From assembly GCA_003104975.1 (NCBI GenBank), contig PQAM01000006.1:97850-161849 (forward strand): a stretch of 64,000 nt of DNA, written 5' to 3'. The notes under the pieces are model-generated. The model saw only the letters and a list, made by a program, of their open reading frames with translations, had not been told where the DNA came from and ran no database searches. The stretch is from Candidatus Methylomirabilota bacterium. Lineage in GTDB: Bacteria; Methylomirabilota; Methylomirabilia; Methylomirabilales; Methylomirabilaceae. A program made the translations under genes and the position numbers. Below, piece after piece: positions 1 through 64,000 of the stretch (the stretch's first letter is position 1; each line of letters begins with the position of its first letter).

Positions 1-549
1 GATGAGGATCGACCTCCGACCCATGAGCACCTCCACGAGGAACGGGTCGTTCTCCGCCTTCCGCCGATGATATTCCGTTTCGTCAAACACGAGATAGTGG
101 ATCTCCCGGCTCAAGCGGCCCTCCAACACCCTTACGGCATCGTTCAGGTCGTTCAAATCGACCTGTCCGATCACCATCAATCGTATAGGGCCGAGCCCTT
201 CCTCGCCCTCAAGCTGCTCAGCCCCGTACACCATGGCCCGCTGGATTCCCTTAATCCTTCTGAGCCCTTCTCGGAGACTGGCATAGATACCAGTCGTCTT
301 GGCAATAATTGCCCGCATCTCACTGTACAGGGGCGACGCCTTGTTGGCCCGATAGTACCGAAGATTCCCAACCTTTTCGCTAGCCAGCAAACCGGCCCTT
401 TCCAGGTTGTCCAACTCTCGCTTGATCCCGGAGATGTCTCGCCCAAGGTGTCGCGCCAATTCCCTGACGTAATAGCGCTTATCCAACCTAGTAAAAAACA
501 GTGTGAGAATACTTACCCGTATTTCTGACGAGAATAACCGGATCAACAA
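1..549 (-). CDS. Winged-helix regulator with nucleotidyltransferase-like domain, partial
   Basis: The C-terminus is cut off by the left window edge. Reading the minus strand from a TTG at 549 gives an uninterrupted frame of about 183 residues. The first ~70 residues are a winged helix (RVSILTLFF, YYVRELARHLGRDIS, LDNLERAGLL), followed by a region resembling the nucleotidyltransferase-like half of ArsR-type regulators (RAMVYGAEQ, GPIRLMVIGQVDLNDL, EIHYLVFDETEY). No ATG lies near the start. The TTG is chosen because a GAGGT stretch sits 6 bases upstream and an in-frame stop lies just before it. It probably binds DNA as a transcriptional regulator. A palindrome overlapping its own promoter suggests autoregulation, and the nucleotidyltransferase-like half may be non-catalytic. 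Confidence 0.72.
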   Translation of the reverse strand, partial: MLIRLFSSEIRVSILTLFFTRLDKRYYVRELARHLGRDISGIKRELDNLERAGLLASEKVGNLRYYRANKASPLYSEMRAIIAKTTGIYASLREGLRRIKGIQRAMVYGAEQLEGEEGLGPIRLMVIGQVDLNDLNDAVRVLEGRLSREIHYLVFDETEYHRRKAENDPFLVEVLMGRRSILI

Positions 550-569
550 CAGCCCACCTCACCATTGGC

Positions 570-609
570 GTTGTTGATATTTTTACAACAACCGTTCTTT
601 TCATGTCAA
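570..609 (-). promoter_or_regulatory. Promoter and palindromic operator of the winged-helix gene
   Basis: On the minus strand a perfect TTGACA (604-609) is followed after 18 bases by TAAAAA (580-585). An inverted repeat, GTTGTTG at 570-576 and CAACAAC at 586-592, covers the -10 region. A further CAACAAC-like stretch lies at the start codon (544-550). The placement suggests repression by the HTH protein encoded immediately downstream. The operator role is inference. Confidence 0.5.
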
Positions 610-728
610 CATAAATCGACAAAAAAAATAAATATTTTTTGCAGCCATAGAACGGGTTATGCCGACCCCCCCGATCCTTGCCTTCCGATGGGTGTCCTGA
701 CAGCATAGGCGCATGAAACGATAGGCCT

Positions 729-1283
729 TCAAATACGGGGCAGTGTAATGTCATGCTGTGCCTGGTATTTGCCCTTCTTGTCGCCGTAGGAGACGAGACA
801 GGGCTCATCGCTCTCAAAAAAGATCACCTGAGCGATCCCCTCGTTGGCATAAATTTTGGCCGGTAACGGGGTACTATTGCTGATCTCCAAGGTCGCAAAC
901 CCCTCCCACTCCGGTTCGAACGGTGTAACGTTCAGGATGATACCGCAACGCGCGTAGGAGCTTTTGCCGAGGCAAACGGTCAACACGTTGCGAGGAATCC
1001 TGAAATATTCGACGGTCCGGGCGAGGGCAAAGGAGTTAGGCGGCACGATGCAGACATCGCCTTTGAAGTCGACGAACGAGCGCTCGTCGAAGCATTTCGG
1101 ATCGACGATGGTCGTGTTGACGTTGGTAAAGATCTTGAACTCGTCGGCGACCCGGATATCATATCCATAGGACGATAAACCGTACGAGATGACGCCGCTT
1201 CGAACCTGCCGTTCCTCAAAGGGGGCAATCATCTGATGTTCCGTCGCCATCCGCGTAATCCACTTATCCGATTTAATCGACAT
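729..1283 (-). CDS. dcd: dCTP deaminase
   Basis: This 184-residue protein of the trimeric dUTPase/dCTP deaminase family converts dCTP to dUTP plus ammonia in the cytoplasm, feeding dTTP synthesis. Family motifs are visible: SSYGYDIR near residue 38, GKSSYARCG near 108 and [12 protein letters not shown], which carries the catalytic glutamate region, followed by IAQVIFFE. The start is set at ATG 1283 because AGGAG lies 8 bases upstream; the reading frame continues upstream without similarity. It follows a 65-codon gene with a 4-base gap and lies downstream of the ribonucleotide reductase gene on the same strand, so deoxynucleotide supply genes are grouped here. Confidence 0.95.
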
Positions 1284-1287
1284 AGGC

Positions 1288-1485
1288 TCATCTCCTCTCG
1301 TCATCGCCGGAGGTAAGGACACAGTTGATGGGGCCTCCCTCATCGCTTCCGCCTCCCCGCACTCGATGATAGTCCATGCACGGCAACGGATAGACACTGC
1401 CGCGAAGCGCCGCGCACGACTTCACGTCACATGGGTATGACGTCCCACCTATCAGGATCACGCCCCCGCGCTGTATGTTCGTCAT
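1288..1485 (-). CDS. Small protein of unknown function upstream of dcd
   Basis: A 65-residue frame starts at ATG 1485 behind a very strong ribosome-binding site (AAAGGAGGG) and ends 4 bases before the dcd start, so the two are almost certainly translated from one message. I recognise no family. The product has three cysteines in its first half ([13 protein letters not shown], then LPC) and a glycine-rich, basic to acidic C-terminal half, with no signal peptide or membrane segment. It may be a real small protein or a translated leader for dcd. The evidence for translation is the ribosome-binding site and the spacing, not similarity. Confidence 0.5.
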
Positions 1486-1584
1486 CCGCTCCCTCCTTTC
1501 CCACAATAACCCTGCTGTCTCAGCCCTGAGAAAACCGAAACCTATAGCCTATACGCTATTCATCGGCTGATGAACGCTTTGTTG

Positions 1585-4026
1585 TTAGCACTCGCTGAAG
1601 CCGCAGGAGTAGCACTTCTGGCAGCCCTCTTCGTAGACGAGGGTGGCGAGACCGCAGTCGGGGCACATATCGCCCACCTTGAGGGCGGTCACTTCCGCAT
1701 CGGTACCTTTCCCACGGGCCGCGAGCAGCTCCTGGACCCCAGGTTCGCTGAGACCAATATGCTCGGCCAGCACCTGCCCAATGGCATCCGGCAGCGACCG
1801 GACCCGATCCTTGCCGAAGCCCATCGGGCGCCGGCCGCCGATGCCGGTGAGTTGGTTGACGATCTGCGTCACCCGCTCTCGGGGCGACATCGGCGACGGG
1901 AGCCGGAGGACCAGCGAGATCAAACGGCCGATCGCCTCGGAAACAGCAGAGGTGTCGCTCCCGGCCTTCCCCACGCTGGCGAACACCTCAAACGGCTCAC
2001 CCTCGCCGTTCTGGTTCACCGTCACAAAGGCCGTCCCCAGCGGCGTCTCTGCCCGGTACGTTACGCCCTTCATGGTTCGCGGTCTCGGCTTGACCCTGAG
2101 TCTGTCCTCTGAGAAGGATAAGGCGGTAGGTGTGAGGCGTGAGGCGTCCGGTTCGGCCTCTTCAACTTCGCGCAGTGCAGGCTCTTCGATGCTGCCCGCA
2201 GCAGGTTTGGTACCCGTCCCGAGATGCAACACCTGTGTGTCTTTACAGCCGTCACGAAAGACCGTAATCCCAAGGCAGCCCAGTTCATGCGCCAGCATGT
2301 AGGCCCTGGCGATATCCTCCGGGGTGGCCGAATTGGGCAGGTTGATCGTCTTGGAGACACCGTTATCGGTCTGGTGCTGGAACGCCGCCTGCATCTTCAC
2401 ATGCCATGCGGGCTCGACCTCGTGGGCCGTCCCGAACACCCGCTGCACATCCTCCGGCACGCCCTCAAGTCCGCGAACAGCCCCCCGTTCGGCCACACGC
2501 CGCATCAGTTCTTCGCTATAGAAACCGCGCCGCCTCGCCACCTCCTCGAAGATCGGGTTGACAAAGGTCAGATGCCGGTCGCCGACGATGTGTCTGAACG
2601 CGACGGCAAAGATCGGCTCGATCCCGGACGAACACCCGACGATAATGCTGATGGTCCCCGTCGGGGCGATGGTCGTCACCGTGGAGTTGCGGACGGGCCT
2701 CCCGCCTTTGTAGATACTCCGCGACCAGCGCGGGAACGGTCCCCGCGCCTCCGCCAGCTTCTCGGAGGCATCGTGACCGATGCGTCGGACGAAGCCCATC
2801 ACCTCCTCACCCAACGTCACCGCCTCATCACTGTCGTAGGGGATGCCGAGCTCGAGCAACAGGTCGGCCCACCCCATGACGCCAAGACCGATCCGCCGGT
2901 TCTTGCGAACCTCCTCGCTGATATCCTGAAGCGGATAGGGGTTCACGTCGATCACGTCATCCAGGAACCGGACCGCCGTTCGCACCGCCTGCTCAAGCCC
3001 AACCCAATCGATCCGTTCCGTCGTTGCCGCGTCCGCCGGAATCGAGGGAAGGTAAAATCTGGCCAGATTGATCGACCCCAGATTACAGGCATCATTGGGT
3101 CCAAGCGGCTGCTCACCGCAGGGGTTCGTGGCCTCGATCAGCTCGTCCTGGGGGATGGGATTGGCCGGGCTGGCATTGATTCGATCGATAAAGATCATCC
3201 CGGGATCGCCGGTTCGCCACGCCGCCTGAACCATTCGCTGAAAGACCTCTCTCGCTCGAAGATGACCGGTCACAAGCTTGGTATGAGGATCGACCAGCGC
3301 GTACTCCTCATCCTGTGTCAGCGCATTCATAAACGCTTCGGTAGTCGCCACCGAAATATTAAAGTTGGTAATCCCACCGTCCAGCTTGCAGTCGATAAAT
3401 TCGAGGATGTCGGGGTGATCCACCCTGAGAATTCCCATATTGGCGCCCCGCCTGGTACCCCCCTGTTTGACGGCCTCGGTCGCTGCGTTAAACACCCGGA
3501 GGAAGCTGATGGGGCCGCTGGCCTTGCCGCCCGTCGACTTGACCAGGGTATCCTTCGGCCTCAGGCGCGAGAAGGCGAACCCCGTCCCGCCGCCCGATTG
3601 ATGAATGATGGCCGCCCGTTTGACCGCCTCGAAGATCCCCTCCATGGAGTCCTCGACGGGGAGCACGAAGCAGGCCGAATACTGCAGTCCGTTATCCTTG
3701 CCGGCGTTCATCATTGTCGGCGAGTTCGGCAGGAACTTCCCTTCGATCATCAGATCATAAAACGACTCGGCCACCTGGCGGGCCTCCGCCTCTGTTCGAC
3801 CCCACTGCGCTTCAGCCTTCGCGATCGCAACCGCCACGCGCCAACACATCTCCTCTGGCGTCTCGGCCACGCCTGTCGCGTCCTTGACCAGATACCGCTC
3901 CCTGAGTACCCGAAGGGCCGATTCACTCCACTGCCCATCCTTCGTCGGTCGGGATCCGAATCCCGGCGTCGCCTCGCCCCCCTTTGCCATCCCGTGCACA
4001 ATTGCCTCGCTCGCCTTACCAGGCAT
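1585..4026 (-). CDS. nrdJ: Vitamin B12-dependent ribonucleoside-diphosphate reductase (class II)
   Basis: This adenosylcobalamin-dependent enzyme reduces ribonucleotides to deoxyribonucleotides in the cytoplasm. Visible features are the substrate-site cysteine in [12 protein letters not shown], the [16 protein letters not shown] loop, the active-site NPCGEQ and CNLGSINL block, [10 protein letters not shown], and a C-terminal zinc-ribbon-like tail with two CxxC pairs ending in the redox-active cysteine region. There is no ATP cone. The frame is open to 4152, but GGAGGGAG lies about 6 bases before ATG 4026, so the 813-residue form is preferred over 855 residues. A degenerate heptamer array (2117-2144) encodes a linker before the C-terminal domain. 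A promoter is visible at 4177-4205. Confidence 0.95.
2117..2144. repeat. Degenerate 7-base repeat array inside nrdJ
   Basis: Four consecutive 7-mers (GATAAGG, CGGTAGG, TGTGAGG, CGTGAGG) lie inside the nrdJ frame and encode the linker stretch RLTPTALS. The same CGTGAGG/CGTAAGG unit recurs in holB at 35542-35569. Confidence 0.6.
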
Positions 4027-4176
4027 CGTTGCTCCCTCCATATCGGATAATGTCGGCTCCTCGGACCGGCTGCGATCGTCGGCGCCCTGCGTCAGGCGCG
4101 TTCCTTCGCCATCTATCCCGAATCGATCCCTCAACATTCGTTTCCGTGGCACACTACATATTGTATCAGTGGATTC

Positions 4177-4205
4177 TATTTACTACGATATATTGTGCCT
4201 GTCAA
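4177..4205 (-). promoter_or_regulatory. Probable nrdJ promoter
   Basis: On the minus strand a perfect TTGACA (4200-4205) is followed by a 17-base spacer and TAAATA (4177-4182). Transcription would start near 4170. This gives a leader of about 140 bases to the preferred ATG at 4026, or a very short leader to the ATG at 4152. The 4027-4304 stretch holds nothing else I recognise. Confidence 0.45.
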
Positions 4206-4304
4206 GAATAAAATGGATGGGGGTAGAACTTTTCATGTCGCCCGGAGACGGCAGATGTGGCTGAAGTATGTTCGTACAGCAGCCGCACGATCTACCCCGC
4301 GAGA

Positions 4305-5366
4305 CTATGACTTTCCAGAGGATGCACCGGAACTGTGGGGAAGGCCTCTACGGCGTATCAGCCATATCAGCGCCAGGCCCATTATTGACATGGCGGCCAG
4401 GAGTATCACCCAGAGGTATTGTCGCAGGTAGAGCTTCAGCAGATATAGTAGATAGATGTCGTTGTCGGCTTCGCGCCAGGCCCGCTTATATTCTGCAGCG
4501 GCTGCGGCGTCGCGACCCTCCGCCTGAAACGCTCGCGCAAGCCCAAACCGAGCGAAGGTATAATCCGGTTGCAGGCGCAACGCCCGCTCGAACTCCTCAA
4601 TGGCGGCACAGTGCTCCCCTCGCCGGAACCGCACCCACCCGATCTTTGTCCGTCCGGCCGGGTCGTCCGGTTTCAGGTTGGATGCCTCGATCAGGCTTTC
4701 CAGGGCCTCATCCATCATCCCCTTCCGGTAGTAGACCCACCCCAGATCGTACAGATAGGTCGGATTCGTCGGTTCGGCCGATATCGCGTGGCGGTACTCT
4801 TCGATCGCCTGATCATACCCGTTCCCTGCCTCCGCATACAGACCGGCCAGGCCCGCATGGGCGCGCCCATAGGCAGGATCGAACGCAAGGGCGCGGCGGA
4901 ACGCGCCGGCGGCCTTTTCGCTCTGCTTCAGTGTTGAGGCGATCCACCCGAGATTGGTCCATGCATCAATATCGGCGGGCTGGATCCGGACCGCTCGTTG
5001 AAGTGCGGTAACGGCTTCAGCCCAACGCCCCTGCCTGGCATGCAGCACACCGAGCAGATTCCAGGAGACGAAGTCGGTCGCGTCCCGTTCGACCCGTGTC
5101 TGAAGCTCCGCCATAATCTGATCGGCCGGTCGCCCGGGACCATACGCCTCCTTCAGTCTCGTATAGGCCACACTACGCCGGGGATCGATCTGAAGCGCGG
5201 CTCGGAAGGCCTCCATCGCCTCTGCCATCCGGCCCTCCTGCTGCCGACGAAGCCCAAGCCGGTACGCCCGGTCCGCCTCATCGGACCGCGCCACCGTTAG
5301 CGGAGCCCCCCAGGCGTACCCGCTCAACAACAGGTTCATCACGAGGGCGTAGATCAGCCGGTGCAT
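4305..5366 (-). CDS. Exported TPR-repeat protein with C-terminal membrane anchor
   Basis: This is a scaffold-type protein of tetratricopeptide repeats, likely acting in the periplasm. An N-terminal signal-like segment (LIYALVMNLLLSGYAWG) is followed by about seven TPR units across residues 30-310; examples are WNLLGVLHARQGRWAEAV, AWTNLGWIASTLKQSEKA and YDLGWVYYRKGMMDEAL. A single hydrophobic helix near the C-terminus (WVILLAAMSIMGLALIWLI) is followed by a basic tail. The frame is open to 5423. ATG 5366 is preferred because it places the signal peptide at the N-terminus behind GGTGAG. It is divergent from the small gene at 5507. No specific partner can be named. Confidence 0.85.
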   Translation of the reverse strand: MHRLIYALVMNLLLSGYAWGAPLTVARSDEADRAYRLGLRRQQEGRMAEAMEAFRAALQIDPRRSVAYTRLKEAYGPGRPADQIMAELQTRVERDATDFVSWNLLGVLHARQGRWAEAVTALQRAVRIQPADIDAWTNLGWIASTLKQSEKAAGAFRRALAFDPAYGRAHAGLAGLYAEAGNGYDQAIEEYRHAISAEPTNPTYLYDLGWVYYRKGMMDEALESLIEASNLKPDDPAGRTKIGWVRFRRGEHCAAIEEFERALRLQPDYTFARFGLARAFQAEGRDAAAAAEYKRAWREADNDIYLLYLLKLYLRQYLWVILLAAMSIMGLALIWLIRRRGLPHSSGASSGKS

Positions 5367-5506
5367 CGGTCGGCTCACCAGCCCGACTTGTGTACTCATC
5401 TGCGCATCCATCCACGACGGCATCAGTTCAGCCGCTGGAACCGCGTTATAAAAGACTTGCCATTGTACAGAGTGGTGCTAGAATCGCGATGCAAAGGAGG
5501 TGCTGT

Positions 5507-5674
5507 ATGGAGAATGTGTTGGCCATCGCGACCCAGCCGGACAATATTCCTATCATCGGGATGTTGATCCTGACCCTGGTCTGTCTCGGCTCAGCGATGA
5601 AGCAGGCATTTCGCCATGACCGCCTGATCAAACAAGGCCGGAAAGATCGTATCTTCGAAGAGATGTATCGATAG
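5507..5674 (+). CDS. Small single-pass membrane protein, unknown
   Basis: The product has 55 residues. ATG 5507 is preceded by AAAGGAGG at an ideal distance, which is strong evidence for translation. One hydrophobic segment (IPIIGMLILTLVCLGSAM) is followed by a positively charged cytoplasmic tail (RHDRLIKQGRKDRIFEEMYR). It lies 55 bases ahead of the membrane-anchored Mrr-like gene on the same strand and may be co-transcribed with it. I recognise no family. Confidence 0.65.
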   Translation: MENVLAIATQPDNIPIIGMLILTLVCLGSAMKQAFRHDRLIKQGRKDRIFEEMYR

Positions 5675-5729
5675 ACGCAGTCCGGCTGTTGCCTGGCTCG
5701 TCCCGGTCGTTGCCTGAAAGGCGACACCT

Positions 5730-6230
5730 ATGTTCATTCTGGTGACGGTCGCCATCCTGCTCGGCTTGGGCCTGATTCTCTTGCTGAATCGGTCTGCCCA
5801 GCCGATAGCCGTCGAAAAGGCGTACTACCAGCCCAGAGGCGCCGAGCAGCAGCAGTTGGAACGTCTCGCACCGGAACAGTTCGAACGCCTCTGTCTTCGT
5901 CTTGTGGAACAGATGGGCCTGTCGATCTCGGGCTGCCATCGCAATACACAGCAAGAGATCGATATCACCGCCGTCAGCTCGCAACCGATTACCGGCGGCA
6001 ATTACATCGTTCGTTGCGTCCTGATCCCGCCTGAACGACCGATCCACTCCACCCAGGTCATTGCGCTCAGCAGCACAGTGCTCGCCGAACGGGCATTAAA
6101 GGGTATCTTTATCACCAACGGGTTCTTCTCGGAAGAGGTTCCGAAACTCACCGAAGGGCCGACCATTGAGCTCATCAACGGCCAACGCCTTCGACAGATG
6201 ATGCGGGAACACCGAATCTCTTTGGCCTGA
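5730..6230 (+). CDS. Membrane-anchored Mrr-like (restriction endonuclease fold) protein
   Basis: The 166-residue product has an N-terminal transmembrane helix (residues 2-19) followed by a domain resembling the Mrr_cat/DUF2034 restriction endonuclease fold: LAPEQFERLCLRLVEQMG, then EIDITAV, YIVRCVLIPP, and LKGIFITNGFFSEEV. In active members the second catalytic strand reads roughly VQCKR. Here it is IVRCVLI, so the Gln-x-Lys pair appears lost, although the aspartate of the first strand (EIDI) is present. It may be a non-catalytic membrane sensor or scaffold. It precedes two mechanosensitive channel genes on the same strand. Confidence 0.7.
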   Translation: MFILVTVAILLGLGLILLLNRSAQPIAVEKAYYQPRGAEQQQLERLAPEQFERLCLRLVEQMGLSISGCHRNTQQEIDITAVSSQPITGGNYIVRCVLIPPERPIHSTQVIALSSTVLAERALKGIFITNGFFSEEVPKLTEGPTIELINGQRLRQMMREHRISLA

Positions 6231-6317
6231 ACCGGCCCGAAGGGATAGTACCGATGCCATAAATCATAGCAACCGTGGAAACGTGGCGCAAGCGCTCATT
6301 TACGAGGAGGGACGCAG

Positions 6318-6752
6318 ATGCTCAAAGAGTTCAAAGAGTTCGCGATGCGCGGCAATGTCCTCGACATGGCGATCGGGATCATCATCGGCGCGGCCTTCGG
6401 TAAGATCGTGAGTTCTTTTGTGAGCGACATCCTGATGCCCCCCGTCGGCCTGATAGTCGGCAAGGCCGATTTTTCCAGCCTCTTTATCGATCTCTCAGGC
6501 AATGCCCATCCGACACTCGCAGCGGCCAAGGCGGCGGGCGTCGCCACGATCAATTACGGCGTATTCCTGAATACGATCCTCGATTTCCTCATTGTGGCGT
6601 TTGCGATCTTCCTGCTGATCAGGCAGGTGAACCGGATGACGCAACAGCCCGAAGCGCCGGCGGCGGCACCGACCACAAAGACGTGCCCCCATTGTTTGTC
6701 CGCTATCCATCTGGAGGCAACACGCTGCGCCTATTGTACATCCGCGATCTGA
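6318..6752 (+). CDS. mscL: Large-conductance mechanosensitive channel with C-terminal zinc ribbon
   Basis: MscL forms a homopentameric inner-membrane channel that opens on hypo-osmotic shock. The first helix ([27 protein letters not shown]), the conserved ILMPPVG turn and the second helix ([18 protein letters not shown]) are clear. Instead of the usual short helical bundle, the tail has a proline/alanine linker and a CPHC...CAYC double-CxxC zinc ribbon at residues ~122-141. Start ATG 6318 is preceded by GAGGAGGG. It lies directly before mscS. Confidence 0.95.
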
Positions 6753-6796
6753 GCGGATAAGCGACCGTTGAATCACAATAGATGGGGAGAACTCAG

Positions 6797-7612
6797 ATGC
6801 TCAGCACGGGGATGGCGCCGACAGATCTGGTGATCGACCTGATGATCCGATACGGCTTCAAGGTCCTTGGAGCCGTGGTGATCCTGGCGGGCGGTCTGCT
6901 CGTAGCCCGATGGAGCGGGAATATTGTCCACGCGTGGGTTGCGCGCCAGCAGATCGAGCCCCCGGTCAGAGTCCTGATTGTCCGCTTGATCCGGGCAACG
7001 GTGGTCCTTCTCACGCTGATTGTGGTGATCGACAACCTCGGGGTCCAGATCACACCGTTTCTCGCCGGCATCGGCGTGGCCGGCGTCGGCATCGGGCTGG
7101 CGCTGCAGGGTGTCCTGAGCAACGTGGTGGCCGGTCTCACCATCGTCTTCACCAAACCGTACCGCGTCGGCGAATATATCGAGCTGGTAGGGGAACAGGG
7201 TGAGGTGACGATGATCGACCTCTTTTCGACGACGCTCGTTCATCCGGACCTTTCCAGGGTTGTCATTCCCAACCGCAAGATTGTCGGGGAGATTCTGCAC
7301 AACTTTGGGACCATGCGTCAACTGAATCTGAAGGTGGGTGTCGCGTACGGCACCAATGTGAATCAGACGCTGGCCATCGTGCGCCAGGTATTGGAAGGCA
7401 GCGCATATGTCCTGAAAGAGCCGACCCCGCTTATCGGTATCGCCATGCTTGACGAATCGGCCATCATCATCTCGGTCCGCCCATGGGTCAAGGTCGACGA
7501 TTACGACACCGCCCATGCGGAACTCTATCAGACTATTATGGAGCGATTCGAGGCGGGTCGGATCGCCAAGCCCATTCCGCAACGGGAAGTCCGTCTCGTA
7601 TCGGGATCATGA
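6797..7612 (+). CDS. mscS: Small-conductance mechanosensitive channel (MscS family)
   Basis: The 271-residue inner-membrane channel protein has three N-terminal transmembrane helices, the pore helix rich in glycine and alanine (FLAGIGVAGVGIGLALQGVLSNVVAGLTIV), then the MscS beta domain (FTKPYRVGEYIEL, VTMIDLFSTTLVHPD, VVIPNRKIVG) and the C-terminal alpha/beta domain. ATG 6797 is preferred over 6782 because GGGGAGA sits 6 bases upstream. Its stop overlaps the start of the DUF748 gene (ATGA), so the two are translationally coupled. Confidence 0.94.
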   Translation: MLSTGMAPTDLVIDLMIRYGFKVLGAVVILAGGLLVARWSGNIVHAWVARQQIEPPVRVLIVRLIRATVVLLTLIVVIDNLGVQITPFLAGIGVAGVGIGLALQGVLSNVVAGLTIVFTKPYRVGEYIELVGEQGEVTMIDLFSTTLVHPDLSRVVIPNRKIVGEILHNFGTMRQLNLKVGVAYGTNVNQTLAIVRQVLEGSAYVLKEPTPLIGIAMLDESAIIISVRPWVKVDDYDTAHAELYQTIMERFEAGRIAKPIPQREVRLVSGS

Positions 7613-10599
7613 GGGCCACTATGCCAACGTTCTTGACTCGGATGTTCTCCTTGAAGCGTCTCCGGACACTCCTCATCTGGTTCACCGCACTCTTTGTGAC
7701 GGTCACGCTGATCGCGTTTTTTGTCCTCCCGCCGCTGGCGCGGTCCTTTCTGATACGAACCCTCTCTGATGCGCTGCATCGCGAGGTCGCCATTCAACAG
7801 ATCGCTATCAATCCGTTCACACTTTCACTGACCGTGAAAGGTCTCACGGTCAAGGACCGTGAGACACCCGACACATTTGCGTCGTTCGACCAGCTCTTTA
7901 TCAACCTTGAGAGCCTTTCTGCATTTCGCTGGGCACTGATTCTGAAAGAGGTACGTCTGGATCGGCCCCATATTCGGATCGTTCACCATCAGGACGGCTC
8001 CTACAACTTCTCCGATCTTTTGAAAGGCGACGGCGCAGATCGGGGTGGCGGCGGCGCCCCCAGCCGTTTCTCGGTCAACAATATTCAAATCGTGGACGGC
8101 AGCATCGATTTCATCGATCAGCCGAAACGGACCGACCACACCGTCAGAGAGCTCAACATCGCCCTCCCGTTTATCTCCAATACCCCCCACTACATCGAGA
8201 CATCTGTGGAACCCAGGATATCGGCAACCATCAACGATAGTCGGTATCTCCTTGAAGGGAACACCAAACCGTTCGCCTCCTCCCGTCAGACTACGCTCGA
8301 TATTGACATTACCGATCTCGACATTCCCTACTATCTCGCCTATCTGCCGGTGAAAACCAACTTCACGATCGGTTCAGGAAAGATGACCGTCAAGGCGCAA
8401 CTCTCGTTCATTCAAACGCCACAACCGGCCCTGACGGTCGAGGGCCGCGTCGCCGTCCACGGACTGTCCGTCAGCGACGCGAAGAATCGGCCGCTGCTCA
8501 CGCTGCCCCTTCTGGACGTTGCACTTGCGCCCACGGAGCCCATCGCCCGGCGATTCCACGCCGCGTCCGTCATCCTCGACTCACCAGAACTGTTCATTCG
8601 ACGCGATCCGCCGGGAACGATGAATATTCAGAATCTCTTACCCCAGGATTCCGGCACGCCCACTGATGCCACGACTCAAGAGGCCTCGAACCCTGCCGTC
8701 GTCGATATCGACACGTTTCAACTGAACAAGGGGAGAGTCTCATTTTCGGACGCGGCGGTAGGCGCATTCAACGCGAAGAAGGATGCCGACGAACGCTCGC
8801 CCGCCGAACCGGTCAGCGTTGTCGCCCAGGACATCACGATGAGGGCCGATAACCTCACGACCGGCAGCGAGCGGCAGGGCACGGCCGTTCTCTCTTTAAA
8901 ACTGAATAAGGGGGGCACTATCACGGTCGAGGGCCCCGTCGGCCTTACCCCCTTATCCGCGCAATTGGCCCTGAACCTCAAGGCTGTCGATCTCCGTCCG
9001 TTTCAACCTTATGTCACCGATCGGATCAAGATCCGTGTGACGCGGGGCACCGTATCGGCAACAGGCAATCTGTCGATCAACCAACGGGATGAGTCCGGCC
9101 TGCAGGCCGCCTATACAGGGAAGCTGTCCATCACGCGGTTCGGATCAGTGGATAAGACGTATGCGCAGGATTTTCTCAGTTGGCAGTCGCTCGCGCTTGA
9201 TGATCTGAAGGCAGGCTATAATCCGATCTACGTTCATATCGGCAAGGTCGCGTTGACCGATTTCTACACCCGTCTGATTGTATACCCCGACGGCTCGGTC
9301 AATCTGGCCCAGATCATGGAACCAGGGGCGCCTGAGACGCAGCCGGCGGCACCGACCGCGACCGCGCCACAACCCACGCCTGTCAAGACCTCGGACAAAC
9401 CCGGCACCGATGTCCAGATTCGGACCATCACCCTTCAAGGCGGACGTATCAGTTTCTCAGACACGTCGCTCAAACCGGCCTACTCCATGGATCTGGCGGA
9501 GATCGGCGGAAGGGTATCCGGACTTTCGTCCGGCGAAGCCACTTTTGCGGATGTGGATCTCAGGGGCAAGGTCAACCAGTTTGCGCCCCTTGAGATTGTC
9601 GGGAAGATCAACCCGTTGCGCGAGGACCTGTTTGTCGATCTGAAGGCTCGATTCCGCGACATGGACCTGAGTCCAATGACCCCCTACTCCGGCAAATATG
9701 TCGGCTACACCATCGAGAAGGGTAAGCTTTCCTTTGACCTGAATTATCAGATTGCCAAGCGGAAGCTCGAATCCACAAACAATCTGTTCTTGGATCAGTT
9801 CACCCTCGGGGAGAAGGTGGAGAGTCCTACCGCCACCAACCTGCCGGTCAGATTGGCCATTGCCCTCCTCAAAGACAGAAAAGGTGAGATCCATCTCGAC
9901 CTCCCGGTAACCGGCAGCCTTGATGACCCGGAATTCCGCGTGTGGAAGGTGGTGCTTGAGATCCTTGTCAATCTGATCTCGAAGGCAGCGACCGCGCCAT
10001 TTGCCCTGCTCGGTGCACTGATCGGCGGCGGGGAGGAGTTAGGATATCTCGAGTATGAGCCGGGGAGTGCTGTCATAACCGATGCGAATGCTGCAAAGAT
10101 CGAGAAGTTGATCAAGGCGCTGTATGAACGGCCCTCGCTGAGGCTTGAGATCGAAGGTCATGTGGATGCGGAGAAAGATCGGGAGGGATTACGGCAGCGT
10201 GCGTTCATGCGGAAGCTGAAGGTTCAGAAGTTCAATCAGCTTCTCAAGAAGGGGGAGCCCTCAATTCCGGCCGATGAGCTGACGATTGAACCCGCCGAGT
10301 ACGAGTCATACCTGAAGCTCGCGTATAAGGCGGAAACCTTTCCAAAGCCGCGTAATGTCCTGGGGTTGGCCAAGGATCTGCCGGTTCCAGAAATGGTGAA
10401 GTTGATGCTGACCCACATCCAGATTACCGATGACGATCTGCGGCTGCTCGCGTCTCAACGCGCGATGAAGGTCAAGGATGTCATCCTGCAATCCAAGACG
10501 GTCGAGCCGGAACGTCTGTTCATCATCGAGCCCAGGTCGCTCACGTCTGAGCAACGTGATACGCTCAAGCAAAGCCGCGTCGATTTCACAATTCGCTGA
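7609..10599 (+). CDS. Large DUF748 (AsmA-like) envelope protein with OmpA-like C-terminus
   Basis: The 996-residue product begins with a membrane anchor (LLIWFTALFVTVTLIAFFVLPPLA), followed by long beta-rich DUF748 segments (NPFTLSLTVKGLTVKD; LILKEVRLDRPHIRIVHHQDGSYNF; IQIVDGSIDFID) typical of AsmA-related proteins spanning the periplasm. The last third has an OmpA/MotB-like stretch (SAVITDANAAKIEKLIKALYERPSLRLEIEGHVDAEKDREGLRQRA). AsmA-like proteins are linked to lipid transport and outer-membrane integrity; the specific job here is unknown. It overlaps the mscS stop by ATGA. A low-complexity Pro/Ala linker lies near residues 575-600. Confidence 0.9.
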   Translation: MRATMPTFLTRMFSLKRLRTLLIWFTALFVTVTLIAFFVLPPLARSFLIRTLSDALHREVAIQQIAINPFTLSLTVKGLTVKDRETPDTFASFDQLFINLESLSAFRWALILKEVRLDRPHIRIVHHQDGSYNFSDLLKGDGADRGGGGAPSRFSVNNIQIVDGSIDFIDQPKRTDHTVRELNIALPFISNTPHYIETSVEPRISATINDSRYLLEGNTKPFASSRQTTLDIDITDLDIPYYLAYLPVKTNFTIGSGKMTVKAQLSFIQTPQPALTVEGRVAVHGLSVSDAKNRPLLTLPLLDVALAPTEPIARRFHAASVILDSPELFIRRDPPGTMNIQNLLPQDSGTPTDATTQEASNPAVVDIDTFQLNKGRVSFSDAAVGAFNAKKDADERSPAEPVSVVAQDITMRADNLTTGSERQGTAVLSLKLNKGGTITVEGPVGLTPLSAQLALNLKAVDLRPFQPYVTDRIKIRVTRGTVSATGNLSINQRDESGLQAAYTGKLSITRFGSVDKTYAQDFLSWQSLALDDLKAGYNPIYVHIGKVALTDFYTRLIVYPDGSVNLAQIMEPGAPETQPAAPTATAPQPTPVKTSDKPGTDVQIRTITLQGGRISFSDTSLKPAYSMDLAEIGGRVSGLSSGEATFADVDLRGKVNQFAPLEIVGKINPLREDLFVDLKARFRDMDLSPMTPYSGKYVGYTIEKGKLSFDLNYQIAKRKLESTNNLFLDQFTLGEKVESPTATNLPVRLAIALLKDRKGEIHLDLPVTGSLDDPEFRVWKVVLEILVNLISKAATAPFALLGALIGGGEELGYLEYEPGSAVITDANAAKIEKLIKALYERPSLRLEIEGHVDAEKDREGLRQRAFMRKLKVQKFNQLLKKGEPSIPADELTIEPAEYESYLKLAYKAETFPKPRNVLGLAKDLPVPEMVKLMLTHIQITDDDLRLLASQRAMKVKDVILQSKTVEPERLFIIEPRSLTSEQRDTLKQSRVDFTIR

Positions 10600-10705
10600 C
10601 TCGATTCACATTGACACCGGCTGAAGCGGATGTTAGAAACAGTTTGGCCCTGCTTGCGCTGCACCGCTATCAGAACCTGGCGAATCGGATGAAGGCGGGT
10701 GAGCG

Positions 10706-11410
10706 ATGTTTCTAGACTGGCTGCCAAAGAATATTTCAACTCATGGAGGGGAGATCGACTCGATCCTCCACCTGATTTACTCTGTCACACTGGTCTGGTT
10801 TATCGTCACCGTCGGAGCGCTCCTCGCCTTCGCGCTCCTCTTCCGTCGGCGTGACGGCCGGCGCGCCGCCTACATCACCGGCGATCGCCTGTCGCAGGCC
10901 GCATGGCTGTTGATCCCCACCGCCCTTGTCCTCGCACTTGACCTGTGGATCGATTTTCGAGGTGGCGATGCCTGGGCACGGATTAAGCTTCACACGCCGC
11001 CGAGCGACCTCCAGGTGCAGGTAACCGGAAAGCAGTTCAACTGGGAGATTCTCTATCCTGGGCCGGACGGCCGTTTCGGGACACCAGACGATCTGCAGAT
11101 GGACAACGAACTGCACGTTGCCGTCAACAGGGTCGTCGGTATCGTCCTCAAATCAAAGGACGTGATCCACAGTCTCTATCTGCCCAATCTCCGCCTGCAA
11201 CAGAACGTCATCCCGGGGCGCGAGTTGCATGCCTGGTTCCAGGCCACCCAGCCCGGCGTCTTCGAGATCCCCTGCCTGGAACTGTGCGGATTCGGCCATT
11301 CCGGGATGGTCGGACGTCTGATCGTCCATTCGGCCGACGACTACAACCAATGGGTGCAGGAACAGTGGCCGTCCACGTCACGCTCGACCACGGCAATCAC
11401 TCAACCATGA
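10706..11410 (+). CDS. coxB: Cytochrome c oxidase subunit II
   Basis: This subunit carries the binuclear CuA centre that takes electrons from cytochrome c on the outer face of the cytoplasmic membrane. Two N-terminal transmembrane helices (residues ~20-45 and ~62-82) precede a cupredoxin domain. The CuA ligands are visible as the histidine in DVIHSLYLPNLRLQQNVIPG and the CLELCGFGHSGM block (Cys, Glu carbonyl, Cys, His, Met). There is no lipobox and no fused cytochrome c domain. Its stop overlaps the coxA start by ATGA. It is the first gene of a coxBACD operon. Confidence 0.95.
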   Translation: MFLDWLPKNISTHGGEIDSILHLIYSVTLVWFIVTVGALLAFALLFRRRDGRRAAYITGDRLSQAAWLLIPTALVLALDLWIDFRGGDAWARIKLHTPPSDLQVQVTGKQFNWEILYPGPDGRFGTPDDLQMDNELHVAVNRVVGIVLKSKDVIHSLYLPNLRLQQNVIPGRELHAWFQATQPGVFEIPCLELCGFGHSGMVGRLIVHSADDYNQWVQEQWPSTSRSTTAITQP

Positions 11411-13131
11411 CGACCCCTCCGGCAGTCGGCCCCATTCCCTCCCCTACAGCCCCTCCCGTCCATGGGGCGCACGGGTTCTGGCAGACCTGCGTCTTCTCAA
11501 CCGATCACAAAACCATCGCTAAACAGTATCTGTTCCTCGGCCTCTTTATGGCGCTGGTCGGCGGCTACCTGGTCTATGTGATGCGATGGCAACTCGCCTT
11601 CCCCGACACGTCGATCCCGGGATTCGGATTCGTGGGGCCGGAGACCTATAACGCCCTGGCCACGAACCATGGAACGATCATGGTCTTCTTTGTGGCGATG
11701 CCGATCCTGCTCGGCGCCCTGGGCAACTTCCTGATTCCCCTCATGATCGGCGCCAGGGATATGGCCTTCCCCCGGCTCAACATGCTCTCCTTCTGGACCC
11801 TCTTTGTCGCATCACTCGTCCTGCTGTCGTCCTTTTTCGTTCCAGGAGGCGCGGCGGCAGCGGGGTGGACCGGCTATGCGCCGCTGAGCGCCAGGGCCGA
11901 ATATACCGGCGTGAATTGGGGGATCAACCTCTGGCTGCTCGCCCACGCACTTGAGTTTGCCTCATTCCTGATGGGCGGCGTCAATTTTCTGACGACCGCC
12001 ATCACCATGCGCGCGCCGGGGATGACCTACCTCCGCCTGCCGCTCCTTGTCTGGCAGCAGATGACCGCCTCTGTCATCTTTCTGCTCTCCGTCGGACCTT
12101 TGATCGCCGCCGCTCTGATGTTGCTGATGGATCGGCTGTTGGACACCGGCTTTTTTGTGCCCGAACAGGGCGGCGATCCGTTGCTGTGGCAACACCTGTT
12201 CTGGTTCTTTGGCCACCCGGAGGTCTACGTCCTCCTGATGCCCGGTCTTGGGGCGGTGCTCGAAGTCCTTACGGTCTTTTCGCGAAAACCGGTCTTCGGC
12301 TACCGGTGGATCATCTACGCGACGATCTCCGTCGGCCTCCTCAGCCTCATCGTCTGGGCCCACCATATGTTTATCAGCGGCATGGACCCTCGACTGGCGA
12401 TGCCGTTCAGCATCACCACCATCCTGATCTCCGTCCCGATCGCACTGATCGTCTTCTCGATGATTCTCACCCTGTGGAAAGGCTCGATCCGGTTTACCAT
12501 CCCGATGCTCTGGGCCCTGGCGTTTGTCGTCATGTTCATCACCGGCGGACTCACCGGCATCGTCCTCGGTTCCGCGCCGGCCAACATTCAGGTCCACGGG
12601 ACCTATTTTGTCGTGGCCCACTTTCACTACGTCCTGCTGAGCGTCGTCATCTTCGGCAGTTTTACCGGCATCTACTTCTGGTTCCCCAAGATGTTCGGTC
12701 GGATAATGAACGCGCCTCTCAGTTATCTGCACTTTCTGCTTACCCTTATTTTCTTCAACCTCACCTTCTTTCCGATGCATGCCGTCGGACTGGCCGGGAT
12801 GCCGCGCCGTATCGCAAACCCACTCCAGTACGAGCTTCTACAATCGGTTCAACCGCTGAACGTCTACATTACGTTCAGCGCCATCGGGCTGACGCTCGCC
12901 CAGTTTCTCTTTCTGATCAACCTTGCCTGGAGCATTATGGCCGGAAAACAGGCCGATGCGAACCCATGGGAGTCGGCGACCCTCGAGTGGACCCTCCCCT
13001 CCCCTCCCCCTCACGGCAACTGGGGCGAGACACTTCCGACCGTCTACCGCGGTCCTTATGACTATAGCCCGCCGGGCGTTCGCGAGGACTATCTGCCGCA
13101 GGATCGCGCGACGACGGCAAGGCCCGGCTAG
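11407..13131 (+). CDS. coxA: Cytochrome c oxidase subunit I (A-type heme-copper oxidase)
   Basis: The 574-residue catalytic subunit has about 12 helices and reduces O2 to water while pumping protons. Visible motifs are the low-spin heme ligand in LATNHGTIMVF, GARDMAFPRLN, WFFGHPEVYVLLMPG (CuB histidine, cross-linked tyrosine and the D-channel glutamate, which marks the A family), WAHHMFISGMDP (two CuB histidines) and VAHFHYVLL (both heme ligands). The upstream open frame to 11284 lies inside coxB and is ignored in favour of ATG 11407. The C-terminal tail is proline-rich. Terminal oxidases fit an organism exposed to at least traces of oxygen. Confidence 0.97.
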   Translation: MTTPPAVGPIPSPTAPPVHGAHGFWQTCVFSTDHKTIAKQYLFLGLFMALVGGYLVYVMRWQLAFPDTSIPGFGFVGPETYNALATNHGTIMVFFVAMPILLGALGNFLIPLMIGARDMAFPRLNMLSFWTLFVASLVLLSSFFVPGGAAAAGWTGYAPLSARAEYTGVNWGINLWLLAHALEFASFLMGGVNFLTTAITMRAPGMTYLRLPLLVWQQMTASVIFLLSVGPLIAAALMLLMDRLLDTGFFVPEQGGDPLLWQHLFWFFGHPEVYVLLMPGLGAVLEVLTVFSRKPVFGYRWIIYATISVGLLSLIVWAHHMFISGMDPRLAMPFSITTILISVPIALIVFSMILTLWKGSIRFTIPMLWALAFVVMFITGGLTGIVLGSAPANIQVHGTYFVVAHFHYVLLSVVIFGSFTGIYFWFPKMFGRIMNAPLSYLHFLLTLIFFNLTFFPMHAVGLAGMPRRIANPLQYELLQSVQPLNVYITFSAIGLTLAQFLFLINLAWSIMAGKQADANPWESATLEWTLPSPPPHGNWGETLPTVYRGPYDYSPPGVREDYLPQDRATTARPG

Positions 13132-13142
13132 GAGCGACATCG

Positions 13143-13709
13143 ATGCGCATGGCACTGGCCTCCGACCAGCCCGCTCGTCGCGGCAAGATCGCGGTCTGGT
13201 GGTTGATCGCCTCCGAGGTGATGATCTTTGGAGGCGCCGTCGGCAGTTATATCCTGGCCAGGGCGGCCGGCCCGGGATGGACTGGAGAGGCCGCACACCT
13301 GAGCGCCGTCCTGGCTACGATCAACACCTTTGTCCTGCTGACCAGCAGCATGACGATGGCAATGGCCTTTGCGGCCTATCAAACGGCGGATCAGCGCGGG
13401 GTACGAAAATTTCTCTTACTCACCATCCTGCTTGGACTCGCATTCCTCGGGATCAAGGCCTACGAGTATGTTTCCCATATTGGAGAGGGTCTGGTCCCCT
13501 GGAGCGGAGCCTTCTGGTCCTTTTATTACCTGTTGACCGGCCTGCACGCCTTGCATGTCGTTGCCGGGCTTATTGTCAACGAGATCGTATGGCTGGCAGC
13601 CGGCAAGGGGCTGAGCACCGGCTATCGCATCGAGATTGCGGGACTCTACTGGCACTTTGTCGACATCGTCTGGATCTTTCTCTTCCCACTCCTCTATCTT
13701 TCGTACTAA
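13143..13709 (+). CDS. coxC: Cytochrome c oxidase subunit III
   Basis: This 188-residue inner-membrane protein of five helices supports stability and proton uptake of the oxidase core. Typical segments are WWLIASEVMIFGGAVGSYIL, LTGLHALHVVAGLI and IEIAGLYWHFVDIVWIFLFPLLYL. The length matches the short, five-helix bacterial form. It starts 11 bases after coxA and is followed by the subunit IV gene. Confidence 0.95.
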   Translation: MRMALASDQPARRGKIAVWWLIASEVMIFGGAVGSYILARAAGPGWTGEAAHLSAVLATINTFVLLTSSMTMAMAFAAYQTADQRGVRKFLLLTILLGLAFLGIKAYEYVSHIGEGLVPWSGAFWSFYYLLTGLHALHVVAGLIVNEIVWLAAGKGLSTGYRIEIAGLYWHFVDIVWIFLFPLLYLSY

Positions 13710-13760
13710 TATGAGACGTAGATGCGGGCGGCGGGCGGAAGAGTGTACAGGACACCTCAG

Positions 13761-14039
13761 ATGACGGCTGAACGGGTCCATCCGAACTATATTACAATCT
13801 GGATCTGGCTGATCGTTTTGATGCTGGCCGGGGTGATGGCAACCTTACTGCCGCTGGACAGCTCAGTCATCGTCGGCCTGATCTTTGTCATTGCGTCCGT
13901 CAAGGCCGTCCTGGTCGCATTGAACTACATGCACCTGAAATCTGAGAATTGGCTGATCTACGCCCTGGCGATCGTGCCGGTATTGTTGGTGGTGGCCATG
14001 ATATTGGTCCTGTTTCCGGATATCGTCTATCGTCATTGA
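13761..14039 (+). CDS. coxD: Cytochrome c oxidase subunit IV
   Basis: This small membrane protein of the prokaryotic COX4 type has three hydrophobic helices (YITIWIWLIVLMLAGVMATLL; VIVGLIFVIASVKAVLVAL; WLIYALAIVPVLLVVAMILVLF) separated by the family stretch NYMHLKSE. ATG 13761 gives 92 residues; the open frame reaches back to 13722 (105 residues) and neither start has a strong ribosome-binding site. As the last cox gene of the operon it probably assists assembly or stability of the complex. Confidence 0.9.
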   Translation: MTAERVHPNYITIWIWLIVLMLAGVMATLLPLDSSVIVGLIFVIASVKAVLVALNYMHLKSENWLIYALAIVPVLLVVAMILVLFPDIVYRH

Positions 14040-14107
14040 GTCTCTCGTCCGGCGTAGCATCATGATATCTCTCATTCCCTGTATCGTAAGGAGCATTGGG
14101 CAGAACC

Positions 14108-15223
14108 ATGGCTAAAGGCGCGGATGTCGTTATTATAGGAGGCGGGATTATCGGCGTAGCCTGCGCCTACGCCCTGACCCGCGCTCACGTGAAACGTGTC
14201 GTCCTGGTTGAGCGTGGCAGGCTTGGCCGCGAGGCGTCGCGAGCATCGGCGGGTATGCTGGTGCCCCAGGGCGAGGCGGAGGGACCCGGACCATTGTTCG
14301 ACCTCTCCCTTGCCGCACGAAATCGCTATCGGACACTGGCCGATGAGCTTCGAGACGCGACTGGGGAGGACATCGAGTATTGTCGGTGGGGACTGCTGTA
14401 CCTTGTCGATCCGGCCGAACATGAGGCCGCCAAAGGGCGAGCCGCGTGGCAGCGGGCGGCCGGCCTCCGCGTCGAGGAGTTGTCCGGACGTGAAGTACGC
14501 GCCCTGGAGCCGATCCTGAGTCCCGAGATCGGCGGCGCGCTCTTCTTTCCCGACGAGGCGCATGTACGGCCCTGCACCGTCGTCTCGTCGCTGGCGGCCG
14601 CAGCACAAGCCGGCGGCGCCGAGATTCTCGAGCAGGTCGAGGCGGTCGATTTCGTTCTCAGCGACGACCGGGTACGGGGTGTGAACGTCGGCGGGAAGAC
14701 GATCCTCGCGGACACCGTCGTGGTCAGCGCCGGGGCGTGGTCCGGGCATCTGCTGGATCGCATCGGCCACCGGCTGCCGACGGAGCCGGTGCGCGGCCAG
14801 ATCGTTCGCACTCGATTCGATCGCCCGCCGCTTACCCACCTGGTCTGGGGTCCGTTGGGCTATTTGGTACCACGACTGAACGGCGAGGTCTTAATCGGAA
14901 CCACCGTGGAGCAGGCAGGATACGCCTCGACCCCCACCCTGGCAGGTGTCGCGGGGCTGGTTGCGGCCGCCGGGGCAATGGCGCCCACGCTCATGGCCGC
15001 GCCCTTCGATCGGGTCTGGGCGGGACTGCGACCCCGGCTGCCCGATGGCCTGCCGGCCATCGGCCGCTTTGCGGATATCCTGAATCTGTACGTGGCGACC
15101 GGCCACTACCGGACGGGGATCCTGCTGGGACCGCTCACGGGGGAACTGCTTGCCGATCTGATCCTGGGTAAAGAGCCGGCCTTTCCCCTCCAGGCCTTCT
15201 CCCCCGATCGCTTTGGCCGGTAA
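14108..15223 (+). CDS. thiO: Glycine oxidase-like FAD-dependent amine oxidase
   Basis: This is a flavoprotein of the DAO family. The N-terminal dinucleotide-binding motif VVIIGGGIIGVACAYAL is followed by the ERGRLGREASRASAGML stretch typical of ThiO/glycine oxidases, and the C-terminal FAD-binding part has VWAGLRPRLPDGLPAIG and ATGHYRTGILLGP. ThiO makes dehydroglycine (iminoglycine) for the thiazole half of thiamine. No other thi genes are nearby, so another small-amine substrate is possible. ATG 14108 is preferred; a TTG 12 bases upstream is too close to the AAGGAG. Confidence 0.85.
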   Translation: MAKGADVVIIGGGIIGVACAYALTRAHVKRVVLVERGRLGREASRASAGMLVPQGEAEGPGPLFDLSLAARNRYRTLADELRDATGEDIEYCRWGLLYLVDPAEHEAAKGRAAWQRAAGLRVEELSGREVRALEPILSPEIGGALFFPDEAHVRPCTVVSSLAAAAQAGGAEILEQVEAVDFVLSDDRVRGVNVGGKTILADTVVVSAGAWSGHLLDRIGHRLPTEPVRGQIVRTRFDRPPLTHLVWGPLGYLVPRLNGEVLIGTTVEQAGYASTPTLAGVAGLVAAAGAMAPTLMAAPFDRVWAGLRPRLPDGLPAIGRFADILNLYVATGHYRTGILLGPLTGELLADLILGKEPAFPLQAFSPDRFGR

Positions 15224-15335
15224 TCGCACCGGCCAACAGTCCTTCAGCTCTCGCCGGCTCCACACACAGTGATCCGCCTTGGGTCGTTGCCAGAAACGAT
15301 TTGTCCCGAACCATCCCCTCTTCGCGCGCTCCCCT

Positions 15336-15486
15336 TATTGATCCTTGCATAAGTAATGGAAAGCGAACCAGACACCTATCCGTTCAGCCTGAGCTTGTCG
15401 AAGGCCGTTCCGTTCATGGTTCGACTGGCTCACCACGAACGGAAATGAGACATCAACTCCGCGCCTTACTTATGCAAGCTTCAATA
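15336..15486. mobile_element. MITE-like element with terminal inverted repeats and internal REP-type hairpin
   Basis: A 13-base perfect inverted repeat, CTTGCATAAGTAA at 15344-15356 and its complement at 15466-15478, extends outward through two mismatched bases and a further matching TATTGA on each side, giving 21-base ends and a 151-base unit. Inside lies a hairpin-forming palindromic repeat (about 15380-15442) of the widespread kind whose accidental translation reads QPELVEGRSVHGS. It contains no transposase, so it would be non-autonomous. The rest of the 15224-15617 gap holds only the promoter of the next gene. Confidence 0.6.
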
Positions 15487-15578
15487 GCAACAGCGTTGGA
15501 GAAGGAACTGCATCATGGAGCGACCCGGTATCTCAGGAAGAGCGTCTTATGGGACACCCGGCCGTACAAGACCATCTC

Positions 15579-15607
15579 TTGACGGCGTGTCATAATGCCA
15601 CTATACT
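15579..15607 (+). promoter_or_regulatory. Near-consensus promoter of the ATPase gene
   Basis: TTGACG (15579-15584), a 17-base spacer and TATACT (15602-15607) form a near-consensus sigma-70 promoter. The expected start point, about 15614, is only a few bases from the ATG at 15618, so the message would be leaderless or nearly so. No ribosome-binding site is visible. Confidence 0.6.
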
Positions 15608-15617
15608 GTGAAACACT

Positions 15618-16841
15618 ATGATATATAGACGCCGCGAGATTACGCAAGCCATTAAGGAAGCCCTACAGGATATGCCCGTTGTGGTGGTTACCGGCTTACG
15701 ACAAACTGGTAAGAGCACCCTTTTGAAGATGGAGTCCGGTCTCAAGGGGCGGCGATATATCAACTTCGATGATTTTGCATACTTCGCGGCCGCAAGAGAA
15801 GACCCTGAAAGGTTTGTACCGAATGACCAACCGGTGACCATTGATGAAGCGCAGAAGTGTCCCGAGATATTGACGGCGATCAAGAAGGTCGTAGATAGCC
15901 GCCGAAGGCCAGGGCAGTTCTTACTGTCCGGTTCTGCAAATTTCGCAATGCTCAAAGGGATCTCTGAAACACTCGCCGGGAGGGCGATTTATTTCACCCT
16001 GCACCCCTTTTCCCGTAGGGAAATTACGGGGGAGATTTCGATAGCCCCTTTTATCTATGACTTCTTTCATACACAGGAGATTCCGAGCTCTGTCACAGTA
16101 ACGCCGGTAAGTTCGGAGGATGTTCTTACGGGGGGCATGCCCTCCGTATGTCTTGGGGAGGTAAGGAACAAGGACCTCTGGTTTAAGGGGTACGAGCAGA
16201 CATACCTTGAGAGGGACCTCAGAGACTTGAGCCAGATCGGACACATCGTCTCGTTCAGACATCTGCTACACCTCACCGCATTGCGGTCCGCCCAGCTCTT
16301 GAGCATCAGTCAACTCGGGAGAGATGCAAAGCTGAACGTAGCAACGACATCGAGATACCTGGCTTTATTGGAGGCATCTTTTGTTGTACACCGCATTCCT
16401 CCCTATCTCAGAAACCCGGCGTCAAGGCTCATCAGGTCTTCGAAAGTCTATATGTGCGACTCGGGCCTTGCCTGTTATCTGGCAGGGATCAAAGGTCCCG
16501 ATCGAGATCTTCAAGAGATTCTCAGGGGGCCTATGCTCGAAACATATGTGGCGCAGAATCTTTCGGCGATCATGGCTACAAAGTGGCCCGAGGCAAGTCT
16601 CTGTTTCTGGAGCATTCAGGGAAGGTACGAGGTTGACTTCATTGTCGAGGCAGGCACACGATGCCTCGCTATCGAGGTCAAGGGGGCAACCCGTTGGGAT
16701 GACAAGGACCTCTCCGGCCTCAGGGCCTTTATTGCGGCAACACCGCAATGCGTGGCCGGGATTCTCGCCTATAACGGCGAACAGGCGGTGAGACTCGGTG
16801 AGAAATTATGGGCGATCCCGTTGGGGACTATACTTTCGTAG
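15618..16841 (+). CDS. AAA_14/DUF4143 family ATPase
   Basis: The 407-residue protein has Walker A in VVVVTGLRQTGKSTLL (residues ~20-35), a Walker B-like VTIDEAQKCPEI near 75-86, a sensor-like LLSGSANFAML, and a C-terminal DUF4143 domain with an endonuclease-like core (EVDFIVE ... CLAIEVKGATRW). This is a common, poorly characterised family often found with mobile or defence genes; a role in DNA or toxin-like processes has been proposed but is not established. It stands alone behind its own promoter and next to a MITE-like element, suggesting lateral arrival. Confidence 0.9.
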   Translation: MIYRRREITQAIKEALQDMPVVVVTGLRQTGKSTLLKMESGLKGRRYINFDDFAYFAAAREDPERFVPNDQPVTIDEAQKCPEILTAIKKVVDSRRRPGQFLLSGSANFAMLKGISETLAGRAIYFTLHPFSRREITGEISIAPFIYDFFHTQEIPSSVTVTPVSSEDVLTGGMPSVCLGEVRNKDLWFKGYEQTYLERDLRDLSQIGHIVSFRHLLHLTALRSAQLLSISQLGRDAKLNVATTSRYLALLEASFVVHRIPPYLRNPASRLIRSSKVYMCDSGLACYLAGIKGPDRDLQEILRGPMLETYVAQNLSAIMATKWPEASLCFWSIQGRYEVDFIVEAGTRCLAIEVKGATRWDDKDLSGLRAFIAATPQCVAGILAYNGEQAVRLGEKLWAIPLGTILS

Positions 16842-16940
16842 ATCCCCCTACTGCCACCGCTTCCCCCCGAATCCACGATCCCCTCTCCTCCAGATATGAG
16901 GGAGAGGACTGAGGTGAGGGAGTACGTCGGGCTTGTTCCG

Positions 16941-17462
16941 TTACACCAGTTTGCTAAGCACGTCGGCAGATACCTGATCACGCAGGAATGGATAAGCTTC
17001 GAGAAGTCGCGCGATATCGGCGAGATCCTTTTGGCGCTTGCTCGGGCGGCGTGCAGCGTCTGTGACCGCCCACACTTTTCCCTGGATCACATCTTCTAAG
17101 CAGGCGACCGGCAGGCGGTACCCTAACACCTCGCGGATGGCAGTTCGGTCTACGAACGCAGCATATCTGGCATCCGTCTGAATCCGGATACGCAGATCGG
17201 AACCTGGATCAGACACATTGAGGCTATGCGCAAATCGCTCGACCTGAAACTCCCGGCATAAGGGCACCTCAACATTCGAGAGCTGCTCCGCCACGATCGC
17301 CAGATCAAGATCGAGGCTAACCAGAGGCTCCGCATACGCGTTGACAGCCTGCCCACCGACCACGCAATATCGGATGTCGTGATCCGTGAGAAGACCGATC
17401 ACCCGCTCAAGACAATCGGTCCGGTCTATCGTCACTGTTTTCCAAAAGGCGCTCGCGCGCAT
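16941..17462 (-). CDS. AbiEii-like nucleotidyltransferase
   Basis: The 173-residue product matches the DUF1814/AbiEii nucleotidyltransferase superfamily. IRYCVVGGQAVNAYAEPLVSLDLDLAI holds the GG motif and the first acidic pair (DLD) of the polymerase-beta fold, and KRQKDLADIARLLEAYP is the typical C-terminal helix. AbiEii-type proteins act as toxins or phage-defence effectors by modifying tRNA or other targets. No AbiEi-like antitoxin is next to it, so it may be solitary. ATG 17462 lacks a clear ribosome-binding site. Confidence 0.75.
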   Translation of the reverse strand: MRASAFWKTVTIDRTDCLERVIGLLTDHDIRYCVVGGQAVNAYAEPLVSLDLDLAIVAEQLSNVEVPLCREFQVERFAHSLNVSDPGSDLRIRIQTDARYAAFVDRTAIREVLGYRLPVACLEDVIQGKVWAVTDAARRPSKRQKDLADIARLLEAYPFLRDQVSADVLSKLV

Positions 17463-17595
17463 CGTGAGTATCCATTTCTGGGGTTGAAATTAACCTCATC
17501 TTAACAGACGGTGGGATTCCAGACAACCAGGCTATTGTGTCTTGCTTGAGCCGGTCACCTAAGAGGAGTGGCATGAGCACAAACAGCCCACATGC

Positions 17596-20500
17596 TTACT
17601 GCAAGCTGATATTGGCCGTCGTCGCAAGGCTGGTCGGTCGCTCAAGAAGATCGACCGTTAACACCTGGATCACCGCTGTTCCTGAGCCGCGAGAGGTGGG
17701 GGGGCGATATGTCGCCGTAAATCGGCCGTCTGCCGTGGTAAAGAGCTGGACACGGGGATCGGCGGTGCTTGTGGTGCCGTCAATGATCATTCCACCCGCC
17801 GTTGTTACGCTATAGATCGGGGCCACCGTCAGCCCCACAGGAGTTCCATCGGGAACAAGATTGCCCTCTCGATCGTTCACCGTCACCGTGATGGTTGACG
17901 TACTCGTGCCATTGGCGGGCAGAGATGCCGGGTTGGCAACCACCGTCGCGCTATCGATCCCCACGAGGGTCACACTCCCTTGACCGACAAGATTAACAGG
18001 CCTGCCGCCGGCGTCCACCGAAGCGATTTGAATGACCGCCGTGCGAGATTGTCCTCGAGCAAGACCTGTGAGGTCTTGGGGGGTGTAAAAGAGATTTATA
18101 CTTGCCCCGACGGTTTCGAACAGCAGGAAGCGGCCGTCAGGGCTCGGCCCAACGCTGGACCCGCTGATCAGACCCCCCGCTGAGTAGGTGGAAAACGCCG
18201 GCTCGGCCGTCACCGCCACCAACGCGCCGTTTGCTACCAACGTTCCATTCCTGTTGATGTTGCTGACGGTGACGGTGGTCGGCAGCCTCCCATCGGCAAA
18301 AAGGATGGGCGGGTTGATCAGAACAGTGGCGCTCGTCGGGAGCGACCCCGTCCCCGAGGCCATGGGAACGCTGAAATAAGAACTGAAGGCATTCAGCAGC
18401 CGATTTGATGCTACGTCCCGAACCTCCTGCGTGACACGCACCGTGTAGCCTCTCCCTGTAAACAGCGGATTGTCGAAGGTGATCGTCGCCACGGTATCGC
18501 CCTCTGAGAAAGCGATACCGCCAGCCAGGCGGAGACCTGTTAAGCTGTCGGAGACAAAGAAGGTCGACGCATTCACCGTAATAGGACTGACAGGCTCGCT
18601 GAACCTCACAGAAACGGCTGCCGTGAACAACACATTCAAGGAGCCACTGGCGGGATCAACACTTACCACTTTGGGACGGCCAAGATCCCCCGCGGTAGCC
18701 GTCCCGAAGGTACTGGTAAACTCTGCCTCCAGCGGATTCCCTGCGGTGTCCGTGACCGCCGTCATCAGCCGGATCGTAAACGCCGTATTGGGAGCCAGCG
18801 GTCCGTCAGGCCTGAAGGTGGCCAGCGTATTCGGTCCTTGCGCTCCATTGCCCACACTCACCTGCCCGCCGATCGGCACAGCGCCCACCTCCACACGGAA
18901 GCTTTCTGCCGTGAGCGAGGCGGGTCTCATCGGCTCGGAGAACTCCACCTGCATGACGGTATTCAAGGATACGTCCGTCTTCCCTTCGCGGGGACTGATC
19001 TGCACAACAGCGGGTGCTGTGCTATCGCTTTCAAGGCCGGTGGTAAAGGAGGAGTAGAAGCTGTTTGCCAACGGATTCCCTTCTGCGCTACGGATTCCTG
19101 TCGTCACCGTAATGGCGTAACCCGCTTTTGGGGCCAGCGGGTTTGTCGGGATGAAGGTGACGACTGTATTTGCTCCCTTGGGGCTGTTGCCCATGACAAG
19201 CGTGCCCGGAATCGTCTGACAGCAATTTGGAGAGGTCCGTTGGACGTAGAAATTGGCGCTGGTCACGCTGGCCGGATCCAGCGGCTGGCTGAACTTAGCC
19301 ACAACCGGCGCGTTGAGCCCGACCCCAGTCTCACCCGACGCTGGGCTGACGCCGGCAACGCCCAGGACTGGCTGCGGGGTGCAGAGGCCGTCATTCCGCA
19401 AGGACAGGCTTCTTGCCCCCAAGACTCCGGTGATCTCTTCGTCCGTGTTTACGGCAGCGGCTTGAATGGTGGCGGTGCGGGTCTCGCCGGAGAGTAACGA
19501 GAGCGTCGGAGGTGCATACTGTACGGTTAACGTTCCTCCATATGCGATGTCACACAGCAGAAACCGAGGATTGATCGAACTCGCGCTGCATTCCGACCCA
19601 CTCATCGTCCCGCCGGCGCTGCCGACTGCAAAGACCGGATCGGCGGTAACCGCAAACCTCGTTCCGACAGGAACCGGATTGCCGTCATTGTCCACGATGG
19701 TGACGGTCACGTCGGCAAAACAGCTATTATCAGGCCGTATCCAAGTCGGATTCGAGGTAACCGTCGCACTGGCACTGCGGAACAGCGTAACCGATGCCGA
19801 GCCGATCAGGCGCACGGGCCGATCCGCTGTATCGAGCGAGACCACCTGCACCGTGGCGGTGCGACTGCTGCCGGGCGGCAGGTCGCTCAGGTCGAGGGAG
19901 CGGTAGGTGAGCGTCGCTCCGCCGTCGAGCGTGGTCACCACCTGGAAGGCCGGATCGGCGGCGCTCGGCACCCCACCCGATAGCGTCCCGCCCGCCGAGT
20001 CGGCGAAGGTGGTGGAAACGACCGTCACCCCGAGGCGGGTGCCGTTGGGGACCAGCGTCCCGTTGCGATTGACGTTGCTGAGCGTGACTTGAGCGCTGCT
20101 CTGTCCGTCGGCGAAGAGGCTCGGGGGATTGACCGTCACGCTCGCCCCGGTCGGCAGGGTGGTGAGGTCGGTCCCAGGCGCTGCCCCTGTCGTAAAGGAG
20201 AAGGTCTGCCGCGCGGCGGCGTTGCCGGCTAGGTCGGTCAATGCCGCCCCGGTGCTCAGCTCTACCTGGTAGGTGTGCTGGGCCCACAGCGGCTCGGCGG
20301 GGATCACGCTCGCCTGGCGCCGGTCGGCGGAGACCTGGTAGCTGCCGGCCACCACCCGACTCGTGGTCCAGTCGCGCAGCGTGAACGAGGCCAGGTGCAC
20401 CGTGGCTGGCTCGATCGGCTCGTTAAAGCTCAGCGTAACCGCCGTGTCGGCCGCGACCCCGGTGGCCCCGCTCATGGGACTGATGGCGGTGACGATCGGG

Positions 20501-20925
20501 GGAGCCGTATCGGCGGTGGTGCTGGTCGTAAAGAAGCTCTCGACCGGGGCCGGGAGGCGATTGCCAGCCGCATCGGTCAGCTCGGGGGTGAGCGTGAGCA
20601 CGTAGGTGGTGCTGGCCGCGAAGGGGAAGAGGTTGGCTGGGCGCACGCAGAGGACCCGGTTCATGAGGCTTAAGCGACGCTCCAGCTCGAGCAGCACTCC
20701 GCCGCCGGTGACTACCACGCTCTCGGCCGTGACGGTGGTCGGATCGAGCGCCTCGGAGAACTGCACGCAGGCTTGTCCGTTCGTGGGAAGCTCGGTCCCG
20801 CCGTCGGGGGGGCTGATCCCCACCACGGTGGGCGGCGTCAGGTCGAGGCTTGCCTCGGTGGTAAAGGTCGAGGAGAAGGCGCTGAGCAAGGGGTTGCCGG
20901 CCAGGTCCTTGGCGCCGGTGCTCAC
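17596..20925 (-). CDS. Ig-repeat surface protein, C-terminal segment of a frameshifted gene
   Basis: This is the third and longest segment of what I read as one gene running from 23214 down to 17596. It holds alternating domains: Big_5/SbsA Ig-like units (DLTPPTVVGISPPDGGTELP; DTAPPIVTAISPMSGATGVA; VVQISPREGKTDVSLNT) and invasin-like units (SATVVANPASLPANGTSTSTITV; GTPVGLTVAPIY). The nominal start at 20925 (GTG) is an artefact of the frameshift at the G7 tract 20955-20961, because the Ig domain there begins in the previous frame. The product would be exported; function unknown, plausibly adhesive. It lies downstream of and parallel to the RHS toxin operon. Confidence 0.75.
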   Translation of the reverse strand: MSTGAKDLAGNPLLSAFSSTFTTEASLDLTPPTVVGISPPDGGTELPTNGQACVQFSEALDPTTVTAESVVVTGGGVLLELERRLSLMNRVLCVRPANLFPFAASTTYVLTLTPELTDAAGNRLPAPVESFFTTSTTADTAPPIVTAISPMSGATGVAADTAVTLSFNEPIEPATVHLASFTLRDWTTSRVVAGSYQVSADRRQASVIPAEPLWAQHTYQVELSTGAALTDLAGNAAARQTFSFTTGAAPGTDLTTLPTGASVTVNPPSLFADGQSSAQVTLSNVNRNGTLVPNGTRLGVTVVSTTFADSAGGTLSGGVPSAADPAFQVVTTLDGGATLTYRSLDLSDLPPGSSRTATVQVVSLDTADRPVRLIGSASVTLFRSASATVTSNPTWIRPDNSCFADVTVTIVDNDGNPVPVGTRFAVTADPVFAVGSAGGTMSGSECSASSINPRFLLCDIAYGGTLTVQYAPPTLSLLSGETRTATIQAAAVNTDEEITGVLGARSLSLRNDGLCTPQPVLGVAGVSPASGETGVGLNAPVVAKFSQPLDPASVTSANFYVQRTSPNCCQTIPGTLVMGNSPKGANTVVTFIPTNPLAPKAGYAITVTTGIRSAEGNPLANSFYSSFTTGLESDSTAPAVVQISPREGKTDVSLNTVMQVEFSEPMRPASLTAESFRVEVGAVPIGGQVSVGNGAQGPNTLATFRPDGPLAPNTAFTIRLMTAVTDTAGNPLEAEFTSTFGTATAGDLGRPKVVSVDPASGSLNVLFTAAVSVRFSEPVSPITVNASTFFVSDSLTGLRLAGGIAFSEGDTVATITFDNPLFTGRGYTVRVTQEVRDVASNRLLNAFSSYFSVPMASGTGSLPTSATVLINPPILFADGRLPTTVTVSNINRNGTLVANGALVAVTAEPAFSTYSAGGLISGSSVGPSPDGRFLLFETVGASINLFYTPQDLTGLARGQSRTAVIQIASVDAGGRPVNLVGQGSVTLVGIDSATVVANPASLPANGTSTSTITVTVNDREGNLVPDGTPVGLTVAPIYSVTTAGGMIIDGTTSTADPRVQLFTTADGRFTATYRPPTSRGSGTAVIQVLTVDLLERPTSLATTANISLQ

Positions 20926-21502
20926 CTGGATCCGGTGCGAGCTGTTGGGGACCAGGGGGGGCAGCCGGAGTCAGCGTAAGGGTGAGGCCGTCGGCCGAGA
21001 GGCTGTAGGCCCCTACCACGGGCTGGTAGCCCGGGCAGAAAACGTTCCAGATGCAGGTGTAAAACTGTACCGGGGTGGTGGTGGCGTGCAATGTCGTGGG
21101 ATCCATCGGCTCGGAGAAGACGATGGTGATCTCGGTGTTGACGGGGACGGCCGTCTGGTTGGCGACGGGGTTGACGCTCACGACGAAGGGGCGGACGTTG
21201 TCGAGGGTACTGCCGGTGGTGAAGGTGCTGGTGAACGATTCGATCAGACCGTTCCCGCTCAGGTCGCGTACGGTCTGGTCCACATGCACCGTGATCTGCG
21301 TCGTCGGCGGGAGCAGCGCATCCGGGTTAAAGGTGGCAATCGTATTGCCTCCCGACAGAGAAATCGTGCCCGCCAGGTTGGTGTCGGCCGCCGACAGCCT
21401 GAAATTCTCGGTGGTGATGGACGCCGGATCGATCGCCTTATTCAAGGTGACGGACACGCTGCTGCTGACGTGAACCCCAAAGGCGCCATCAGGCGGGTTC
21501 AC
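20423..21502 (-). CDS. Ig-repeat surface protein, middle segment of a frameshifted gene
   Basis: The real domain sequence covers about 20962-21502. Big_5/SbsA-type Ig-like units are recognisable (SSVSVTLNKAIDPASITTENF; VRPFVVSVNPVANQTAVPVNTEITIVFSEPMDP; GAYSLSADGLTLTLTPA). After the G7 tract at 20955-20961 the frame turns into meaningless Pro/Arg-rich sequence while the neighbouring frame carries the Ig domain on. Upstream it joins the N-terminal segment at the G8 tract 21516-21523. One base added at G8 and one removed at G7 would restore a continuous frame. This segment has no credible start of its own. Confidence 0.6.
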   Translation of the reverse strand: MNPPDGAFGVHVSSSVSVTLNKAIDPASITTENFRLSAADTNLAGTISLSGGNTIATFNPDALLPPTTQITVHVDQTVRDLSGNGLIESFTSTFTTGSTLDNVRPFVVSVNPVANQTAVPVNTEITIVFSEPMDPTTLHATTTPVQFYTCIWNVFCPGYQPVVGAYSLSADGLTLTLTPAAPPGPQQLAPDPGEHRRQGPGRQPLAQRLLLDLYHRGKPRPDAAHRGGDQPPRRRDRASHERTSLRAVLRGARSDHRHGRERGSHRRRSAARAGASLKPHEPGPLRAPSQPLPLRGQHHLRAHAHPRADRCGWQSPPGPGRELLYDQHHRRYGSPDRHRHQSHERGHRGRGRHGGYAEL

Positions 21503-21507
21503 AGCGA

Positions 21508-23214
21508 TCAGCCGTGGGGGGGGAAGAGATCGGCCCCGGCGCCCACAAAGAAGGTGCTGAGGAAATCCGTCCCCGGTCCTCCGCTTCCGACGATGGGGTT
21601 CCCGGCCAAGTCTGTCACCTTGCGTGAGAGGACGATCTCCACGCTCGAGTTAGCCTGCAAGAGCGCCGCCGGTCTGAAGGTCACGACCCGGTTGTCCTGT
21701 CCCACGGTGATGCTCCCGGTCACTGGCTCCCCGTTATTGGAGACCCGCAGCGTAGTCGAATTGACCGTAACCGGATTGACCGTAACCGGATTGATCGGCT
21801 CAGAGAAGGCGAAGACGATAGAACTGTTCCGCGGGACGCCGGTCGCGCCATTGGGGGGATTCACATTTACGTTGGGGGAGATGGTGTCCGGCGATCCGGC
21901 CGTGGTGAAGGAGCCACTCAGGGGGGCGTCAAGTGGAACCCCTTGGGCACCTTGAATCGCCTGGGTGAGCGACAGGGTAAAGCAGGTACTGGGTGCAAGC
22001 GGGGCCGACGGCGCGAAGATCGCCGCGGCGTTGTTGAAATCGAAGGCAAAGCTCCCCGCGACCTGCTCGGTGGTCCCGCAGCGCGTCAGAGCGAAAGAGG
22101 ATGCATTCAACGTTGTCGGGTCGATAGGGATCGAGAACAGCACGCCGACAGAGACATTGGTCGGGACGCCGGAGAAACCAAGCATGGGGTTGACCGCCGC
22201 CACCCGCAGCGGCGGACCGCTCACGTACGTGAAGCCGCCGGGGAGGAGGGCATCACCGTTCGGATTGCTCACCCAGACGTCGGCAGGCCCTTCCGTCCCG
22301 GGAGGGGTGGTGACCCTGATTGCCGTGGAGTCGATGGTAGAGTACGTCCACACCTCTCTGCCGTCAATCAACACCTTGCCGCCGGCGGCAAAACCGGACC
22401 CGCTGATGGTCACGACACTTCCCCCCTCGACAGAGCCTTTGTTCGGCGTGACCGACGTAATCACCGGTGGCGGTCCTGTAGGGGTTGTGACCGTGAACGA
22501 GAAGGCGTTGGAGACACGGCCGCCGACGGTGACCGTGACCGGCGCAGGACCAGGGGAGACCGTTGCGGGGACGGCTGCGTTGATACTGAACACTGTGGCG
22601 CTGAAGACAGGGGCGCTGACACCGTTAAAGCGGACGTCGTTCTGCGAGGCGGTCGGGCTGAAGGCCGTCCCGGAGATGGTGATCAGGCGGGTGGGCGGGC
22701 CTGAAGACGGATCGATCCCGGTGATCGTCGGAGGGGCGGGCGTGATCGTGAAGCTCCCCTCGGCCGCGCCGCCCGGCGTGCTGACCGTGAGCCTGGCGGC
22801 CCCAATCGGCGACAGGAACGAAACGGCGAGGCACGCATCGATCTGCGTGTCCGAGACCCGCACGCCGTTGATGTGGACCTCGGGGTTGTCGGTGGTCACC
22901 GACGCCCCAAGGAAGTTGGTCCCGGTGATCGCAATGCAGGCCGTATCGCCTGCCTGGGCACTGTTCGGAACGATGCTCGCGATGGTGGGGGCGCTCAGGC
23001 AGTTCGTGCTGCGCTTGATCGACAGGATGTTGCCCACCGCATCGTACTCGTACGTCGCACACTCGTTGTTTTCATTGACAACGCGCATCAGACGCCCCAG
23101 GTCGTCGTAGAGATAGCTGACCGACGCCACCTGCGCCTGCGCGGAGACCGCAAGGCCCAGCATCGCCTGGAGTGCCAAAAGGAGCGTAAGCGATTTCAAC
23201 CGCAGTGTACGCAT
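21508..23214 (-). CDS. Ig-repeat surface protein, N-terminal segment with signal peptide
   Basis: This segment begins with a signal peptide (LKSLTLLLALQAMLGLAVSAQA) and one RHS/YD-type repeat (VSYLYDDLGRLMRVVNENNECATYEYDAVGNILSIKRS). Three IPT/TIG domains follow (APTIASIVPNSAQAGDTACI; PPTITGIDPSSGPPTRLITI; PPVITSVTPNKGSVEGGSVV) and then Big_5 Ig-like units. It stops inside an Ig unit at FPPHG, just after the G8 tract 21516-21523. The next frame continues the same repeat family. ATG 23214 is chosen to place the signal peptide; the frame is open to 23241. The whole protein would be about 1870 residues, secreted or surface-attached. Confidence 0.78.
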   Translation of the reverse strand: MRTLRLKSLTLLLALQAMLGLAVSAQAQVASVSYLYDDLGRLMRVVNENNECATYEYDAVGNILSIKRSTNCLSAPTIASIVPNSAQAGDTACIAITGTNFLGASVTTDNPEVHINGVRVSDTQIDACLAVSFLSPIGAARLTVSTPGGAAEGSFTITPAPPTITGIDPSSGPPTRLITISGTAFSPTASQNDVRFNGVSAPVFSATVFSINAAVPATVSPGPAPVTVTVGGRVSNAFSFTVTTPTGPPPVITSVTPNKGSVEGGSVVTISGSGFAAGGKVLIDGREVWTYSTIDSTAIRVTTPPGTEGPADVWVSNPNGDALLPGGFTYVSGPPLRVAAVNPMLGFSGVPTNVSVGVLFSIPIDPTTLNASSFALTRCGTTEQVAGSFAFDFNNAAAIFAPSAPLAPSTCFTLSLTQAIQGAQGVPLDAPLSGSFTTAGSPDTISPNVNVNPPNGATGVPRNSSIVFAFSEPINPVTVNPVTVNSTTLRVSNNGEPVTGSITVGQDNRVVTFRPAALLQANSSVEIVLSRKVTDLAGNPIVGSGGPGTDFLSTFFVGAGADLFPPHG

Positions 23215-23275
23215 GTCAATGGATAAAACAGTCTCGTCCAAGCCATATTCATGGACCCTTCTTCGGGCATCTTGT

Positions 23276-24619
23276 CTACCTACCGGGTGACCCAGCAGCG
23301 TCGCGGAAGTCCTCTGCTGCGAAATAGCGAAGGACCCCGTCCGTGGTCACAGCGACGAATCCCTGATCGTCGCTACCGCCGATCCACATCGAGCGGGGAT
23401 CGGCATAGACAAACGAGGAAAACATCTTCCTGAAGTCGAGCGCGGCAACGAGTCTCGCTCGCTGGACATCGACAACGTTGACTCTAAGGCTTGATCCTGT
23501 AATGGCACGGTTACCCATTCCTCGTAAATCAGATGGAACATCGATTTCGGTTAGTACAAGGTTTACGTGGGTCTCCTGCGCGCCGTCCTCCAATTGGTGA
23601 ATGCCAAGCTTCCAGAGCCTATCCTTGGGATCCGGTGTAGCCCTATGGACCACGGCAACTTTCGCCCCGACTACCAGTGGAGGATCCGCGTTATCTGGAA
23701 TCCGCCCCCCGAGATTGACCTTCCAGCGGGGCTGACCGGTACGGAGGTCAATCCGTAGAAGCTGAGTTCCGTTGGCGATCAGTAAGGAATCCTCTAGAAC
23801 AGTAGGGGACGAGGCGCCCTCCGGTACAAGCGGGAGGCTCCATGCCAATTGGCCCGTACTCTCGTGAAACGCGAGCACTTTGCGGTACGCCTTCCAACCC
23901 GAACCACTTGGATCTCCCTCGTACCCAAGGATCAACCCGGCTACTTGAGGAGTGCCTAGTCGCCGTCGCCAGACGTAGCCGGGATACCGAGCCTCGGCCA
24001 CCTTGGCGCCGTCGCTTGCCCTGAGGACGATTCGATGCCATTCGTTGGCCCCTGGCCCTGGGATGCTCGCGATCACCGCGTCCCCACGTGGGCCAACCTC
24101 GAGGCTCGCCTCATCTCCTACCAGGGTAGGCCCCTTCGCACCGGGAAGATTCACTCGCCAGACGGTTGTGCCGTCTGCGCGATCCAACCCGAGGACCACG
24201 AGTTCCCTTGTCTGCTCGTCATACAGGCCAATCACCAGTCGTTCGCCTACCTCGACAAACATGTCTCCAAGGGGACCCCCGTTGTATGGCAGTGCCCTCT
24301 CCCATACCACGTTGCCCCGATGGCGATCCAGCGCCACGAGCTTCGGAGCACCGACGGCAAGATAGCAACGATCCCGGTCAAGCAGCACACCGCGGATCTC
24401 TTCCCGGGCTATAGGTGCCCCGGCGAGAAGCCCATAGAAAAAGAGGTGGGCCTTAGTCGTGTACGCCCACCGTTCTCTTGGCTGATCTGCCACGTCGGCC
24501 TCTCCCAATCTCCCACACCCGGTCATCATGCTGAGCCAGAACATCGTAGCTAGCACCAGCGCGCAGCATAACGGCCCTCGGTCACACTCTCCGTTCTGAA
24601 CCCGGCGCCATGAGCGCAT
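23276..24619 (-). CDS. Beta-propeller (PQQ-like) lipoprotein, next to the RHS toxin
   Basis: The 447-residue product has a hydrophobic leader ending in a lipobox-like LSMMTGC (cysteine near residue 35), so it is probably a lipoprotein. The mature part has repeated propeller blades of the PQQ/WD type (KLVALDRHRGNVVWERALP; ELVVLGLDRADGTTVWRVNLPG; VLAFHESTGQLAWSLPL; QLLRIDLRTGQPRWKVNLGG). Its ATG abuts the stop codon of the RHS gene (TAGATG), with a GAGGGG ribosome-binding site inside the end of that gene, so translation is coupled. Position and localisation make it a candidate immunity or accessory protein; this is inference. Confidence 0.8.
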   Translation of the reverse strand: MRSWRRVQNGECDRGPLCCALVLATMFWLSMMTGCGRLGEADVADQPRERWAYTTKAHLFFYGLLAGAPIAREEIRGVLLDRDRCYLAVGAPKLVALDRHRGNVVWERALPYNGGPLGDMFVEVGERLVIGLYDEQTRELVVLGLDRADGTTVWRVNLPGAKGPTLVGDEASLEVGPRGDAVIASIPGPGANEWHRIVLRASDGAKVAEARYPGYVWRRRLGTPQVAGLILGYEGDPSGSGWKAYRKVLAFHESTGQLAWSLPLVPEGASSPTVLEDSLLIANGTQLLRIDLRTGQPRWKVNLGGRIPDNADPPLVVGAKVAVVHRATPDPKDRLWKLGIHQLEDGAQETHVNLVLTEIDVPSDLRGMGNRAITGSSLRVNVVDVQRARLVAALDFRKMFSSFVYADPRSMWIGGSDDQGFVAVTTDGVLRYFAAEDFRDAAGSPGR

Positions 24620-27600
24620 CTATTTTTGCCGTCCCCTCTGTTGCGCGATGCGCCTGACGATCTCATTGATCGTCGTTGGGTCCTCCCAGTAGCCCATATG
24701 TCCAGCCCAAGTCCGCACCTGTTGCGCGGCGCCCAGCGTGAGCGCCGATGGCCAGGAGATAGGATCGAGGGGCGACCAGATATTGACCCAGTCTTTTGCA
24801 AAACCGGTATCTCCCCCCATCACCGGAGATCCCATCGTGACCAGCAGATCTACCGACTGCCCGCCGGCTAATAAGGTTGACACGTTATAATCGACAGCAA
24901 GACCAGATCCCCAACTGTGACCAATAATATTGAACGGTTCACCCCTCGCCGCAGCCTGTGCCGCGTAGTCGGCAATTTTATTCAAGACTGCGGTCTGGGC
25001 TTGTACGCTCAAGGGATTGCCGTTCCAGCGAACCTCCTCAACCCGTTCACCTGCTTCTCGGATCGCGCGTCCGAGTGGGTTCTCCGCATAGGTTCCTGGA
25101 CGTGGCGCTCCCAAGCGGACTCCATGCACCATCACCGTGAGGAGCCCCAGCGGATCGCTGGCATTGGTTGGGTTGTTGCGAACGTACGTGTACTCATTGA
25201 GTCCGTCGCGGAAGCCCAGGGGATCTTCCGAGATGAAACGAGCCAGCCCAGGATGGTAGTAGCGGGCACGATAGAAATAGAGCCCGGTGTCGTCGTTTTC
25301 TCGGCGAGTGTACTGGAATGGATTTGAGAAGGCTGGGTTAGTCGAGGAGGTCGTGCCGAAGGGATCATAGGCATATTGCACGGCGGGATTGCTGGTTTGA
25401 TCCATTACGCTCAGCGTACTGCCGAGGCCATCATAGATGGAGAAGTAGGCGCCGTCTTGTCGCAGGCTACCGAGCACTTCATCGATGGTGAGGGTGCGCA
25501 GATAGGAGATGGGACCGCTGGGACGTACCTCCTGCGTGATGTCGAGGCCATCGTACAGATATTGGGTGGCCGAGCCGTTGATCTGCTTGACGACCCGACG
25601 CCCGAAGGCGTCGTAGACAAAGCTGGCAGTCGCGTCAGGGCCGGCAAGGCCAACCAACCGATTGCGCGCGTCCCACGTAAAGGTGGCGAGGCCATTCGGG
25701 TCCGTGATAGAGGTCAAGTTGCCATTCGCGTCGTAGGTCATGGTCTTGTCACCGAAGCTCTGCTGGCGGTTGGCGGGGTCGTAGGTGCCAGCGGTAATCG
25801 AGTCGGGCAGCAGCGTCCGGGCGAACAAGCCGCCGACGCCGATCCGGTTGCCGGCGGGGTCGTAGGTGTAGGTGAGGTCGCCGAGCAAGCCCGCCGCGTT
25901 GCGGTAGATGAGGGCGGTGAGCCGAGACGCAGCGTCGTACTGGTACTCGGTGCTGACGCCGTTGGGCAGCGTGAGATTCGTGCGCCGACCGAGGGTGTCG
26001 TAGTCGATCGACGCCGGGTTCAGCGGCGCCTGCGTGATGGTCCGCAGGCGCGAGGCGGCGTCATAGGTGTAGCTCACCGGGCTCAGGTCACCCACCTGCA
26101 TCTGCGTCCGGCGGCCGAGGGCATCGTAGGCGTAGTGGATGGCGCCGAGATTCGTGATCTGGGTCGTGAGACGGTCCAGGGTGTCATACTCATGCAGGAT
26201 CGTCCCGCCGATAGAGTCGCCGGCCTGGAGGAGGCGGCCGGCGGCGTCATAGGTGAAGCTGGTGCTGCTGCCGTCGGCGAAGGTGGACTTCGTGCGCCGG
26301 TTGAGCGCATCGTAGGTGAAGGTGCTGGCTTGGCCCTTGCGGTCGGTGGTGCTCGTTAGGTTCCCATTGCCGTCGTAGGTGAACGACTCAACGGCCCCAA
26401 CAGCATCGGTCCGGGAGGCCAGGTGATCCATGTCGTCATAGGTGTGGGTGATGGTGTGGTTTTGTGCATCGGTGACGGTCAGGAGATTGCCGTTACCGTC
26501 GTAGGTGAAGCGGGTCAGGCCATTGACGGCATCGACAAGCTGCGTGAGCCGGTTCAGGGTATCGTAGCTGAGGCTGGTGGTCCGGCCGCGCGGATCGGTC
26601 TGGGTGAGCAGGCGGGAGACCAGGTCGTAGGTCCGCTGGGTGGTGTAGCCCAACGGGTCCGTGATGGTGGCGAGGTTGCCTACGAGGTCGTACTCAAAGC
26701 GGGTGACGTGCCCCAGCGGATCGGTGGTCGAGATGGGCTGGCCGAATTCGTTGTAGGCGATGCGGGTGCTGGCACCCGTGGGGTCGGTCAGGCTGGTCAG
26801 GTTGCCCAGCCCGTCATAGGCGAAGGTGGTGACGTTGCCCATCGGGTCGGTCAGGCGCGTGAGCCGACTGAAGGTCGGCTCGTACTCGAAGCTGCGCGTC
26901 TGGCCCGCCGGATCGGTGATCGAGCGTACATTGCCAGAGTCATCATAGGTCACGCGGGTGGTGCGCCCAACGGGGTCGGTCGTAGCGAGCAGCAGGTTGG
27001 TCCCCTCCTCTCGCTCCATTCTCGTGGTCTGGCCCACGGCATCGGTCTGCGACGTAAGGTAGCCGGCACCGTTGAAGCGATAGGTGGTGGGGCGCCCGAG
27101 CGGATCGATGACGACGGTGGCCCCGACGATCCCGGTGGAGGGCTGGGCGCTGCACGGCGGCACGGAGATGGGACCGCCGCCGGCCGCTTCTTGCAGGAGC
27201 TGGGCGCTTTCTGGGAGGCTGGCTTGATCCGCCGTGATGTAGTAGAACCGGAACGTGCCGCCATCGGCCTGCTGCTGCTCACAGACGCGGCTATTCACGT
27301 CGTAGGTGTTGCGCAGGAAGGTGATCCCTTTGGGATCGGTGATGGCGGTCATGCGGCTGCTGCCGTCGTAGGTGTAGCTGGTCACGCCCCCGTCTGGGTT
27401 GGTCGCGCTGATCAGTTGGCCGCCCGAATACTCGTAGGTCGCCGCGCGGCCAAGCGGGTCGGTGATCCTGGTGATCAGGTTCGGGAAACCCTCTCGCATC
27501 TGCAGCCTGAACTCGCGCCCGTCCGGGGCGATCACACGGGTTGCATCGCTCGCGAACTCACGCTTGATCGTGACCTTGTTCCCATTGTGATCGGCTTGCT

Positions 27601-30600
27601 CGACGAGAATGCCTGCTGAACTGAATGTGTAGAAGGCGCCGTTCTTAAGGTGCAGAATGGAGGAACCGTCAACATTAAACACCAGCTTCGCACCCAGGAA
27701 CAACGGTTGGTCGCCGTTCGTAAAGGTGCCGTCGGGCTGACGGCTGAAGGCGATGCGGCTATTCCCGGGGAGGATGAGCGTAGCCGCGTCCACGGTGCGC
27801 CTGACGAGCCAGTTGTAGCCGAGATATGTGCCGGAGCCGAAAGGTCCCCGGACGGTGTCCATCGTGCGGTAGGTCCGCTCGATAACAATTGGAATTCTTG
27901 CAGGCAGTACCAGGTCGGTGTTGCGAAGCACGAACGCGCCAGTGGCAAGGTCGACCGGGTCGCCGCCTTGAGGGCTCTGGCCGATAATGTTAATCGGCGT
28001 TCCGTCGGGACTGGGACTGGAGAAGAGGCTCGCCCCGCAGCAGAACTTGGGGATTCCCACGCCGGAATCGGTGACGATCGTCTTGCCGTCGGCGCTCACC
28101 GTACCCGTCCCGGCGATTCTCCAGTCGTTGGGCGCTTCACCGGGATTGCGCGACTCGTCAAAGTACCAGAGTTCCGCCTTCTCCCCGGGGGCGAGGCCGA
28201 GGTCATTCGGGGCCGCGAAGGGAATCGGCCGACTGGGGGTGCCTCCGCCCTGCTTCCCGAAGTAGAACATGTAGACCGTCCGGGCGCGGACCTCGGGTGG
28301 CGGCGGCTTGATGGGCAGACGATCGATCGGCACCGTGCGGATCGAGACCTTGTCGTTGGGCTGTCCGTCCCAGCCGATAATCTGGGTGCCGGCCGGAATG
28401 CGCAGGGCGACGCCCGGCAATTCGGGGTCGCTGGCGATGGTCTCCTGGGTCGGGCTGATCTGGGTAAAGTTGAAATTCTTCTGCAGATGCAGGTGGGGGA
28501 TGAATGGGAGCTGATTCACCACGCCCGACAGGATCGTTACGTTGGTCGGGATCGTAGGATAGTGCTTCGTGGAGGTGCTGGCCGTCTGACCGTCGATCAG
28601 TACGACCTGGTCGCCGACCGGCGGGTTCTGCATCAGGAAGTTGCCGCCCGCATCGGTGACGGCCTCGATGCTGCCCTGTGCCGTCTCGATCCGCAGCGTC
28701 ACCCCCTGAATGGGCTGCTCGTCGGTATCGAGGACTCGTCCGGCGAGGGCGGTGATCCCGGCGCCCACCACCGCAAGCGAGGCAGAGGCCGAGCGCGTGA
28801 CAGGCCGGCCATCGATGGAGGCGACGGCAACGATGGTCAACGGCACGATCCCCACTGGCGTCGTCGAGGCGGCGTTGACGCGCAGGGTGGCGGTCTGCCC
28901 GGTTGCGAGCAACGCCGGACTGAAGGAGGCTGTCGCGCCTTGGGGGAGACCTTCCAGGGAAGGGCTCGCGAGTCCAGTGAACTGATGCGCGCCGGTACTG
29001 GCCAGCCGAACCATGTAGGTTGTGGACGTCCCCTGGACGACGGCCCCCGATGGCGGGCTCACGGAGAGGGCGAAGTCCTGACTCAGCAGGACAACGAAAT
29101 CGTCGCCACTGGTCGCGGCCCCTCCGGCGGTCTCGACGGTGATGCGCCCAGTAGCGGCGCCGATCGGCACTACTGTCCGGATGCTCGTCGACGTACTGCC
29201 GTCGATGCCGGCCCGCACCTCATTAAACGTCACCGAGCGGACGCTGCCAAGGTTCGTACCGGTGATCGTGACGCTGTCGCCCACTTCGCCTGAGGTGGGC
29301 GTGAACCCGGTGATCGTGGGCAGCACAGCGTTGACCGTCACCGTCACGCTCGCCGTGGCCGTCCCGCCGCGCCCGTCGCTGATGGTGTAGGTGAAGCTGT
29401 CCGTGCCGCTCCAGTTGGTGGGTGAGGTATAGGTGACCGTGACGCCGTTGAGGGTCACCGTCCCGCCCTGGCTCCCCTGCATGACCGCCGTAATCGTGAG
29501 CGAATCGCCATCAGGATCGCCGTCGTTGCCCAGCACGGCGATGCTGATCGAGGCGTTTGCGTCGGTGACGGCGGTATCATCCCCGGCTATGGGCGGTCGA
29601 TTGGGCGACGGCGCTACAGTGACGGCCACGGTGTCCGGAAGGCTGTCCTCGAAGCCGTCGTTGACGATGAGCTGCGCGACATAGTCGCCAAGCAGGTCCG
29701 GCACGAACCTGGGCTGCACTGTCGTGGGATTGAGCAGGCGTGCCGCGCTGTCGGTCGGCGCAGTCGTGAAGGACCAGCGGTAGGTCAGCGGGTCGTCATC
29801 GATGTCGAAGGAGGCGGTGCCGTCAAGCTGGATGGTGTCGCCGATGGTCGCCTGCTGGTCGTGGCCGGCATCGGCCGTTGGGCGGGAGTTGGTGGTGTCG
29901 ATCTGCACCGTAGCCGGTTTGCTGTCGAGGGCGCCGTCGTTGGCGATGAACTGGACGATGTAGCGACCCTGAAGATCCGCCACGAAGGATGGGTACGCTG
30001 TGGTTGCGTCGCTCAGGGTGGCCTGGCTGCCGGTTGGCGCGGAGACGAAGGTCCAGCCGTAGGTCAGCGGGTCGCCATCGACGTCTGAGGATAAAGAGCC
30101 GTCAAGCTGTACGAGGCTGCCAATGTGGACGGTCTGGTCGAGGCCGGCGTCGCCTACCGGGCGTGAGTTGGTTGTGCTGATCTGCACGGTGTCGGGCGAG
30201 CTATCGGTGTAGCCGTCGTTGACGAGGAGCTGGACAGCGTAGGTCCCCGGGCGATCGATGAGGATGGTGGGGCGCACCACTGTGGGATCGGACAGTGTCG
30301 CGGTGCTGCCTGTTGGGACCGAAACGAACGTCCAGTGGAAGGTCAGCGGGTCGCCGTCGAGATCTGAGGAGGCGGTGCCGTCAAGCTGGACAGTAGTAGC
30401 GACGGAGACGGTCTGGTCAAGGCCGGCGTTGGCGAGGGGTGGGTGATTGAGGATGGTGAACGCGATGCTCCCCGATCGGCCGCCGGGGTTGGTGACTGTG
30501 ACGGTGGTGGGCCCCGGGTGTAGACCTGGGGGGACAAGGAAGACGGCCGAGTGGCCGGTCGCGGAGAGGACTGGGGCCGCGATACCGCCGACGGTGATCT

Positions 30601-30841
30601 GGACGTTGTGGGCGCCGAAGCCGTGGCCTTTGATGCGCGCCTGATCGCCGATGTAGGCCGCCCGAGGGGTGATTGTCTTGATCATGCCCTGAGCGGCCTG
30701 CAAGGGACTGAGCCAGGCGGCCGTACCAGCCAAAACAGCAGCCGGGAGAACGGCCGTGAGCAGCGCCGGCCTCCGCCGGACACCACTCGCGACAGCATGC
30801 ACTGCCTTGCGAACATGTCGGACCGTCCGGCTCAGGAGCAT
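24620..30841 (-). CDS. RHS-repeat polymorphic toxin-like protein with C-terminal lipase-like domain
   Basis: This exported protein has about 2073 residues. In order: signal-like hydrophobic segment (RPALLTAVLPAAVLAGTAAW), an IPT/TIG domain, three PKD domains (~135-410), a cadherin-like/tandem-95 unit, another TIG domain, Ig-like and carboxypeptidase-regulatory-like units (~590-760), a DUF6531-type start of the RHS cage (PVDLATGAFVLRNTDLVLP), many YD repeats (~1050-1800), and the RHS core signature ending in DPLGL. The remaining ~165 residues look like an alpha/beta hydrolase: VMVHGV, nucleophile elbow GHSWGSG (Ser ~1976), Asp in WSPLDPIS and His in AGHMGYW. ATG 30841 is preferred for its GGAGGG; a GTG lies at 30856. 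Confidence 0.9.
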   Translation of the reverse strand: MLLSRTVRHVRKAVHAVASGVRRRPALLTAVLPAAVLAGTAAWLSPLQAAQGMIKTITPRAAYIGDQARIKGHGFGAHNVQITVGGIAAPVLSATGHSAVFLVPPGLHPGPTTVTVTNPGGRSGSIAFTILNHPPLANAGLDQTVSVATTVQLDGTASSDLDGDPLTFHWTFVSVPTGSTATLSDPTVVRPTILIDRPGTYAVQLLVNDGYTDSSPDTVQISTTNSRPVGDAGLDQTVHIGSLVQLDGSLSSDVDGDPLTYGWTFVSAPTGSQATLSDATTAYPSFVADLQGRYIVQFIANDGALDSKPATVQIDTTNSRPTADAGHDQQATIGDTIQLDGTASFDIDDDPLTYRWSFTTAPTDSAARLLNPTTVQPRFVPDLLGDYVAQLIVNDGFEDSLPDTVAVTVAPSPNRPPIAGDDTAVTDANASISIAVLGNDGDPDGDSLTITAVMQGSQGGTVTLNGVTVTYTSPTNWSGTDSFTYTISDGRGGTATASVTVTVNAVLPTITGFTPTSGEVGDSVTITGTNLGSVRSVTFNEVRAGIDGSTSTSIRTVVPIGAATGRITVETAGGAATSGDDFVVLLSQDFALSVSPPSGAVVQGTSTTYMVRLASTGAHQFTGLASPSLEGLPQGATASFSPALLATGQTATLRVNAASTTPVGIVPLTIVAVASIDGRPVTRSASASLAVVGAGITALAGRVLDTDEQPIQGVTLRIETAQGSIEAVTDAGGNFLMQNPPVGDQVVLIDGQTASTSTKHYPTIPTNVTILSGVVNQLPFIPHLHLQKNFNFTQISPTQETIASDPELPGVALRIPAGTQIIGWDGQPNDKVSIRTVPIDRLPIKPPPPEVRARTVYMFYFGKQGGGTPSRPIPFAAPNDLGLAPGEKAELWYFDESRNPGEAPNDWRIAGTGTVSADGKTIVTDSGVGIPKFCCGASLFSSPSPDGTPINIIGQSPQGGDPVDLATGAFVLRNTDLVLPARIPIVIERTYRTMDTVRGPFGSGTYLGYNWLVRRTVDAATLILPGNSRIAFSRQPDGTFTNGDQPLFLGAKLVFNVDGSSILHLKNGAFYTFSSAGILVEQADHNGNKVTIKREFASDATRVIAPDGREFRLQMREGFPNLITRITDPLGRAATYEYSGGQLISATNPDGGVTSYTYDGSSRMTAITDPKGITFLRNTYDVNSRVCEQQQADGGTFRFYYITADQASLPESAQLLQEAAGGGPISVPPCSAQPSTGIVGATVVIDPLGRPTTYRFNGAGYLTSQTDAVGQTTRMEREEGTNLLLATTDPVGRTTRVTYDDSGNVRSITDPAGQTRSFEYEPTFSRLTRLTDPMGNVTTFAYDGLGNLTSLTDPTGASTRIAYNEFGQPISTTDPLGHVTRFEYDLVGNLATITDPLGYTTQRTYDLVSRLLTQTDPRGRTTSLSYDTLNRLTQLVDAVNGLTRFTYDGNGNLLTVTDAQNHTITHTYDDMDHLASRTDAVGAVESFTYDGNGNLTSTTDRKGQASTFTYDALNRRTKSTFADGSSTSFTYDAAGRLLQAGDSIGGTILHEYDTLDRLTTQITNLGAIHYAYDALGRRTQMQVGDLSPVSYTYDAASRLRTITQAPLNPASIDYDTLGRRTNLTLPNGVSTEYQYDAASRLTALIYRNAAGLLGDLTYTYDPAGNRIGVGGLFARTLLPDSITAGTYDPANRQQSFGDKTMTYDANGNLTSITDPNGLATFTWDARNRLVGLAGPDATASFVYDAFGRRVVKQINGSATQYLYDGLDITQEVRPSGPISYLRTLTIDEVLGSLRQDGAYFSIYDGLGSTLSVMDQTSNPAVQYAYDPFGTTSSTNPAFSNPFQYTRRENDDTGLYFYRARYYHPGLARFISEDPLGFRDGLNEYTYVRNNPTNASDPLGLLTVMVHGVRLGAPRPGTYAENPLGRAIREAGERVEEVRWNGNPLSVQAQTAVLNKIADYAAQAAARGEPFNIIGHSWGSGLAVDYNVSTLLAGGQSVDLLVTMGSPVMGGDTGFAKDWVNIWSPLDPISWPSALTLGAAQQVRTWAGHMGYWEDPTTINEIVRRIAQQRGRQK

Positions 30842-31000
30842 GACCGATCCCTCCACAGGCTTTCGTATGCCACGAAGGCTGATGCGGCTACTGCGCAGGA
30901 CTAGGCTCTATTCGAAGTGAAGACAATATCGCGGAGCTTTATACACGCTCACTCTCAGCAAGTCAAGGACACAATATTTGACACTGTTACAATACCGCTT

Positions 31001-31030
31001 AATCTATCTAACACAGTGTGACTATGTCAA
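31001..31030 (-). promoter_or_regulatory. Probable promoter of the RHS operon
   Basis: On the minus strand TTGACA (31025-31030) is followed by 18 bases and TAGATT (31001-31006) in a markedly AT-rich stretch (30900-31080). A small palindrome (CACAGTGTG, 31012-31020) sits in the spacer. The rest of the 30842-31113 gap contains nothing else I recognise. Confidence 0.4.
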
Positions 31031-31113
31031 TACGCATTTTCGCGCATACACTATGACTCAATATAGCCACACGTGGTAAATCCTATGTGACGCGGTTCTA
31101 TCGGGTGAAGATC

Positions 31114-31881
31114 TTACAAGGAGGGGAGTCGGAAGAGGCGGCGGGCGTTGTCGGTGGTGAGGCGACCGAGGTCTTCGAGAGGCATTTCCAGGATGCGGGC
31201 GACCTCCTGGGCCGTGTGGACGAGATACGCCGGCTCGTTCCGTTGTCCTCGAAAGGTTTGAGGCGGCAGGTAGGGACAATCGGTTTCCAAGAGCAGGCGG
31301 TCGGTCCTCGCCTTTCGCGCGATGTCGCGCAGCGCCTCGTTCTTGGGATAGGTCACCGGCCCGGCGATAGACAGGTAGTAGCCTCGCCGCCAGGCCTCTT
31401 CCGCCATTACCGGATCTCCGGAGAAGCAGTGCAGGAGGACGGCCTGTGCCGCCTCCTCCTCAAGGACGCACATCGTGTCGTGATGGGCGTCTCGGTCGTG
31501 GACGATCAGCGCCAGATCCAACTCCCTGGCCAGTCGGATCTGGCGGCGAAAGGCATCGAACTGGGCGGGGCGCGGGGCGCGGTTGCGGAAGAAGTCGAGA
31601 CCCGCCTCGCCGATGGCCACCACCTTGGGCTGTTTGGCCATGGCGCGCAGGCTCTCGTCGACAGCATCATCGTAGCTTTCGGCATCGTGCGGATGAATGC
31701 CGACGGCGGCAAACACCTGTGGGTGATGTTGCGCGGCCTCCACCGCCCTCCGGTTGGCCGCCTGATGATAGCCGACGGTAATGATCAGGTCGATCCCGGC
31801 AGTTCCGGCCCGCGCCAACACCTCGGCCCGGTCGGCATCGAACTCATGCATCTGGATATGGGCGTGGGTGTCGACGAACAT
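31114..31881 (-). CDS. tatD: TatD family metal-dependent hydrolase
   Basis: This 255-residue TIM-barrel hydrolase belongs to the family described as Mg-dependent 3'-5' DNases. Motifs include the metal-binding FVDTHAHIQM at the N-terminus, AVGIHPHDA, AIGEAGLDFF, VLLHCFSGDP and LLETDCPYLPP. The ATG directly follows the metG stop (TGAATG). The metG-tatD order is common in bacteria. It is the last gene of the selA-tmk-holB-ricT-metG-tatD operon. Confidence 0.95.
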   Translation of the reverse strand: MFVDTHAHIQMHEFDADRAEVLARAGTAGIDLIITVGYHQAANRRAVEAAQHHPQVFAAVGIHPHDAESYDDAVDESLRAMAKQPKVVAIGEAGLDFFRNRAPRPAQFDAFRRQIRLARELDLALIVHDRDAHHDTMCVLEEEAAQAVLLHCFSGDPVMAEEAWRRGYYLSIAGPVTYPKNEALRDIARKARTDRLLLETDCPYLPPQTFRGQRNEPAYLVHTAQEVARILEMPLEDLGRLTTDNARRLFRLPSL

Positions 31882-33816
31882 TCAGCGAATCTTTGCACCA
31901 GAGGTCACCGGGGTCTCGGATGTCAGCAGAACGATCCGGCCGGTGTCGTCTTCGGCCGCGAGCACCATCCCCTGGGACACGATCCCCATCAGGCTGGTCG
32001 GCTTCAGATTGGCCACCAGAATGATCCGCTTCCCGGTCCAGCTTTCAGGCGGATAGTGCGCCTTCAGGCCCGCAACGACGGTCCGCTCTTCCTCCCCAAG
32101 CCTCACCCGCAGCTTCACCAGCTTCTTGGATCCCTTGATCGCCTCTGCCTCGATCACCTCCGCGACGCGCAGGTCGACGCGACGGAACTCCTCGATCATG
32201 ATCTGTTCAGGTGCGGTCTCGGAAACGATGGGCGACTCTTTCTCTGTATGAGGCTGCCTTGCGCCTGTCCCGGCAGGTTGTAAGCGGGGAGCGCTCGTCT
32301 GGATACGGGGAAAGAGGGCCTGCACCTCCTGGACTCGCCACTCTCGCGTCTGTATCCCTTCCGCCGGTGTGACGTCATTAAGCCGAATCGGCGTCATCGT
32401 GTCGGAGACCCCCAAGCCCTGAAGCATCCGCTCGGCCGTCTGGGGCAAGAACGGCCACAGAAGCAACGCAATCGTATGGAGGGTCTCCGCTGCCGTGGAC
32501 AGGACCGCTTTCGTCCGTGCATCGTTCGGGTCGCGCTTCCAAGGTTCGTTGGTGACCAGGTATTTGTTCGTTGCTGAGATCAGGTTCCAGATCGCCGCTA
32601 ACGCCTCGCTGAACGCGAAGCGCTCCATAGCGGCCATGACCTCCACCGCGGCGCCGCGTGCGGGTTCGACCAGATCTCCGGCACCGGACGCGTACGTGAT
32701 AGCACCGGCATAATATCGCTGGATCAGCTTCAGAACGCGGCTGTAGAGGTTCCCCAGATCGTTGGCCAGGTCTGCGTTCAGCCGTGCCACCAGCGCATCC
32801 TCGCTGAAGGCGGCGTCCAGGCCGAAGGTCATCTCCCGCAGCACGAAGTAGCGAAAGGCATCGACGCCGTACTTGTCGGCCAGATCAAGCGGTCGGACCA
32901 CCGTCCCTCGGCTCTTGGACATCTTGGCCTCTTCGATCTTCCAGTAGCCGTGGACATTCAGATGTCGGTACGGCGGGAGCCCCGCCGCCCGCAGCATCGT
33001 CGGCCAGTAGATGGCATGCGGCTTCAGGATATCCTTGGCGATCAGATGCTGGGCGGGCCAGAAACGGTGAAACGCCTCACCGTCCGGCCAACCCAGCGCG
33101 GAGATATAGTTGATCAGCGCATCGAACCAGACGTAGGTGACGTACCGGTCATCAAAGGGAAGCGGGATTCCCCATGTGAGGCGCGTCGCAGGTCTGGAGA
33201 TACAGAGGTCCTCCAGCGGCTCCCTCAAGAACGATAAGACCTCGTTCCGAAAGCGCTCCGGCCGGATGAAGTCGGGATGGCGGTGAATATGGTCGATCAG
33301 CCACTCCTGATATTTCCCCATCCGAAAGAAGTAGTTCTGCTCTTTAATAAAGGTGGGGACCGTCTGGTGATCCGGGCATTTGCCCGCTTCGAGCTCCTTT
33401 TCCGTATAGAACCGCTCGCAGCCGTAGCAGTAATGCCCGCCGTACTCGCCGAAATAGATATCTCCGGCACCGTAGATCTGTTGCAGGAACCGCTGAACGG
33501 CACGCTTGTGCGGCTCGCTGGTCGTCCGAATAAACTGATTCGGCGTAAGCCCCAGCCGCGTCCAGGTCTCCCGGAAGATCCCGCTGATCCGGTCGGTATA
33601 GGCCTGCGGGCTCTCACCGGCCTGCGCCGCCGCCTGGACGATCTTGTCGCCGTGCTCGTCGGTGCCGGTGAGGAAATAGACCTGCTCAGGTCCCAGCCGA
33701 AGCCTCTGAAAACGAGCCATCGCGTCGGCCAGGATCGTGGTATAGGCGTGCCCCAGGTGCGGGGTCGCGTTGACGTAGTAGATCGGGGTGGTCAGATAGA
33801 AGGTCTGATCGCTCAT
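31882..33816 (-). CDS. metG: Methionyl-tRNA synthetase
   Basis: This 644-residue class I synthetase charges tRNA-Met in the cytoplasm. Visible features are the HIGH-type motif in NATPHLGHAYTTI, a zinc knuckle (CYGCERFYTEKELEAGKCPDH), the KMSKS loop in EEAKMSKSRGT, the anticodon-binding helical domain, and a C-terminal EMAP/Trbp111-type tRNA-binding domain (RVDLRVAEVIEAEAIKGSKKLVKLRV ... VSQGMVLAA) used for dimerisation. The proline-rich linker before that domain is about 60 residues. ATG 33816 overlaps the ricT stop; the longer open frame to 33882 lies within ricT. Confidence 0.97.
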   Translation of the reverse strand: MSDQTFYLTTPIYYVNATPHLGHAYTTILADAMARFQRLRLGPEQVYFLTGTDEHGDKIVQAAAQAGESPQAYTDRISGIFRETWTRLGLTPNQFIRTTSEPHKRAVQRFLQQIYGAGDIYFGEYGGHYCYGCERFYTEKELEAGKCPDHQTVPTFIKEQNYFFRMGKYQEWLIDHIHRHPDFIRPERFRNEVLSFLREPLEDLCISRPATRLTWGIPLPFDDRYVTYVWFDALINYISALGWPDGEAFHRFWPAQHLIAKDILKPHAIYWPTMLRAAGLPPYRHLNVHGYWKIEEAKMSKSRGTVVRPLDLADKYGVDAFRYFVLREMTFGLDAAFSEDALVARLNADLANDLGNLYSRVLKLIQRYYAGAITYASGAGDLVEPARGAAVEVMAAMERFAFSEALAAIWNLISATNKYLVTNEPWKRDPNDARTKAVLSTAAETLHTIALLLWPFLPQTAERMLQGLGVSDTMTPIRLNDVTPAEGIQTREWRVQEVQALFPRIQTSAPRLQPAGTGARQPHTEKESPIVSETAPEQIMIEEFRRVDLRVAEVIEAEAIKGSKKLVKLRVRLGEEERTVVAGLKAHYPPESWTGKRIILVANLKPTSLMGIVSQGMVLAAEDDTGRIVLLTSETPVTSGAKIR

Positions 33817-34712
33817 GAGTGGGTAGGATCTGCCTCGGGGCCGACCCCTCGGCCACCGCTGGGGCAGCCTCCGCCGCCGCAACCGCCTCTCGGTCCGTCC
33901 TCGTCCAGTGGTGGGCCGACATGAATCAGATCGGCGGCCTTGACGGTGATCTGCGCCCCGTCTTCCAGTTCGATGACCACCGTTTCGGCCAGCAGGTTCC
34001 GTGTCTTTACAATCCCGATCCCCTCTGGCGCCTCGGCCGGGGAGCCGATCTTGGGCAGACGCCGCTTGACCTCCTCATACATCGAGTGCTCGTAGCGAAG
34101 GCAGCACTTGAGCCGTCCGCACATCCCCGCCAGCTTGCTCGGATTAAGGGGGAGGTTCTGATCCTTGGCCATCCGGACCGAAATCGGCTCATACTCCTTC
34201 AAAAAGGTCTTGCAGCACAGCTCCCGGCCGCACGGCCCGACGCATCCTAATTTGCTGCCGACGTCCCGGGCCCGGATCTGTCGCATCTCGATGCGGGTAT
34301 GCAGGTGCTGCGCCAGGTCCTTCACCAACTCGCGGAAGTCGATCCGATCGTCGGCGTAGAAATAAAATGTCACCCGGCTGCGGTCGAAGCTCGCCTTCAC
34401 ATCGACCAGCTTCATCGGCAACCCGAACTCCGTGATCTTTCGTGAGCAGAACGCGCGTCCATCCGTTTCCAGACGCCTGATGCGTTCCTCGTTGGCGCGG
34501 TCCCGTGCCGTGGCTATGCGGATGACGGCCGGCAGCGGCTCGGTGATCTTCTGATCAGGAAAGAGCGGGAAGGTGGAGAAGACACGGCCCAGCCCCTGCC
34601 CCCACTTCGTTTCGACCACCACCTGATCACCGGGTTGCAGTGTGACCCCTCGTGGATCGTAATGTTGATCCTGATATTCGGTCTCGCCCAGGTTGATACG
34701 TACCGTTTTCAT
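33813..34712 (-). CDS. ricT: PSP1-domain protein (RicT/YaaT-like)
   Basis: The 299-residue product has the PSP1 C-terminal domain. Characteristic stretches are VVVETKWGQGLGRVF, VTFYFYADDRIDFRELVKDLA, RTRIEMRQIRARD-like sequence, and a dense set of cysteines (GCVGPCGRELCCKTFL; GMCGRLKCCLRYE) that bind an iron-sulfur cluster in B. subtilis RicT. There it acts with RicA/RicF in RNA maturation. The tail here is glycine/cysteine-rich (GGCGGGGCPSGGRG). The gene is commonly placed between holB and metG, as here, with 4-base overlaps on both sides. Confidence 0.92.
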   Translation of the reverse strand: MKTVRINLGETEYQDQHYDPRGVTLQPGDQVVVETKWGQGLGRVFSTFPLFPDQKITEPLPAVIRIATARDRANEERIRRLETDGRAFCSRKITEFGLPMKLVDVKASFDRSRVTFYFYADDRIDFRELVKDLAQHLHTRIEMRQIRARDVGSKLGCVGPCGRELCCKTFLKEYEPISVRMAKDQNLPLNPSKLAGMCGRLKCCLRYEHSMYEEVKRRLPKIGSPAEAPEGIGIVKTRNLLAETVVIELEDGAQITVKAADLIHVGPPLDEDGPRGGCGGGGCPSGGRGVGPEADPTHS

Positions 34713-35773
34713 ACTGATACCGACAATAGGGTTGACGGAAGCAGCTCCCGCAGTCGGAGCAGCAGATCCTCCATTGACAGGCGCGGGTTCGCGTTGCGGG
34801 TTATATTCTCCATGGCGGCATGAACCGCGCGAAGTCCGTCCAGAACGGCATTCAGGGAGATGCTCTTCGCCTGTCCGGCGATGGCCTCGCCGCGGTCATC
34901 GTTGACAAGCCATCTGGTATGTCCCGAAGCCTTCACGACCATCAGATCACGCAGCCACGCCGACAGGATTTCCAACTGCTGTTGAAGCGTGTCCCGATCT
35001 TTCGCCAGCTTTTCGGCCAGTTCTACCAGGGCGGCCGGCCCTTCGCCGAGCCCTCGACCAATCCCCTCGAGCAACCGATCCCTCGTCGCCGGGAGCGACG
35101 CCACCTCCGGGCTCAAGGCCCGATCGATGCTCCCACGGCTTAAGGAGGCAATCAGCCGCGCCTGCGACGGCTCCATCCCCTGTCTCCTCAACACGGTCTC
35201 GATCTCCCCGTGCGGCAGCGGGGTAAAGGTGACGGACTGACACCGGGAGACGATGGTGGGAAGCAGGGCCGCGACGGCGCTTGTCAGCAAGATGAACACG
35301 GTATCTTTGGCCGGCTCCTCCAGAGTCTTGAGCAGGGCGTTGGCCGCCTGCTCCGTCATGCGCTCGGCGCTGTCGAGAATAAAGACCTTCCACGGCGCCT
35401 CATATGGAACCAGGGCGGCGTCGGCCTCCAGGGTCCGGATCTGCTCGATCTTGATAAACGCGCCGTCCGGTTCGATCACCTGGACGTCGGGATGCTGTCC
35501 GGCGGCAATGTTACGACAGGACCGGCACGCCCCGCAGGCATCGTGAGGCGTAAGGCGTAAGGCGTGAGGGGACTCGGGGGGTTGGGGGTTGGGGGTTGGG
35601 GGTTGGGCCGCCTCTTCACAGTTCAGCGCCTGGGCGAAGGCGAGCGCGGCGGCGCAATTGCCGACACCGGCCGGCCCACTGAACAGATAGGCGTGCGCGA
35701 TCCGCCCGGTCGCCAGCGCCCGCTGCAGGAACCCGATAGCCCGCGTCTGGCCTACGACATCATGAAACGGCAT
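34709..35773 (-). CDS. holB: DNA polymerase III delta-prime subunit
   Basis: This 354-residue clamp-loader subunit belongs to the AAA+ family. It has the N-terminal FHDVVGQTRAIGFLQRAL, a degenerate P-loop (GPAGVGNCAAAL, with Asn in place of the usual Lys), a zinc-binding CGACRSCRNI with an upstream cysteine, TEQAANALLKTLEEP and the SRC sensor motif in PTIVSRCQSVTF. Loss of the P-loop lysine agrees with delta-prime not being an ATPase. A heptamer-repeat insertion (35542-35604) encodes a Pro/Asn-rich loop (TPNPQPPESP, HALRLTPHD) just before the zinc knuckle. It overlaps tmk and ricT. Confidence 0.93.
   Translation of the reverse strand: MPFHDVVGQTRAIGFLQRALATGRIAHAYLFSGPAGVGNCAAALAFAQALNCEEAAQPPTPNPQPPESPHALRLTPHDACGACRSCRNIAAGQHPDVQVIEPDGAFIKIEQIRTLEADAALVPYEAPWKVFILDSAERMTEQAANALLKTLEEPAKDTVFILLTSAVAALLPTIVSRCQSVTFTPLPHGEIETVLRRQGMEPSQARLIASLSRGSIDRALSPEVASLPATRDRLLEGIGRGLGEGPAALVELAEKLAKDRDTLQQQLEILSAWLRDLMVVKASGHTRWLVNDDRGEAIAGQAKSISLNAVLDGLRAVHAAMENITRNANPRLSMEDLLLRLRELLPSTLLSVSV
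35542..35604. repeat. Two 7-base repeat arrays inside holB
   Basis: CGTGAGG/CGTAAGG occurs four times (35542-35569). After one unrelated 7-mer come four exact copies of GGGGGTT (35577-35604). The nine 7-mers total 63 bases, so the holB frame is kept. The array encodes the Pro/Asn/Leu-rich loop before the zinc knuckle. Confidence 0.85.
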
Positions 35774-36438
35774 CGTTGCACCGATGTGAGCCGAATAAAC
35801 CGATTCCACACAATAGCCTCAATCTCGATCGCATCCAAGCCCGCATCGATCACGATCACTCGATCCGCATTTTCCGCAGCCAACGTCAGGTAGCCGTCTC
35901 TGACCCGCCGGTGAAAGTCCAGCGGCTCGGCCTCGATCCGGTCCCAAGACAACGATGCTGCGCCCAGTCCTATCGGCTTCTCTGGGGTGTCGACTTGTCT
36001 GCACCGTGCCAGTCCGACCTGCGGATCAAGATCGAGCAGGATGGTCAGGTCCGGCGCAAGTCCGTCAGTCGCAAACCGATTCAGCCGCCGTATCAGATCC
36101 AGATCGATCCCCCTCCCGAATCCCTGGTAGGCAACCGTCGAATCGGTAAAACGATCGCACAGCACCACGGCCTCTCGTCCGATAGCGGGCGCGATCAGCT
36201 CGCGGACGAGTTGTGCGCGGCTGGCCTCGTACAACAGCAGTTCCGTGGCAGGTGCGATAGGGCCGGACCCCAAATGAAGCAGGAGTGAACGGATCTCCTT
36301 CCCGATGGCGGTCCCGCCTGGATCGTGGGTTTCAACGACCTCTTGACCGGAGGCGCGAACACGATCGGCTAACAGTGCAAGCTGGGTCGTCTTCCCAGAC
36401 CCCTCGCCCCCCTCAAAGGTTACGAATAGTCCGCGCAT
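35752..36438 (-). CDS. tmk: Thymidylate kinase
   Basis: The 228-residue enzyme phosphorylates dTMP to dTDP. P-loop FVTFEGGEGSGKTTQ lies at residues 5-19, the DR motif in VVLCDRFTDSTVAYQGFGRG near 92-111, and LTILLDLDPQVGLARC beyond that. The HDPGGTAIGKEIR stretch corresponds to the usual EPGGT signature with Asp for Glu, an accepted variant. It overlaps the holB start by about 20 bases and sits 45 bases from selA. Confidence 0.95.
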   Translation of the reverse strand: MRGLFVTFEGGEGSGKTTQLALLADRVRASGQEVVETHDPGGTAIGKEIRSLLLHLGSGPIAPATELLLYEASRAQLVRELIAPAIGREAVVLCDRFTDSTVAYQGFGRGIDLDLIRRLNRFATDGLAPDLTILLDLDPQVGLARCRQVDTPEKPIGLGAASLSWDRIEAEPLDFHRRVRDGYLTLAAENADRVIVIDAGLDAIEIEAIVWNRFIRLTSVQRCRFMMS

Positions 36439-36471
36439 GACCTTACTTGTCCCTCCGCCCTTCTTCGCTTT

Positions 36472-36499
36472 AGCTGTCAGCTATCAGCTAACAGCTTCC
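36472..36499. repeat. 7-base repeat array at the selA stop codon
   Basis: Four consecutive 7-mers (AGCTGTC, AGCTATC, AGCTAAC, AGCTTCC) span the last codons and stop of selA and run into the selA-tmk spacer. The unit differs from the ones in nrdJ, holB and phoR but has the same period. Confidence 0.6.
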
Positions 36500-37920
36500 T
36501 TTGAAAATGCGACCGAGGCCACCAACCCGGCCAGTGTGTCCAGCTCATCAGCCAGAACGGTGCGGGGATCCAGGATAACCCGGTCGTCCTTGATCCGGAC
36601 CATGACCGGTGGGTCGGTCCGACGCAGGCGCTCTTCCAACGCCGCAGCCGTCAGACGGACGCCCCGTACGGCCACCAGTCGCGTCGGGATCGCCTCGAGG
36701 GGCAGCGCGCCGCCGCCGACCTCCGAACTCCCCTCGATGACAGAGACATCAAGGTGACCAGACGAGACTGCGGCAATTCGATCATGTAGATACACGGCCC
36801 GACGCTCGACCTCCTGAAGCGGCATGACAAGCGCCCGGAGCACCGGTACGTGGGCCGCAGCCTGCCCCTCATCACAGTACAGGCGCAACGTCGCCTCCAG
36901 TGCGGCCAGTGAGAGCTTGTCGATCCGGACGACGCGCGCCAGCGGATTGCGGCGCAGCCGTTCGACCAGCCGTCGCTTCCCCACGACCAGGCCGGCCTGC
37001 GGCCCACCCAGCAGCTTATCGCCGCTAAAGGTCACCAGATCGGCTCCGCCCCGGATGCTCTCCGAGGGCATCGGCTCCTTCGAAAAGCCGAGCGCCGACA
37101 GATCGATCAGGGCGCCGCTCCCGACATCCTCCACCACCGGCAGGCCGATCTTTTCGCCCAGGGCGGCCAACTCGGCCACCGGCACCTGGTTGGTAAACCC
37201 CTGGATGCGGAAGTTGCTGGTGTGCACCTTCAGAAGCATCGCGCTCGCCGGGCCGACAGCCTCTTCGTAATCCCGCAAATAGGTCCGATTGGTCGTCCCG
37301 ACCTCCCGCAGGATCCCTCCCGCGCGGCGCATCACATCGGGAATCCGGAATGAGTCGCCGATCTCCACCAGCTCCCCGCGCGAGACGATGACCTCCCGTC
37401 CATCGGCCAGCGTATTAATGGTCAGCAGGACAGCCGCGGCGTTATTGTTCACCGCGAGTGCCGCCTCGGCCCCGGTCAGACGGCACAAGAGCCCCGCTAC
37501 GTGATCCTGCCTGGACCCCCGGTCACCCCGGTCAAGGTCGTACTCCAGATTCGAGTACTCCCGTGCCACCTCGACTATACGTTCAACGGCCACCTCGGCG
37601 AGCGGGGCGCGACCAAGGTTGGTATGGATGACCACGCCGGTGGCGTTCATAACGCGCCGCAGGGTCGGTCCGTTCAACCGTTGCGCGATCCGCCGGACCT
37701 CGGCTGCCAGTGCGGCATTGGACGGCAGATCGACGGCCCCGGCACCGGACTGCGCGTCGGCGATCATCCGCCGCCGACACTGAAGCGTCTCTCGGATCGC
37801 CTCAACGACCGTCCAGCGCGGCAGCGTCTGCGTCAACTCCCGGATCGACGGCTTCTGCAACAGCTCATCCACCGAGGGGAGTTGCCTAAGCTGGAGTCTG
37901 GTCCCACTATCTACAGGCAC
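36484..37920 (-). CDS. selA: L-seryl-tRNA(Sec) selenium transferase
   Basis: This PLP enzyme converts Ser-tRNA(Sec) to selenocysteinyl-tRNA(Sec) using selenophosphate. SelA family motifs are clear: RQLPSVDELL at the N-terminus, RVMNATGVVIHTNLGRAPLA, NNNAAAVLL, SRGELVEIGDSFRIPDVM, EVGTTNRTYLRDY, KVHTSNFRIQGFT and the PLP lysine in VTFSGDKLLGGPQAG. The GTG at 37920 has GGAAAG upstream and is preferred; a TTG at 37932 is possible. Its presence shows the organism makes selenocysteine, which supports reading the TGA in fwdB at 48700-48702 as Sec. selB, selC and selD are not in this window. Confidence 0.96.
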   Translation of the reverse strand: MPVDSGTRLQLRQLPSVDELLQKPSIRELTQTLPRWTVVEAIRETLQCRRRMIADAQSGAGAVDLPSNAALAAEVRRIAQRLNGPTLRRVMNATGVVIHTNLGRAPLAEVAVERIVEVAREYSNLEYDLDRGDRGSRQDHVAGLLCRLTGAEAALAVNNNAAAVLLTINTLADGREVIVSRGELVEIGDSFRIPDVMRRAGGILREVGTTNRTYLRDYEEAVGPASAMLLKVHTSNFRIQGFTNQVPVAELAALGEKIGLPVVEDVGSGALIDLSALGFSKEPMPSESIRGGADLVTFSGDKLLGGPQAGLVVGKRRLVERLRRNPLARVVRIDKLSLAALEATLRLYCDEGQAAAHVPVLRALVMPLQEVERRAVYLHDRIAAVSSGHLDVSVIEGSSEVGGGALPLEAIPTRLVAVRGVRLTAAALEERLRRTDPPVMVRIKDDRVILDPRTVLADELDTLAGLVASVAFSKEAVS

Positions 37921-38050
37921 TCTTCTTTCCAATCGACAATTGACACCGGAAGGCGCTGGCGGATGCCTACGTTATTGTCAGGCTATCACACTTACCCGCC
38001 TGATTCAACCCCGCGTGGGGGCAGAGTAAGCTCGACTCTGGTACTTGAAT

Positions 38051-38080
38051 GACGTATAGTCCTCATATGATTTATACGTC
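38051..38080. promoter_or_regulatory. Palindromic operator of the toxin-antitoxin pair
   Basis: A perfect inverted repeat, GACGTATA (38051-38058) and TATACGTC (38073-38080), has a smaller palindrome, CATATG, at its centre (38064-38069). It lies 17 bases upstream of the antitoxin start, where toxin-antitoxin complexes usually autorepress. Confidence 0.6.
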
Positions 38081-38097
38081 TTTCATAAGAAGGCGCT

Positions 38098-38340
38098 ATG
38101 CAGACAAAGCTGACACTTCGTCTCAAGGACCATTTGATTCGACGCGCCAAGGCGTACGCCAGCGAGGCCGGGAAGTCGGTCTCGCAACTTGTCGCGGATT
38201 ATTTCGCGCTGCTGGATCAGACCGCCGCCACCGGTGAAGACACGCTGCCCCCGCTGACCCGGTCGCTTTATGGGGCGCTCGCCCCAAGCCGGCTCGATGA
38301 AGCAGACTATTACACTTACCTCAAAGAAAAGCATCGATGA
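38098..38340 (+). CDS. Antitoxin of a VapBC-like pair (DUF6364-like)
   Basis: The 80-residue protein has an N-terminal ribbon-helix-helix-like segment (TKLTLRLKDHLIRRAKAYASEAGKSVSQLVADYFALL), which matches DUF6364-type antitoxins that pair with PIN-domain toxins. The C-terminal part (SRLDEADYYTYLKEKHR) would wrap the toxin. Its stop overlaps the toxin ATG (ATGA), and a palindromic operator lies upstream, both typical of autoregulated type II modules. Confidence 0.85.
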   Translation: MQTKLTLRLKDHLIRRAKAYASEAGKSVSQLVADYFALLDQTAATGEDTLPPLTRSLYGALAPSRLDEADYYTYLKEKHR

Positions 38341-38756
38341 AGGTGCTTTTTGATACCAATGTCATCCTGGACGTCCTCCTCAAGCGAGAGCCGCACGCTC
38401 CGACCGCTGTTCGGTTGTTCGCGACGGTGGAGTATGGGATGCTGACTGGCCTGATCCCCGCATCTGTGGTCCCCACCCTCTACTATCTGGCTCACAAGAT
38501 TGTCGGAAACCGTCAAGCCCGAGTGCATCTTCGGAATATTTTGAAGTTGTTTGAAGTAGCTCCGGTAAATCGCGCCGTCCTGGAGGACGCCTTCCAAATG
38601 CACTTTCCGGATTATGGGGATGCGGTCATTCATGAAGCCGCTCGGCACGCGGGGGCCGATGGCATCGTGACGCGCAATGGACAGGACTTTAAGTACGCGA
38701 CGCTCCGCGTGTATGCCCCTGATGAACTGATTCGGATCTTACGGACACTGCCGTAA
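38337..38756 (+). CDS. PIN-domain ribonuclease toxin (VapC-like)
   Basis: This 139-residue PIN-domain protein of the DNA/RNA nuclease fold is expected to cleave RNA when free of antitoxin. Acidic residues of the active site are visible: the first in VLFDTNVILDVLL (Asp6), a central glutamate near LEDAF, and Asp in FPDYGDAVIHEAA, with DGIVTRNGQDF close to the C-terminus. Translation is coupled to the antitoxin by the ATGA overlap. Confidence 0.9.
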   Translation: MKVLFDTNVILDVLLKREPHAPTAVRLFATVEYGMLTGLIPASVVPTLYYLAHKIVGNRQARVHLRNILKLFEVAPVNRAVLEDAFQMHFPDYGDAVIHEAARHAGADGIVTRNGQDFKYATLRVYAPDELIRILRTLP

Positions 38757-38856
38757 AATCGGATGAATGTCCAATAACGGGCGGCAAGATCATCGAAGTC
38801 GGGGTCAACCCGGAATGACGAACTGTGAGCTTGGAGAACTCGGAGCCAAGAACGGT

Positions 38857-38884
38857 GAGATTGCTTCGCCACGCTCGCAATGAC
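38857..38884. repeat. Single arm of the GTCATTGCGAG-type palindromic repeat
   Basis: A 28-base copy beginning GAGATTGCTTCG and ending TCGCAATGAC matches one arm of the two-armed repeat at 43373-43462. Intergenic repeats of this type are widespread in bacteria. The other arm is not visible here. Confidence 0.55.
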
Positions 38885-38904
38885 GGACTCCGTGATCGTA
38901 TCCG

Positions 38905-38948
38905 AAAAACACAGGGCCGGGTCACGATAGACGTGCCCGGCCCTGTGT
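38905..38948 (-). terminator. Rho-independent terminator of the zinc-ribbon gene
   Basis: A perfect 13-base stem, ACACAGGGCCGGG (38909-38921) and its complement (38936-38948), is followed on the minus strand by a run of five T. It lies 30 bases after the stop of the zinc-ribbon gene at 38978. Confidence 0.85.
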
Positions 38949-38977
38949 ACTCGCTGACGACGATAGGCTATTGAGCG

Positions 38978-39277
38978 TTACATACCTCTCCCAGTTCCGG
39001 ATCGCTTGGCCACGAAGCAGGGCTTGCAGAAGACCGGTTTGTCGAGGATCGGCTTGAACGGAACGGAGGTCTGCTGGCCGCAGTTCGAGCAGACCACCTC
39101 ATACTCCTGGCGGGGGCCTCCATGGCCGCCTACCCCTTTGCGGACCGACTTGCAGCTCTTGCACCGTTTCGGCTCATTCATGAACCCTTTCTGCGCATAG
39201 AACTCCTGCTCGCCTGCGGTGAAGGTAAACTGCTGCCCACAATCAACACATGTCAGTGACCTATCCTGGAATGCCAT
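38978..39277 (-). CDS. Small double zinc-ribbon protein
   Basis: The 99-residue protein has four CxxC pairs: LTCVDCGQQF, RCKSCKSVRK, VVCSNCGQQT and VFCKPCFVAK, consistent with two zinc-binding ribbons. The N-terminal one, followed by FTFTAGEQEFYAQKGFMNEPKRCKSC, is the common family found as short stand-alone proteins in many bacteria. Function is unknown; nucleic-acid or protein binding is possible. GCAGGAGG lies before ATG 39277. It ends in a strong terminator. Confidence 0.85.
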   Translation of the reverse strand: MAFQDRSLTCVDCGQQFTFTAGEQEFYAQKGFMNEPKRCKSCKSVRKGVGGHGGPRQEYEVVCSNCGQQTSVPFKPILDKPVFCKPCFVAKRSGTGRGM

Positions 39278-39404
39278 TGGTTGCCTCCTGCCAAACCGTA
39301 ACCCGTTATTACCCTGTTTCCGTGTCTCAACGCTCCCCGAGCACTGTGCTTGTCTCACCCCTACCGTTGTCTCGCCATAGGCCCCTCCGTAAAAAGGTCC
39401 ACCA

Positions 39405-40544
39405 TCAGCGATCGTGCCGCGAAAATACCGACCGCTTGAGATACGCTACCGACTCCCGCACCTCTTCCCAGGCGCGCGCCTTGGCCTTCCCCTTAATGAT
39501 TGCCGGGGTATCCACAAAGGCCGTGCCGTTCCACTCGATTGCCTGATGTCGAGCCAGAAACGATTTCGGCAGTAAGGCCGGTAGCTCACACTCATTCATA
39601 ATGGCCCAGGCTGCCGTCCAGGCGCGCGCGACATTTCTCAGGTCATACCCGCCCCCGCCAAGCGCGATCCATCGGCCACAGCAATCCTTCAGGCGTCTGA
39701 CGACCCGGACAAACGCCCCAAGACTGATCCCGATATGGGAGAGGGGATCGGTTCGATGGGCGTCGATACCAAGCTGCGTCACCAGGATATCGGGTCGGAA
39801 GGCATCGACAACCGGGGGGATAACCTCATCGAAACACCAGAGAAAGATCTCATCATCGGCCGAAGATGGGAGCGGAATGTTGACGGAGTACCCCTCCCCC
39901 TTCCCTTCACCGAGTTCGCCGGCGAACCCGGTGCCTGGAAACAGGGTAGCGCCGCTCTCATGGATTGATAGTGTCAGCACTTGATCGGTACCGTAGAATG
40001 CTCCCTGGACGCCGTCGCCGTGGTGCGCATCGATGTCCACATAGGCCACCCGATGTCCGCGCCGACAGAGATCGGCGACGACCAGCGCCGCATCATTGAT
40101 ATAGCAGAATCCGGACGCCCTTCCGGGACCGGCGTGGTGCAGGCCTCCGGAGATGTTGAACGCGGTCTTGACCTCACCGGATTCCACCATCCGCATGGCA
40201 TGAAGCGACGCGCCGGCGACCAGCGCAGACCATCGGAAGATGCCCGGCAGAATCGGGTTATCCGGGGTACCGAGGCCGTACTGATACGCCTCGGCGGTCG
40301 CGCGACCCACATCGGCTGCCTTGAGCACCTCTAAGTAGCCGGGCCTCAGAAACACCAGGAGTTCGTCGTCGGTCGCGGGTTCAGGTTCGACGGTGCGGAT
40401 TGAAGGCAGGGACAGCAACTCGCAGGCGCGGATCAGATCATAGGTAAGCCCAAGTCGCTCGTTGCGCAAGGGATGCCCCGGTCCGTAGTCGAAGTCAAGG
40501 AACCGCGGGCTATAAATAAATGCCGTCCCCAATCCTGCAGACAT
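39405..40544 (-). CDS. Histone deacetylase superfamily protein (AcuC-like)
   Basis: This 379-residue zinc hydrolase has the arginase/deacetylase fold. Diagnostic motifs are SGGLHHAGPGRASGFCYINDAAL (active-site His-His pair), VAYVDIDAHHGDGVQ (metal Asp and His), LSIHESG, FPGTG and LVTQLGIDAHRTDPLSH (second metal Asp). Bacterial members deacetylate lysines of proteins such as acetyl-CoA synthetase (AcuC) or small amides; the target here is unknown. The frame is open to 40634, overlapping moaC; ATG 40544 matches the family N-terminus. It is last in the molybdenum/tungsten gene row. Confidence 0.9.
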   Translation of the reverse strand: MSAGLGTAFIYSPRFLDFDYGPGHPLRNERLGLTYDLIRACELLSLPSIRTVEPEPATDDELLVFLRPGYLEVLKAADVGRATAEAYQYGLGTPDNPILPGIFRWSALVAGASLHAMRMVESGEVKTAFNISGGLHHAGPGRASGFCYINDAALVVADLCRRGHRVAYVDIDAHHGDGVQGAFYGTDQVLTLSIHESGATLFPGTGFAGELGEGKGEGYSVNIPLPSSADDEIFLWCFDEVIPPVVDAFRPDILVTQLGIDAHRTDPLSHIGISLGAFVRVVRRLKDCCGRWIALGGGGYDLRNVARAWTAAWAIMNECELPALLPKSFLARHQAIEWNGTAFVDTPAIIKGKAKARAWEEVRESVAYLKRSVFSRHDR

Positions 40545-40611
40545 GGTCAATGCCGAGCTGCGTCTCGGCGTCCTACATCCTTGACGGAGGTCTATCGGAT
40601 ACGGGAGTCTC

Positions 40612-41109
40612 TCAGACTCCGCCCCCATTTTCACCAGGTCGATGATAGACTCCGCTCTTTCCCCCCGTCTTTCCGACCAGCCGGATGGCGCCGATGACCA
40701 TCTCCTTGTCTACCGCCTTGCACATGTCATAGACGGTCAAGGCCGCCATCGCCACGGCCATCAGGGCCTCCATTTCTGCCCCGGTTCGCCCGGTGACCTT
40801 GATTCGTGATTCGATGTCCAGGCGCCCCGCCGTCTCGACGGGTGTAAACTCTACTTCAGCACTGGAAAGCAGGAGGGGATGACAGAGGGGAATGAGGTCG
40901 GGTACGCGTTTTGCCGCCATCAGCCCGGCGAGCCTGGCAGCGGCCAGGACATCGCCCTTTGAGACCCTCCCCTTCGCAATCAGACGAAGGGTCTCGGGCT
41001 GCATGGTGACGGTGCCCCTGGCCACAGCCTCTCGCCTGGTTTCATCTTTCTCACTGATATCGACCATACGGGCTTGGCCGCGTCGGTCGACGTGAGTCAG
41101 CCGTTTCAT
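40612..41109 (-). CDS. moaC: Cyclic pyranopterin monophosphate synthase
   Basis: MoaC converts the MoaA product to cyclic pyranopterin monophosphate, the first stable intermediate of molybdopterin synthesis. The 165-residue protein shows MVDISEKDETRREAVARG, the LIPLCHPLLLSS motif, KVTGRTGAEMEALMAVAMAALTVYDMCKAVDK and IGAIRLVGKTGGKSG. The start overlaps the stop of the DUF465 gene. Cofactor synthesis fits the neighbouring Mo/W uptake genes and the molybdopterin enzyme FwdBD. Confidence 0.96.
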   Translation of the reverse strand: MKRLTHVDRRGQARMVDISEKDETRREAVARGTVTMQPETLRLIAKGRVSKGDVLAAARLAGLMAAKRVPDLIPLCHPLLLSSAEVEFTPVETAGRLDIESRIKVTGRTGAEMEALMAVAMAALTVYDMCKAVDKEMVIGAIRLVGKTGGKSGVYHRPGENGGGV

Positions 41110-41354
41110 TTTTGAGACGTGGCCGGTGTGTGGTTGCGTCGATACTGACGCATAATCGCGTGCATCTGATCTTTGATGGTCAACTTCAGCTTCTGCAGCT
41201 CCTTCCGCTTGCGCTCCTGCTCGCTTGTCAGGTAATAGATCCGGTCCAACTCACTGATCTTCAGATCGAATTCTCGGTGCTTCTCGGCCAGTCGCTGAAA
41301 CTCCGGATTCTCCTCCCTGAGGCGAGCAAAGAGTTGTGCTTCCGTTTCTTCCAT
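41106..41354 (-). CDS. DUF465 (YdcH-like) small coiled-coil protein
   Basis: The 82-residue protein is mostly helical: ENPEFQRLAEKHREFDLKISELDRIYYLTSEQERKRKELQKLKLTIKDQMHAIMRQY, the DUF465 signature. A perfect AAAGGAGGT precedes ATG 41354; the open frame continues upstream to 41558 without similarity. Function is unknown. It is translationally coupled to moaC. Confidence 0.88.
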   Translation of the reverse strand: MEETEAQLFARLREENPEFQRLAEKHREFDLKISELDRIYYLTSEQERKRKELQKLKLTIKDQMHAIMRQYRRNHTPATSQK

Positions 41355-41389
41355 CTTGTACCTCCTTTCCGGTGGGATTTTATTGCGAT

Positions 41390-41463
41390 GGCGACAGCCC
41401 GTCGCCGGGTGGAATTGAACGCCGAACGGCTCGCACTGGCGGGTACCTGTCAGCGTTGACAGG
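41390..41463 (-). other. Leader with two hairpins before DUF465-moaC
   Basis: The message leader contains two strong stem-loops: CCTGTCA/TGACAGG with a 4-base loop (41446-41463), and GGCGAC/GTCGCC with a 5-base loop (41390-41406). The second lies about 30 bases upstream of the DUF465 start. Neither is followed by a T-run. A Moco-type riboswitch would make sense before moaC, but I cannot match the consensus. Confidence 0.35.
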
Positions 41464-41564
41464 CTCGACTGCTCGTGTGTCACGGTGCGTATCTGCTGTG
41501 AGGGATCTACCATTTTCGTTTTTACCCTACCCAACACGCGGGCGAAAGTCAAGGACAAAAACGG

Positions 41565-42656
41565 TTAAACACACTGAATGACATGGGGGGCGGTCGCTTT
41601 GAATGCGGCAATCACCTCGGCCCCGTCCTCCAGGTCGAGTTGCTCCCACGACTGTCGGGTCACCATCGCGACGATCGGAACGCCACAGTCGATCGTTACC
41701 CGGTAAGCAGGGCCGGCTGGCAGGTGCCGGACTACCGTACCGTGAAGCTGATTCCGCGCGCTGGAGGCGGGTGCTATCGCCGTCCGAGGAGACAGCGTAA
41801 TCTCTTCCGGCCGCAGGCAGATCAGGACTCGCTCGCCAGGCATCACTGGCGCAGCAACTTCCAGGGTCCACCCTGACACCTGTATGGTGGCGAGCCCAAG
41901 GGTTACGCGCTGTACATGGCCGCGAAGGATCGTCTCAATACCGACGAACCGGGCAACCTGCTCGTTGACCGGCTCGGTAAAGACCCGCTCGGGGGCGCCG
42001 ATCTGAAGCACCTGCCCCCCCATCATCACCCCTACCCGATCGCCGAGCACGAGCGCCTCATTTCGATCGTGGGTCACAAAGATCGTGGTGATCCGCCGCT
42101 TGTCGAGAATCGTCTTAAGGTCGAGCAACAGCGCCTCGCGAGTCGGCGCATCCAAGGCGGCGAACGGCTCATCCAATAGGAACACCTCCGGATCGAGGAC
42201 CATGGCCCGCGCCAGACTTACCCGTTGAGCCTCGCCGCCCGAGAGGGTTCGCGTCCGCCGTCTCGCCAGATGCCCGATGTTGAAGGTTGCCATACCATCA
42301 GCCACGCGCCTATTGACCTCAGCCGCATCGACGCGCCGCAATCTCAGCCCCAGCGCGACATTGGCCTCTACGGTTCCGTCGGTCAACAACGGCTCCTGAA
42401 AGACGCTGGCCATCCGGCGACGGTCGCTCAGTAGATTGTGGTACGGCCGGATCGATCGCCCCGCGAAGACGACGCACCCTTCGGTGGGCTGCTCCAGCAG
42501 TCCAAGGATGCGAAGGAGGGTCGATTTGCCGGCCCCGTTGGGACCGATGACCGCTAACGTCTCGCCCTCCGGGATGTCCAGTGACGGCACATCCAGGACC
42601 ACCCTGCCGTCATATGTGACTTTGATCGTGTCGAGCCGGAGGATCGGATCGTTCAT
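41565..42656 (-). CDS. tupC: Tungstate-type ABC transporter ATP-binding protein
   Basis: This 363-residue ATPase has Walker A VIGPNGAGKSTLL (~36-48), Q-loop SVFQEPLL, signature LSGGEAQRVSLARAM, Walker B VFLLDEPFAAL and H-loop FVTHD. A C-terminal TOBE region follows (RNQLHGTVVRHLPAGPAYRVTIDCGVPIVAMVT). It overlaps the permease stop by ATGA. Pairing with the TupB-like permease and a TupA-like protein at 49597 supports tungstate or molybdate as substrate. The frame open to 43067 is a shadow over the permease gene. Confidence 0.88.
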   Translation of the reverse strand: MNDPILRLDTIKVTYDGRVVLDVPSLDIPEGETLAVIGPNGAGKSTLLRILGLLEQPTEGCVVFAGRSIRPYHNLLSDRRRMASVFQEPLLTDGTVEANVALGLRLRRVDAAEVNRRVADGMATFNIGHLARRRTRTLSGGEAQRVSLARAMVLDPEVFLLDEPFAALDAPTREALLLDLKTILDKRRITTIFVTHDRNEALVLGDRVGVMMGGQVLQIGAPERVFTEPVNEQVARFVGIETILRGHVQRVTLGLATIQVSGWTLEVAAPVMPGERVLICLRPEEITLSPRTAIAPASSARNQLHGTVVRHLPAGPAYRVTIDCGVPIVAMVTRQSWEQLDLEDGAEVIAAFKATAPHVIQCV

Positions 42657-43351
42657 GATATCCGCCCCCGTTGCTGAATCCAGGTGAGGGTCACGTTCAC
42701 GGCAAAGGTCAGCAGCAGCAACAGCAGACTGAGCGCGATTGCCATATCGAAATTTCCTTTGCCGGTTTCGAGGACGGTGGCGGTCGTCAGTACCCGCGTC
42801 TGCCGGTAGATGTTGCCGCCTACCATCATGGAGGCCCCGATCTCCGAGATGACCGCGCCGAAGCCGGCCATCAGCGCGGCTAGGAGCGGCAGTCGCGCCT
42901 CTTTGAGGAGCAGGTAGACGACCTGAATCCTCGACGCGCCGAGTCCGATAAGCTGCAGATGCAGTCGAGGGTTGAGCTGCTGAACGGCAGCGATGGTGAG
43001 GCCGGTCACCACCGGGGCGGCAATGACGAGCTGTGCGAGCACCATCGCCGTGGGCGTATAGAGCCACTCCAGGAAGCCAAGCGGTCCACTGCGCCAGAGC
43101 ATAATACTGACGAAAAGGCCGACCACAACCGGCGGCACGCCCATCCCGGTATTGACCAGGCTGATGGCGATGCGGCGCCCTGGAAAGCGGCTTAAGGCCA
43201 GGACGACGCCGAACGGAATACCGATCAGCAGGCTGAGCAGGGTTGCGCCACCCGAGACCTGCAGCGACAGCAGCATGATCCGCAGCACCTCCGGATCGCC
43301 GCGCAGCAGCAGCAGGATCGCCTGCTTCATACCTTGCCAGATCAGTTCCAT
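42653..43351 (-). CDS. tupB: Tungstate-type ABC transporter permease
   Basis: The 232-residue inner-membrane permease has about five or six helices. The permease signature is visible as LQLIGLGASRIQVVYLLLKEARLPLLAALMAGFGAVISEIGASMMVGGNI, with the GNI stretch typical of TupB rather than ModB. It precedes the ATPase gene with an ATGA overlap. The cognate binding protein is not adjacent but lies 6 kb upstream on the same strand, so the tup genes are split around fwdDB, the porin and modABC. Confidence 0.87.
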   Translation of the reverse strand: MELIWQGMKQAILLLLRGDPEVLRIMLLSLQVSGGATLLSLLIGIPFGVVLALSRFPGRRIAISLVNTGMGVPPVVVGLFVSIMLWRSGPLGFLEWLYTPTAMVLAQLVIAAPVVTGLTIAAVQQLNPRLHLQLIGLGASRIQVVYLLLKEARLPLLAALMAGFGAVISEIGASMMVGGNIYRQTRVLTTATVLETGKGNFDMAIALSLLLLLLTFAVNVTLTWIQQRGRIS

Positions 43352-43372
43352 CTTTGCCCCTTAACCGATGCC

Positions 43373-43462
43373 GTCATTGCGAGCGACCAGCGGGAGCGCG
43401 GCAATCTCACCGTCATTATCCTGAAAGACTGCAAGATTGCTTCAGCTACGCCTCGCAATGAC
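43373..43462. repeat. Two-armed palindromic repeat between modC and tupB
   Basis: GTCATTGCGAGCG (43373 onward) and its imperfect complement ending TCGCAATGAC (to 43462) form a long hairpin. This is the widespread GTCATTGCGAG...GCAATCTC intergenic repeat seen in many bacterial genomes. A single arm also occurs at 38857-38884. It separates modABC from tupBC and could reduce read-through. Confidence 0.75.
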
Positions 43463-43495
43463 CCGGGACGCTTTCGAATGAACGACCGTTGATCG

Positions 43496-44590
43496 TCAGT
43501 CGTCTGGCTGGAGCAGGCGCAGACGGTCCGGGGGCAACGACACCCACACCTCTTTCCCCACATACAGCGACATCAGGTCGTGCAGTCGGCTTCGAACCTG
43601 AATTTCCAGATCATACTTTCCCCGGTTGTCTCCGTCGGCAAGACCGACAAAGAGCAGGTAATCCAGGCCGCGCCCGAGTTCGTGGACGATCCGGCCGCGC
43701 AGAAGATTATCCCGCCGGCCCACCCGGTCCGGCCACACCAGCCTGACATCCTCGGGTCGGATACAGAACTCCACCTCCCCAGGCGCCATCGGCTCCAAAC
43801 CGTGGACCCGCAGATGATGCCCTCGCCAGACGATGTCCCAGAGGCCGTCCGGGTCGACACACGCCACGCCTCGCAGGATATTCTTGGCGCCCGTATGCTC
43901 GGCGACGCGCCGACTCTGCGGTCGATGGAGCACCTCGTCCCGGGTTCCTGTCTGGAGCACCGTGCCGCCGTCGATGATGGCGATGGTCGACGCCATAAGA
44001 TAGGCCTCTTGCAGATCATGGGTCACCAGCAGAACCGTCCCCTTATAGTCGGCGAGCATCTGAAGCAGCTCCTGGCGAAGGGTTTCGCGAACGGCCGGAT
44101 CGAGGGCGGAAAAGGGCTCGTCCAGCAGCAGGATCTCCGGATGCCCGATCAGGGCGCGTCCCAGCGCAACCCGTTGTCGCTGTCCGCCAGAAAGCTGATT
44201 CGGGTAGTGCTGCGCAAACGCCGCCAGCCGCAGAAGATGCAGCATCTCGTTGACCCGATCGGCCGCTTTATTCTGAGGCGTCCCTCGCGGTAATCCGAAC
44301 AAGAGATTCCCCGATACCGTCTTATGCGGGAATAGCGCATATTCCTGGAAGACCAGACCCACACGTCGAAGGTGCGGCGCCAGATCAATGCCGGCGCTGC
44401 CGTCAAAGACGGTCCGGCCATTGATACGAATGGTTCCGGAGGTCGGCCTGATCAGACCGGCGATGGCGAGCAGCGTCAGACTCTTGCCCGAGCCGGACGG
44501 GCCGTACAAGGCGGCGATCTCATCACCGACCGTCAGTTGCGTCCGGAGGTGAAACCCGGAGAGCCGCCTGTCGAGCGTAACCTCCAGCAT
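43496..44590 (-). CDS. modC: Molybdate ABC transporter ATP-binding protein
   Basis: This 364-residue ATPase follows modB directly. Walker A is ALYGPSGSGKSLTLLAI, the Q-loop region LVFQEYALFPHKTV, signature LSGGQRQRVALGRAL, Walker B ILLLDEPFSALD and H-loop LVTHDLQEA. The C-terminal domain carries a TOBE/Mop-like oxyanion-binding region (TGAKNILRGVA ... FCIRPEDVRLV). Its start overlaps the modB stop by one base. It energises molybdate import. Confidence 0.92.
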   Translation of the reverse strand: MLEVTLDRRLSGFHLRTQLTVGDEIAALYGPSGSGKSLTLLAIAGLIRPTSGTIRINGRTVFDGSAGIDLAPHLRRVGLVFQEYALFPHKTVSGNLLFGLPRGTPQNKAADRVNEMLHLLRLAAFAQHYPNQLSGGQRQRVALGRALIGHPEILLLDEPFSALDPAVRETLRQELLQMLADYKGTVLLVTHDLQEAYLMASTIAIIDGGTVLQTGTRDEVLHRPQSRRVAEHTGAKNILRGVACVDPDGLWDIVWRGHHLRVHGLEPMAPGEVEFCIRPEDVRLVWPDRVGRRDNLLRGRIVHELGRGLDYLLFVGLADGDNRGKYDLEIQVRSRLHDLMSLYVGKEVWVSLPPDRLRLLQPDD

Positions 44591-45252
44591 CAGTATTTGA
44601 CCTTGGTCATCCGTCCGACCAACGTAAGAATCATCAACACCACGGCCGTCACCAGGATCGACAGGGCATTCGCCTCCTGCGGCTGATTGGCCTGAACCGC
44701 ATCATAGATCGCCAGGGCGAGCGTCTGGGTTTTCCCCGGGATGTTCCCGGCAATCATCAGTGTAATTCCGAACTCCCCCATGGCCCTGGCGAATGCCAGA
44801 ATCGATCCGGCCAAGATGCCCCTCCAGGCGAGCGGCAAGGTGATCGTGCACAGGACGATCAGAATAGGCTTGAACGTCCGACCGGCGTCTTCGATCCGAC
44901 GATCAATCCCTTCAAACGCCCCCTGGGCCGCCTTGATAAATAGCGGTAGCGCCGCGATGGTCGACGCGAGCACCGCGGCCTTCCAGGTAAAGATGAGGCC
45001 GATATTCAGTCCGTACTCCAGAAATCGCCCCAGCAATCCGTGACGGCCGATCAGCCATAGCAGGTAATAGCCGGTCACGGTCGGCGGCAGGATCAGCGGA
45101 ATCACCACGATCGATTCCAGGAGTGCCCGACCGGGAAATCGACCTCGGGCCAACAGCCAGGCGATTGGCGTGCCGATGAGTAGCGTCACCACCGTCGCCA
45201 TGCCGGCGATCTTCAACGATAGGAGCAAAGGTGACAGCGGAATGTGTGTCAT
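44590..45252 (-). CDS. modB: Molybdate ABC transporter permease
   Basis: The 220-residue inner-membrane permease shows the ModB pattern: LIGTPIAWLLARGRFPGRALLESIVVIPLILPPTVTGYYLL, then AAQGAFEGIDRRIEDAGRTF and the EAA-like loop leading into LPLAWRGILAGSILAFARAMGEFGITLMIAGNIPGKTQTL. It lies between modA (48-base gap) and modC. Confidence 0.93.
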   Translation of the reverse strand: MTHIPLSPLLLSLKIAGMATVVTLLIGTPIAWLLARGRFPGRALLESIVVIPLILPPTVTGYYLLWLIGRHGLLGRFLEYGLNIGLIFTWKAAVLASTIAALPLFIKAAQGAFEGIDRRIEDAGRTFKPILIVLCTITLPLAWRGILAGSILAFARAMGEFGITLMIAGNIPGKTQTLALAIYDAVQANQPQEANALSILVTAVVLMILTLVGRMTKVKY

Positions 45253-45299
45253 GGCTGTCCGCCTATGATTAGCGGTCGTCTCTCGTCCGGACCGCGCCT

Positions 45300-46112
45300 T
45301 CAGCGAGCCGCACCCTTCGGCGGCGGCAGGAATCCGTGGGCTTTCAGAATCTGTTGTCCGACCTCGCTCACAGCCAGGTCGACGAACGCGCTGGCGAGAG
45401 CGGGCTGGGTTGAGGCACTGATCGCACTGATCGGATACAGGACAGGCGGATACCTCCCCTCCGGCGCCACGGCGACGACGCGAACCGCTTCACCGGCGCT
45501 CTGCGCGTCAGTGGCATACACCAGGGCGGCGTCGACCTCGCCTCGCGCGACGTAGGCCAGAGCCTGACGCACATTCTCGGTGAGGATCAGCTTTGGTTGC
45601 AGGGTATCCCACAGCCCCAGGCTCGTCAAGATCGCCCGGGCGTACGCACCTGCTGGAACGGTACGCGGATTACCGATGGCGATCAGCCTGACCTCCGGTT
45701 TGGTCAGATCGGTGAAGGCGTGAAGAGATGGCTTGAGGGCCGCGTGGGTGATGAGGACAACCACGTTGACGGCCAGGATACGTCGGGTGTTCGGAAGGAT
45801 GAGGCTCTTCGCCTCAAGCTCGTCCATCTGTTTCGGCGCGGCGGACACATACACATCCACGGGGGCGCCCTGTTCGATCTGCTGCTGCAAGACACCGGAC
45901 GCGCCGAAGTTGAAAACCACCTTCAAGTCCGGATGTTGCTGTTCAAACCGCGCACCGATTTCCTGTAAAGGCTCCTTTAGGCTGATCGCCGCCGACACCA
46001 GCAGTTCGGCGCCCGATGCCGCGGATACGCCGGTGAGCCATGCGACAACCACCAGAACGCCCAGCATCCGATCCAATCTCCGTGGAACCATCTCTCGATG
46101 ACACCGTAGCAT
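45300..46112 (-). CDS. modA: Periplasmic molybdate-binding protein
   Basis: This 270-residue protein has a signal peptide (MLGVLVVVAWLTGVSAASGA) and the ModA-type start of the mature chain (ELLVSAAISLKEPLQEIGARFEQQHPDLKVVFNFGASGVLQQQIEQGAPVDVYVSA), in which serines and the alanine-rich loop bind the oxyanion. GNPRTVPAGAYAR and DAALVYATDA are further family signatures. ATG 46091 would also give a good signal peptide. It captures molybdate or tungstate for ModBC. Confidence 0.93.
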   Translation of the reverse strand: MLRCHREMVPRRLDRMLGVLVVVAWLTGVSAASGAELLVSAAISLKEPLQEIGARFEQQHPDLKVVFNFGASGVLQQQIEQGAPVDVYVSAAPKQMDELEAKSLILPNTRRILAVNVVVLITHAALKPSLHAFTDLTKPEVRLIAIGNPRTVPAGAYARAILTSLGLWDTLQPKLILTENVRQALAYVARGEVDAALVYATDAQSAGEAVRVVAVAPEGRYPPVLYPISAISASTQPALASAFVDLAVSEVGQQILKAHGFLPPPKGAAR

Positions 46113-46210
46113 TCTGGTTCAGTATAGGCCATGTATGCCTCCAAACGCAATCCGAGCCCGCATCGGCCCTCGCGCCTGACCTCCCTGTGCCGCCCAGCTC
46201 TGTCGATGCG

Positions 46211-47725
46211 TTAGAACTGAACCTGCAACTCGGCGATCCCTTCATGCGCGTTGCCCCCCGCGCTATTGCTTATCCCAACCACATTCCGACCCGGACTGAG
46301 GTCGGCAACAACGTAGTTGCCTCGCAGCCGGACGTTGGGATTGACATACCAGGTCAGGCCGATGGTGCCTGAGCGCATCTCCAACGGGATCTCGTTTGTG
46401 GCCGAGTCGGGAGAAGTAAACGCGCCCTTATTGTCATCGATACGAAAATGCTCATAGCGGCCGGTGACCAGCAGACCCTTCAGCTTGTTGCCGAAGACCC
46501 AGTAGCCGATCGACCCATACCCGCCCTGCATGATGAGGTTGTCGAGGTTCTCGCCGCCGGCGCCCAAACCGTCACGCTCCTGGGAGGCGTAGAGGTATTC
46601 ACCCTTGAGGATAAACGGATACAGGTCGAAGACGATGTCGCCCCCGCCGGTGACCCGATTGCCGTTGATCCGGAAACCGTTCTGAGTGCCGCCGACCCCG
46701 TTGCCGGCCAGCGTGACGCCGGTCGGACCGATCGGGTTAAAGCGATGAAACGAGGTGCCACCAATAGGTCTTGTGACGCCGTTGTTATCGGTCGCGCCGT
46801 TGCCTCTCACTGTTCGAAAGGTGCGGTGATCGGCATTCATACCGATAGTGAGATTCCCGAACGGCGTAGGTGGCGAAACGGTCAATCGACCGGTGAACTC
46901 CTTATCACCGTCGTTATCGATACCGCCTGGGCACTGATCGACCCGGCCGCAGCCGTTATAGATCCCCACGCCATAAAAGACCGGCATGGCAGCGAGTTGC
47001 AGATTGCCTTCGATGGTGGCACCAACCTCCTGGCCTGGAGCCAGCGCCCTGGTGACGACCGCCCGTTCGGCGAAATCTAGATCCCGAGCGGAGGTGATTT
47101 CTTCAAGACCGAATCGGGGCTTGCGCTGCCCAACAAACGCCTTGGCCCAGGGGGCATAGGTGTAGCTGAGCCAGCCCTGTTGGAGCCGCGTACCCGTAGA
47201 ACCGCCCGCAATCTCCGGCTCGATGTAGAAGCCATAGTCGTTGAAGACCTGGCCCGTCACGAGGAGGCGGGTACGGCGCATCCGAAATGTACTCGGGTCG
47301 TGCCGCGCGAGCCCCGCTGCCGTCACATCCTGGCCATCAACGATCCCTGGGAAATCTTCTTCCTGTCGCGCCCCTTCGACTTGCATCCAGGTCTGCGTGT
47401 AGCCGCTTATGCTCAGCTTAAACTGCCCATCGGCAGACTTCAGGAAGAACCCCTTCCCAGGTTCATATCCGGTATTGAGAGACGAGGCCGCGGCCTCGGC
47501 GGCCTTCTTCTCCACCTCCATCACGCGCCTAGTCATCTCATTCTGTTGCGTGGCCCGTTCCTGACGCAATTGCTGCAACTCCTGTTGCAACCGCCGCAGC
47601 GACTGTTGCTGCGTCTTGTACGTCTGTTCCAGCTCTGTCAGCTTGTCGGCCCACGCCCCAACGGGGGCGAGCAGCAGGGCGCTACCCAGGACGACACCAC
47701 GAACCCACCACCCTCTTGACGTCAT
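46211..47725 (-). CDS. OprP/OprO-like outer-membrane porin
   Basis: The 504-residue protein has a signal peptide (residues ~1-26), an N-terminal coiled coil (KLTELEQTYKTQQQSLRRLQQELQQLRQERATQQNEMTRRV) and a beta barrel of the phosphate-selective porin family, ending in the terminal phenylalanine needed for outer-membrane insertion (ELQVQF). Family stretches include FRMRRTRLLVTGQVF and YEPGKGFFLKSADGQFKLSISGYTQ. OprP-type pores select oxyanions. Placed between fwdB and modABC, it could admit molybdate or tungstate; that role is inferred from position only. Confidence 0.85.
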   Translation of the reverse strand: MTSRGWWVRGVVLGSALLLAPVGAWADKLTELEQTYKTQQQSLRRLQQELQQLRQERATQQNEMTRRVMEVEKKAAEAAASSLNTGYEPGKGFFLKSADGQFKLSISGYTQTWMQVEGARQEEDFPGIVDGQDVTAAGLARHDPSTFRMRRTRLLVTGQVFNDYGFYIEPEIAGGSTGTRLQQGWLSYTYAPWAKAFVGQRKPRFGLEEITSARDLDFAERAVVTRALAPGQEVGATIEGNLQLAAMPVFYGVGIYNGCGRVDQCPGGIDNDGDKEFTGRLTVSPPTPFGNLTIGMNADHRTFRTVRGNGATDNNGVTRPIGGTSFHRFNPIGPTGVTLAGNGVGGTQNGFRINGNRVTGGGDIVFDLYPFILKGEYLYASQERDGLGAGGENLDNLIMQGGYGSIGYWVFGNKLKGLLVTGRYEHFRIDDNKGAFTSPDSATNEIPLEMRSGTIGLTWYVNPNVRLRGNYVVADLSPGRNVVGISNSAGGNAHEGIAELQVQF

Positions 47726-47751
47726 GGTTCTCCTCTGTCTGGTTTATCAGA

Positions 47752-49071
47752 TTACTTGCCGTTTTTCATCGCAACCACCTTGGCGATGATCTGCTCCAGG
47801 ACCTCCCGATCCGTCGGCCAGGGCGAGTCGACCACCTTCTTCTGCTTGAGCGGGATGTGATCCATCCGGTACTGCATGCCGGCGGCCGCAACCGCCGACT
47901 GCGCCACGGGGATCACGACCGTGGCGACCTTTGTCGTATCGCTCTCCTTGGGATCGATCGCAATCAGCGGGATCGACCGAAGATGCTCCGAGGTCCTGCC
48001 GGGCAGATGACCGACCGCATCCGCAGCCATAATCATGGCGGCATCGACCTCTCTTCGCGCGACGAGATCGGCTACCGAGAACTCCCCGGGGTTGTAGCGC
48101 GGGTAGCCCCGGCTGAAATTGACGGCGAAGGGATAGCCGGTCTGCCAGGTCAGCACCTGCGCGATCCCCACGACATTGCCGTGACCCCGCATCGGCATAC
48201 CGGAAAACTTCGTGAATCGATTCAGTGCCTGGGCCAGTTTCAGGAGGGCGATGGCGTTCATCGTCTTGCCGCGACTCATGGTAATGCCCATCCCCCAGCA
48301 GATGATCCCAAATTTGCAATTCTTCAGTTTATCCGCAAGCGCCTTCCACTCCGCGACTGGGACCCCGCCCACTTCAGCGCGATTCAGCTCGTGCCCGTTC
48401 ACAAGGGCCGTCAGCGACGTTGCGACCTCATAATCGGTGTTCGGCGTGATCTGGAAGGCGATATCGGCCATTCTGGCCGAGGCGGTCGGCCGCACATCGA
48501 TCGTGATGATGGTTCGCCCCTTCTTCCCGGTTGGGGTAAAGAGTCCCTTGGCTGTCACGGCGTAGCGACTGGGGTGCCTGGGATGCGCTTCAGCCGGGTT
48601 CGATCCCCAGTACACGACGAGGTCCGCCCTATTCTGAATTTCCCCGACCGTACAGGTCGGAAGGCCAACTGTCTGCAGACCCTGCAGACCTGGGCCGTGT
48701 CAGACGGACGATGTATGATCGATATTGGCGCCGATCAGTTCAGCCAGTTGGATCGCCTTCTTTTGTGCGCTCAACTCCGTGGAATCCAGACCATAGATCA
48801 GCGGGTACTTGGCCGCGGCGAGGATCGCTGCGGCTGCGTCGATGCACTGCTCGATGGTCGCGGGTTGCCCATGAATCCTCGGTGTCGCCAAATCCGATTG
48901 GTAGTGCATATAGGTGGCCTTGCCCAGCGCGCAGGCATTCTTGACCGTCTTGATGCGCCCCTCCTCGACATGGATTTCCAGGTCGTCGCATGCGGTGCCG
49001 CAGAATGGGCAGACCACATCGGTAAAGATCTTCAACTGTTTCGCGGCTTGTACCGTGACATTTTCAGACAT
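47752..49071 (-). CDS. fwdB: Formylmethanofuran dehydrogenase subunit B, selenocysteine-containing
   Basis: This molybdopterin enzyme subunit catalyses CO2/formate interconversion in the formylmethanofuran reaction. The frame 49071-47752 is continuous (439 residues) if TGA at 48700-48702 is read as selenocysteine 124. Upstream of it lies the [4Fe-4S] motif CPFCGTAC...NACALG and the family stretch LIGANIDHTSSV. Directly downstream is HGPGLQGLQTVGLPTCTVGE, then YWGSNPAEAHPRHPSRY. In archaeal FwdB this position holds the Cys or Sec that ligates W or Mo. A SECIS hairpin follows the TGA. The start overlaps the fwdD stop. Conventional gene calling would split it at the TGA. Confidence 0.93.
48663..48702 (-). 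promoter_or_regulatory. Bacterial SECIS element with its UGA codon in fwdB
   Basis: On the minus strand TGA (48702-48700) is followed by CACGGCCCAG and then a perfect 8-base stem, GTCTGCAG / CTGCAGAC (48689-48682 and 48678-48671), closed by a GGT loop (48681-48679). An outer GGCC/GGCC pairing (48696-48693 with 48666-48663) is possible. Spacing and a G-rich loop match SelB-binding hairpins; the first bases after TGA resemble, from memory, those of E. coli fdhF. Confidence 0.9.
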
Positions 49072-49402
49072 AGCGCTCCACCTCCGCCTCGATACCCTTG
49101 TAGTCCGGCATCCCGGTCGCTTGGGTATCGGTGCCGATGATCGGATTAATGATCCGTCCCCACGGGATCAATACCATCCCCTGGGGGACATCGCCCTTGG
49201 CATACTTCAGGATGGCCGAACCGTGCGGCGTGGACAATCGAACTCGGTCGCCGTCCTGCAGGGCGAGTTCTTCGATGTCCTTGAGGTTCATTCGTACTGT
49301 TGAGATCTCCTCTATATACTCCTTCGACTCCTTTCCGACGTGCATGGCCTGGCCTTGCGTCAGTGTTCGCAAGGTGATCACCGTGAACCGCTTCTTCGTC
49401 AT
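49064..49402 (-). CDS. fwdD: Formylmethanofuran dehydrogenase subunit D
   Basis: This 112-residue protein is a stand-alone molybdopterin-dinucleotide-binding domain (FwdD type), which completes the cofactor pocket of FwdB. Visible signatures are FTVITLRTLTQGQAMHVGKESKEYIE, ELALQDGDRVRLSTPHGSAIL and PQGMVLIPWGRIINPIIGTDTQATGMPDYKGIEAEV. It overlaps fwdB by 8 bases. FwdA, FwdC and the small ferredoxin-like subunits are not in this window, so the complex must be completed elsewhere or be unusual. Confidence 0.93.
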   Translation of the reverse strand: MTKKRFTVITLRTLTQGQAMHVGKESKEYIEEISTVRMNLKDIEELALQDGDRVRLSTPHGSAILKYAKGDVPQGMVLIPWGRIINPIIGTDTQATGMPDYKGIEAEVERYV

Positions 49403-49517
49403 CTCACACACGCTCCTTGATGACGGTCGTACTCACGCTCGTCTTTCCCCTTGACAATCATCGGGGTCGGTGCGGAAATAGAACGGGCGTTGAGGCGGGC
49501 GACCGCTTCATCTCTCC

Positions 49518-49559
49518 GGGGCGTTCAGTATCGACCTGGCCGGGTGAGCTGAACGCCCC
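49518..49559. other. Long stem-loop between tupA and fwdD
   Basis: GGGGCGTTCAG (49518-49528) and CTGAACGCCCC (49549-49559) form a perfect 11-base stem with a 20-base loop. No T-run follows on the minus strand, so it does not look like a simple terminator for tupA. It could be an RNA control element in the 194-base leader of fwdDB or an mRNA processing site. Confidence 0.45.
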
Positions 49560-49596
49560 TTGTCGTCTTCTTCTATCGTTCAGGATCACGATCTCT

Positions 49597-50475
49597 TCAG
49601 CGTCCGATCTCCTCCTCCTGTCTGCCGGCATCCGGATAAAATAGCGGCTCGCCGAACTTCTCAACGCCAAACGTCTTGATGATCGCTTGAGTGTCAGCCG
49701 CGATGATAAAGTCCGCAAACGCCTTGCCGCCGGCAGCATTCACCTTGGGAAATCTGTCGGCATTCACCTCCATGACCGAGTAGATATTCAGGAGCGATGG
49801 GTCGCGCTCAATGAGAATCTCCAGAGCGAGGCGTTTTTTTAAGGCAAGGTAGGTGCCCCGGTCGGTGAGGGTATAGGCTCGCTTCTCCGTCGCAATCCCA
49901 AGGGTCTGCCCCATCCCCTGGCCTGTTTCCAGATACCAGTCGCTGACAGGTTCTTGTCCCGAAGCTTTCCATAGGCGTTTTTCAAGCTGATGGGTCCCCG
50001 AATTATCACCTCGAGAGACCCACGTCGCTTTTCGCTCCGCGATTCGACGGAGCGCTTCACTCGCCTTCTTCAGACTACGGATCTGAGCCGGATCCTCCTT
50101 CGGGCCGACGATAATGAAATCGTTGTGCATGACCAGGCGACGGTTGGTGAGTGTCCCCTCGGTCACATACCTCTTCTCGGCCTCCGGGGCGTGGACCAAT
50201 ACTACGTCTGCTTCGCCGCGACCGCCAAGAGCCAGCGCCTGGCCTGTTCCGACGGAGATCGTTTTCACGACGTAGCCGGTCTGTCGCTCAAACAATGGAA
50301 CCAAGACGTCAAGCAGCCCGGAATCCTGCGTACTGGTGGTGGTCGCCAGAATGACATTTTGACTTCCAGCCTGGACGACGCGGATTGGTGCCCCTTGTGC
50401 GGCGCCAAGTACCGCCAGACCCACGATTAGGTACTGAAGAACAGTTCTCAAGTATCTCTTACCCATGGTGCTCAT
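49597..50475 (-). CDS. tupA: Tungstate-binding periplasmic protein
   Basis: The 292-residue protein has an N-terminal signal segment (LQYLIVGLAVLGAAQGA) and the TupA hallmark ILATTTSTQDSGLLDVLVPLFE at the start of the mature chain, where Thr and Ser residues hold the oxyanion. DVVLVHAPEAEKRYV, WVSRGDNSGTHQLEKRLW and GIATEKRAYTLTDRGTYLAL are further family stretches. It follows mop by about 10 bases. The matching permease and ATPase are probably tupB and tupC at 41.6-43.4 kb. Confidence 0.94.
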   Translation of the reverse strand: MSTMGKRYLRTVLQYLIVGLAVLGAAQGAPIRVVQAGSQNVILATTTSTQDSGLLDVLVPLFERQTGYVVKTISVGTGQALALGGRGEADVVLVHAPEAEKRYVTEGTLTNRRLVMHNDFIIVGPKEDPAQIRSLKKASEALRRIAERKATWVSRGDNSGTHQLEKRLWKASGQEPVSDWYLETGQGMGQTLGIATEKRAYTLTDRGTYLALKKRLALEILIERDPSLLNIYSVMEVNADRFPKVNAAGGKAFADFIIAADTQAIIKTFGVEKFGEPLFYPDAGRQEEEIGR

Positions 50476-50484
50476 CGTCTCCCG

Positions 50485-50691
50485 CTACTCCTTGGCGATC
50501 ATGACCTCTGTGGCCTTGATGACGGCATAGACTTGGTCCCCAGCCTTCAGTTTCATCCGCTTGGCCGAGCCGCTGGTAATGGCCGAGACCAGTTCCTGAT
50601 CCCCCACCTTCACGACCACCTCGCTCATGACGGCTCCGATTTTCACCTTCTTAACGACGCCCGCCAACTGATTCCGCGCACTCATCTGCAT
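50485..50691 (-). CDS. mop: Molbindin-type Mop-domain protein
   Basis: This 68-residue protein is a single Mop domain (ARNQLAGVVKKVKIGAVMSEVVVKVGDQELVSAITSGSAKRMKLKAGDQVYAVIKATEVMIAKE). Such domains assemble into hexamers that bind molybdate or tungstate inside the cell, for storage or buffering. AGGAGG lies 8 bases before ATG 50691. It lies between modE and tupA. As the neighbouring ModE lacks Mop domains, this protein could be the oxyanion-sensing half acting in trans. Confidence 0.92.
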   Translation of the reverse strand: MQMSARNQLAGVVKKVKIGAVMSEVVVKVGDQELVSAITSGSAKRMKLKAGDQVYAVIKATEVMIAKE

Positions 50692-50743
50692 CCCCTCCAC
50701 CTCCTTCCTCATGCCCCGCTCTTGCTGTTCTCCCCGCCTTCGC

Positions 50744-51082
50744 TCAATACGAAAATAGTATCCGCGATTCTTTTTTGAGGGCGGCACGCAGCGCCTTCTG
50801 CAACCGCTTATAATCCCGTATGAGTTTACGTGCCTGCGGCGTGAGTCGCGTCCCGCCGCCGGCCGTTCCTCCATGGCTGATAATCAGAATCGGCACCTCG
50901 GCGTGTCGCTCCATCGTTTTCAGATACCCCCAGGCGCGTCGATAGGACCATCCGACCCGCTTCGCCGCATGCTGAATCGACCCAAGCTCATCGATGGCAT
51001 CGAGGAGCGCAATACCATGCTCTCCCATGATGAACTTGCCGTCCGCCTCCAGCCAGGTCTTCGACTTTACCTCAAGCTGCAT
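50744..51082 (-). CDS. modE: ModE-type regulator, DNA-binding domain only
   Basis: The 112-residue product matches the N-terminal LysR-like winged helix of ModE: ALLDAIDELGSIQHAAKRVGWSYRRAWGYLKTMERHAEVPILIISHGGTAGGGTRLTPQARKLIRDYKRL. The C-terminal Mop domains of E. coli ModE (total 262 residues) are absent. A palindrome overlapping its start region (51092-51117) suggests autoregulation. It is the first gene of the mop-tupA row and probably controls Mo/W uptake. Confidence 0.9.
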   Translation of the reverse strand: MQLEVKSKTWLEADGKFIMGEHGIALLDAIDELGSIQHAAKRVGWSYRRAWGYLKTMERHAEVPILIISHGGTAGGGTRLTPQARKLIRDYKRLQKALRAALKKESRILFSY

Positions 51083-51091
51083 CGATCACCT

Positions 51092-51147
51092 GCGATATGT
51101 ATGATGGAACATATCGCTATATTTACACCACTTACTCATCGTGTCAA
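51092..51147 (-). promoter_or_regulatory. modE promoter with ModE-like operator
   Basis: On the minus strand TTGACA (51142-51147) and TAAATA (51120-51125) are separated by 16 bases. Directly downstream lies a perfect inverted repeat, GCGATATGT (51092-51100) and ACATATCGC (51109-51117), with an 8-base spacer, resembling the CGNTATAT-type half sites bound by ModE. It ends 10 bases before the modE start, so binding would block transcription of modE-mop-tupA. Confidence 0.6.
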
Positions 51148-51270
51148 GCCTGATTACCAGGCAGCCCTTACGCAAAACTGCTTGCGGCCTGTCTGTGAAC
51201 GAGGCTATCATCTTGCCCGAGATCGAACAATCAGTAGGAGACCCTGGTCTGACCAGCAGGAGATACGGTC

Positions 51271-51954
51271 ATGAAGGTCCTTGTCGTAGACGATGAAAAC
51301 GACATTACCGCCCTCGTTGCCTATCATCTGGAACGGGAAGGATTCCATGTCGTACAGGCCCATGACGGCCTTCAGGCGTTGGAGCTGATCAAGCGGGACC
51401 GGCCGCACTTGCTGATCCTCGATCTGATGCTGCCGCACCTCAGTGGGTTGGATCTCTGCCGACGGCTTCGCAAAGAGTCCGACACAGCCCGGCTCCCGAT
51501 CCTGATGCTGACCGCCAAAGCGGAAGAGGCCGACAAGGTTCTGGGGCTCGAATTGGGCGGCGATGACTACCTCACCAAGCCGTTCAGTCCGCGGGAACTG
51601 GTGGCCAGGGTCAAGGCCCTGATTCGAAGAACCGAAGAGATCCCAGGTGAAGAGATTGTGAAGGCCGGCAGCTTGCAGATCGATTTCAGCCGATATACCG
51701 TTACCATCCGGAATCGACCGGTCGAGCTGACGACAAAAGAGTTCGACCTGCTGAAGGCCCTGATCCTCGCCAGGGGACGGGTACTCACGCGCGACTACCT
51801 GCTGGAACGGGTGTGGGGATACGAGCGGGCCTCCGAGATCGAATCGCGGACGGTGGACGTCCACGTCAGGCGTCTCCGGGAAAAGTTGGGATCGGAGGCC
51901 GCACGCATCGTCACCGTCAAGAGTGTCGGATATCGATTCGACCAGGACGCCTGA
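51271..51954 (+). CDS. phoB: PhoB-type response regulator
   Basis: The 227-residue OmpR/PhoB-family regulator has a receiver domain with the acidic pair in VVDDENDI, the phosphorylated Asp in LLILDLMLP (~52), the conserved Thr/Ala region LMLTAKAEE and Lys in YLTKPFSPRE. The DNA-binding winged helix (LTTKEFDLLKALILARGRVLTRDYLLERVWG ... TVDVHVRRLREKLG) forms the C-terminus. AGGAG lies 9 bases upstream. It is followed by its sensor kinase. Phosphate control is likely but not proven, as no pst genes are present here. Confidence 0.9.
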   Translation: MKVLVVDDENDITALVAYHLEREGFHVVQAHDGLQALELIKRDRPHLLILDLMLPHLSGLDLCRRLRKESDTARLPILMLTAKAEEADKVLGLELGGDDYLTKPFSPRELVARVKALIRRTEEIPGEEIVKAGSLQIDFSRYTVTIRNRPVELTTKEFDLLKALILARGRVLTRDYLLERVWGYERASEIESRTVDVHVRRLREKLGSEAARIVTVKSVGYRFDQDA

Positions 51955-51971
51955 TCGGCGAAACCGTCAGC

Positions 51972-53843
51972 ATGTTGTGGATTGAGGGCCGGTTTCAGCG
52001 CAAGCTGATCGCGACGTATCTCCTCGTCGTACTGGCCATCGTTGCCGTTGCCGGCATCTATCTTCTCACCTCCCTCCAACGCGCCTCGATTGAACGACTG
52101 AAGTTCAGCTTGCAGGCCCAGGCGCAGCTCATGGGCAACGAGATCAACCCGGCCCTGATCGTCCGGGACCCCGGGCAGCTTCACACGATCGCGCACCGGC
52201 TCGCCAGACAGGTCGGCGCCCGAGTCACGGTCATCCGGACGGACGGGACGGTCCTGGCCGATTCCGAGACAACCCCCGACCAGGTCGGTCTGATGGATAA
52301 TCACCTGCACCGTCCGGAGATTCAGGCGGCGGTCGCCGGCGGCGTCGGGAGCGTTCTTCGCCAAAGCGACACCCTGGGCGTCAAGATGCTGTACGCAGCG
52401 ATTCCCCTGCGACACCAGGGGACCATGACGGGGGTGCTTCGCGTGGCCATGCCGCTCTCCGATCTGGACCGGGAGCTGACACTGATCCGTCGACCGTTGA
52501 TTATCGGGGGGCTGCTCGCACTCGTCGCTGCCGCAATTCTTGGGTCCATCTTTGCTCGTCGGGTGACACGGCCCATCGCGGAGATGACGAGGGTCGCCGA
52601 TCGCATGGCCGAAGGCGACTTTTCCCGCAAGATGCCGATGCCCTCCTCCGACGAAATCGGTCAGTTGGGGCGTACGCTGAATCTGATGGCGCAGCGGCTG
52701 GAGGACCGGCTGGCGGAACTGGAAGGAGAGCGCGCGAAGGGAGCGGCCGTCCTGGACAGCATGGTGGAAGGTGTCGTGGCGGTCGATGGGGCGGACCGCA
52801 TCCTGCTCATCAACGCCGGCGCCTGTCGTCTCCTCAGTACGTCGCCGGATGCCAGCGTCGACAGGCCGTTTCTCGAAGTCATCCGCAATAAAGAGATGCT
52901 CGATCTTCTCAATCGAACGCTCACCGAGGGCACGTTTGCCCAACAGGAACTTCAGATCTTTGCCCCGGTACAGCGCGTCCTGCAAGTACACGCCTCGCCC
53001 CTCAGGGGTCGGGCGCAGATCGTGGGCGCAATGCTGGTGCTGCACGACGTCACCGAACTGCGACGGCTGGAAATGGTGCGCACCGAGTTCGTGGCAAACG
53101 TCTCTCACGAGCTGAGAACTCCTCTCACCTCGATCAGGGGGTACCTGGAAACCCTATTGGAAGGCGGGCTTGAGGATCGGGCGCATGCCCGTCCCTTCCT
53201 TGAGGTGATCCACAAACACACCGAGCGTCTGGGTCGACTCGTCGGCGATCTCTTGGACCTGTCCAACCTCGAATTGGGAAAGGTGACGCTGCATCGGCGA
53301 CCGACGGCGCTTACCGAGGTCGTGCAAAATGTGATGACGATCTATGGACCGCAGGCCGTGAAGCAGGAGATCGGACTTGCGACAGAGCTGCCTGACGGTC
53401 TGCCGCGCGTCCTGGCCGACCGCGACCGTCTGGCGCAGATTCTGATCAATCTTATCGATAACGGCATCAAGTTTACGCCGAAGGGCGGGCGAGTGACGGT
53501 CACCGCCCGGGGAGGGTTTAGGGTTCAGGGTCTAGGGTCTCGTGATGACTCCCGTTCAGACCCTAAACCCTATACCCCAGACCCTGGCGATTTCATCGAA
53601 GTCGCCGTACGGGATACCGGGATCGGCATACCGTCCCAGAACTTACCACGGATTACGGAGCGGTTCTACCGGGTGGACAGGGCCCGCTCCAGAGAGCTTG
53701 GCGGGACGGGGCTTGGACTGGCTATTGTCAAGCACCTGGTCAAGGCGCACGACGGAGACCTGTATATCGAAAGCGAGCTGAACAAAGGGACCACGGTCCG
53801 CTTTACGCTCCCGCTCGCCCCCGTTAATCAGGAACCCACATAA
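51972..53843 (+). CDS. phoR: PhoR-type sensor histidine kinase
   Basis: This 623-residue inner-membrane kinase has two transmembrane helices (~14-34 and ~175-195) flanking a periplasmic sensor, then HAMP (RRVTRPIAEMTRVADRMAEGDF), PAS (~250-350), HisKA with the phospho-acceptor in FVANVSHELRTPLTSIRGYLE, and HATPase_c (NLIDNGIKFTPKGG; DTGIGI; GGTGLGLAIVKHLV). A heptamer array (53513-53585) encodes a polar insert in the ATPase domain between two strands (FRVQGLGSRDDSRSDPKPYT). ATG 51972 lies 18 bases after the regulator's stop. Confidence 0.92.
   Translation: MLWIEGRFQRKLIATYLLVVLAIVAVAGIYLLTSLQRASIERLKFSLQAQAQLMGNEINPALIVRDPGQLHTIAHRLARQVGARVTVIRTDGTVLADSETTPDQVGLMDNHLHRPEIQAAVAGGVGSVLRQSDTLGVKMLYAAIPLRHQGTMTGVLRVAMPLSDLDRELTLIRRPLIIGGLLALVAAAILGSIFARRVTRPIAEMTRVADRMAEGDFSRKMPMPSSDEIGQLGRTLNLMAQRLEDRLAELEGERAKGAAVLDSMVEGVVAVDGADRILLINAGACRLLSTSPDASVDRPFLEVIRNKEMLDLLNRTLTEGTFAQQELQIFAPVQRVLQVHASPLRGRAQIVGAMLVLHDVTELRRLEMVRTEFVANVSHELRTPLTSIRGYLETLLEGGLEDRAHARPFLEVIHKHTERLGRLVGDLLDLSNLELGKVTLHRRPTALTEVVQNVMTIYGPQAVKQEIGLATELPDGLPRVLADRDRLAQILINLIDNGIKFTPKGGRVTVTARGGFRVQGLGSRDDSRSDPKPYTPDPGDFIEVAVRDTGIGIPSQNLPRITERFYRVDRARSRELGGTGLGLAIVKHLVKAHDGDLYIESELNKGTTVRFTLPLAPVNQEPT
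53513..53585. repeat. Inverted 7-base repeat arrays inside phoR
   Basis: Four AGGGTTT/AGGGTTC/AGGGTCT units (53513-53540) face four AGACCCT/AAACCCT/ATACCCC/AGACCCT units (53558-53585) across a 17-base gap, so the arrays can pair. The phoR frame stays open and encodes a polar loop in the ATPase domain. Confidence 0.8.
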
Positions 53844-53844
53844 G

Positions 53845-54273
53845 ATGGCTCACCCGATTCGAGTCCTGTTCGTCTGTACGCACAACTCGGCGCGGAGTCA
53901 GATGGCGGAAGGATGGCTGCGCGCCCTCGCGGGAGAGCGTTTCGAGACGGCCGGCGCCGGAACCGAGGCCACGCGTGTTCACCCGCTGGCAATCCGAGCA
54001 ATGGACGAGGTCGGGATCGATCTGAGAGGACACACCTCGAAGACCGTCGACGCCTTTTTGGAGGAGCGATGGGACTACGTGATCACGGTCTGCGACAGCG
54101 CTAATGAGCGATGTCCAATATTTCCTGGTGGGACGACCCGCATCCACTGGAGCTTCGACGACCCGTCACAGGCCACCGGCACTGATAGGGATCGCCTGAA
54201 CACGTTCAGGCGAGTGCGTGACGACATCTCCGCCCGTATCCGCGCGTGGCTTACCGATCACACGTGGCAGTGA
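53845..54273 (+). CDS. arsC: Arsenate reductase, thioredoxin-coupled (LMW phosphatase fold)
   Basis: The 142-residue enzyme reduces arsenate to arsenite. The phosphate-binding loop is VCTHNSARSQMAEG with nucleophile Cys11, and Cys83 and Cys90 (VCDSANERCPIFPG) form the disulfide relay, matching the Cys10/82/89 spacing of S. aureus ArsC. The DDPSQATG stretch holds the general acid. It starts one base after the phoR stop, so it belongs to the phoBR operon; arsenate mimics phosphate and enters by phosphate uptake, which makes the link sensible. No arsenite exporter is in view. Confidence 0.94.
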   Translation: MAHPIRVLFVCTHNSARSQMAEGWLRALAGERFETAGAGTEATRVHPLAIRAMDEVGIDLRGHTSKTVDAFLEERWDYVITVCDSANERCPIFPGGTTRIHWSFDDPSQATGTDRDRLNTFRRVRDDISARIRAWLTDHTWQ

Positions 54274-54692
54274 TCAAGCCCCCGAGTGCTTCAGGCGCCC
54301 GCCTTTCGCTCCCCGCCGTTGAGCCCAATGTGAAACCGCTGCTTCGTGCGGTCTCGCTTCTGCCAGCCAGTTATGCGGATACGAATTCGGTAATATGTGG
54401 CACCATGGAGTCGAAGGCGGAAATGGCTTCGAGCGAGTGCAGACTAGGGATCTAACCCGCACTTCTGTTACAGGACTAAGGACAGTGGGAAGAGGCACCG
54501 TATCTGACCCTGTGATAGATTAGAGTTTATGTTGACATCCAATAGCCAGTAAGAGTTAATACTGAGTTGTACACACTATACTGATTATGCTTAGTGCCTG
54601 ACCAATGTCTAGCGCCCTCTCGGGTATTACTCGACCTGAGAAGGCGTTCGCGTAGGTGGTCGGCAAGACTCGAGGCAGGGAGGAACGAGAAA
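54274..54692. other. Intergenic region with a possible promoter for the hybrid kinase
   Basis: No gene is visible in this 419-base stretch. On the plus strand TTGACA (54532-54537) is followed after 17 bases by GTTAAT (54555-54560), in an AT-rich patch, and a TATACT occurs at 54577-54582. Either could serve the kinase gene that starts at 54693. No terminator is visible after arsC. Confidence 0.4.
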
Positions 54693-57521
54693 ATGGTATC
54701 GCTCCTATGGACCATTTTGACCCCACAAGGCTTTGAGCCGCACGGCTACTGCTTTCTGTGGACGCGACCGTTGTTGTGGCTCTATATCGTCTCGGATTCG
54801 CTGATCACACTCTCGTATTATTCCATTCCGATCGCGCTCATCTACTTCGTCCGCAAACGGCGTGATCTCGCCTTCAGACCGGTGTTCGTGTTCTTTGCCG
54901 TGTTCATCGTCGCGTGCGGGACTACGCACCTCATGGCGTTGTGGACCATCTGGAGTCCCCTGTATTGGCTCGATGCGGCCGTGAAGGCCGTGACGGCCGC
55001 CGCATCAGTCGGGACCGCGGTGGCGCTGTGGCCGTTGATCCCGAAGGCGCTTGCGCTCCCCAGTCCCGCCCAACTGGAAGCCGCCAATGTCGCACTCCAG
55101 GAAGAGGTCCGCGAACGCCACCACGCGCAGGAGGCGTTGCGCGCGGCGTACGACGAGATGGAGGAGCGCATTCGCGAACGGACCAGGGAGCTGACACGCA
55201 CTGCTGAAGCATTGCAGGCCGAAATCGCCGAACACGAGGGGACAGAACACGCTCTGCAGGAAAGCGAGAACAAATATCGCGTACTCGTGAATGAGATCAA
55301 CGATGGGCTGTTTGCAGTGGACGCCCGGGGAGTGATCACCTTTGCAAACCGAGCGTTGGCTCAGATTCATGGTCTTGAAAGCCCGGAGCAACTCGTGGGC
55401 CGCAACCTCTTCGAGTTCATCGCCCCTATCGCGCTGAACCACGTGAAGGAGGTGTTTACCGATGCGGTAGACACAGGGATCACGGCTGACGTCGTGGAGA
55501 CTCAGATCGTACGCCCGGATGGAGAGTGCGTGTTTATTGAGGTGAGATCGGTTCCCATCCTGGAAGACGGCAGGGTTGCTGGTTTCCGGGGGATCCTGCG
55601 TGATGTCACCGAGCGGAAGCGATCAGAGTTGGCCTTGCGCGAGACGTACGATCTTTTGAAAGCGGTCATCGACGCCTCAACAGCGGGCATCACCATCTTG
55701 GATCGCGAGGGTAACGTCAAGCTGTGGAGCCCGGCGGCGGAACGCATGTTTGGCTGGCGCAAGGAAGAGGTCCTCGAACGTCCGCTGCCCACGGTTCCGT
55801 CCGGCAGATGCGAAGAGCACCGAGTGCTGCGCGATCGAGCGTTGGCCGGTGAAGCGTTAGGCGGCGTCGAGGTCATTCGCCGGAAAAAAGACGGCTCTCC
55901 GATCGATATCAGCCTCTGGACAGCGCCACTTCGGGATGAGCAAGGCGGCACCACCGGCATCGTCGGAATCATGGTGGATATGACCGAGCGTAAGCGGACC
56001 GAGGCGCAGATCCGCCTGCAGGCCGCCGCGTTGGAAGCCGCTGCAAACGGCATTATTATTACTGATCGCAATGGGACGATCAGGTGGGCCAATGCCGCCT
56101 TCGCGCGGCTGACCGGCTATACCGCCGAGGAGACCATCGGCCGAACTCCGCGCTTGCTCAGGTCTGGCCGACACGATCAGGCATTCTACCATAACCTGTG
56201 GGAGACTGTGCTGTCCGGTCGCGTATGGCAGGGCGAAATCGTCAATCGTCGCAAGGATGGCAGCCTCTACACCGAGGCGCAAACCATTACGCCTGTGCCG
56301 GACGAACACGGCAACATCGCCCATTTCATTGCCATCAAACAGGATATGACCGAGCCTAAGCGCCTGCAGGAGAACCTGCGCCAGGCGCAGAAACTGGAGG
56401 CGATCGGCCTCCTGGCCGGAGGGATCGCCCACGACTTCAACAATCTCCTGAACGGAATCATCGGCTTTGCAGAGCTCGCCTTAAAGGAGCTGCCGGAAGG
56501 CTCAAAAGGGGCCTCGTACCTCAGCCGAGTCCCGAGACTGGGCCGCCAGGCCGCCGGTCTGATCGGCCAAATGCTGGCCTTCGCGCGCAAGGCCCCCCTG
56601 GAGCGACGGCCGCTTGACCTCAACCCGCTGCTCAAAGAGATCAGAAAGCTGCTGCGGCAAACATTCCCCGAAACGATTACGATCCAGGTCGAACCCGCTC
56701 TCGAAGCCCTTGTTGCTAATGCGGATCCGGGTGAGGTGCAGCAAATTATCCTCAATCTCGCCACCAACGCCCGCGATGCCATGCCCTGCGGGGGCGCCCT
56801 CACCCTCCGCCTGGTTCCGGTGACCCTCACGGAGGCGAGCCTGGGCAGTCACCCGCATCGCCGGCCGGGTCCGTTTGCCTGCCTGACCGTGGCCGATACC
56901 GGAACCGGCATCCCATCGGCCATTCGAGACCAAATCTTCGAACCCTTCTTCACAACCAAGGCGCCTGGGCATGGAACCGGCTTGGGCCTCGCCTCGGTCT
57001 ACGGGATCGTTCACCAGCATGAGGGTTGGCTCGAGGTCGAGACGGCCGAAGGGCAGGGGAGCGCCTTCCATGTCTTTCTCCCTATCGTGCCTACCCCGAC
57101 AGACGCCACGCCTTCGATCAAAGAGGCGATGCCGCACGGGCGTGAGACGCTTCTGTTCGTGGAGGATAATCCGGTGTCCCTGGAGATGGGAGAGACCCTC
57201 CTGAACGATCTTGGCTATACCGTCTTGGCCGCTGCCGACGGTGTCGAAGCACTGGCAGTCTTCCGAACGCACCCTGACATTGCGCTCGTGCTCACCGACG
57301 CAATCATGCCTCGGATGGGGGCGGTAGACCTGATCCCGGCGCTCCGCGCGCTCAACCCAGATATTCAGGTGTTGGTCTGCACTGGGTACGCTCCAGATCA
57401 GATCCGCCGAACCCTGAACCACCTGAGGATCAGCGGCTATATCCGAAAACCGTTTAGTCAGGGTGATCTGGCTACGGCGGTCCGCACCGCCATCGATGGG
57501 TCAGTCCTTGGTAAGCACTGA
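54693..57521 (+). CDS. Hybrid histidine kinase with ethylene-receptor-type membrane domain
   Basis: The product has 942 residues. The first ~130 residues form three membrane helices that align with the ETR1 ethylene-binding domain: [13 protein letters not shown] carries Asp35, Tyr42 and Pro46, and [15 protein letters not shown] carries Cys75 and His79, equivalent to ETR1 Asp25, Tyr32, Pro36, Cys65 and His69, the last two being copper ligands. There follow a coiled coil (~135-205), three PAS domains (~215-590; [48 protein letters not shown]), HisKA ([19 protein letters not shown]), HATPase_c ([22 protein letters not shown]) and a C-terminal receiver ([24 protein letters not shown]). The ligand is likely ethylene or copper, by homology. 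Confidence 0.9.
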
Positions 57522-57546
57522 CCGGAGCAAGAGCGATCTGCCGCGG

Positions 57547-57567
57547 GAGATGCTACGCGAGCATCTC
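57547..57567 (+). terminator. Possible terminator after the hybrid kinase
   Basis: GAGATGCT / AGCATCTC form a perfect 8-base stem with a 5-base loop, 26 bases after the kinase stop. The following T-run is short (CGCTTTGG), so termination may be weak. Confidence 0.4.
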
Positions 57568-57622
57568 GCTTTGGCCCGCGTGGATGAATGGCGGCGACGG
57601 TTACATCACTAACCAACCGCCG

Positions 57623-57973
57623 TTAGACCCTCTTCTTGACGCGGGACCGAGGACCAGATTTGAGGATGTCGCCGATCCAGGTAAAGGCAGCCACGGTCGC
57701 GGGCCACCCGAGGGTCGGGATCCCGAGCAGGACCGCATGTCTGATCTCCTCCGGCGAGGCACCCGCTTCCAGCGCCTTTCGAACGTGAGCATGGACCGCC
57801 CCTTCCGACCGGATCCCGATCGCCATGCCGAGCTGGATCAGCTCCCGCGTCTTGGCCTCCAGGGGACCCGCAGTGTGACAGGCGCCTCCGAGGCGCTCGT
57901 ACGCGGCATGCGCCTCAGGGAAGAGTTGCGTAAACTGCTGAAACGGGATCGGGAGCTTCTGCTTCGGCATCAT
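57623..57973 (-). CDS. Carboxymuconolactone decarboxylase (AhpD-like) family protein
   Basis: The 116-residue all-helical protein belongs to the CMD/AhpD family: LEAKTRELIQLGMAIGIRSEGAVHAHVRKALEAGASPEEIRHAVLLGIPTLGWPATVAAFTWIGDIL. Members with a CxxCxxxH site are peroxide-linked disulfide reductases. Here the CxxC position reads SEGAVHAH, so the cysteine pair is missing while the histidine remains; a redox role like AhpD is therefore doubtful. ATG 57973 is preferred for its GAGGAG ribosome-binding site. Confidence 0.85.
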   Translation of the reverse strand: MMPKQKLPIPFQQFTQLFPEAHAAYERLGGACHTAGPLEAKTRELIQLGMAIGIRSEGAVHAHVRKALEAGASPEEIRHAVLLGIPTLGWPATVAAFTWIGDILKSGPRSRVKKRV

Positions 57974-58783
57974 TGTTCTCCTCATCGAGGGTGACGTGGG
58001 CCATCTTAGCCGTGGAACGCGCCGGCATCTTTCACACACTGCCTCTCGCAACTTACGCGCATGATACCCCCCGTTCGCCATGGTTGCAAGCACTGTGGGA
58101 TCTCCTCAGGTATACTTTCTCCTTGACAATGGGGTGAATCCAACCTGAAGATGTATGCTTAGTGATAACTTTCTGTTCTTCGGCAGGGGAGGCATCGGTT
58201 ATGGCGGTGGGCATGGACCCTAATCGAACCAGACCAGTGCTAAGCTGCATGCGTATGGCCCTTTCGGGCAGATTGAGCCCTGAAGGGCCGTACCGTTTCG
58301 GTGACCCCGACCCCCAATCCGTTGTCGGTCAGCAATAGGCAGGCGGCCCGTGAATTCTCCGCAATGATGCTTTCGGGGAGAGCAGGATTTGCTGACAAGA
58401 TTCTACAGCAAGTCAATCTGATCAACGTGTATTCCAAGTTCTATACGAGGACCTGCTTGACAACAATCGACGCGACAATGCAGGTTTATCCCAAGGGCTT
58501 AGAGTGGATAAAAGACTCTCAAGCCCAAGGACCGACACGACGGGAGAATAGTGTTCACTGAGCCTTCGAAGGCTCGAACGGGATCTTCCGTGCCCACCTG
58601 GTGTGGCACAACCAACGTTGCGGTGGGCCTTGCCTGAAGGCTCTCCAGTCGGCTGCCGGCGGTCGTTACTACGGCAACAGCCGTCATAATCGCCGCCTTC
58701 GGCAAGGCCCCCACCGAGGTCAGCCACTCCGCAGTCGGTCCGGGCATCGGCAGGCCCCAGCATCTTGCATGGGGAGACACCAC
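57974..58783. other. Long intergenic region with one strong hairpin
   Basis: No convincing gene is visible in this 810-base stretch. A strong hairpin at 58257-58289 (GGCCCTT...AAGGGCC with an inner GGGC/GCCC) has no T-run after it. Open frames here are short and lack ribosome-binding sites or recognisable domains. Confidence 0.4.
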
Positions 58784-59137
58784 ATGGGAAGGTCGATAAC
58801 GTCGATGATGGCGGTATTTGCAGTGATTTTGGTCGCGGGGCTCTCTGTTGGCTGGGGGCAACAGGCTACGGTCAAGCTCTTGTCGCCGAAGGACGGGGAA
58901 GTCATAGGTTCCAGTATGTTGATACAGTGGGAGTTCAAGGAGGCAGGGGATATCGACCACATCCATCTCTACCTGGACGGGCGCAACCCGGGGCCACCGT
59001 TTGGGACTTCGATGCAACTCGTAGGGCTCTCGAACGGACCGCACGTCGTCAGGATCGTCGCGGCGAATACGCGTCACCAGGAGGTCGGACCTGAGATCAG
59101 CGCGAAGGTAACCGTGAATGGGAGGGCTGTGCCGTAA
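58784..59137 (+). CDS. Small secreted Ig-like protein, unknown
   Basis: The 117-residue product has an N-terminal signal peptide (SITSMMAVFAVILVAGLSVGWG) and a compact beta-rich domain: VKLLSPKDGEVIGSSMLIQWEF, IDHIHLYLDGRNPG, GLSNGPHVVRIVAA, SAKVTVNG. This is an Ig/fibronectin-like pattern seen in periplasmic domains. ATG 58784 is chosen to place the signal peptide; the open frame reaches back to 58601. It is isolated between two empty regions. Function unknown. Confidence 0.65.
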   Translation: MGRSITSMMAVFAVILVAGLSVGWGQQATVKLLSPKDGEVIGSSMLIQWEFKEAGDIDHIHLYLDGRNPGPPFGTSMQLVGLSNGPHVVRIVAANTRHQEVGPEISAKVTVNGRAVP

Positions 59138-59610
59138 CAGTGACATTTGACGGGCTACACTTGTCATCCCGGCTGCGGCTTCTACATTCCCTCCGCTGGA
59201 GTCGGCGAGTGTGAGAGTAGGCTGCTCAAGATGCAGGGTTGGAGCTATACGTCGGCTTCTCTCGAGCTGCAATAGCTGATGCGACCGTGACCTCTGCACG
59301 CGCAGCGACGAAGCAATCTTACCGTTCTTCGCAGCTTCGACAACACTGAGATCGCCGCGCTCCCGTCGGTCGCTCGCAACGACGAGCCAGTGGCGGGACG
59401 GTCGCGCCACACACTTTCGTGCCCATGGGCGCACCGCGGGCGTATGGGGTATTGGTCCGGAATACACGACGAAAAGGATGGGCAGACCAGTGTCAGGGTC
59501 ACGCAGCGGAGTCGAGACTACACCTATGTAACCTCTTGCGATCGGGGTGACAGGCGAGGGTAATCCGGTAAGCTGAATGGCCGGTGCAGCCGGGCCGATC
59601 CAGCCTGGTT
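59138..59610. other. Intergenic region without recognisable gene
   Basis: I see no supported gene, RNA or clear hairpin in these 473 bases. A minus-strand open frame running from 59674 down to 58499 crosses it and the antisense of the secreted-protein gene, but it has no recognisable domain. Confidence 0.4.
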
Positions 59611-59925
59611 TTACGCGGCAGGCAGTGGTTTGATTCGCTTGACCTCCGGAGCAATCTTCTGGGCCGCATCCCATAAATCTACCGCACGCTGCGCGTTGAG
59701 CCAGAACTCTGGTGAGTTGCCGAACAGACGCGACAGCCTGAGCGCCATTTCCGGGCTGACCGACCGGCGCTCACGAAGCAATTCATTCACCGTCTGGCGG
59801 GATACGCCCAGCACGTGCGCGAAACCTGACACCGTAAGCCCGTAGTCGGGAAGGGAATCCTCCCGAAGCATCTCGCCCGGATGGATCGGGCGCACCGTCT
59901 TCCGTCTGGTTTTTGGAATGCCCAT
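59611..59925 (-). CDS. higA: HigA-type antitoxin (XRE family)
   Basis: The 104-residue HTH protein matches HigA/VapI antitoxins: RPIHPGEMLREDSLPDYGLTVSGFAHVLGVSRQTVNELLRERRSVSPEMALRLSRLFGNSPEFWLNAQRAVDLWDAA. GAGGT precedes ATG 59925. In complete systems a HigB toxin gene of ~90-100 codons lies just upstream. Here the 84 bases upstream hold only a short toxin-like remnant (59939-60013) from what looks like a different family, so this antitoxin may be an orphan. Confidence 0.9.
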   Translation of the reverse strand: MGIPKTRRKTVRPIHPGEMLREDSLPDYGLTVSGFAHVLGVSRQTVNELLRERRSVSPEMALRLSRLFGNSPEFWLNAQRAVDLWDAAQKIAPEVKRIKPLPAA

Positions 59926-59938
59926 TCTGCACCTCACG

Positions 59939-60013
59939 TCAGTGATCATCCGCCACTACGATCGGAAGAATGTGGTAGTGAAGCCAAAACTCCGGGGATG
60001 CGAAGTGGTTCAA
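59939..60013 (-). pseudogene. Remnant of a RelE/ParE-like toxin gene
   Basis: A TTG start overlaps the stop of the antitoxin at 60010-60210. The 24 codons read NHFASPEFWLHYHILPIVV, resembling the first residues of toxins in this family (FxxPxFWxxYxxLP). The frame then stops at 59939, about 75 codons short. A deletion appears to have removed the rest, bringing higA close. Confidence 0.5.
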
Positions 60014-60210
60014 AGGTCAGTACTCTTACCTTCACGGCGGGCACCGCGCGCAGCTTCGCCCAGAGCGTCAAGCCTTCCGGACTTCACGTCTGCCTCGAAC
60101 TGCCGATCCCATGCTTGAGCATCAAACTCCGCGTACCATTTGCGGAATTCGACAATCTCCGCTCCCGACAAATTCCGAATCTCCTCCTCGAGTTCATCAA
60201 GTTTGCGCAT
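60010..60210 (-). CDS. Antitoxin-like small protein of a broken toxin-antitoxin pair
   Basis: The 66-residue protein MRKLDELEEEIRNLSGAEIVEF followed by RKWYAEFDAQAWDRQFEADV and a C-terminal GRLDALGEAARGARREG is a common short antitoxin type found directly upstream of RelE/ParE-like toxins. GAGGTGAC precedes the ATG at 60210. Its partner survives only as a 24-codon fragment, so the module is probably inactive. Confidence 0.75.
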   Translation of the reverse strand: MRKLDELEEEIRNLSGAEIVEFRKWYAEFDAQAWDRQFEADVKSGRLDALGEAARGARREGKSTDL

Positions 60211-60377
60211 ATGTCACCTCATAAGCCGAAGAATACGCCCGTACTACCTTCTCCATCTTTCCATCAGTTTACTATTAACTGAGCCGTTCAGACCACTGCA
60301 AACGTGACAGGCTATCTCCTGACACTGCCGGGCTGATCAAGGCTGCTGTGGCCACAGTATTCCTTTACCCTACAAGC

Positions 60378-60725
60378 CTATGCGGCCCGCAAAAGAAACT
60401 CAACCTTCACGGCTTTAAACGGACACTCAATGCGGCCATCGGCGGTTCGGGTGAGGACGCCGGCGTTGAGCAAGGCCGTTACGTCACCGTGCACAGCCTT
60501 GACGTCTCGATGAACCCGACGGGCTGTTTCACGGATTGACACTAGGCCGGCGCCGCACAACGCCTTCAGCAGTTCCCACCGCTTTTCCGTCAGTACCTTC
60601 CAGGGGAGTTCAGGCGTGGCAGAGCTGATGCGGGCGCTCCGCCGAGGTTTATCGGTTTTCCATGCCTGAGTAAAATCCGCCATAGCATCGGCCGGCGAAC
60701 AAACATCAAGCGTCACGGTTTTCAT
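60378..60725 (-). CDS. Winged-helix DNA-binding protein (HVO_A0114-like)
   Basis: The 115-residue protein carries a C-terminal winged helix: KVLTEKRWELLKALCGAGLVSIRETARRVHRDVKAVHGDVTALLNAGVLTRTADGRIECPFKAVKVEFLL. This resembles small HTH proteins (HVO_A0114-like) that accompany short upstream toxin-like genes. GGTGGAG precedes ATG 60725. Its start overlaps the end of a short upstream frame (60706-60834), which supports an original two-gene module. Confidence 0.75.
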   Translation of the reverse strand: MKTVTLDVCSPADAMADFTQAWKTDKPRRSARISSATPELPWKVLTEKRWELLKALCGAGLVSIRETARRVHRDVKAVHGDVTALLNAGVLTRTADGRIECPFKAVKVEFLLRAA

Positions 60726-60834
60726 TACTCCACCTCTCAATGTCGGATTGGAAGTCCGCCAGCAGTTGGTCGAGCGTGGTGAATCTGTGGCGGTATCGGT
60801 TCCCCCGCAGTGTCGGTGGTCGCCTTTCCCGCAT
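60706..60834 (-). pseudogene. Short remnant upstream of the winged-helix gene
   Basis: This 42-codon frame (ending RHRFTTLDQLLADFQSDIERWSNENRDA) overlaps the winged-helix gene by 20 bases. The stretch RFTTLDQLLADFQSDIERW resembles the C-terminus of small toxin-like proteins (DUF6516/TumE-like) that pair with such regulators. An upstream in-frame stop leaves only the tail, so it may be a 5'-truncated gene. Identification is tentative. Confidence 0.35.
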
Positions 60835-61018
60835 GTGATCATGTTGTCAATAGGTCCAACATGCCGCGGTGGGACTAGGGGCCGAACGCCTTCCGCCTCA
60901 GCCGACCGGGGCGGCGGCACTGCCGCCCCGCCGCGCTATCGTCAGACTACTCGTTGTCATCTCGACCCGCAAGAACGTTGCGACCCTGTTCGGCTGCATG
61001 CAGCCGTTAGGCGCTGGT

Positions 61019-61306
61019 TCACGCGGACGTCCGGACCTCTTTCGCAACCCGCTCGGCAAGAAACATCTTCAGCAGTGACTGGTATGGCACATCCCGCTGA
61101 TTCGCAAGCATCTTGAGATCAGCCAGGAGCGCCGCAGGCAAACGAAGAGAGATGGTTTCCGTTGACGGCTTCAGGTCCGGAAATACCGCGGGCCTACCCT
61201 TCGCCCAGTCCACGTGTTCAGCCGTATCGTGCGTCGCCCAATACGCGCGCTCTTCGGCCTCAGATGTAAATGATGGAATAGTTTTCATTTTCTTATGCTT
61301 TACCAT
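61019..61306 (-). CDS. brnA: BrnA antitoxin
   Basis: The 95-residue protein has the BrnA layout: FTSEAEERAYWATHDTAEHVDW, then FPDLKPSTETISLRLPAALLADLKMLANQRDVPYQSLLKMFLAERV, a ribbon-helix-helix DNA-binding domain. It neutralises BrnT and represses the operon. Its start overlaps the brnT stop (toxin gene first, as is usual for brnTA). An internal ATG at 61288 is possible. Confidence 0.93.
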   Translation of the reverse strand: MVKHKKMKTIPSFTSEAEERAYWATHDTAEHVDWAKGRPAVFPDLKPSTETISLRLPAALLADLKMLANQRDVPYQSLLKMFLAERVAKEVRTSA

Positions 61307-61595
61307 ATGCCCGCCTTTCAGTTCGGCTCATCGGGCGAGCCGATATCACGCGAAGCGACTTCCCGCGAATAGTGAATACGATCGTCAACAACCGACCGGC
61401 GTTCGTCTTACCAAGAGCGAAGTGACGTTCTTCGCCGTGGCCCAGATGCGCTTCCGCTACGAGAATCGGTCGATTGAAGAACACCTGTTCGGCCTCCGTC
61501 CATGTGACGGCATGTTTACCCTCGCTTTTCGAGAGATTGCCGGCGTCCCACTCGAACGATTCAACGCCGGAGAAATGCTCTGGTATCACCGCCAT
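61293..61595 (-). CDS. brnT: BrnT ribonuclease toxin
   Basis: The 100-residue BrnT-family toxin of the RelE-like fold is expected to cleave RNA. Visible: ESFEWDAGNLSKSEGKHAVTWTEAEQVFFNRPIL, HFALGKTNAGRLLTIVFTIRGKSLRVISARPMSRTERRAY. The usual start is (F)EWDxxKxxxNxxKHxV, and the second Asn/Lys positions vary slightly here. It forms a 14-base overlap with brnA. Confidence 0.93.
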   Translation of the reverse strand: MAVIPEHFSGVESFEWDAGNLSKSEGKHAVTWTEAEQVFFNRPILVAEAHLGHGEERHFALGKTNAGRLLTIVFTIRGKSLRVISARPMSRTERRAYGKA

Positions 61596-61808
61596 ATCGA
61601 TAGTATACGATAGTTATATACACGTGATCAAGCGCTTAAGGCCCTGTGCCAAGGTCCGGCGGCCAAGGTATCGTGTTGACGAGAGAGCGACATGGGTCAA
61701 GAGCAGACTTGACCCTTTTCCTTTTCCCGACGGCGATCGGCAAGGAGTTTTTCGTCCGCTCGGCCAAGGTAGGGGGCCAAGCGCCCTCCGCGTCATGCTG
61801 CCGTTCGC

Positions 61809-62717
61809 CTATGCCAGTCGTTTCCTGGCCGGCCGGACTTCATAGAGGGCATAGTCTTCCTTCACGAGGGCGGCGGTGTCCGTCGGCGCTTTTTCAAACC
61901 GAAGCTCAGCCGTCGCGAACAGGTCAGCCGTCTCTGCTTTGAGGTACCGGGCAGCCATGCGGCAGTATTCCGGATCGATTTCGATCCCAATGCTGTTTCG
62001 TCCGGTGCGCAGTGCTGCGACCATCGTCGTGCCCGATCCGCAGAAGGGGTCCAGAACCGTGTCCTCGGTAAAGGAGAACATACGGACAAGGCGTATGGCC
62101 AGTTCCAACGGGAACGGAGCGGGGTGCTGTTTGGTCGATGCTCCCGTTATCGTCCAGATCTGCTGAAACCAGCGATCAAAGATGTCCTTTTCGATCCTGC
62201 TGGTGTCGCGCTGCTTACTGGTCGGTTTCCGGTAGCCGCCCGGTTTTCGCTGCATCAGGATGAACTCGATGTCGTTCTTAATGATGGCATTTGGCTCGTA
62301 GGGTTTCCCCAGGAACTTCGACCCGTTTTCGACCTCGTAGGACGCATTGGCGATCTTGTGCCAGATGATGGGGTTCAGATTGTCAAAGCCGATCCGTCGA
62401 CAGATGACGCAGATGTCGGCGTGCAAGGGAAACACGAGGTGGCGTCCGAAATCGCGGCGCGCGACACAGACATCCCCGACCACACACACCAGCCGCCCTC
62501 CGGGGACCAGGATTCTGTAGACATGTCGCCAGACCTTCTCTAACTCAAAGAGGAATGCCTCATAATCCTGAATATGGCCAAGCTGCTCGGGGCTCTCGTT
62601 ATACCGCTTCAGATTCCAATAAGGGGGCGACGTGACGACGAGATGAACCGACGCATCGTCCACGTATGCGAGCTCTCGCGCATCGCCATTGATCAATCTG
62701 TGAACGGTTGTGTTCAT
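61809..62717 (-). CDS. DNA methyltransferase, N4-cytosine/N6-adenine beta-class type
   Basis: This 302-residue amino-methyltransferase has the catalytic motif IV VVTSPPYWNL near residue 30 ahead of the AdoMet motif I LDPFCGSGTTMVAAL near residue 215, the order of the beta class, which includes orphan enzymes and type II partners. SIGIEIDPEYC follows motif I. ATG 62717 matches the family N-terminus (VHRLINGDA); the frame is open to 62834. No restriction gene is adjacent, so it may be an orphan regulator or a relic of an R-M system. Confidence 0.9.
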   Translation of the reverse strand: MNTTVHRLINGDARELAYVDDASVHLVVTSPPYWNLKRYNESPEQLGHIQDYEAFLFELEKVWRHVYRILVPGGRLVCVVGDVCVARRDFGRHLVFPLHADICVICRRIGFDNLNPIIWHKIANASYEVENGSKFLGKPYEPNAIIKNDIEFILMQRKPGGYRKPTSKQRDTSRIEKDIFDRWFQQIWTITGASTKQHPAPFPLELAIRLVRMFSFTEDTVLDPFCGSGTTMVAALRTGRNSIGIEIDPEYCRMAARYLKAETADLFATAELRFEKAPTDTAALVKEDYALYEVRPARKRLA

Positions 62718-62858
62718 GGATTCACGCGAAGGCCACCAAGTGGGCCATGAGTGTCCGGGCGACCGCTCAACGGCTCTCACCCTACGCCACCTCCAAGTCC
62801 GCATACCGAATGACGGGTGGGGTTGCGATCTCATGGGTATGGGACTTATGAGACTGGG

Positions 62859-63218
62859 TTAATTGCCAGGGATTCGACTGATTCGGATCCGACCGGGCTG
62901 GAGCACAACAAAACACCCAACCAAGGTCTCCCCGCGCTGTTTTACCAGTTTGACCACGTCTTTACCGAGCTGCTTTCGCATCGCAATAGGGTATCGTATG
63001 AAAATCACCCCATGCGTCTGCTGACCATGCGCATACACGAGTTGGCCGAAATCCCCGTCTTCGGTCAGGACAATTCGCTCTTCGCGAGCGGCGAGGGCAA
63101 TCACGTCGGTATCCTCCGCGCGGGGAGACATTTCAGAGATGGCATGCACGTCATATCCTGCAACGCGTAGCGCACGAACGACCCCATAGTCGCAACCTTC
63201 ATCGACGAGAAATCGCAC
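62859..63218 (-). CDS. DUF5615 PIN-like toxin
   Basis: The 119-residue protein belongs to the DUF5615 PIN-like family: MRFLVDEGCDYGVVRALRVAGYDVHAISEMSP, then ALAAREERIVLTEDGDFGQLVY, with the acidic residues of a PIN-like active site (Asp6/Glu7, Asp at TEDGDFG). It pairs with the DUF433 gene 3 bases upstream; the two form a recognised putative toxin-antitoxin module. Confidence 0.88.
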   Translation of the reverse strand: MRFLVDEGCDYGVVRALRVAGYDVHAISEMSPRAEDTDVIALAAREERIVLTEDGDFGQLVYAHGQQTHGVIFIRYPIAMRKQLGKDVVKLVKQRGETLVGCFVVLQPGRIRISRIPGN

Positions 63219-63221
63219 AGT

Positions 63222-63473
63222 CTATTTCCGGGCGGATCGCTTGGCTGCGCTCAGGAGAACGGTCTCTTCATGGGCGACCGTGTCGGCTGCATACCGGATG
63301 GCGGCCTGGATGTCCTCGTGCGTGAGCTTGGGATAGGCTGCCAAGAGGTCCCTCTCTCGTGCTCCCTCACTCAGTTTTCGGAGAATCAGCTCGACGGGCA
63401 CTCGTGTTCCACGGATAACCGGTTTGCCCATCATGACCTTAGGGTTCATCTCGATTCGGTCGGTAATAGTCAT
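63222..63473 (-). CDS. DUF433 antitoxin
   Basis: The 83-residue DUF433 protein reads ITDRIEMNPKVMMGKPVIRGTRVPVELILRKLSEGARERDLLAAYPKLTHEDIQAAIRYAADTV, a winged-helix-like antitoxin that controls a PIN-like toxin. AAGGAG lies ~9 bases before ATG 63473. Partner of the DUF5615 gene directly downstream. Confidence 0.9.
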   Translation of the reverse strand: MTITDRIEMNPKVMMGKPVIRGTRVPVELILRKLSEGARERDLLAAYPKLTHEDIQAAIRYAADTVAHEETVLLSAAKRSARK

Positions 63474-63597
63474 AGGGAGTCTCTCCTTCTTGATGACCAC
63501 ATGACAGTTGCGAGGTCAAATGTGCCACATTTATTCCCCGTCTGGCTTGAGCGAGTCAATCCCAAAGTTAGTTGAACTATGCGAAGCCAACTCCCGG

Positions 63598-63882
63598 TCA
63601 TGAGATCACCCAACCTGCTGTTCGGCCAGTCGTGCCTGTGCACCGAGTTCGATCTGCAGCGCCTGACGGAGTACGGGCAGCGCTCGAAATCCCGCGATGC
63701 GGTTCAGGCGCGGCTCGATGTCGAGGAGCGCCGCCGGTCACGGCGCTGCGGAGTCCCTGGTCGGCCTTGCCGGTCTGCCGCTGTTTGTCTCTTTGTCCCG
63801 CTCGGGTCTTCCAGTAGTGGGCGACAGCCTTACTGATGTGGGCGGATAAATCGCGCAGGATGTCGTCCGGCTTCATGGACAT
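63598..63882 (-). pseudogene. Truncated PaeR7I/XhoI-like restriction endonuclease
   Basis: The first ~50 residues (LRDLSAHISKAVAHYWKTRAGQRDKQ, then GKADQGLRSAVTGGA) match the N-terminus of PaeR7I-type type II endonucleases. After SAVTGGA the expected domain does not continue; the frame turns into Arg/Pro-rich sequence while another frame reads LLDIEPRLNRIAGFRALPVL, possibly from an unrelated gene. A deletion with fusion is the simplest reading. It begins 6 bases after the stop of the gene cut by the right edge. Confidence 0.5.
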
Positions 63883-63888
63883 GATGTA

Positions 63889-64000
63889 TCAGATTTCTTG
63901 GGTCTCTTCAACGGTGCGGTTCAGCCGCTGCGAGCGGAGCGAGCCAACGGTCCGATCCAGTGCGGAGTTAGACAGCCTGATCTTCCCCCGGTAGCGCGGA
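63889..64000 (-). CDS. C-terminal fragment of an unidentified gene, cut by the right edge
   Basis: Thirty-six codons are visible, ending RYRGKIRLSNSALDRTVGSL followed by RSQRLNRTVEETQEI and TGA. The position directly upstream of a PaeR7I-like endonuclease fragment suggests it may be the cognate methyltransferase, but the sequence is too short to identify. Confidence 0.4.
   Translation of the reverse strand, partial: PRYRGKIRLSNSALDRTVGSLRSQRLNRTVEETQEI

What the first reader, a model, noticed from the sequence alone, without database searches (positions are those of the whole stretch)
47752..49071. Bacterial formylmethanofuran dehydrogenase subunit B with selenocysteine
The two apparent fragments of fwdB share one reading frame interrupted only by TGA at 48700-48702. 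The codon sits exactly where FwdB enzymes carry the catalytic Cys or Sec, followed by HGP. The 28 codons after TGA are FwdB-like and contain no other stop. The N-terminal [4Fe-4S] motif (CPFCGTAC) is intact, unlike the non-redox FhcB of methylotrophs as generally described. This points to a redox-active, selenium- and W/Mo-dependent CO2/formate enzyme in a bacterium.
Basis: partly seen in the sequence, partly recalled or inferred. Interest (0 to 1): 0.95.

Follow-up and report, generated by a model that had tools for sequence, protein, structure and literature searches.

The report
Bacterial selenocysteine formyl-methanofuran dehydrogenase subunit
In bacteria that appear to belong to the methane-oxidising Methylomirabilis group, a second gene for the CO2-handling subunit of formyl-methanofuran dehydrogenase has a TGA stop codon exactly at the metal-binding position, conserved in six genomes and likely read as selenocysteine, a form of this enzyme that the texts we read describe only from archaea.

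Summary
Confirmed. The minus-strand gene 49071-47752 is one FwdB frame (TIGR03129, 533 bits) broken only by TGA at codon 124, aligned with Cys118 of the solved Methanothermobacter wolfeii FwdB. The genome appears to be NC10/Methylomirabilis. All six orthologues that span the site carry TGA; the Cys-type paralogues (14 genomes of the genus, in ours the fhc-cluster copy) carry Cys. The 28 codons after TGA evolve as protein (pN 0.02-0.05, pS 0.31-0.62). A hairpin after TGA places U17, G23 and U24 as in the E. coli fdhF SECIS. SelA is in the window; SelB, SelD and tRNA-Sec are in the genome and genus. fwdD lies upstream, amid tungstate/molybdate uptake genes. It is very likely a bacterial selenoprotein FwdB, and a tree nesting it among bacterial Cys-FwdBs points to an independent Cys-to-Sec gain. 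Weak points: in G032 the hairpin loses a central pair and does not fold; energy and synonymous-site tests are only suggestive; no protein data. The genome has one FwdA and only short matches to an archaeal polyferredoxin, so partners and electron acceptor are inferred: likely a Sec isoform of the B/D module of the Fhc/Fwd complex, or else a stand-alone formate dehydrogenase.

The parts
47752..49071 (-). fwdB with in-frame TGA: FwdB-type catalytic subunit, 439 aa with Sec124; [4Fe-4S] ligands C21, C24, C28, C47
48700..48702 (-). recoded TGA, codon 124, aligned with Cys118 of 5t5i_B
48671..48689 (-). SECIS-like hairpin (nt 14-32 counted from U of UGA): 8-bp stem, GGU loop at nt 22-24
49064..49411 (-). 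fwdD-like small subunit (molybdopterin-dinucleotide binding); overlaps fwdB by 8 nt; its own stop codon is TGA
   Evidence: NF042908, 81 bits, below its cut-off of 175
49597..50475 (-). tupA-like tungstate-binding protein
   Evidence: NF041772, 218 bits, below its cut-off of 400
50485..50874 (-). TOBE-domain (molbindin-like) protein; the start codon of the listed ORF is probably too far upstream
50744..51082 (-). ModE-like DNA-binding regulator
   Evidence: HTH_1; the orthologue in L050 hits TIGR00637 at 85.7 bits, below its cut-off of 98.5
46211..47725 (-). outer-membrane porin (Porin_O_P)
45300..46112 (-). modA molybdate-binding protein
   Evidence: TIGR01256, 203 bits, cut-off 62.5
44590..45252 (-). 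modB-like permease
   Evidence: name by position
43496..44590 (-). modC-like ATPase
   Evidence: name by position
42653..43351 (-). second oxyanion permease (tupB-like)
   Evidence: name by inference
41565..43067 (-). second ABC ATPase (tupC-like); ORF start probably too far upstream
   Evidence: name by inference
40612..41109 (-). moaC, molybdopterin synthesis
36484..37932 (-). selA, L-seryl-tRNA(Sec) selenium transferase
   Evidence: (TIGR00474, 591 bits)

Best explanation
The gene is a bacterial FwdB whose codon 124 is TGA and is very likely translated as selenocysteine, which would bind the tungsten or molybdenum of the active site where other FwdBs use cysteine. Likely mechanism: SelB with Sec-tRNA(UCA) recognises the hairpin that starts about ten bases after UGA and inserts Sec. 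The product likely pairs with FwdD, whose gene overlaps its own, to make a Mo/W-bis-PGD site with one [4Fe-4S] cluster that interconverts CO2 and formate. Because the genome holds a single FwdA, next to the Cys copy, this B/D pair likely serves as an alternative, Se- and W/Mo-favoured catalytic module on the shared FwdA/FhcD/FwdC, oxidising the formyl group from methane-derived carbon to CO2. Shown: the frame, the conserved TGA, protein-level constraint across it, the Sec machinery genes, the ligand alignment, the gene order. Inferred: Sec insertion itself, the metal, the partner subunits, the direction of catalysis, the electron acceptor.
For: TGA in 6 of 6 orthologues spanning the site; Cys in the Cys-type copy of 14 of 14 genomes of the genus that have one, with TGC or TGT in the copies whose codon was printed. 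Codons 125-152: pN 0.016-0.049 against pS 0.309-0.618 in the 6 pairs computed. U17, G23 and U24 of the hairpin in all six; of 2134 TGA trinucleotides in the window only this one has 8 of 8 pairs in that register. SelA in window; SelB 15/15, SelD 15/15, tRNA-Sec over cut-off 13/15 genomes of the genus; tRNA-Sec with UCA anticodon in the own genome. U124 at the Cys118 position of 5t5i_B, R295/H297 at R288/H290. FwdD beside FwdB in 4 of 4 fetched orthologous loci that reach it, TupA in the same 4. One FwdA in the genome, in the cluster with the Cys copy.
Against: In G032 (L053) a G-to-U change at nt 18 breaks a central pair and the hairpin is not the minimum-energy fold (z 0.07). Synonymous-codon randomisation gives only 0.06-0.07 for four sequences, 0.39 for L050 and 0.86 for L053. 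Low synonymous variation in the hairpin (9 of 325 windows as low) is nearly matched by the Cys paralogue (28 of 370). U17 is paired in the predicted fold here, not bulged as in fdhF. Rfam gave no support. The nearest database relative, P0002, has neither Cys nor Sec. Only short ferredoxin-like matches to an archaeal polyferredoxin, so the electron acceptor is unknown. No protein, metal or activity data. In M. oxyfera a cluster that may be this one is reported as minor in expression (PMC6094997, section 16).
Confidence: 0.8

Rival explanations
1. The Sec-FwdB/FwdD pair works alone, or with an NAD- or quinone-linked partner, as a compact tungsten/selenium formate dehydrogenase, without FwdA or formyl-methanofuran.
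For: The second locus holds only B and D; the single FwdA lies elsewhere. In the M. oxyfera-sized genome G025, fwdDB is followed by a NuoF-like protein and a formate dehydrogenase alpha subunit. The FwdB model resembles formate dehydrogenases in fold and FwdD corresponds to their fourth domain (PMC7331816, passages).
Against: The protein falls inside the FwdB family, 66-71% identical to the Cys-type NC10 copies, not among FDHs. No FDH was seen directly downstream in the other loci that reach there: L051, L052, L053 and the window.
Confidence: 0.3
2. TGA is a true stop: the locus is a decaying gene or makes two separate polypeptides.
For: Mechanical ORF calling gives two ORFs, and database entries such as P0033, P0080, P0081 begin after the TGA.
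Against: Same TGA in six genomes; the 28 codons after it have no start in the window and G032 yet stay protein-constrained between them (pN 0.033, pS 0.618); no other in-frame stop in any of the six; complete Sec machinery.
Confidence: 0.04
3. TGA is read as another amino acid or by untargeted read-through.
For: TGA codons are occasionally suppressed (general knowledge).
Against: The position is Cys in 112 of the 113 listed database homologues that span it (the best 120 of 5066 hits were listed, 7 do not reach the site) and UGA in 11 archaeal FwdBs; fwdD, the gene directly upstream, ends in TGA; tRNA-Sec with UCA and SelA/B/D are present.
Confidence: 0.03
4. A Sec-FwdB acquired from archaea by gene transfer rather than gained from a bacterial Cys-FwdB.
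For: Archaeal Sec-FwdBs exist, and bacterial FwdB as a family is held to come from archaea (PMC10100899, passages).
Against: In the 65-row tree the bacterial Sec clade sits among bacterial Cys rows (100/93) while the 8 archaeal Sec rows form a separate clade (100/100), used as outgroup. The archaeal SECIS lies outside the coding region (recalled), whereas here a hairpin follows UGA.
Confidence: 0.05

Closest known systems
Archaeal selenocysteine FwdB (Methanopyrus kandleri in the reviews; Methanocaldococcus and Methanothermococcus loci here)
   Same: Same family, same Sec position before HGP, same type of Fe-S motif.
   Different: Bacterial host; a hairpin follows UGA inside the gene; 40-49% identity; separate clade; no full-length relative of an archaeal polyferredoxin in the genome.
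Bacterial Cys-FwdB: the NC10 Cys copies, and Hakuba actinobacteria (PMC7325909, passages)
   Same: Intact [4Fe-4S] motif; FwdD upstream in the four NC10 Cys loci examined; 66-71% identity for the NC10 copies of genus and order (one partly aligned copy, L036, 58%).
   Different: Cys at the metal-ligand position; in the own genome encoded with FwdA, FhcD and FwdC.
FhcB of Methylorubrum extorquens (6s6y_B)
   Same: Homologous scaffold subunit of the formyltransferase/hydrolase complex.
   Different: 361 aa chain aligned only from query residue 67 on, E 4.8e-15; described as lacking Mo/W-bis-PGD (PMC10100899, Table 1 passage).
E. coli formate dehydrogenase H (fdhF) and its SECIS
   Same: UHGP motif, and U17/G23/U24 register of the hairpin.
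   Different: Single large catalytic chain; bulged U17 (PMC8659212, passages), which is paired in the fold predicted here.

Membership tests
FwdB (formylmethanofuran dehydrogenase subunit B) | Full-length match to TIGR03129 over its cut-off | tested here: met
   532.9 bits, cut-off 327.8, profile 1-421 of 421
FwdB (formylmethanofuran dehydrogenase subunit B) | Four N-terminal cysteines of the [4Fe-4S] cluster | tested here: met
   C21, C24, C28, C47 aligned with 5t5i_B and invariant in the 20-row alignment
FwdB (formylmethanofuran dehydrogenase subunit B) | Cys or Sec metal ligand at the Cys118 position | tested here: met
   TGA at codon 124; Sec insertion itself not shown
FwdB (formylmethanofuran dehydrogenase subunit B) | CO2 reduction / formyl-methanofuran oxidation | not testable with these tools
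   no biochemistry
Complete archaeal-type Fwd complex (A, B, C, D and electron-transfer subunits encoded together) | fwdA, fwdC and polyferredoxin genes with fwdB and fwdD | tested here: not met
   Only fwdD adjacent; the single FwdA is on another contig with the Cys copy; only short matches to an archaeal ORF with nine Fe-S motifs, taken as FwdF without a family test. So the subunit is filed as FwdB, the locus not as a complete Fwd operon.
Bacterial selenoprotein gene | In-frame TGA conserved in orthologues with Cys homologues | tested here: met
   6 of 6 with TGA; Cys paralogues
Bacterial selenoprotein gene | SECIS hairpin directly downstream | tested here: met
   8 of 8 pairs in register in 5 of 6 sequences; one mismatch and no stable fold in the sixth; energy tests weak
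Bacterial selenoprotein gene | selA, selB, selC, selD in the genome | tested here: met
Methylotroph FhcB (cofactor-free scaffold) | Loss of Fe-S domain and metal ligand | tested here: not met
   both present

The most novel reading that the evidence does not exclude
Methylomirabilis evolved, inside Bacteria and independently of methanogens, a selenium-dependent formyl-methanofuran dehydrogenase module (Sec-FwdB with FwdD) that swaps with the Cys module on one shared Fhc/Fwd complex according to W, Mo and Se supply, letting a methanotroph oxidise the formyl group straight to CO2 instead of only hydrolysing it to free formate.
Probability: 0.35. Interest if true: 0.85.

Novelty: new variant of a known kind. 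Interest (0 to 1): 0.66.

Why it matters
Formyl-methanofuran dehydrogenase is the CO2-fixing entry enzyme of methanogenesis, and the review passages read here tie its Sec form to archaea. A Sec form in NC10 bacteria, with a bacterial-type SECIS and W/Mo uptake genes beside it, would show the same residue gained again in another domain and under another insertion rule. It would also mean that carbon flow in nitrite-dependent methane oxidation may bypass free formate. The gene is split in two by ordinary ORF calling, so it is easily overlooked; that is now testable in existing enrichments.

Tried and rejected
Rfam at gathering score found no RNA in the window, and a permissive scan of 48600-48760 gave only 4 matches far below their gathering scores: Rfam gave no support for the hairpin. 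Synonymous-codon randomisation and the synonymous-variation test were weak. A scan of genome contigs (one genome for each of 84,980 named species) for the motif [.]D.T..[VI]UH[GA]P gave 17 stretches: 11 archaeal FwdBs and 6 bacterial stretches with no FwdB match, taken as chance. This does not show that bacteria outside NC10 lack it: the motif demands Thr two residues after Asp, and records near the window's genome may be left out (no NC10 copy appeared). The AlphaFold model (mean pLDDT 74, residues 121-140 around Sec under 50) finds 5t5i first but with TM about 0.6 and rmsd 11, so it adds little beyond sequence. Sequencing error, separate ORFs and stop reassignment were rejected for the reasons under the rivals.

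Not in print, as far as searched: ten full-text searches, of which bear directly on Sec-FwdB in bacteria or NC10. Listings are capped (one search showed 20 of 54 papers). No listed title and no passage read describes one, but subscription papers, supplements and preprints were not searched. The groundwater selenoproteome study cited in PMC13188914 (a Methylomirabilota MAG with 63 predicted selenoproteins) may list it; that paper was not seen.

Full report
The observation. On the minus strand, 49071-48700 and 48615-47752 are pieces of one frame of 440 codons whose only internal stop is TGA at 48702-48700, codon 124. The read-through protein is FwdB by TIGR03129 (532.9 bits against a cut-off of 327.8). 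Its best solved relative is the tungsten FwdB 5t5i_B of Methanothermobacter wolfeii (E 4e-123). In that alignment codon 124 falls on residue 118, a Cys; R295 and H297 fall on R288 and H290; and the four N-terminal cysteines are kept. A passage in PMC7325909 calls Cys118 catalytic, and passages of PMC11656701 describe Cys or Sec as the W/Mo ligand.

Where it comes from. The window lies in an assembly of 3,001,605 bases in 19 contigs, 99.99% complete. Several of the homologous proteins that bear names are called candidate division NC10 or Methylomirabilales. Genome G025 of the same genus is one contig of 2,752,854 bases, which fits the 2.75 Mb single contig of Ca. M. oxyfera, and G021, about 3.0 Mb in about 90 contigs, fits the 3.05 Mb in 90 contigs of Ca. 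M. lanthanidiphila in a table passage of PMC6094997.

Conservation. Among 95 genomes of the phylum, 17 have TIGR03129 matches over the cut-off. The own genome has two full copies: one without a stop, in a cluster with FwdA, FhcD, FwdC and Mch, and the window's. The window's copy has orthologues in G021, G025, G030, G032 and G034, and a C-terminal piece in G033 that stops at a contig end before the site; so 7 of the 15 genomes of the genus show it, while G022, 99% complete, has a single match, the Cys copy. In all six that span the site the codon is TGA. The Cys-type copy is found in 14 genomes of the genus (not in G026) and has Cys at the position, SSVCHAPS, in all 14; the codon was printed for seven genus copies and one of the order (six, two more) and is TGC or TGT. 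That these lie in fhc clusters was checked for the own genome only; FwdD stands directly upstream in the four Cys loci examined, L058, L025, L031 and L033. Three further copies, in G008, G010 and G023, have no Cys (AFYG) and look like cofactor-free FhcB.

Translation across the stop. In the window and G032 the first in-frame start lies 29 codons after TGA, in the other four 18. Over codons 125-152 the proportion of non-synonymous differences is 0.033-0.049 and of synonymous differences 0.526-0.618 for the window against each of the five others, and 0.016 against 0.309 for L050 against L052 (uncorrected Nei-Gojobori). The cleanest pair is window against G032, where none of these codons can be reached from a downstream start: 0.033 against 0.618. 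So a stretch that only read-through can reach evolves as protein.

The hairpin. Counting from U of UGA, nt 14-21 pair with nt 25-32 around a GGU loop. U17, G23 and U24, which PMC8659212 (passages) gives as the fixed bases of the E. coli fdhF SECIS, with U17 and G23 as SelB contacts, are at the same numbers in all six sequences and in fdhF. Of 2134 TGA trinucleotides on both strands of the window, only this one has all 8 pairs in that register, 7 others have 7 (the pairing rule was written after seeing the sequence, the register was taken from fdhF). Fold z-scores are -2.53 (window), -1.77 (L050), -3.45 (L052) and 0.07 (L053), with -1.22 for fdhF itself; L051 and L054 were not in that call. L053 has a mismatch at nt 18 and does not fold into the hairpin. 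Randomising synonymous codons gives 0.061, 0.072, 0.071, 0.070, 0.395 and 0.864 for window, L051, L052, L054, L050 and L053. Synonymous variation is low in the hairpin (9 of 325 windows as low) but nearly as low in the Cys paralogue (28 of 370). The SECIS is therefore convincing by position and contact bases, not by energy or covariation.

Machinery. SelA is in the window. SelB over the cut-off is in 15 of 15 genomes of the genus, SelD in 15 of 15 (each with an internal TGA of its own), and a tRNA-Sec match over the cut-off in 13 of 15, the two without being 80-81% complete. One of the 13, G031, rests only on the second, tRNA-like element described under things noticed, so 12 of 15 have the ordinary one. 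ARAGORN confirms tRNA-Sec with anticodon UCA in the own genome. TGA still ends genes here: fwdD, directly upstream, ends in TGA.

Origin. A tree of 65 rows (35 of the 120 listed database proteins, 22 rows from genomes of the phylum, 8 of the 11 archaeal Sec loci; rooted by me on the archaeal rows) puts the six Sec rows with P0002 at 100/100, inside a group of 31 rows otherwise Cys-type (100/93), with the archaeal Sec rows apart at 100/100. P0002 lies within the Sec clade (93/58, so not firmly) but has lost the ligand. The simplest reading is duplication of the Cys-type pair in NC10, then Cys to Sec. The scan of named genomes found Sec-FwdB only in archaea (11 of 17 stretches), with the limits told under Tried and rejected.

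Function. FwdD overlaps fwdB by 8 nt in the window and stands beside it in all four orthologous loci that reach it, L050-L053; TupA stands there too, with a ModE-like regulator in three (L050, L052, L053; L051 ends before it) and ModA in three (L050, L051, L052; not in the 3.6 kb held downstream in L053). In L052 the order continues through the second transporter and MoaC as in the window. In G025 the pair is followed by NuoF-like and formate dehydrogenase alpha genes, the latter with Cys; [quoted passage not shown] the equation is mine). The genome has one FwdA over the cut-off, in the cluster with the Cys copy, and only short matches to an archaeal ORF with nine Fe-S motifs that I take for FwdF. 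I therefore prefer a Sec isoform of the B/D module that shares FwdA and FwdC, and hold the stand-alone formate dehydrogenase as the main rival.

Known or new. Sec-FwdB in archaea is established: Table 1 of PMC13188914 lists the family among verified selenoproteins, and a passage there places FwdB in methanogenic archaea. Bacterial FwdBs are known: 149 bacterial representatives in PMC10100899, attributed to transfer from archaea (passages), and a Cys118 type in actinobacteria. The main text of PMC5029168 does not contain FwdB or formylmethanofuran. A bacterial Sec-FwdB was not found in the passages seen. Hence a new variant of a known kind.

Noticed in passing
L002 1501-1598 (-) = G000:C3:50105-50202; also L079 639-736, L080 627-724, L081 627-724: A second tRNA-Sec-like element with a UCA anticodon loop (RF01852, 54 bits; not called as a tRNA by ARAGORN in L002, L080 or L081, called with an unclear anticodon in L079) lies about 2.1-2.4 kb upstream of the Cys-type fwdB in G000, G031, G033 and G034 (95-98% identical to the own copy), not in the upstream stretches taken from G025 and G030. 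In G000 it lies beside an ORF whose PPKWHLGHTTWFFE motif recalls EgtB-like proteins (recalled, not searched). A possible second Sec tRNA.
   Followed up: partly
L075 5387-6676 (+): A euryarchaeal FwdB has a second in-frame TGA, at an Fe-S ligand position (VVCPF*GTLCDD), besides the catalytic one.
   Followed up: no
P0002 (metagenomic protein): Groups with the Sec clade but has no Cys or Sec: SVSDE with a three-residue deletion at the ligand position.
   Followed up: partly
L055 7803-9065, L056 7809-6532, L057 3217-2159: Three NC10 genomes (G008, G010, G023) carry, besides a Cys-type FwdB, a degenerate FwdB/FhcB with AFYG in place of CHAP.
   Followed up: no
L060, L061 (SelD loci): SelD in all 15 genomes of the genus has an internal TGA, so it is itself likely a selenoprotein.
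   Followed up: partly
L050 9197-12082 (+): The formate dehydrogenase next to Sec-FwdB in G025 has Cys (ARVCHTP) at its ligand motif: here the FwdB, not the FDH, is the likely selenoprotein.
   Followed up: no
L037, L045, L047, L049 and others: Lower-scoring TIGR03129 matches with one internal TGA in other families of the phylum, probably Sec formate dehydrogenases (guess, not examined).
   Followed up: no
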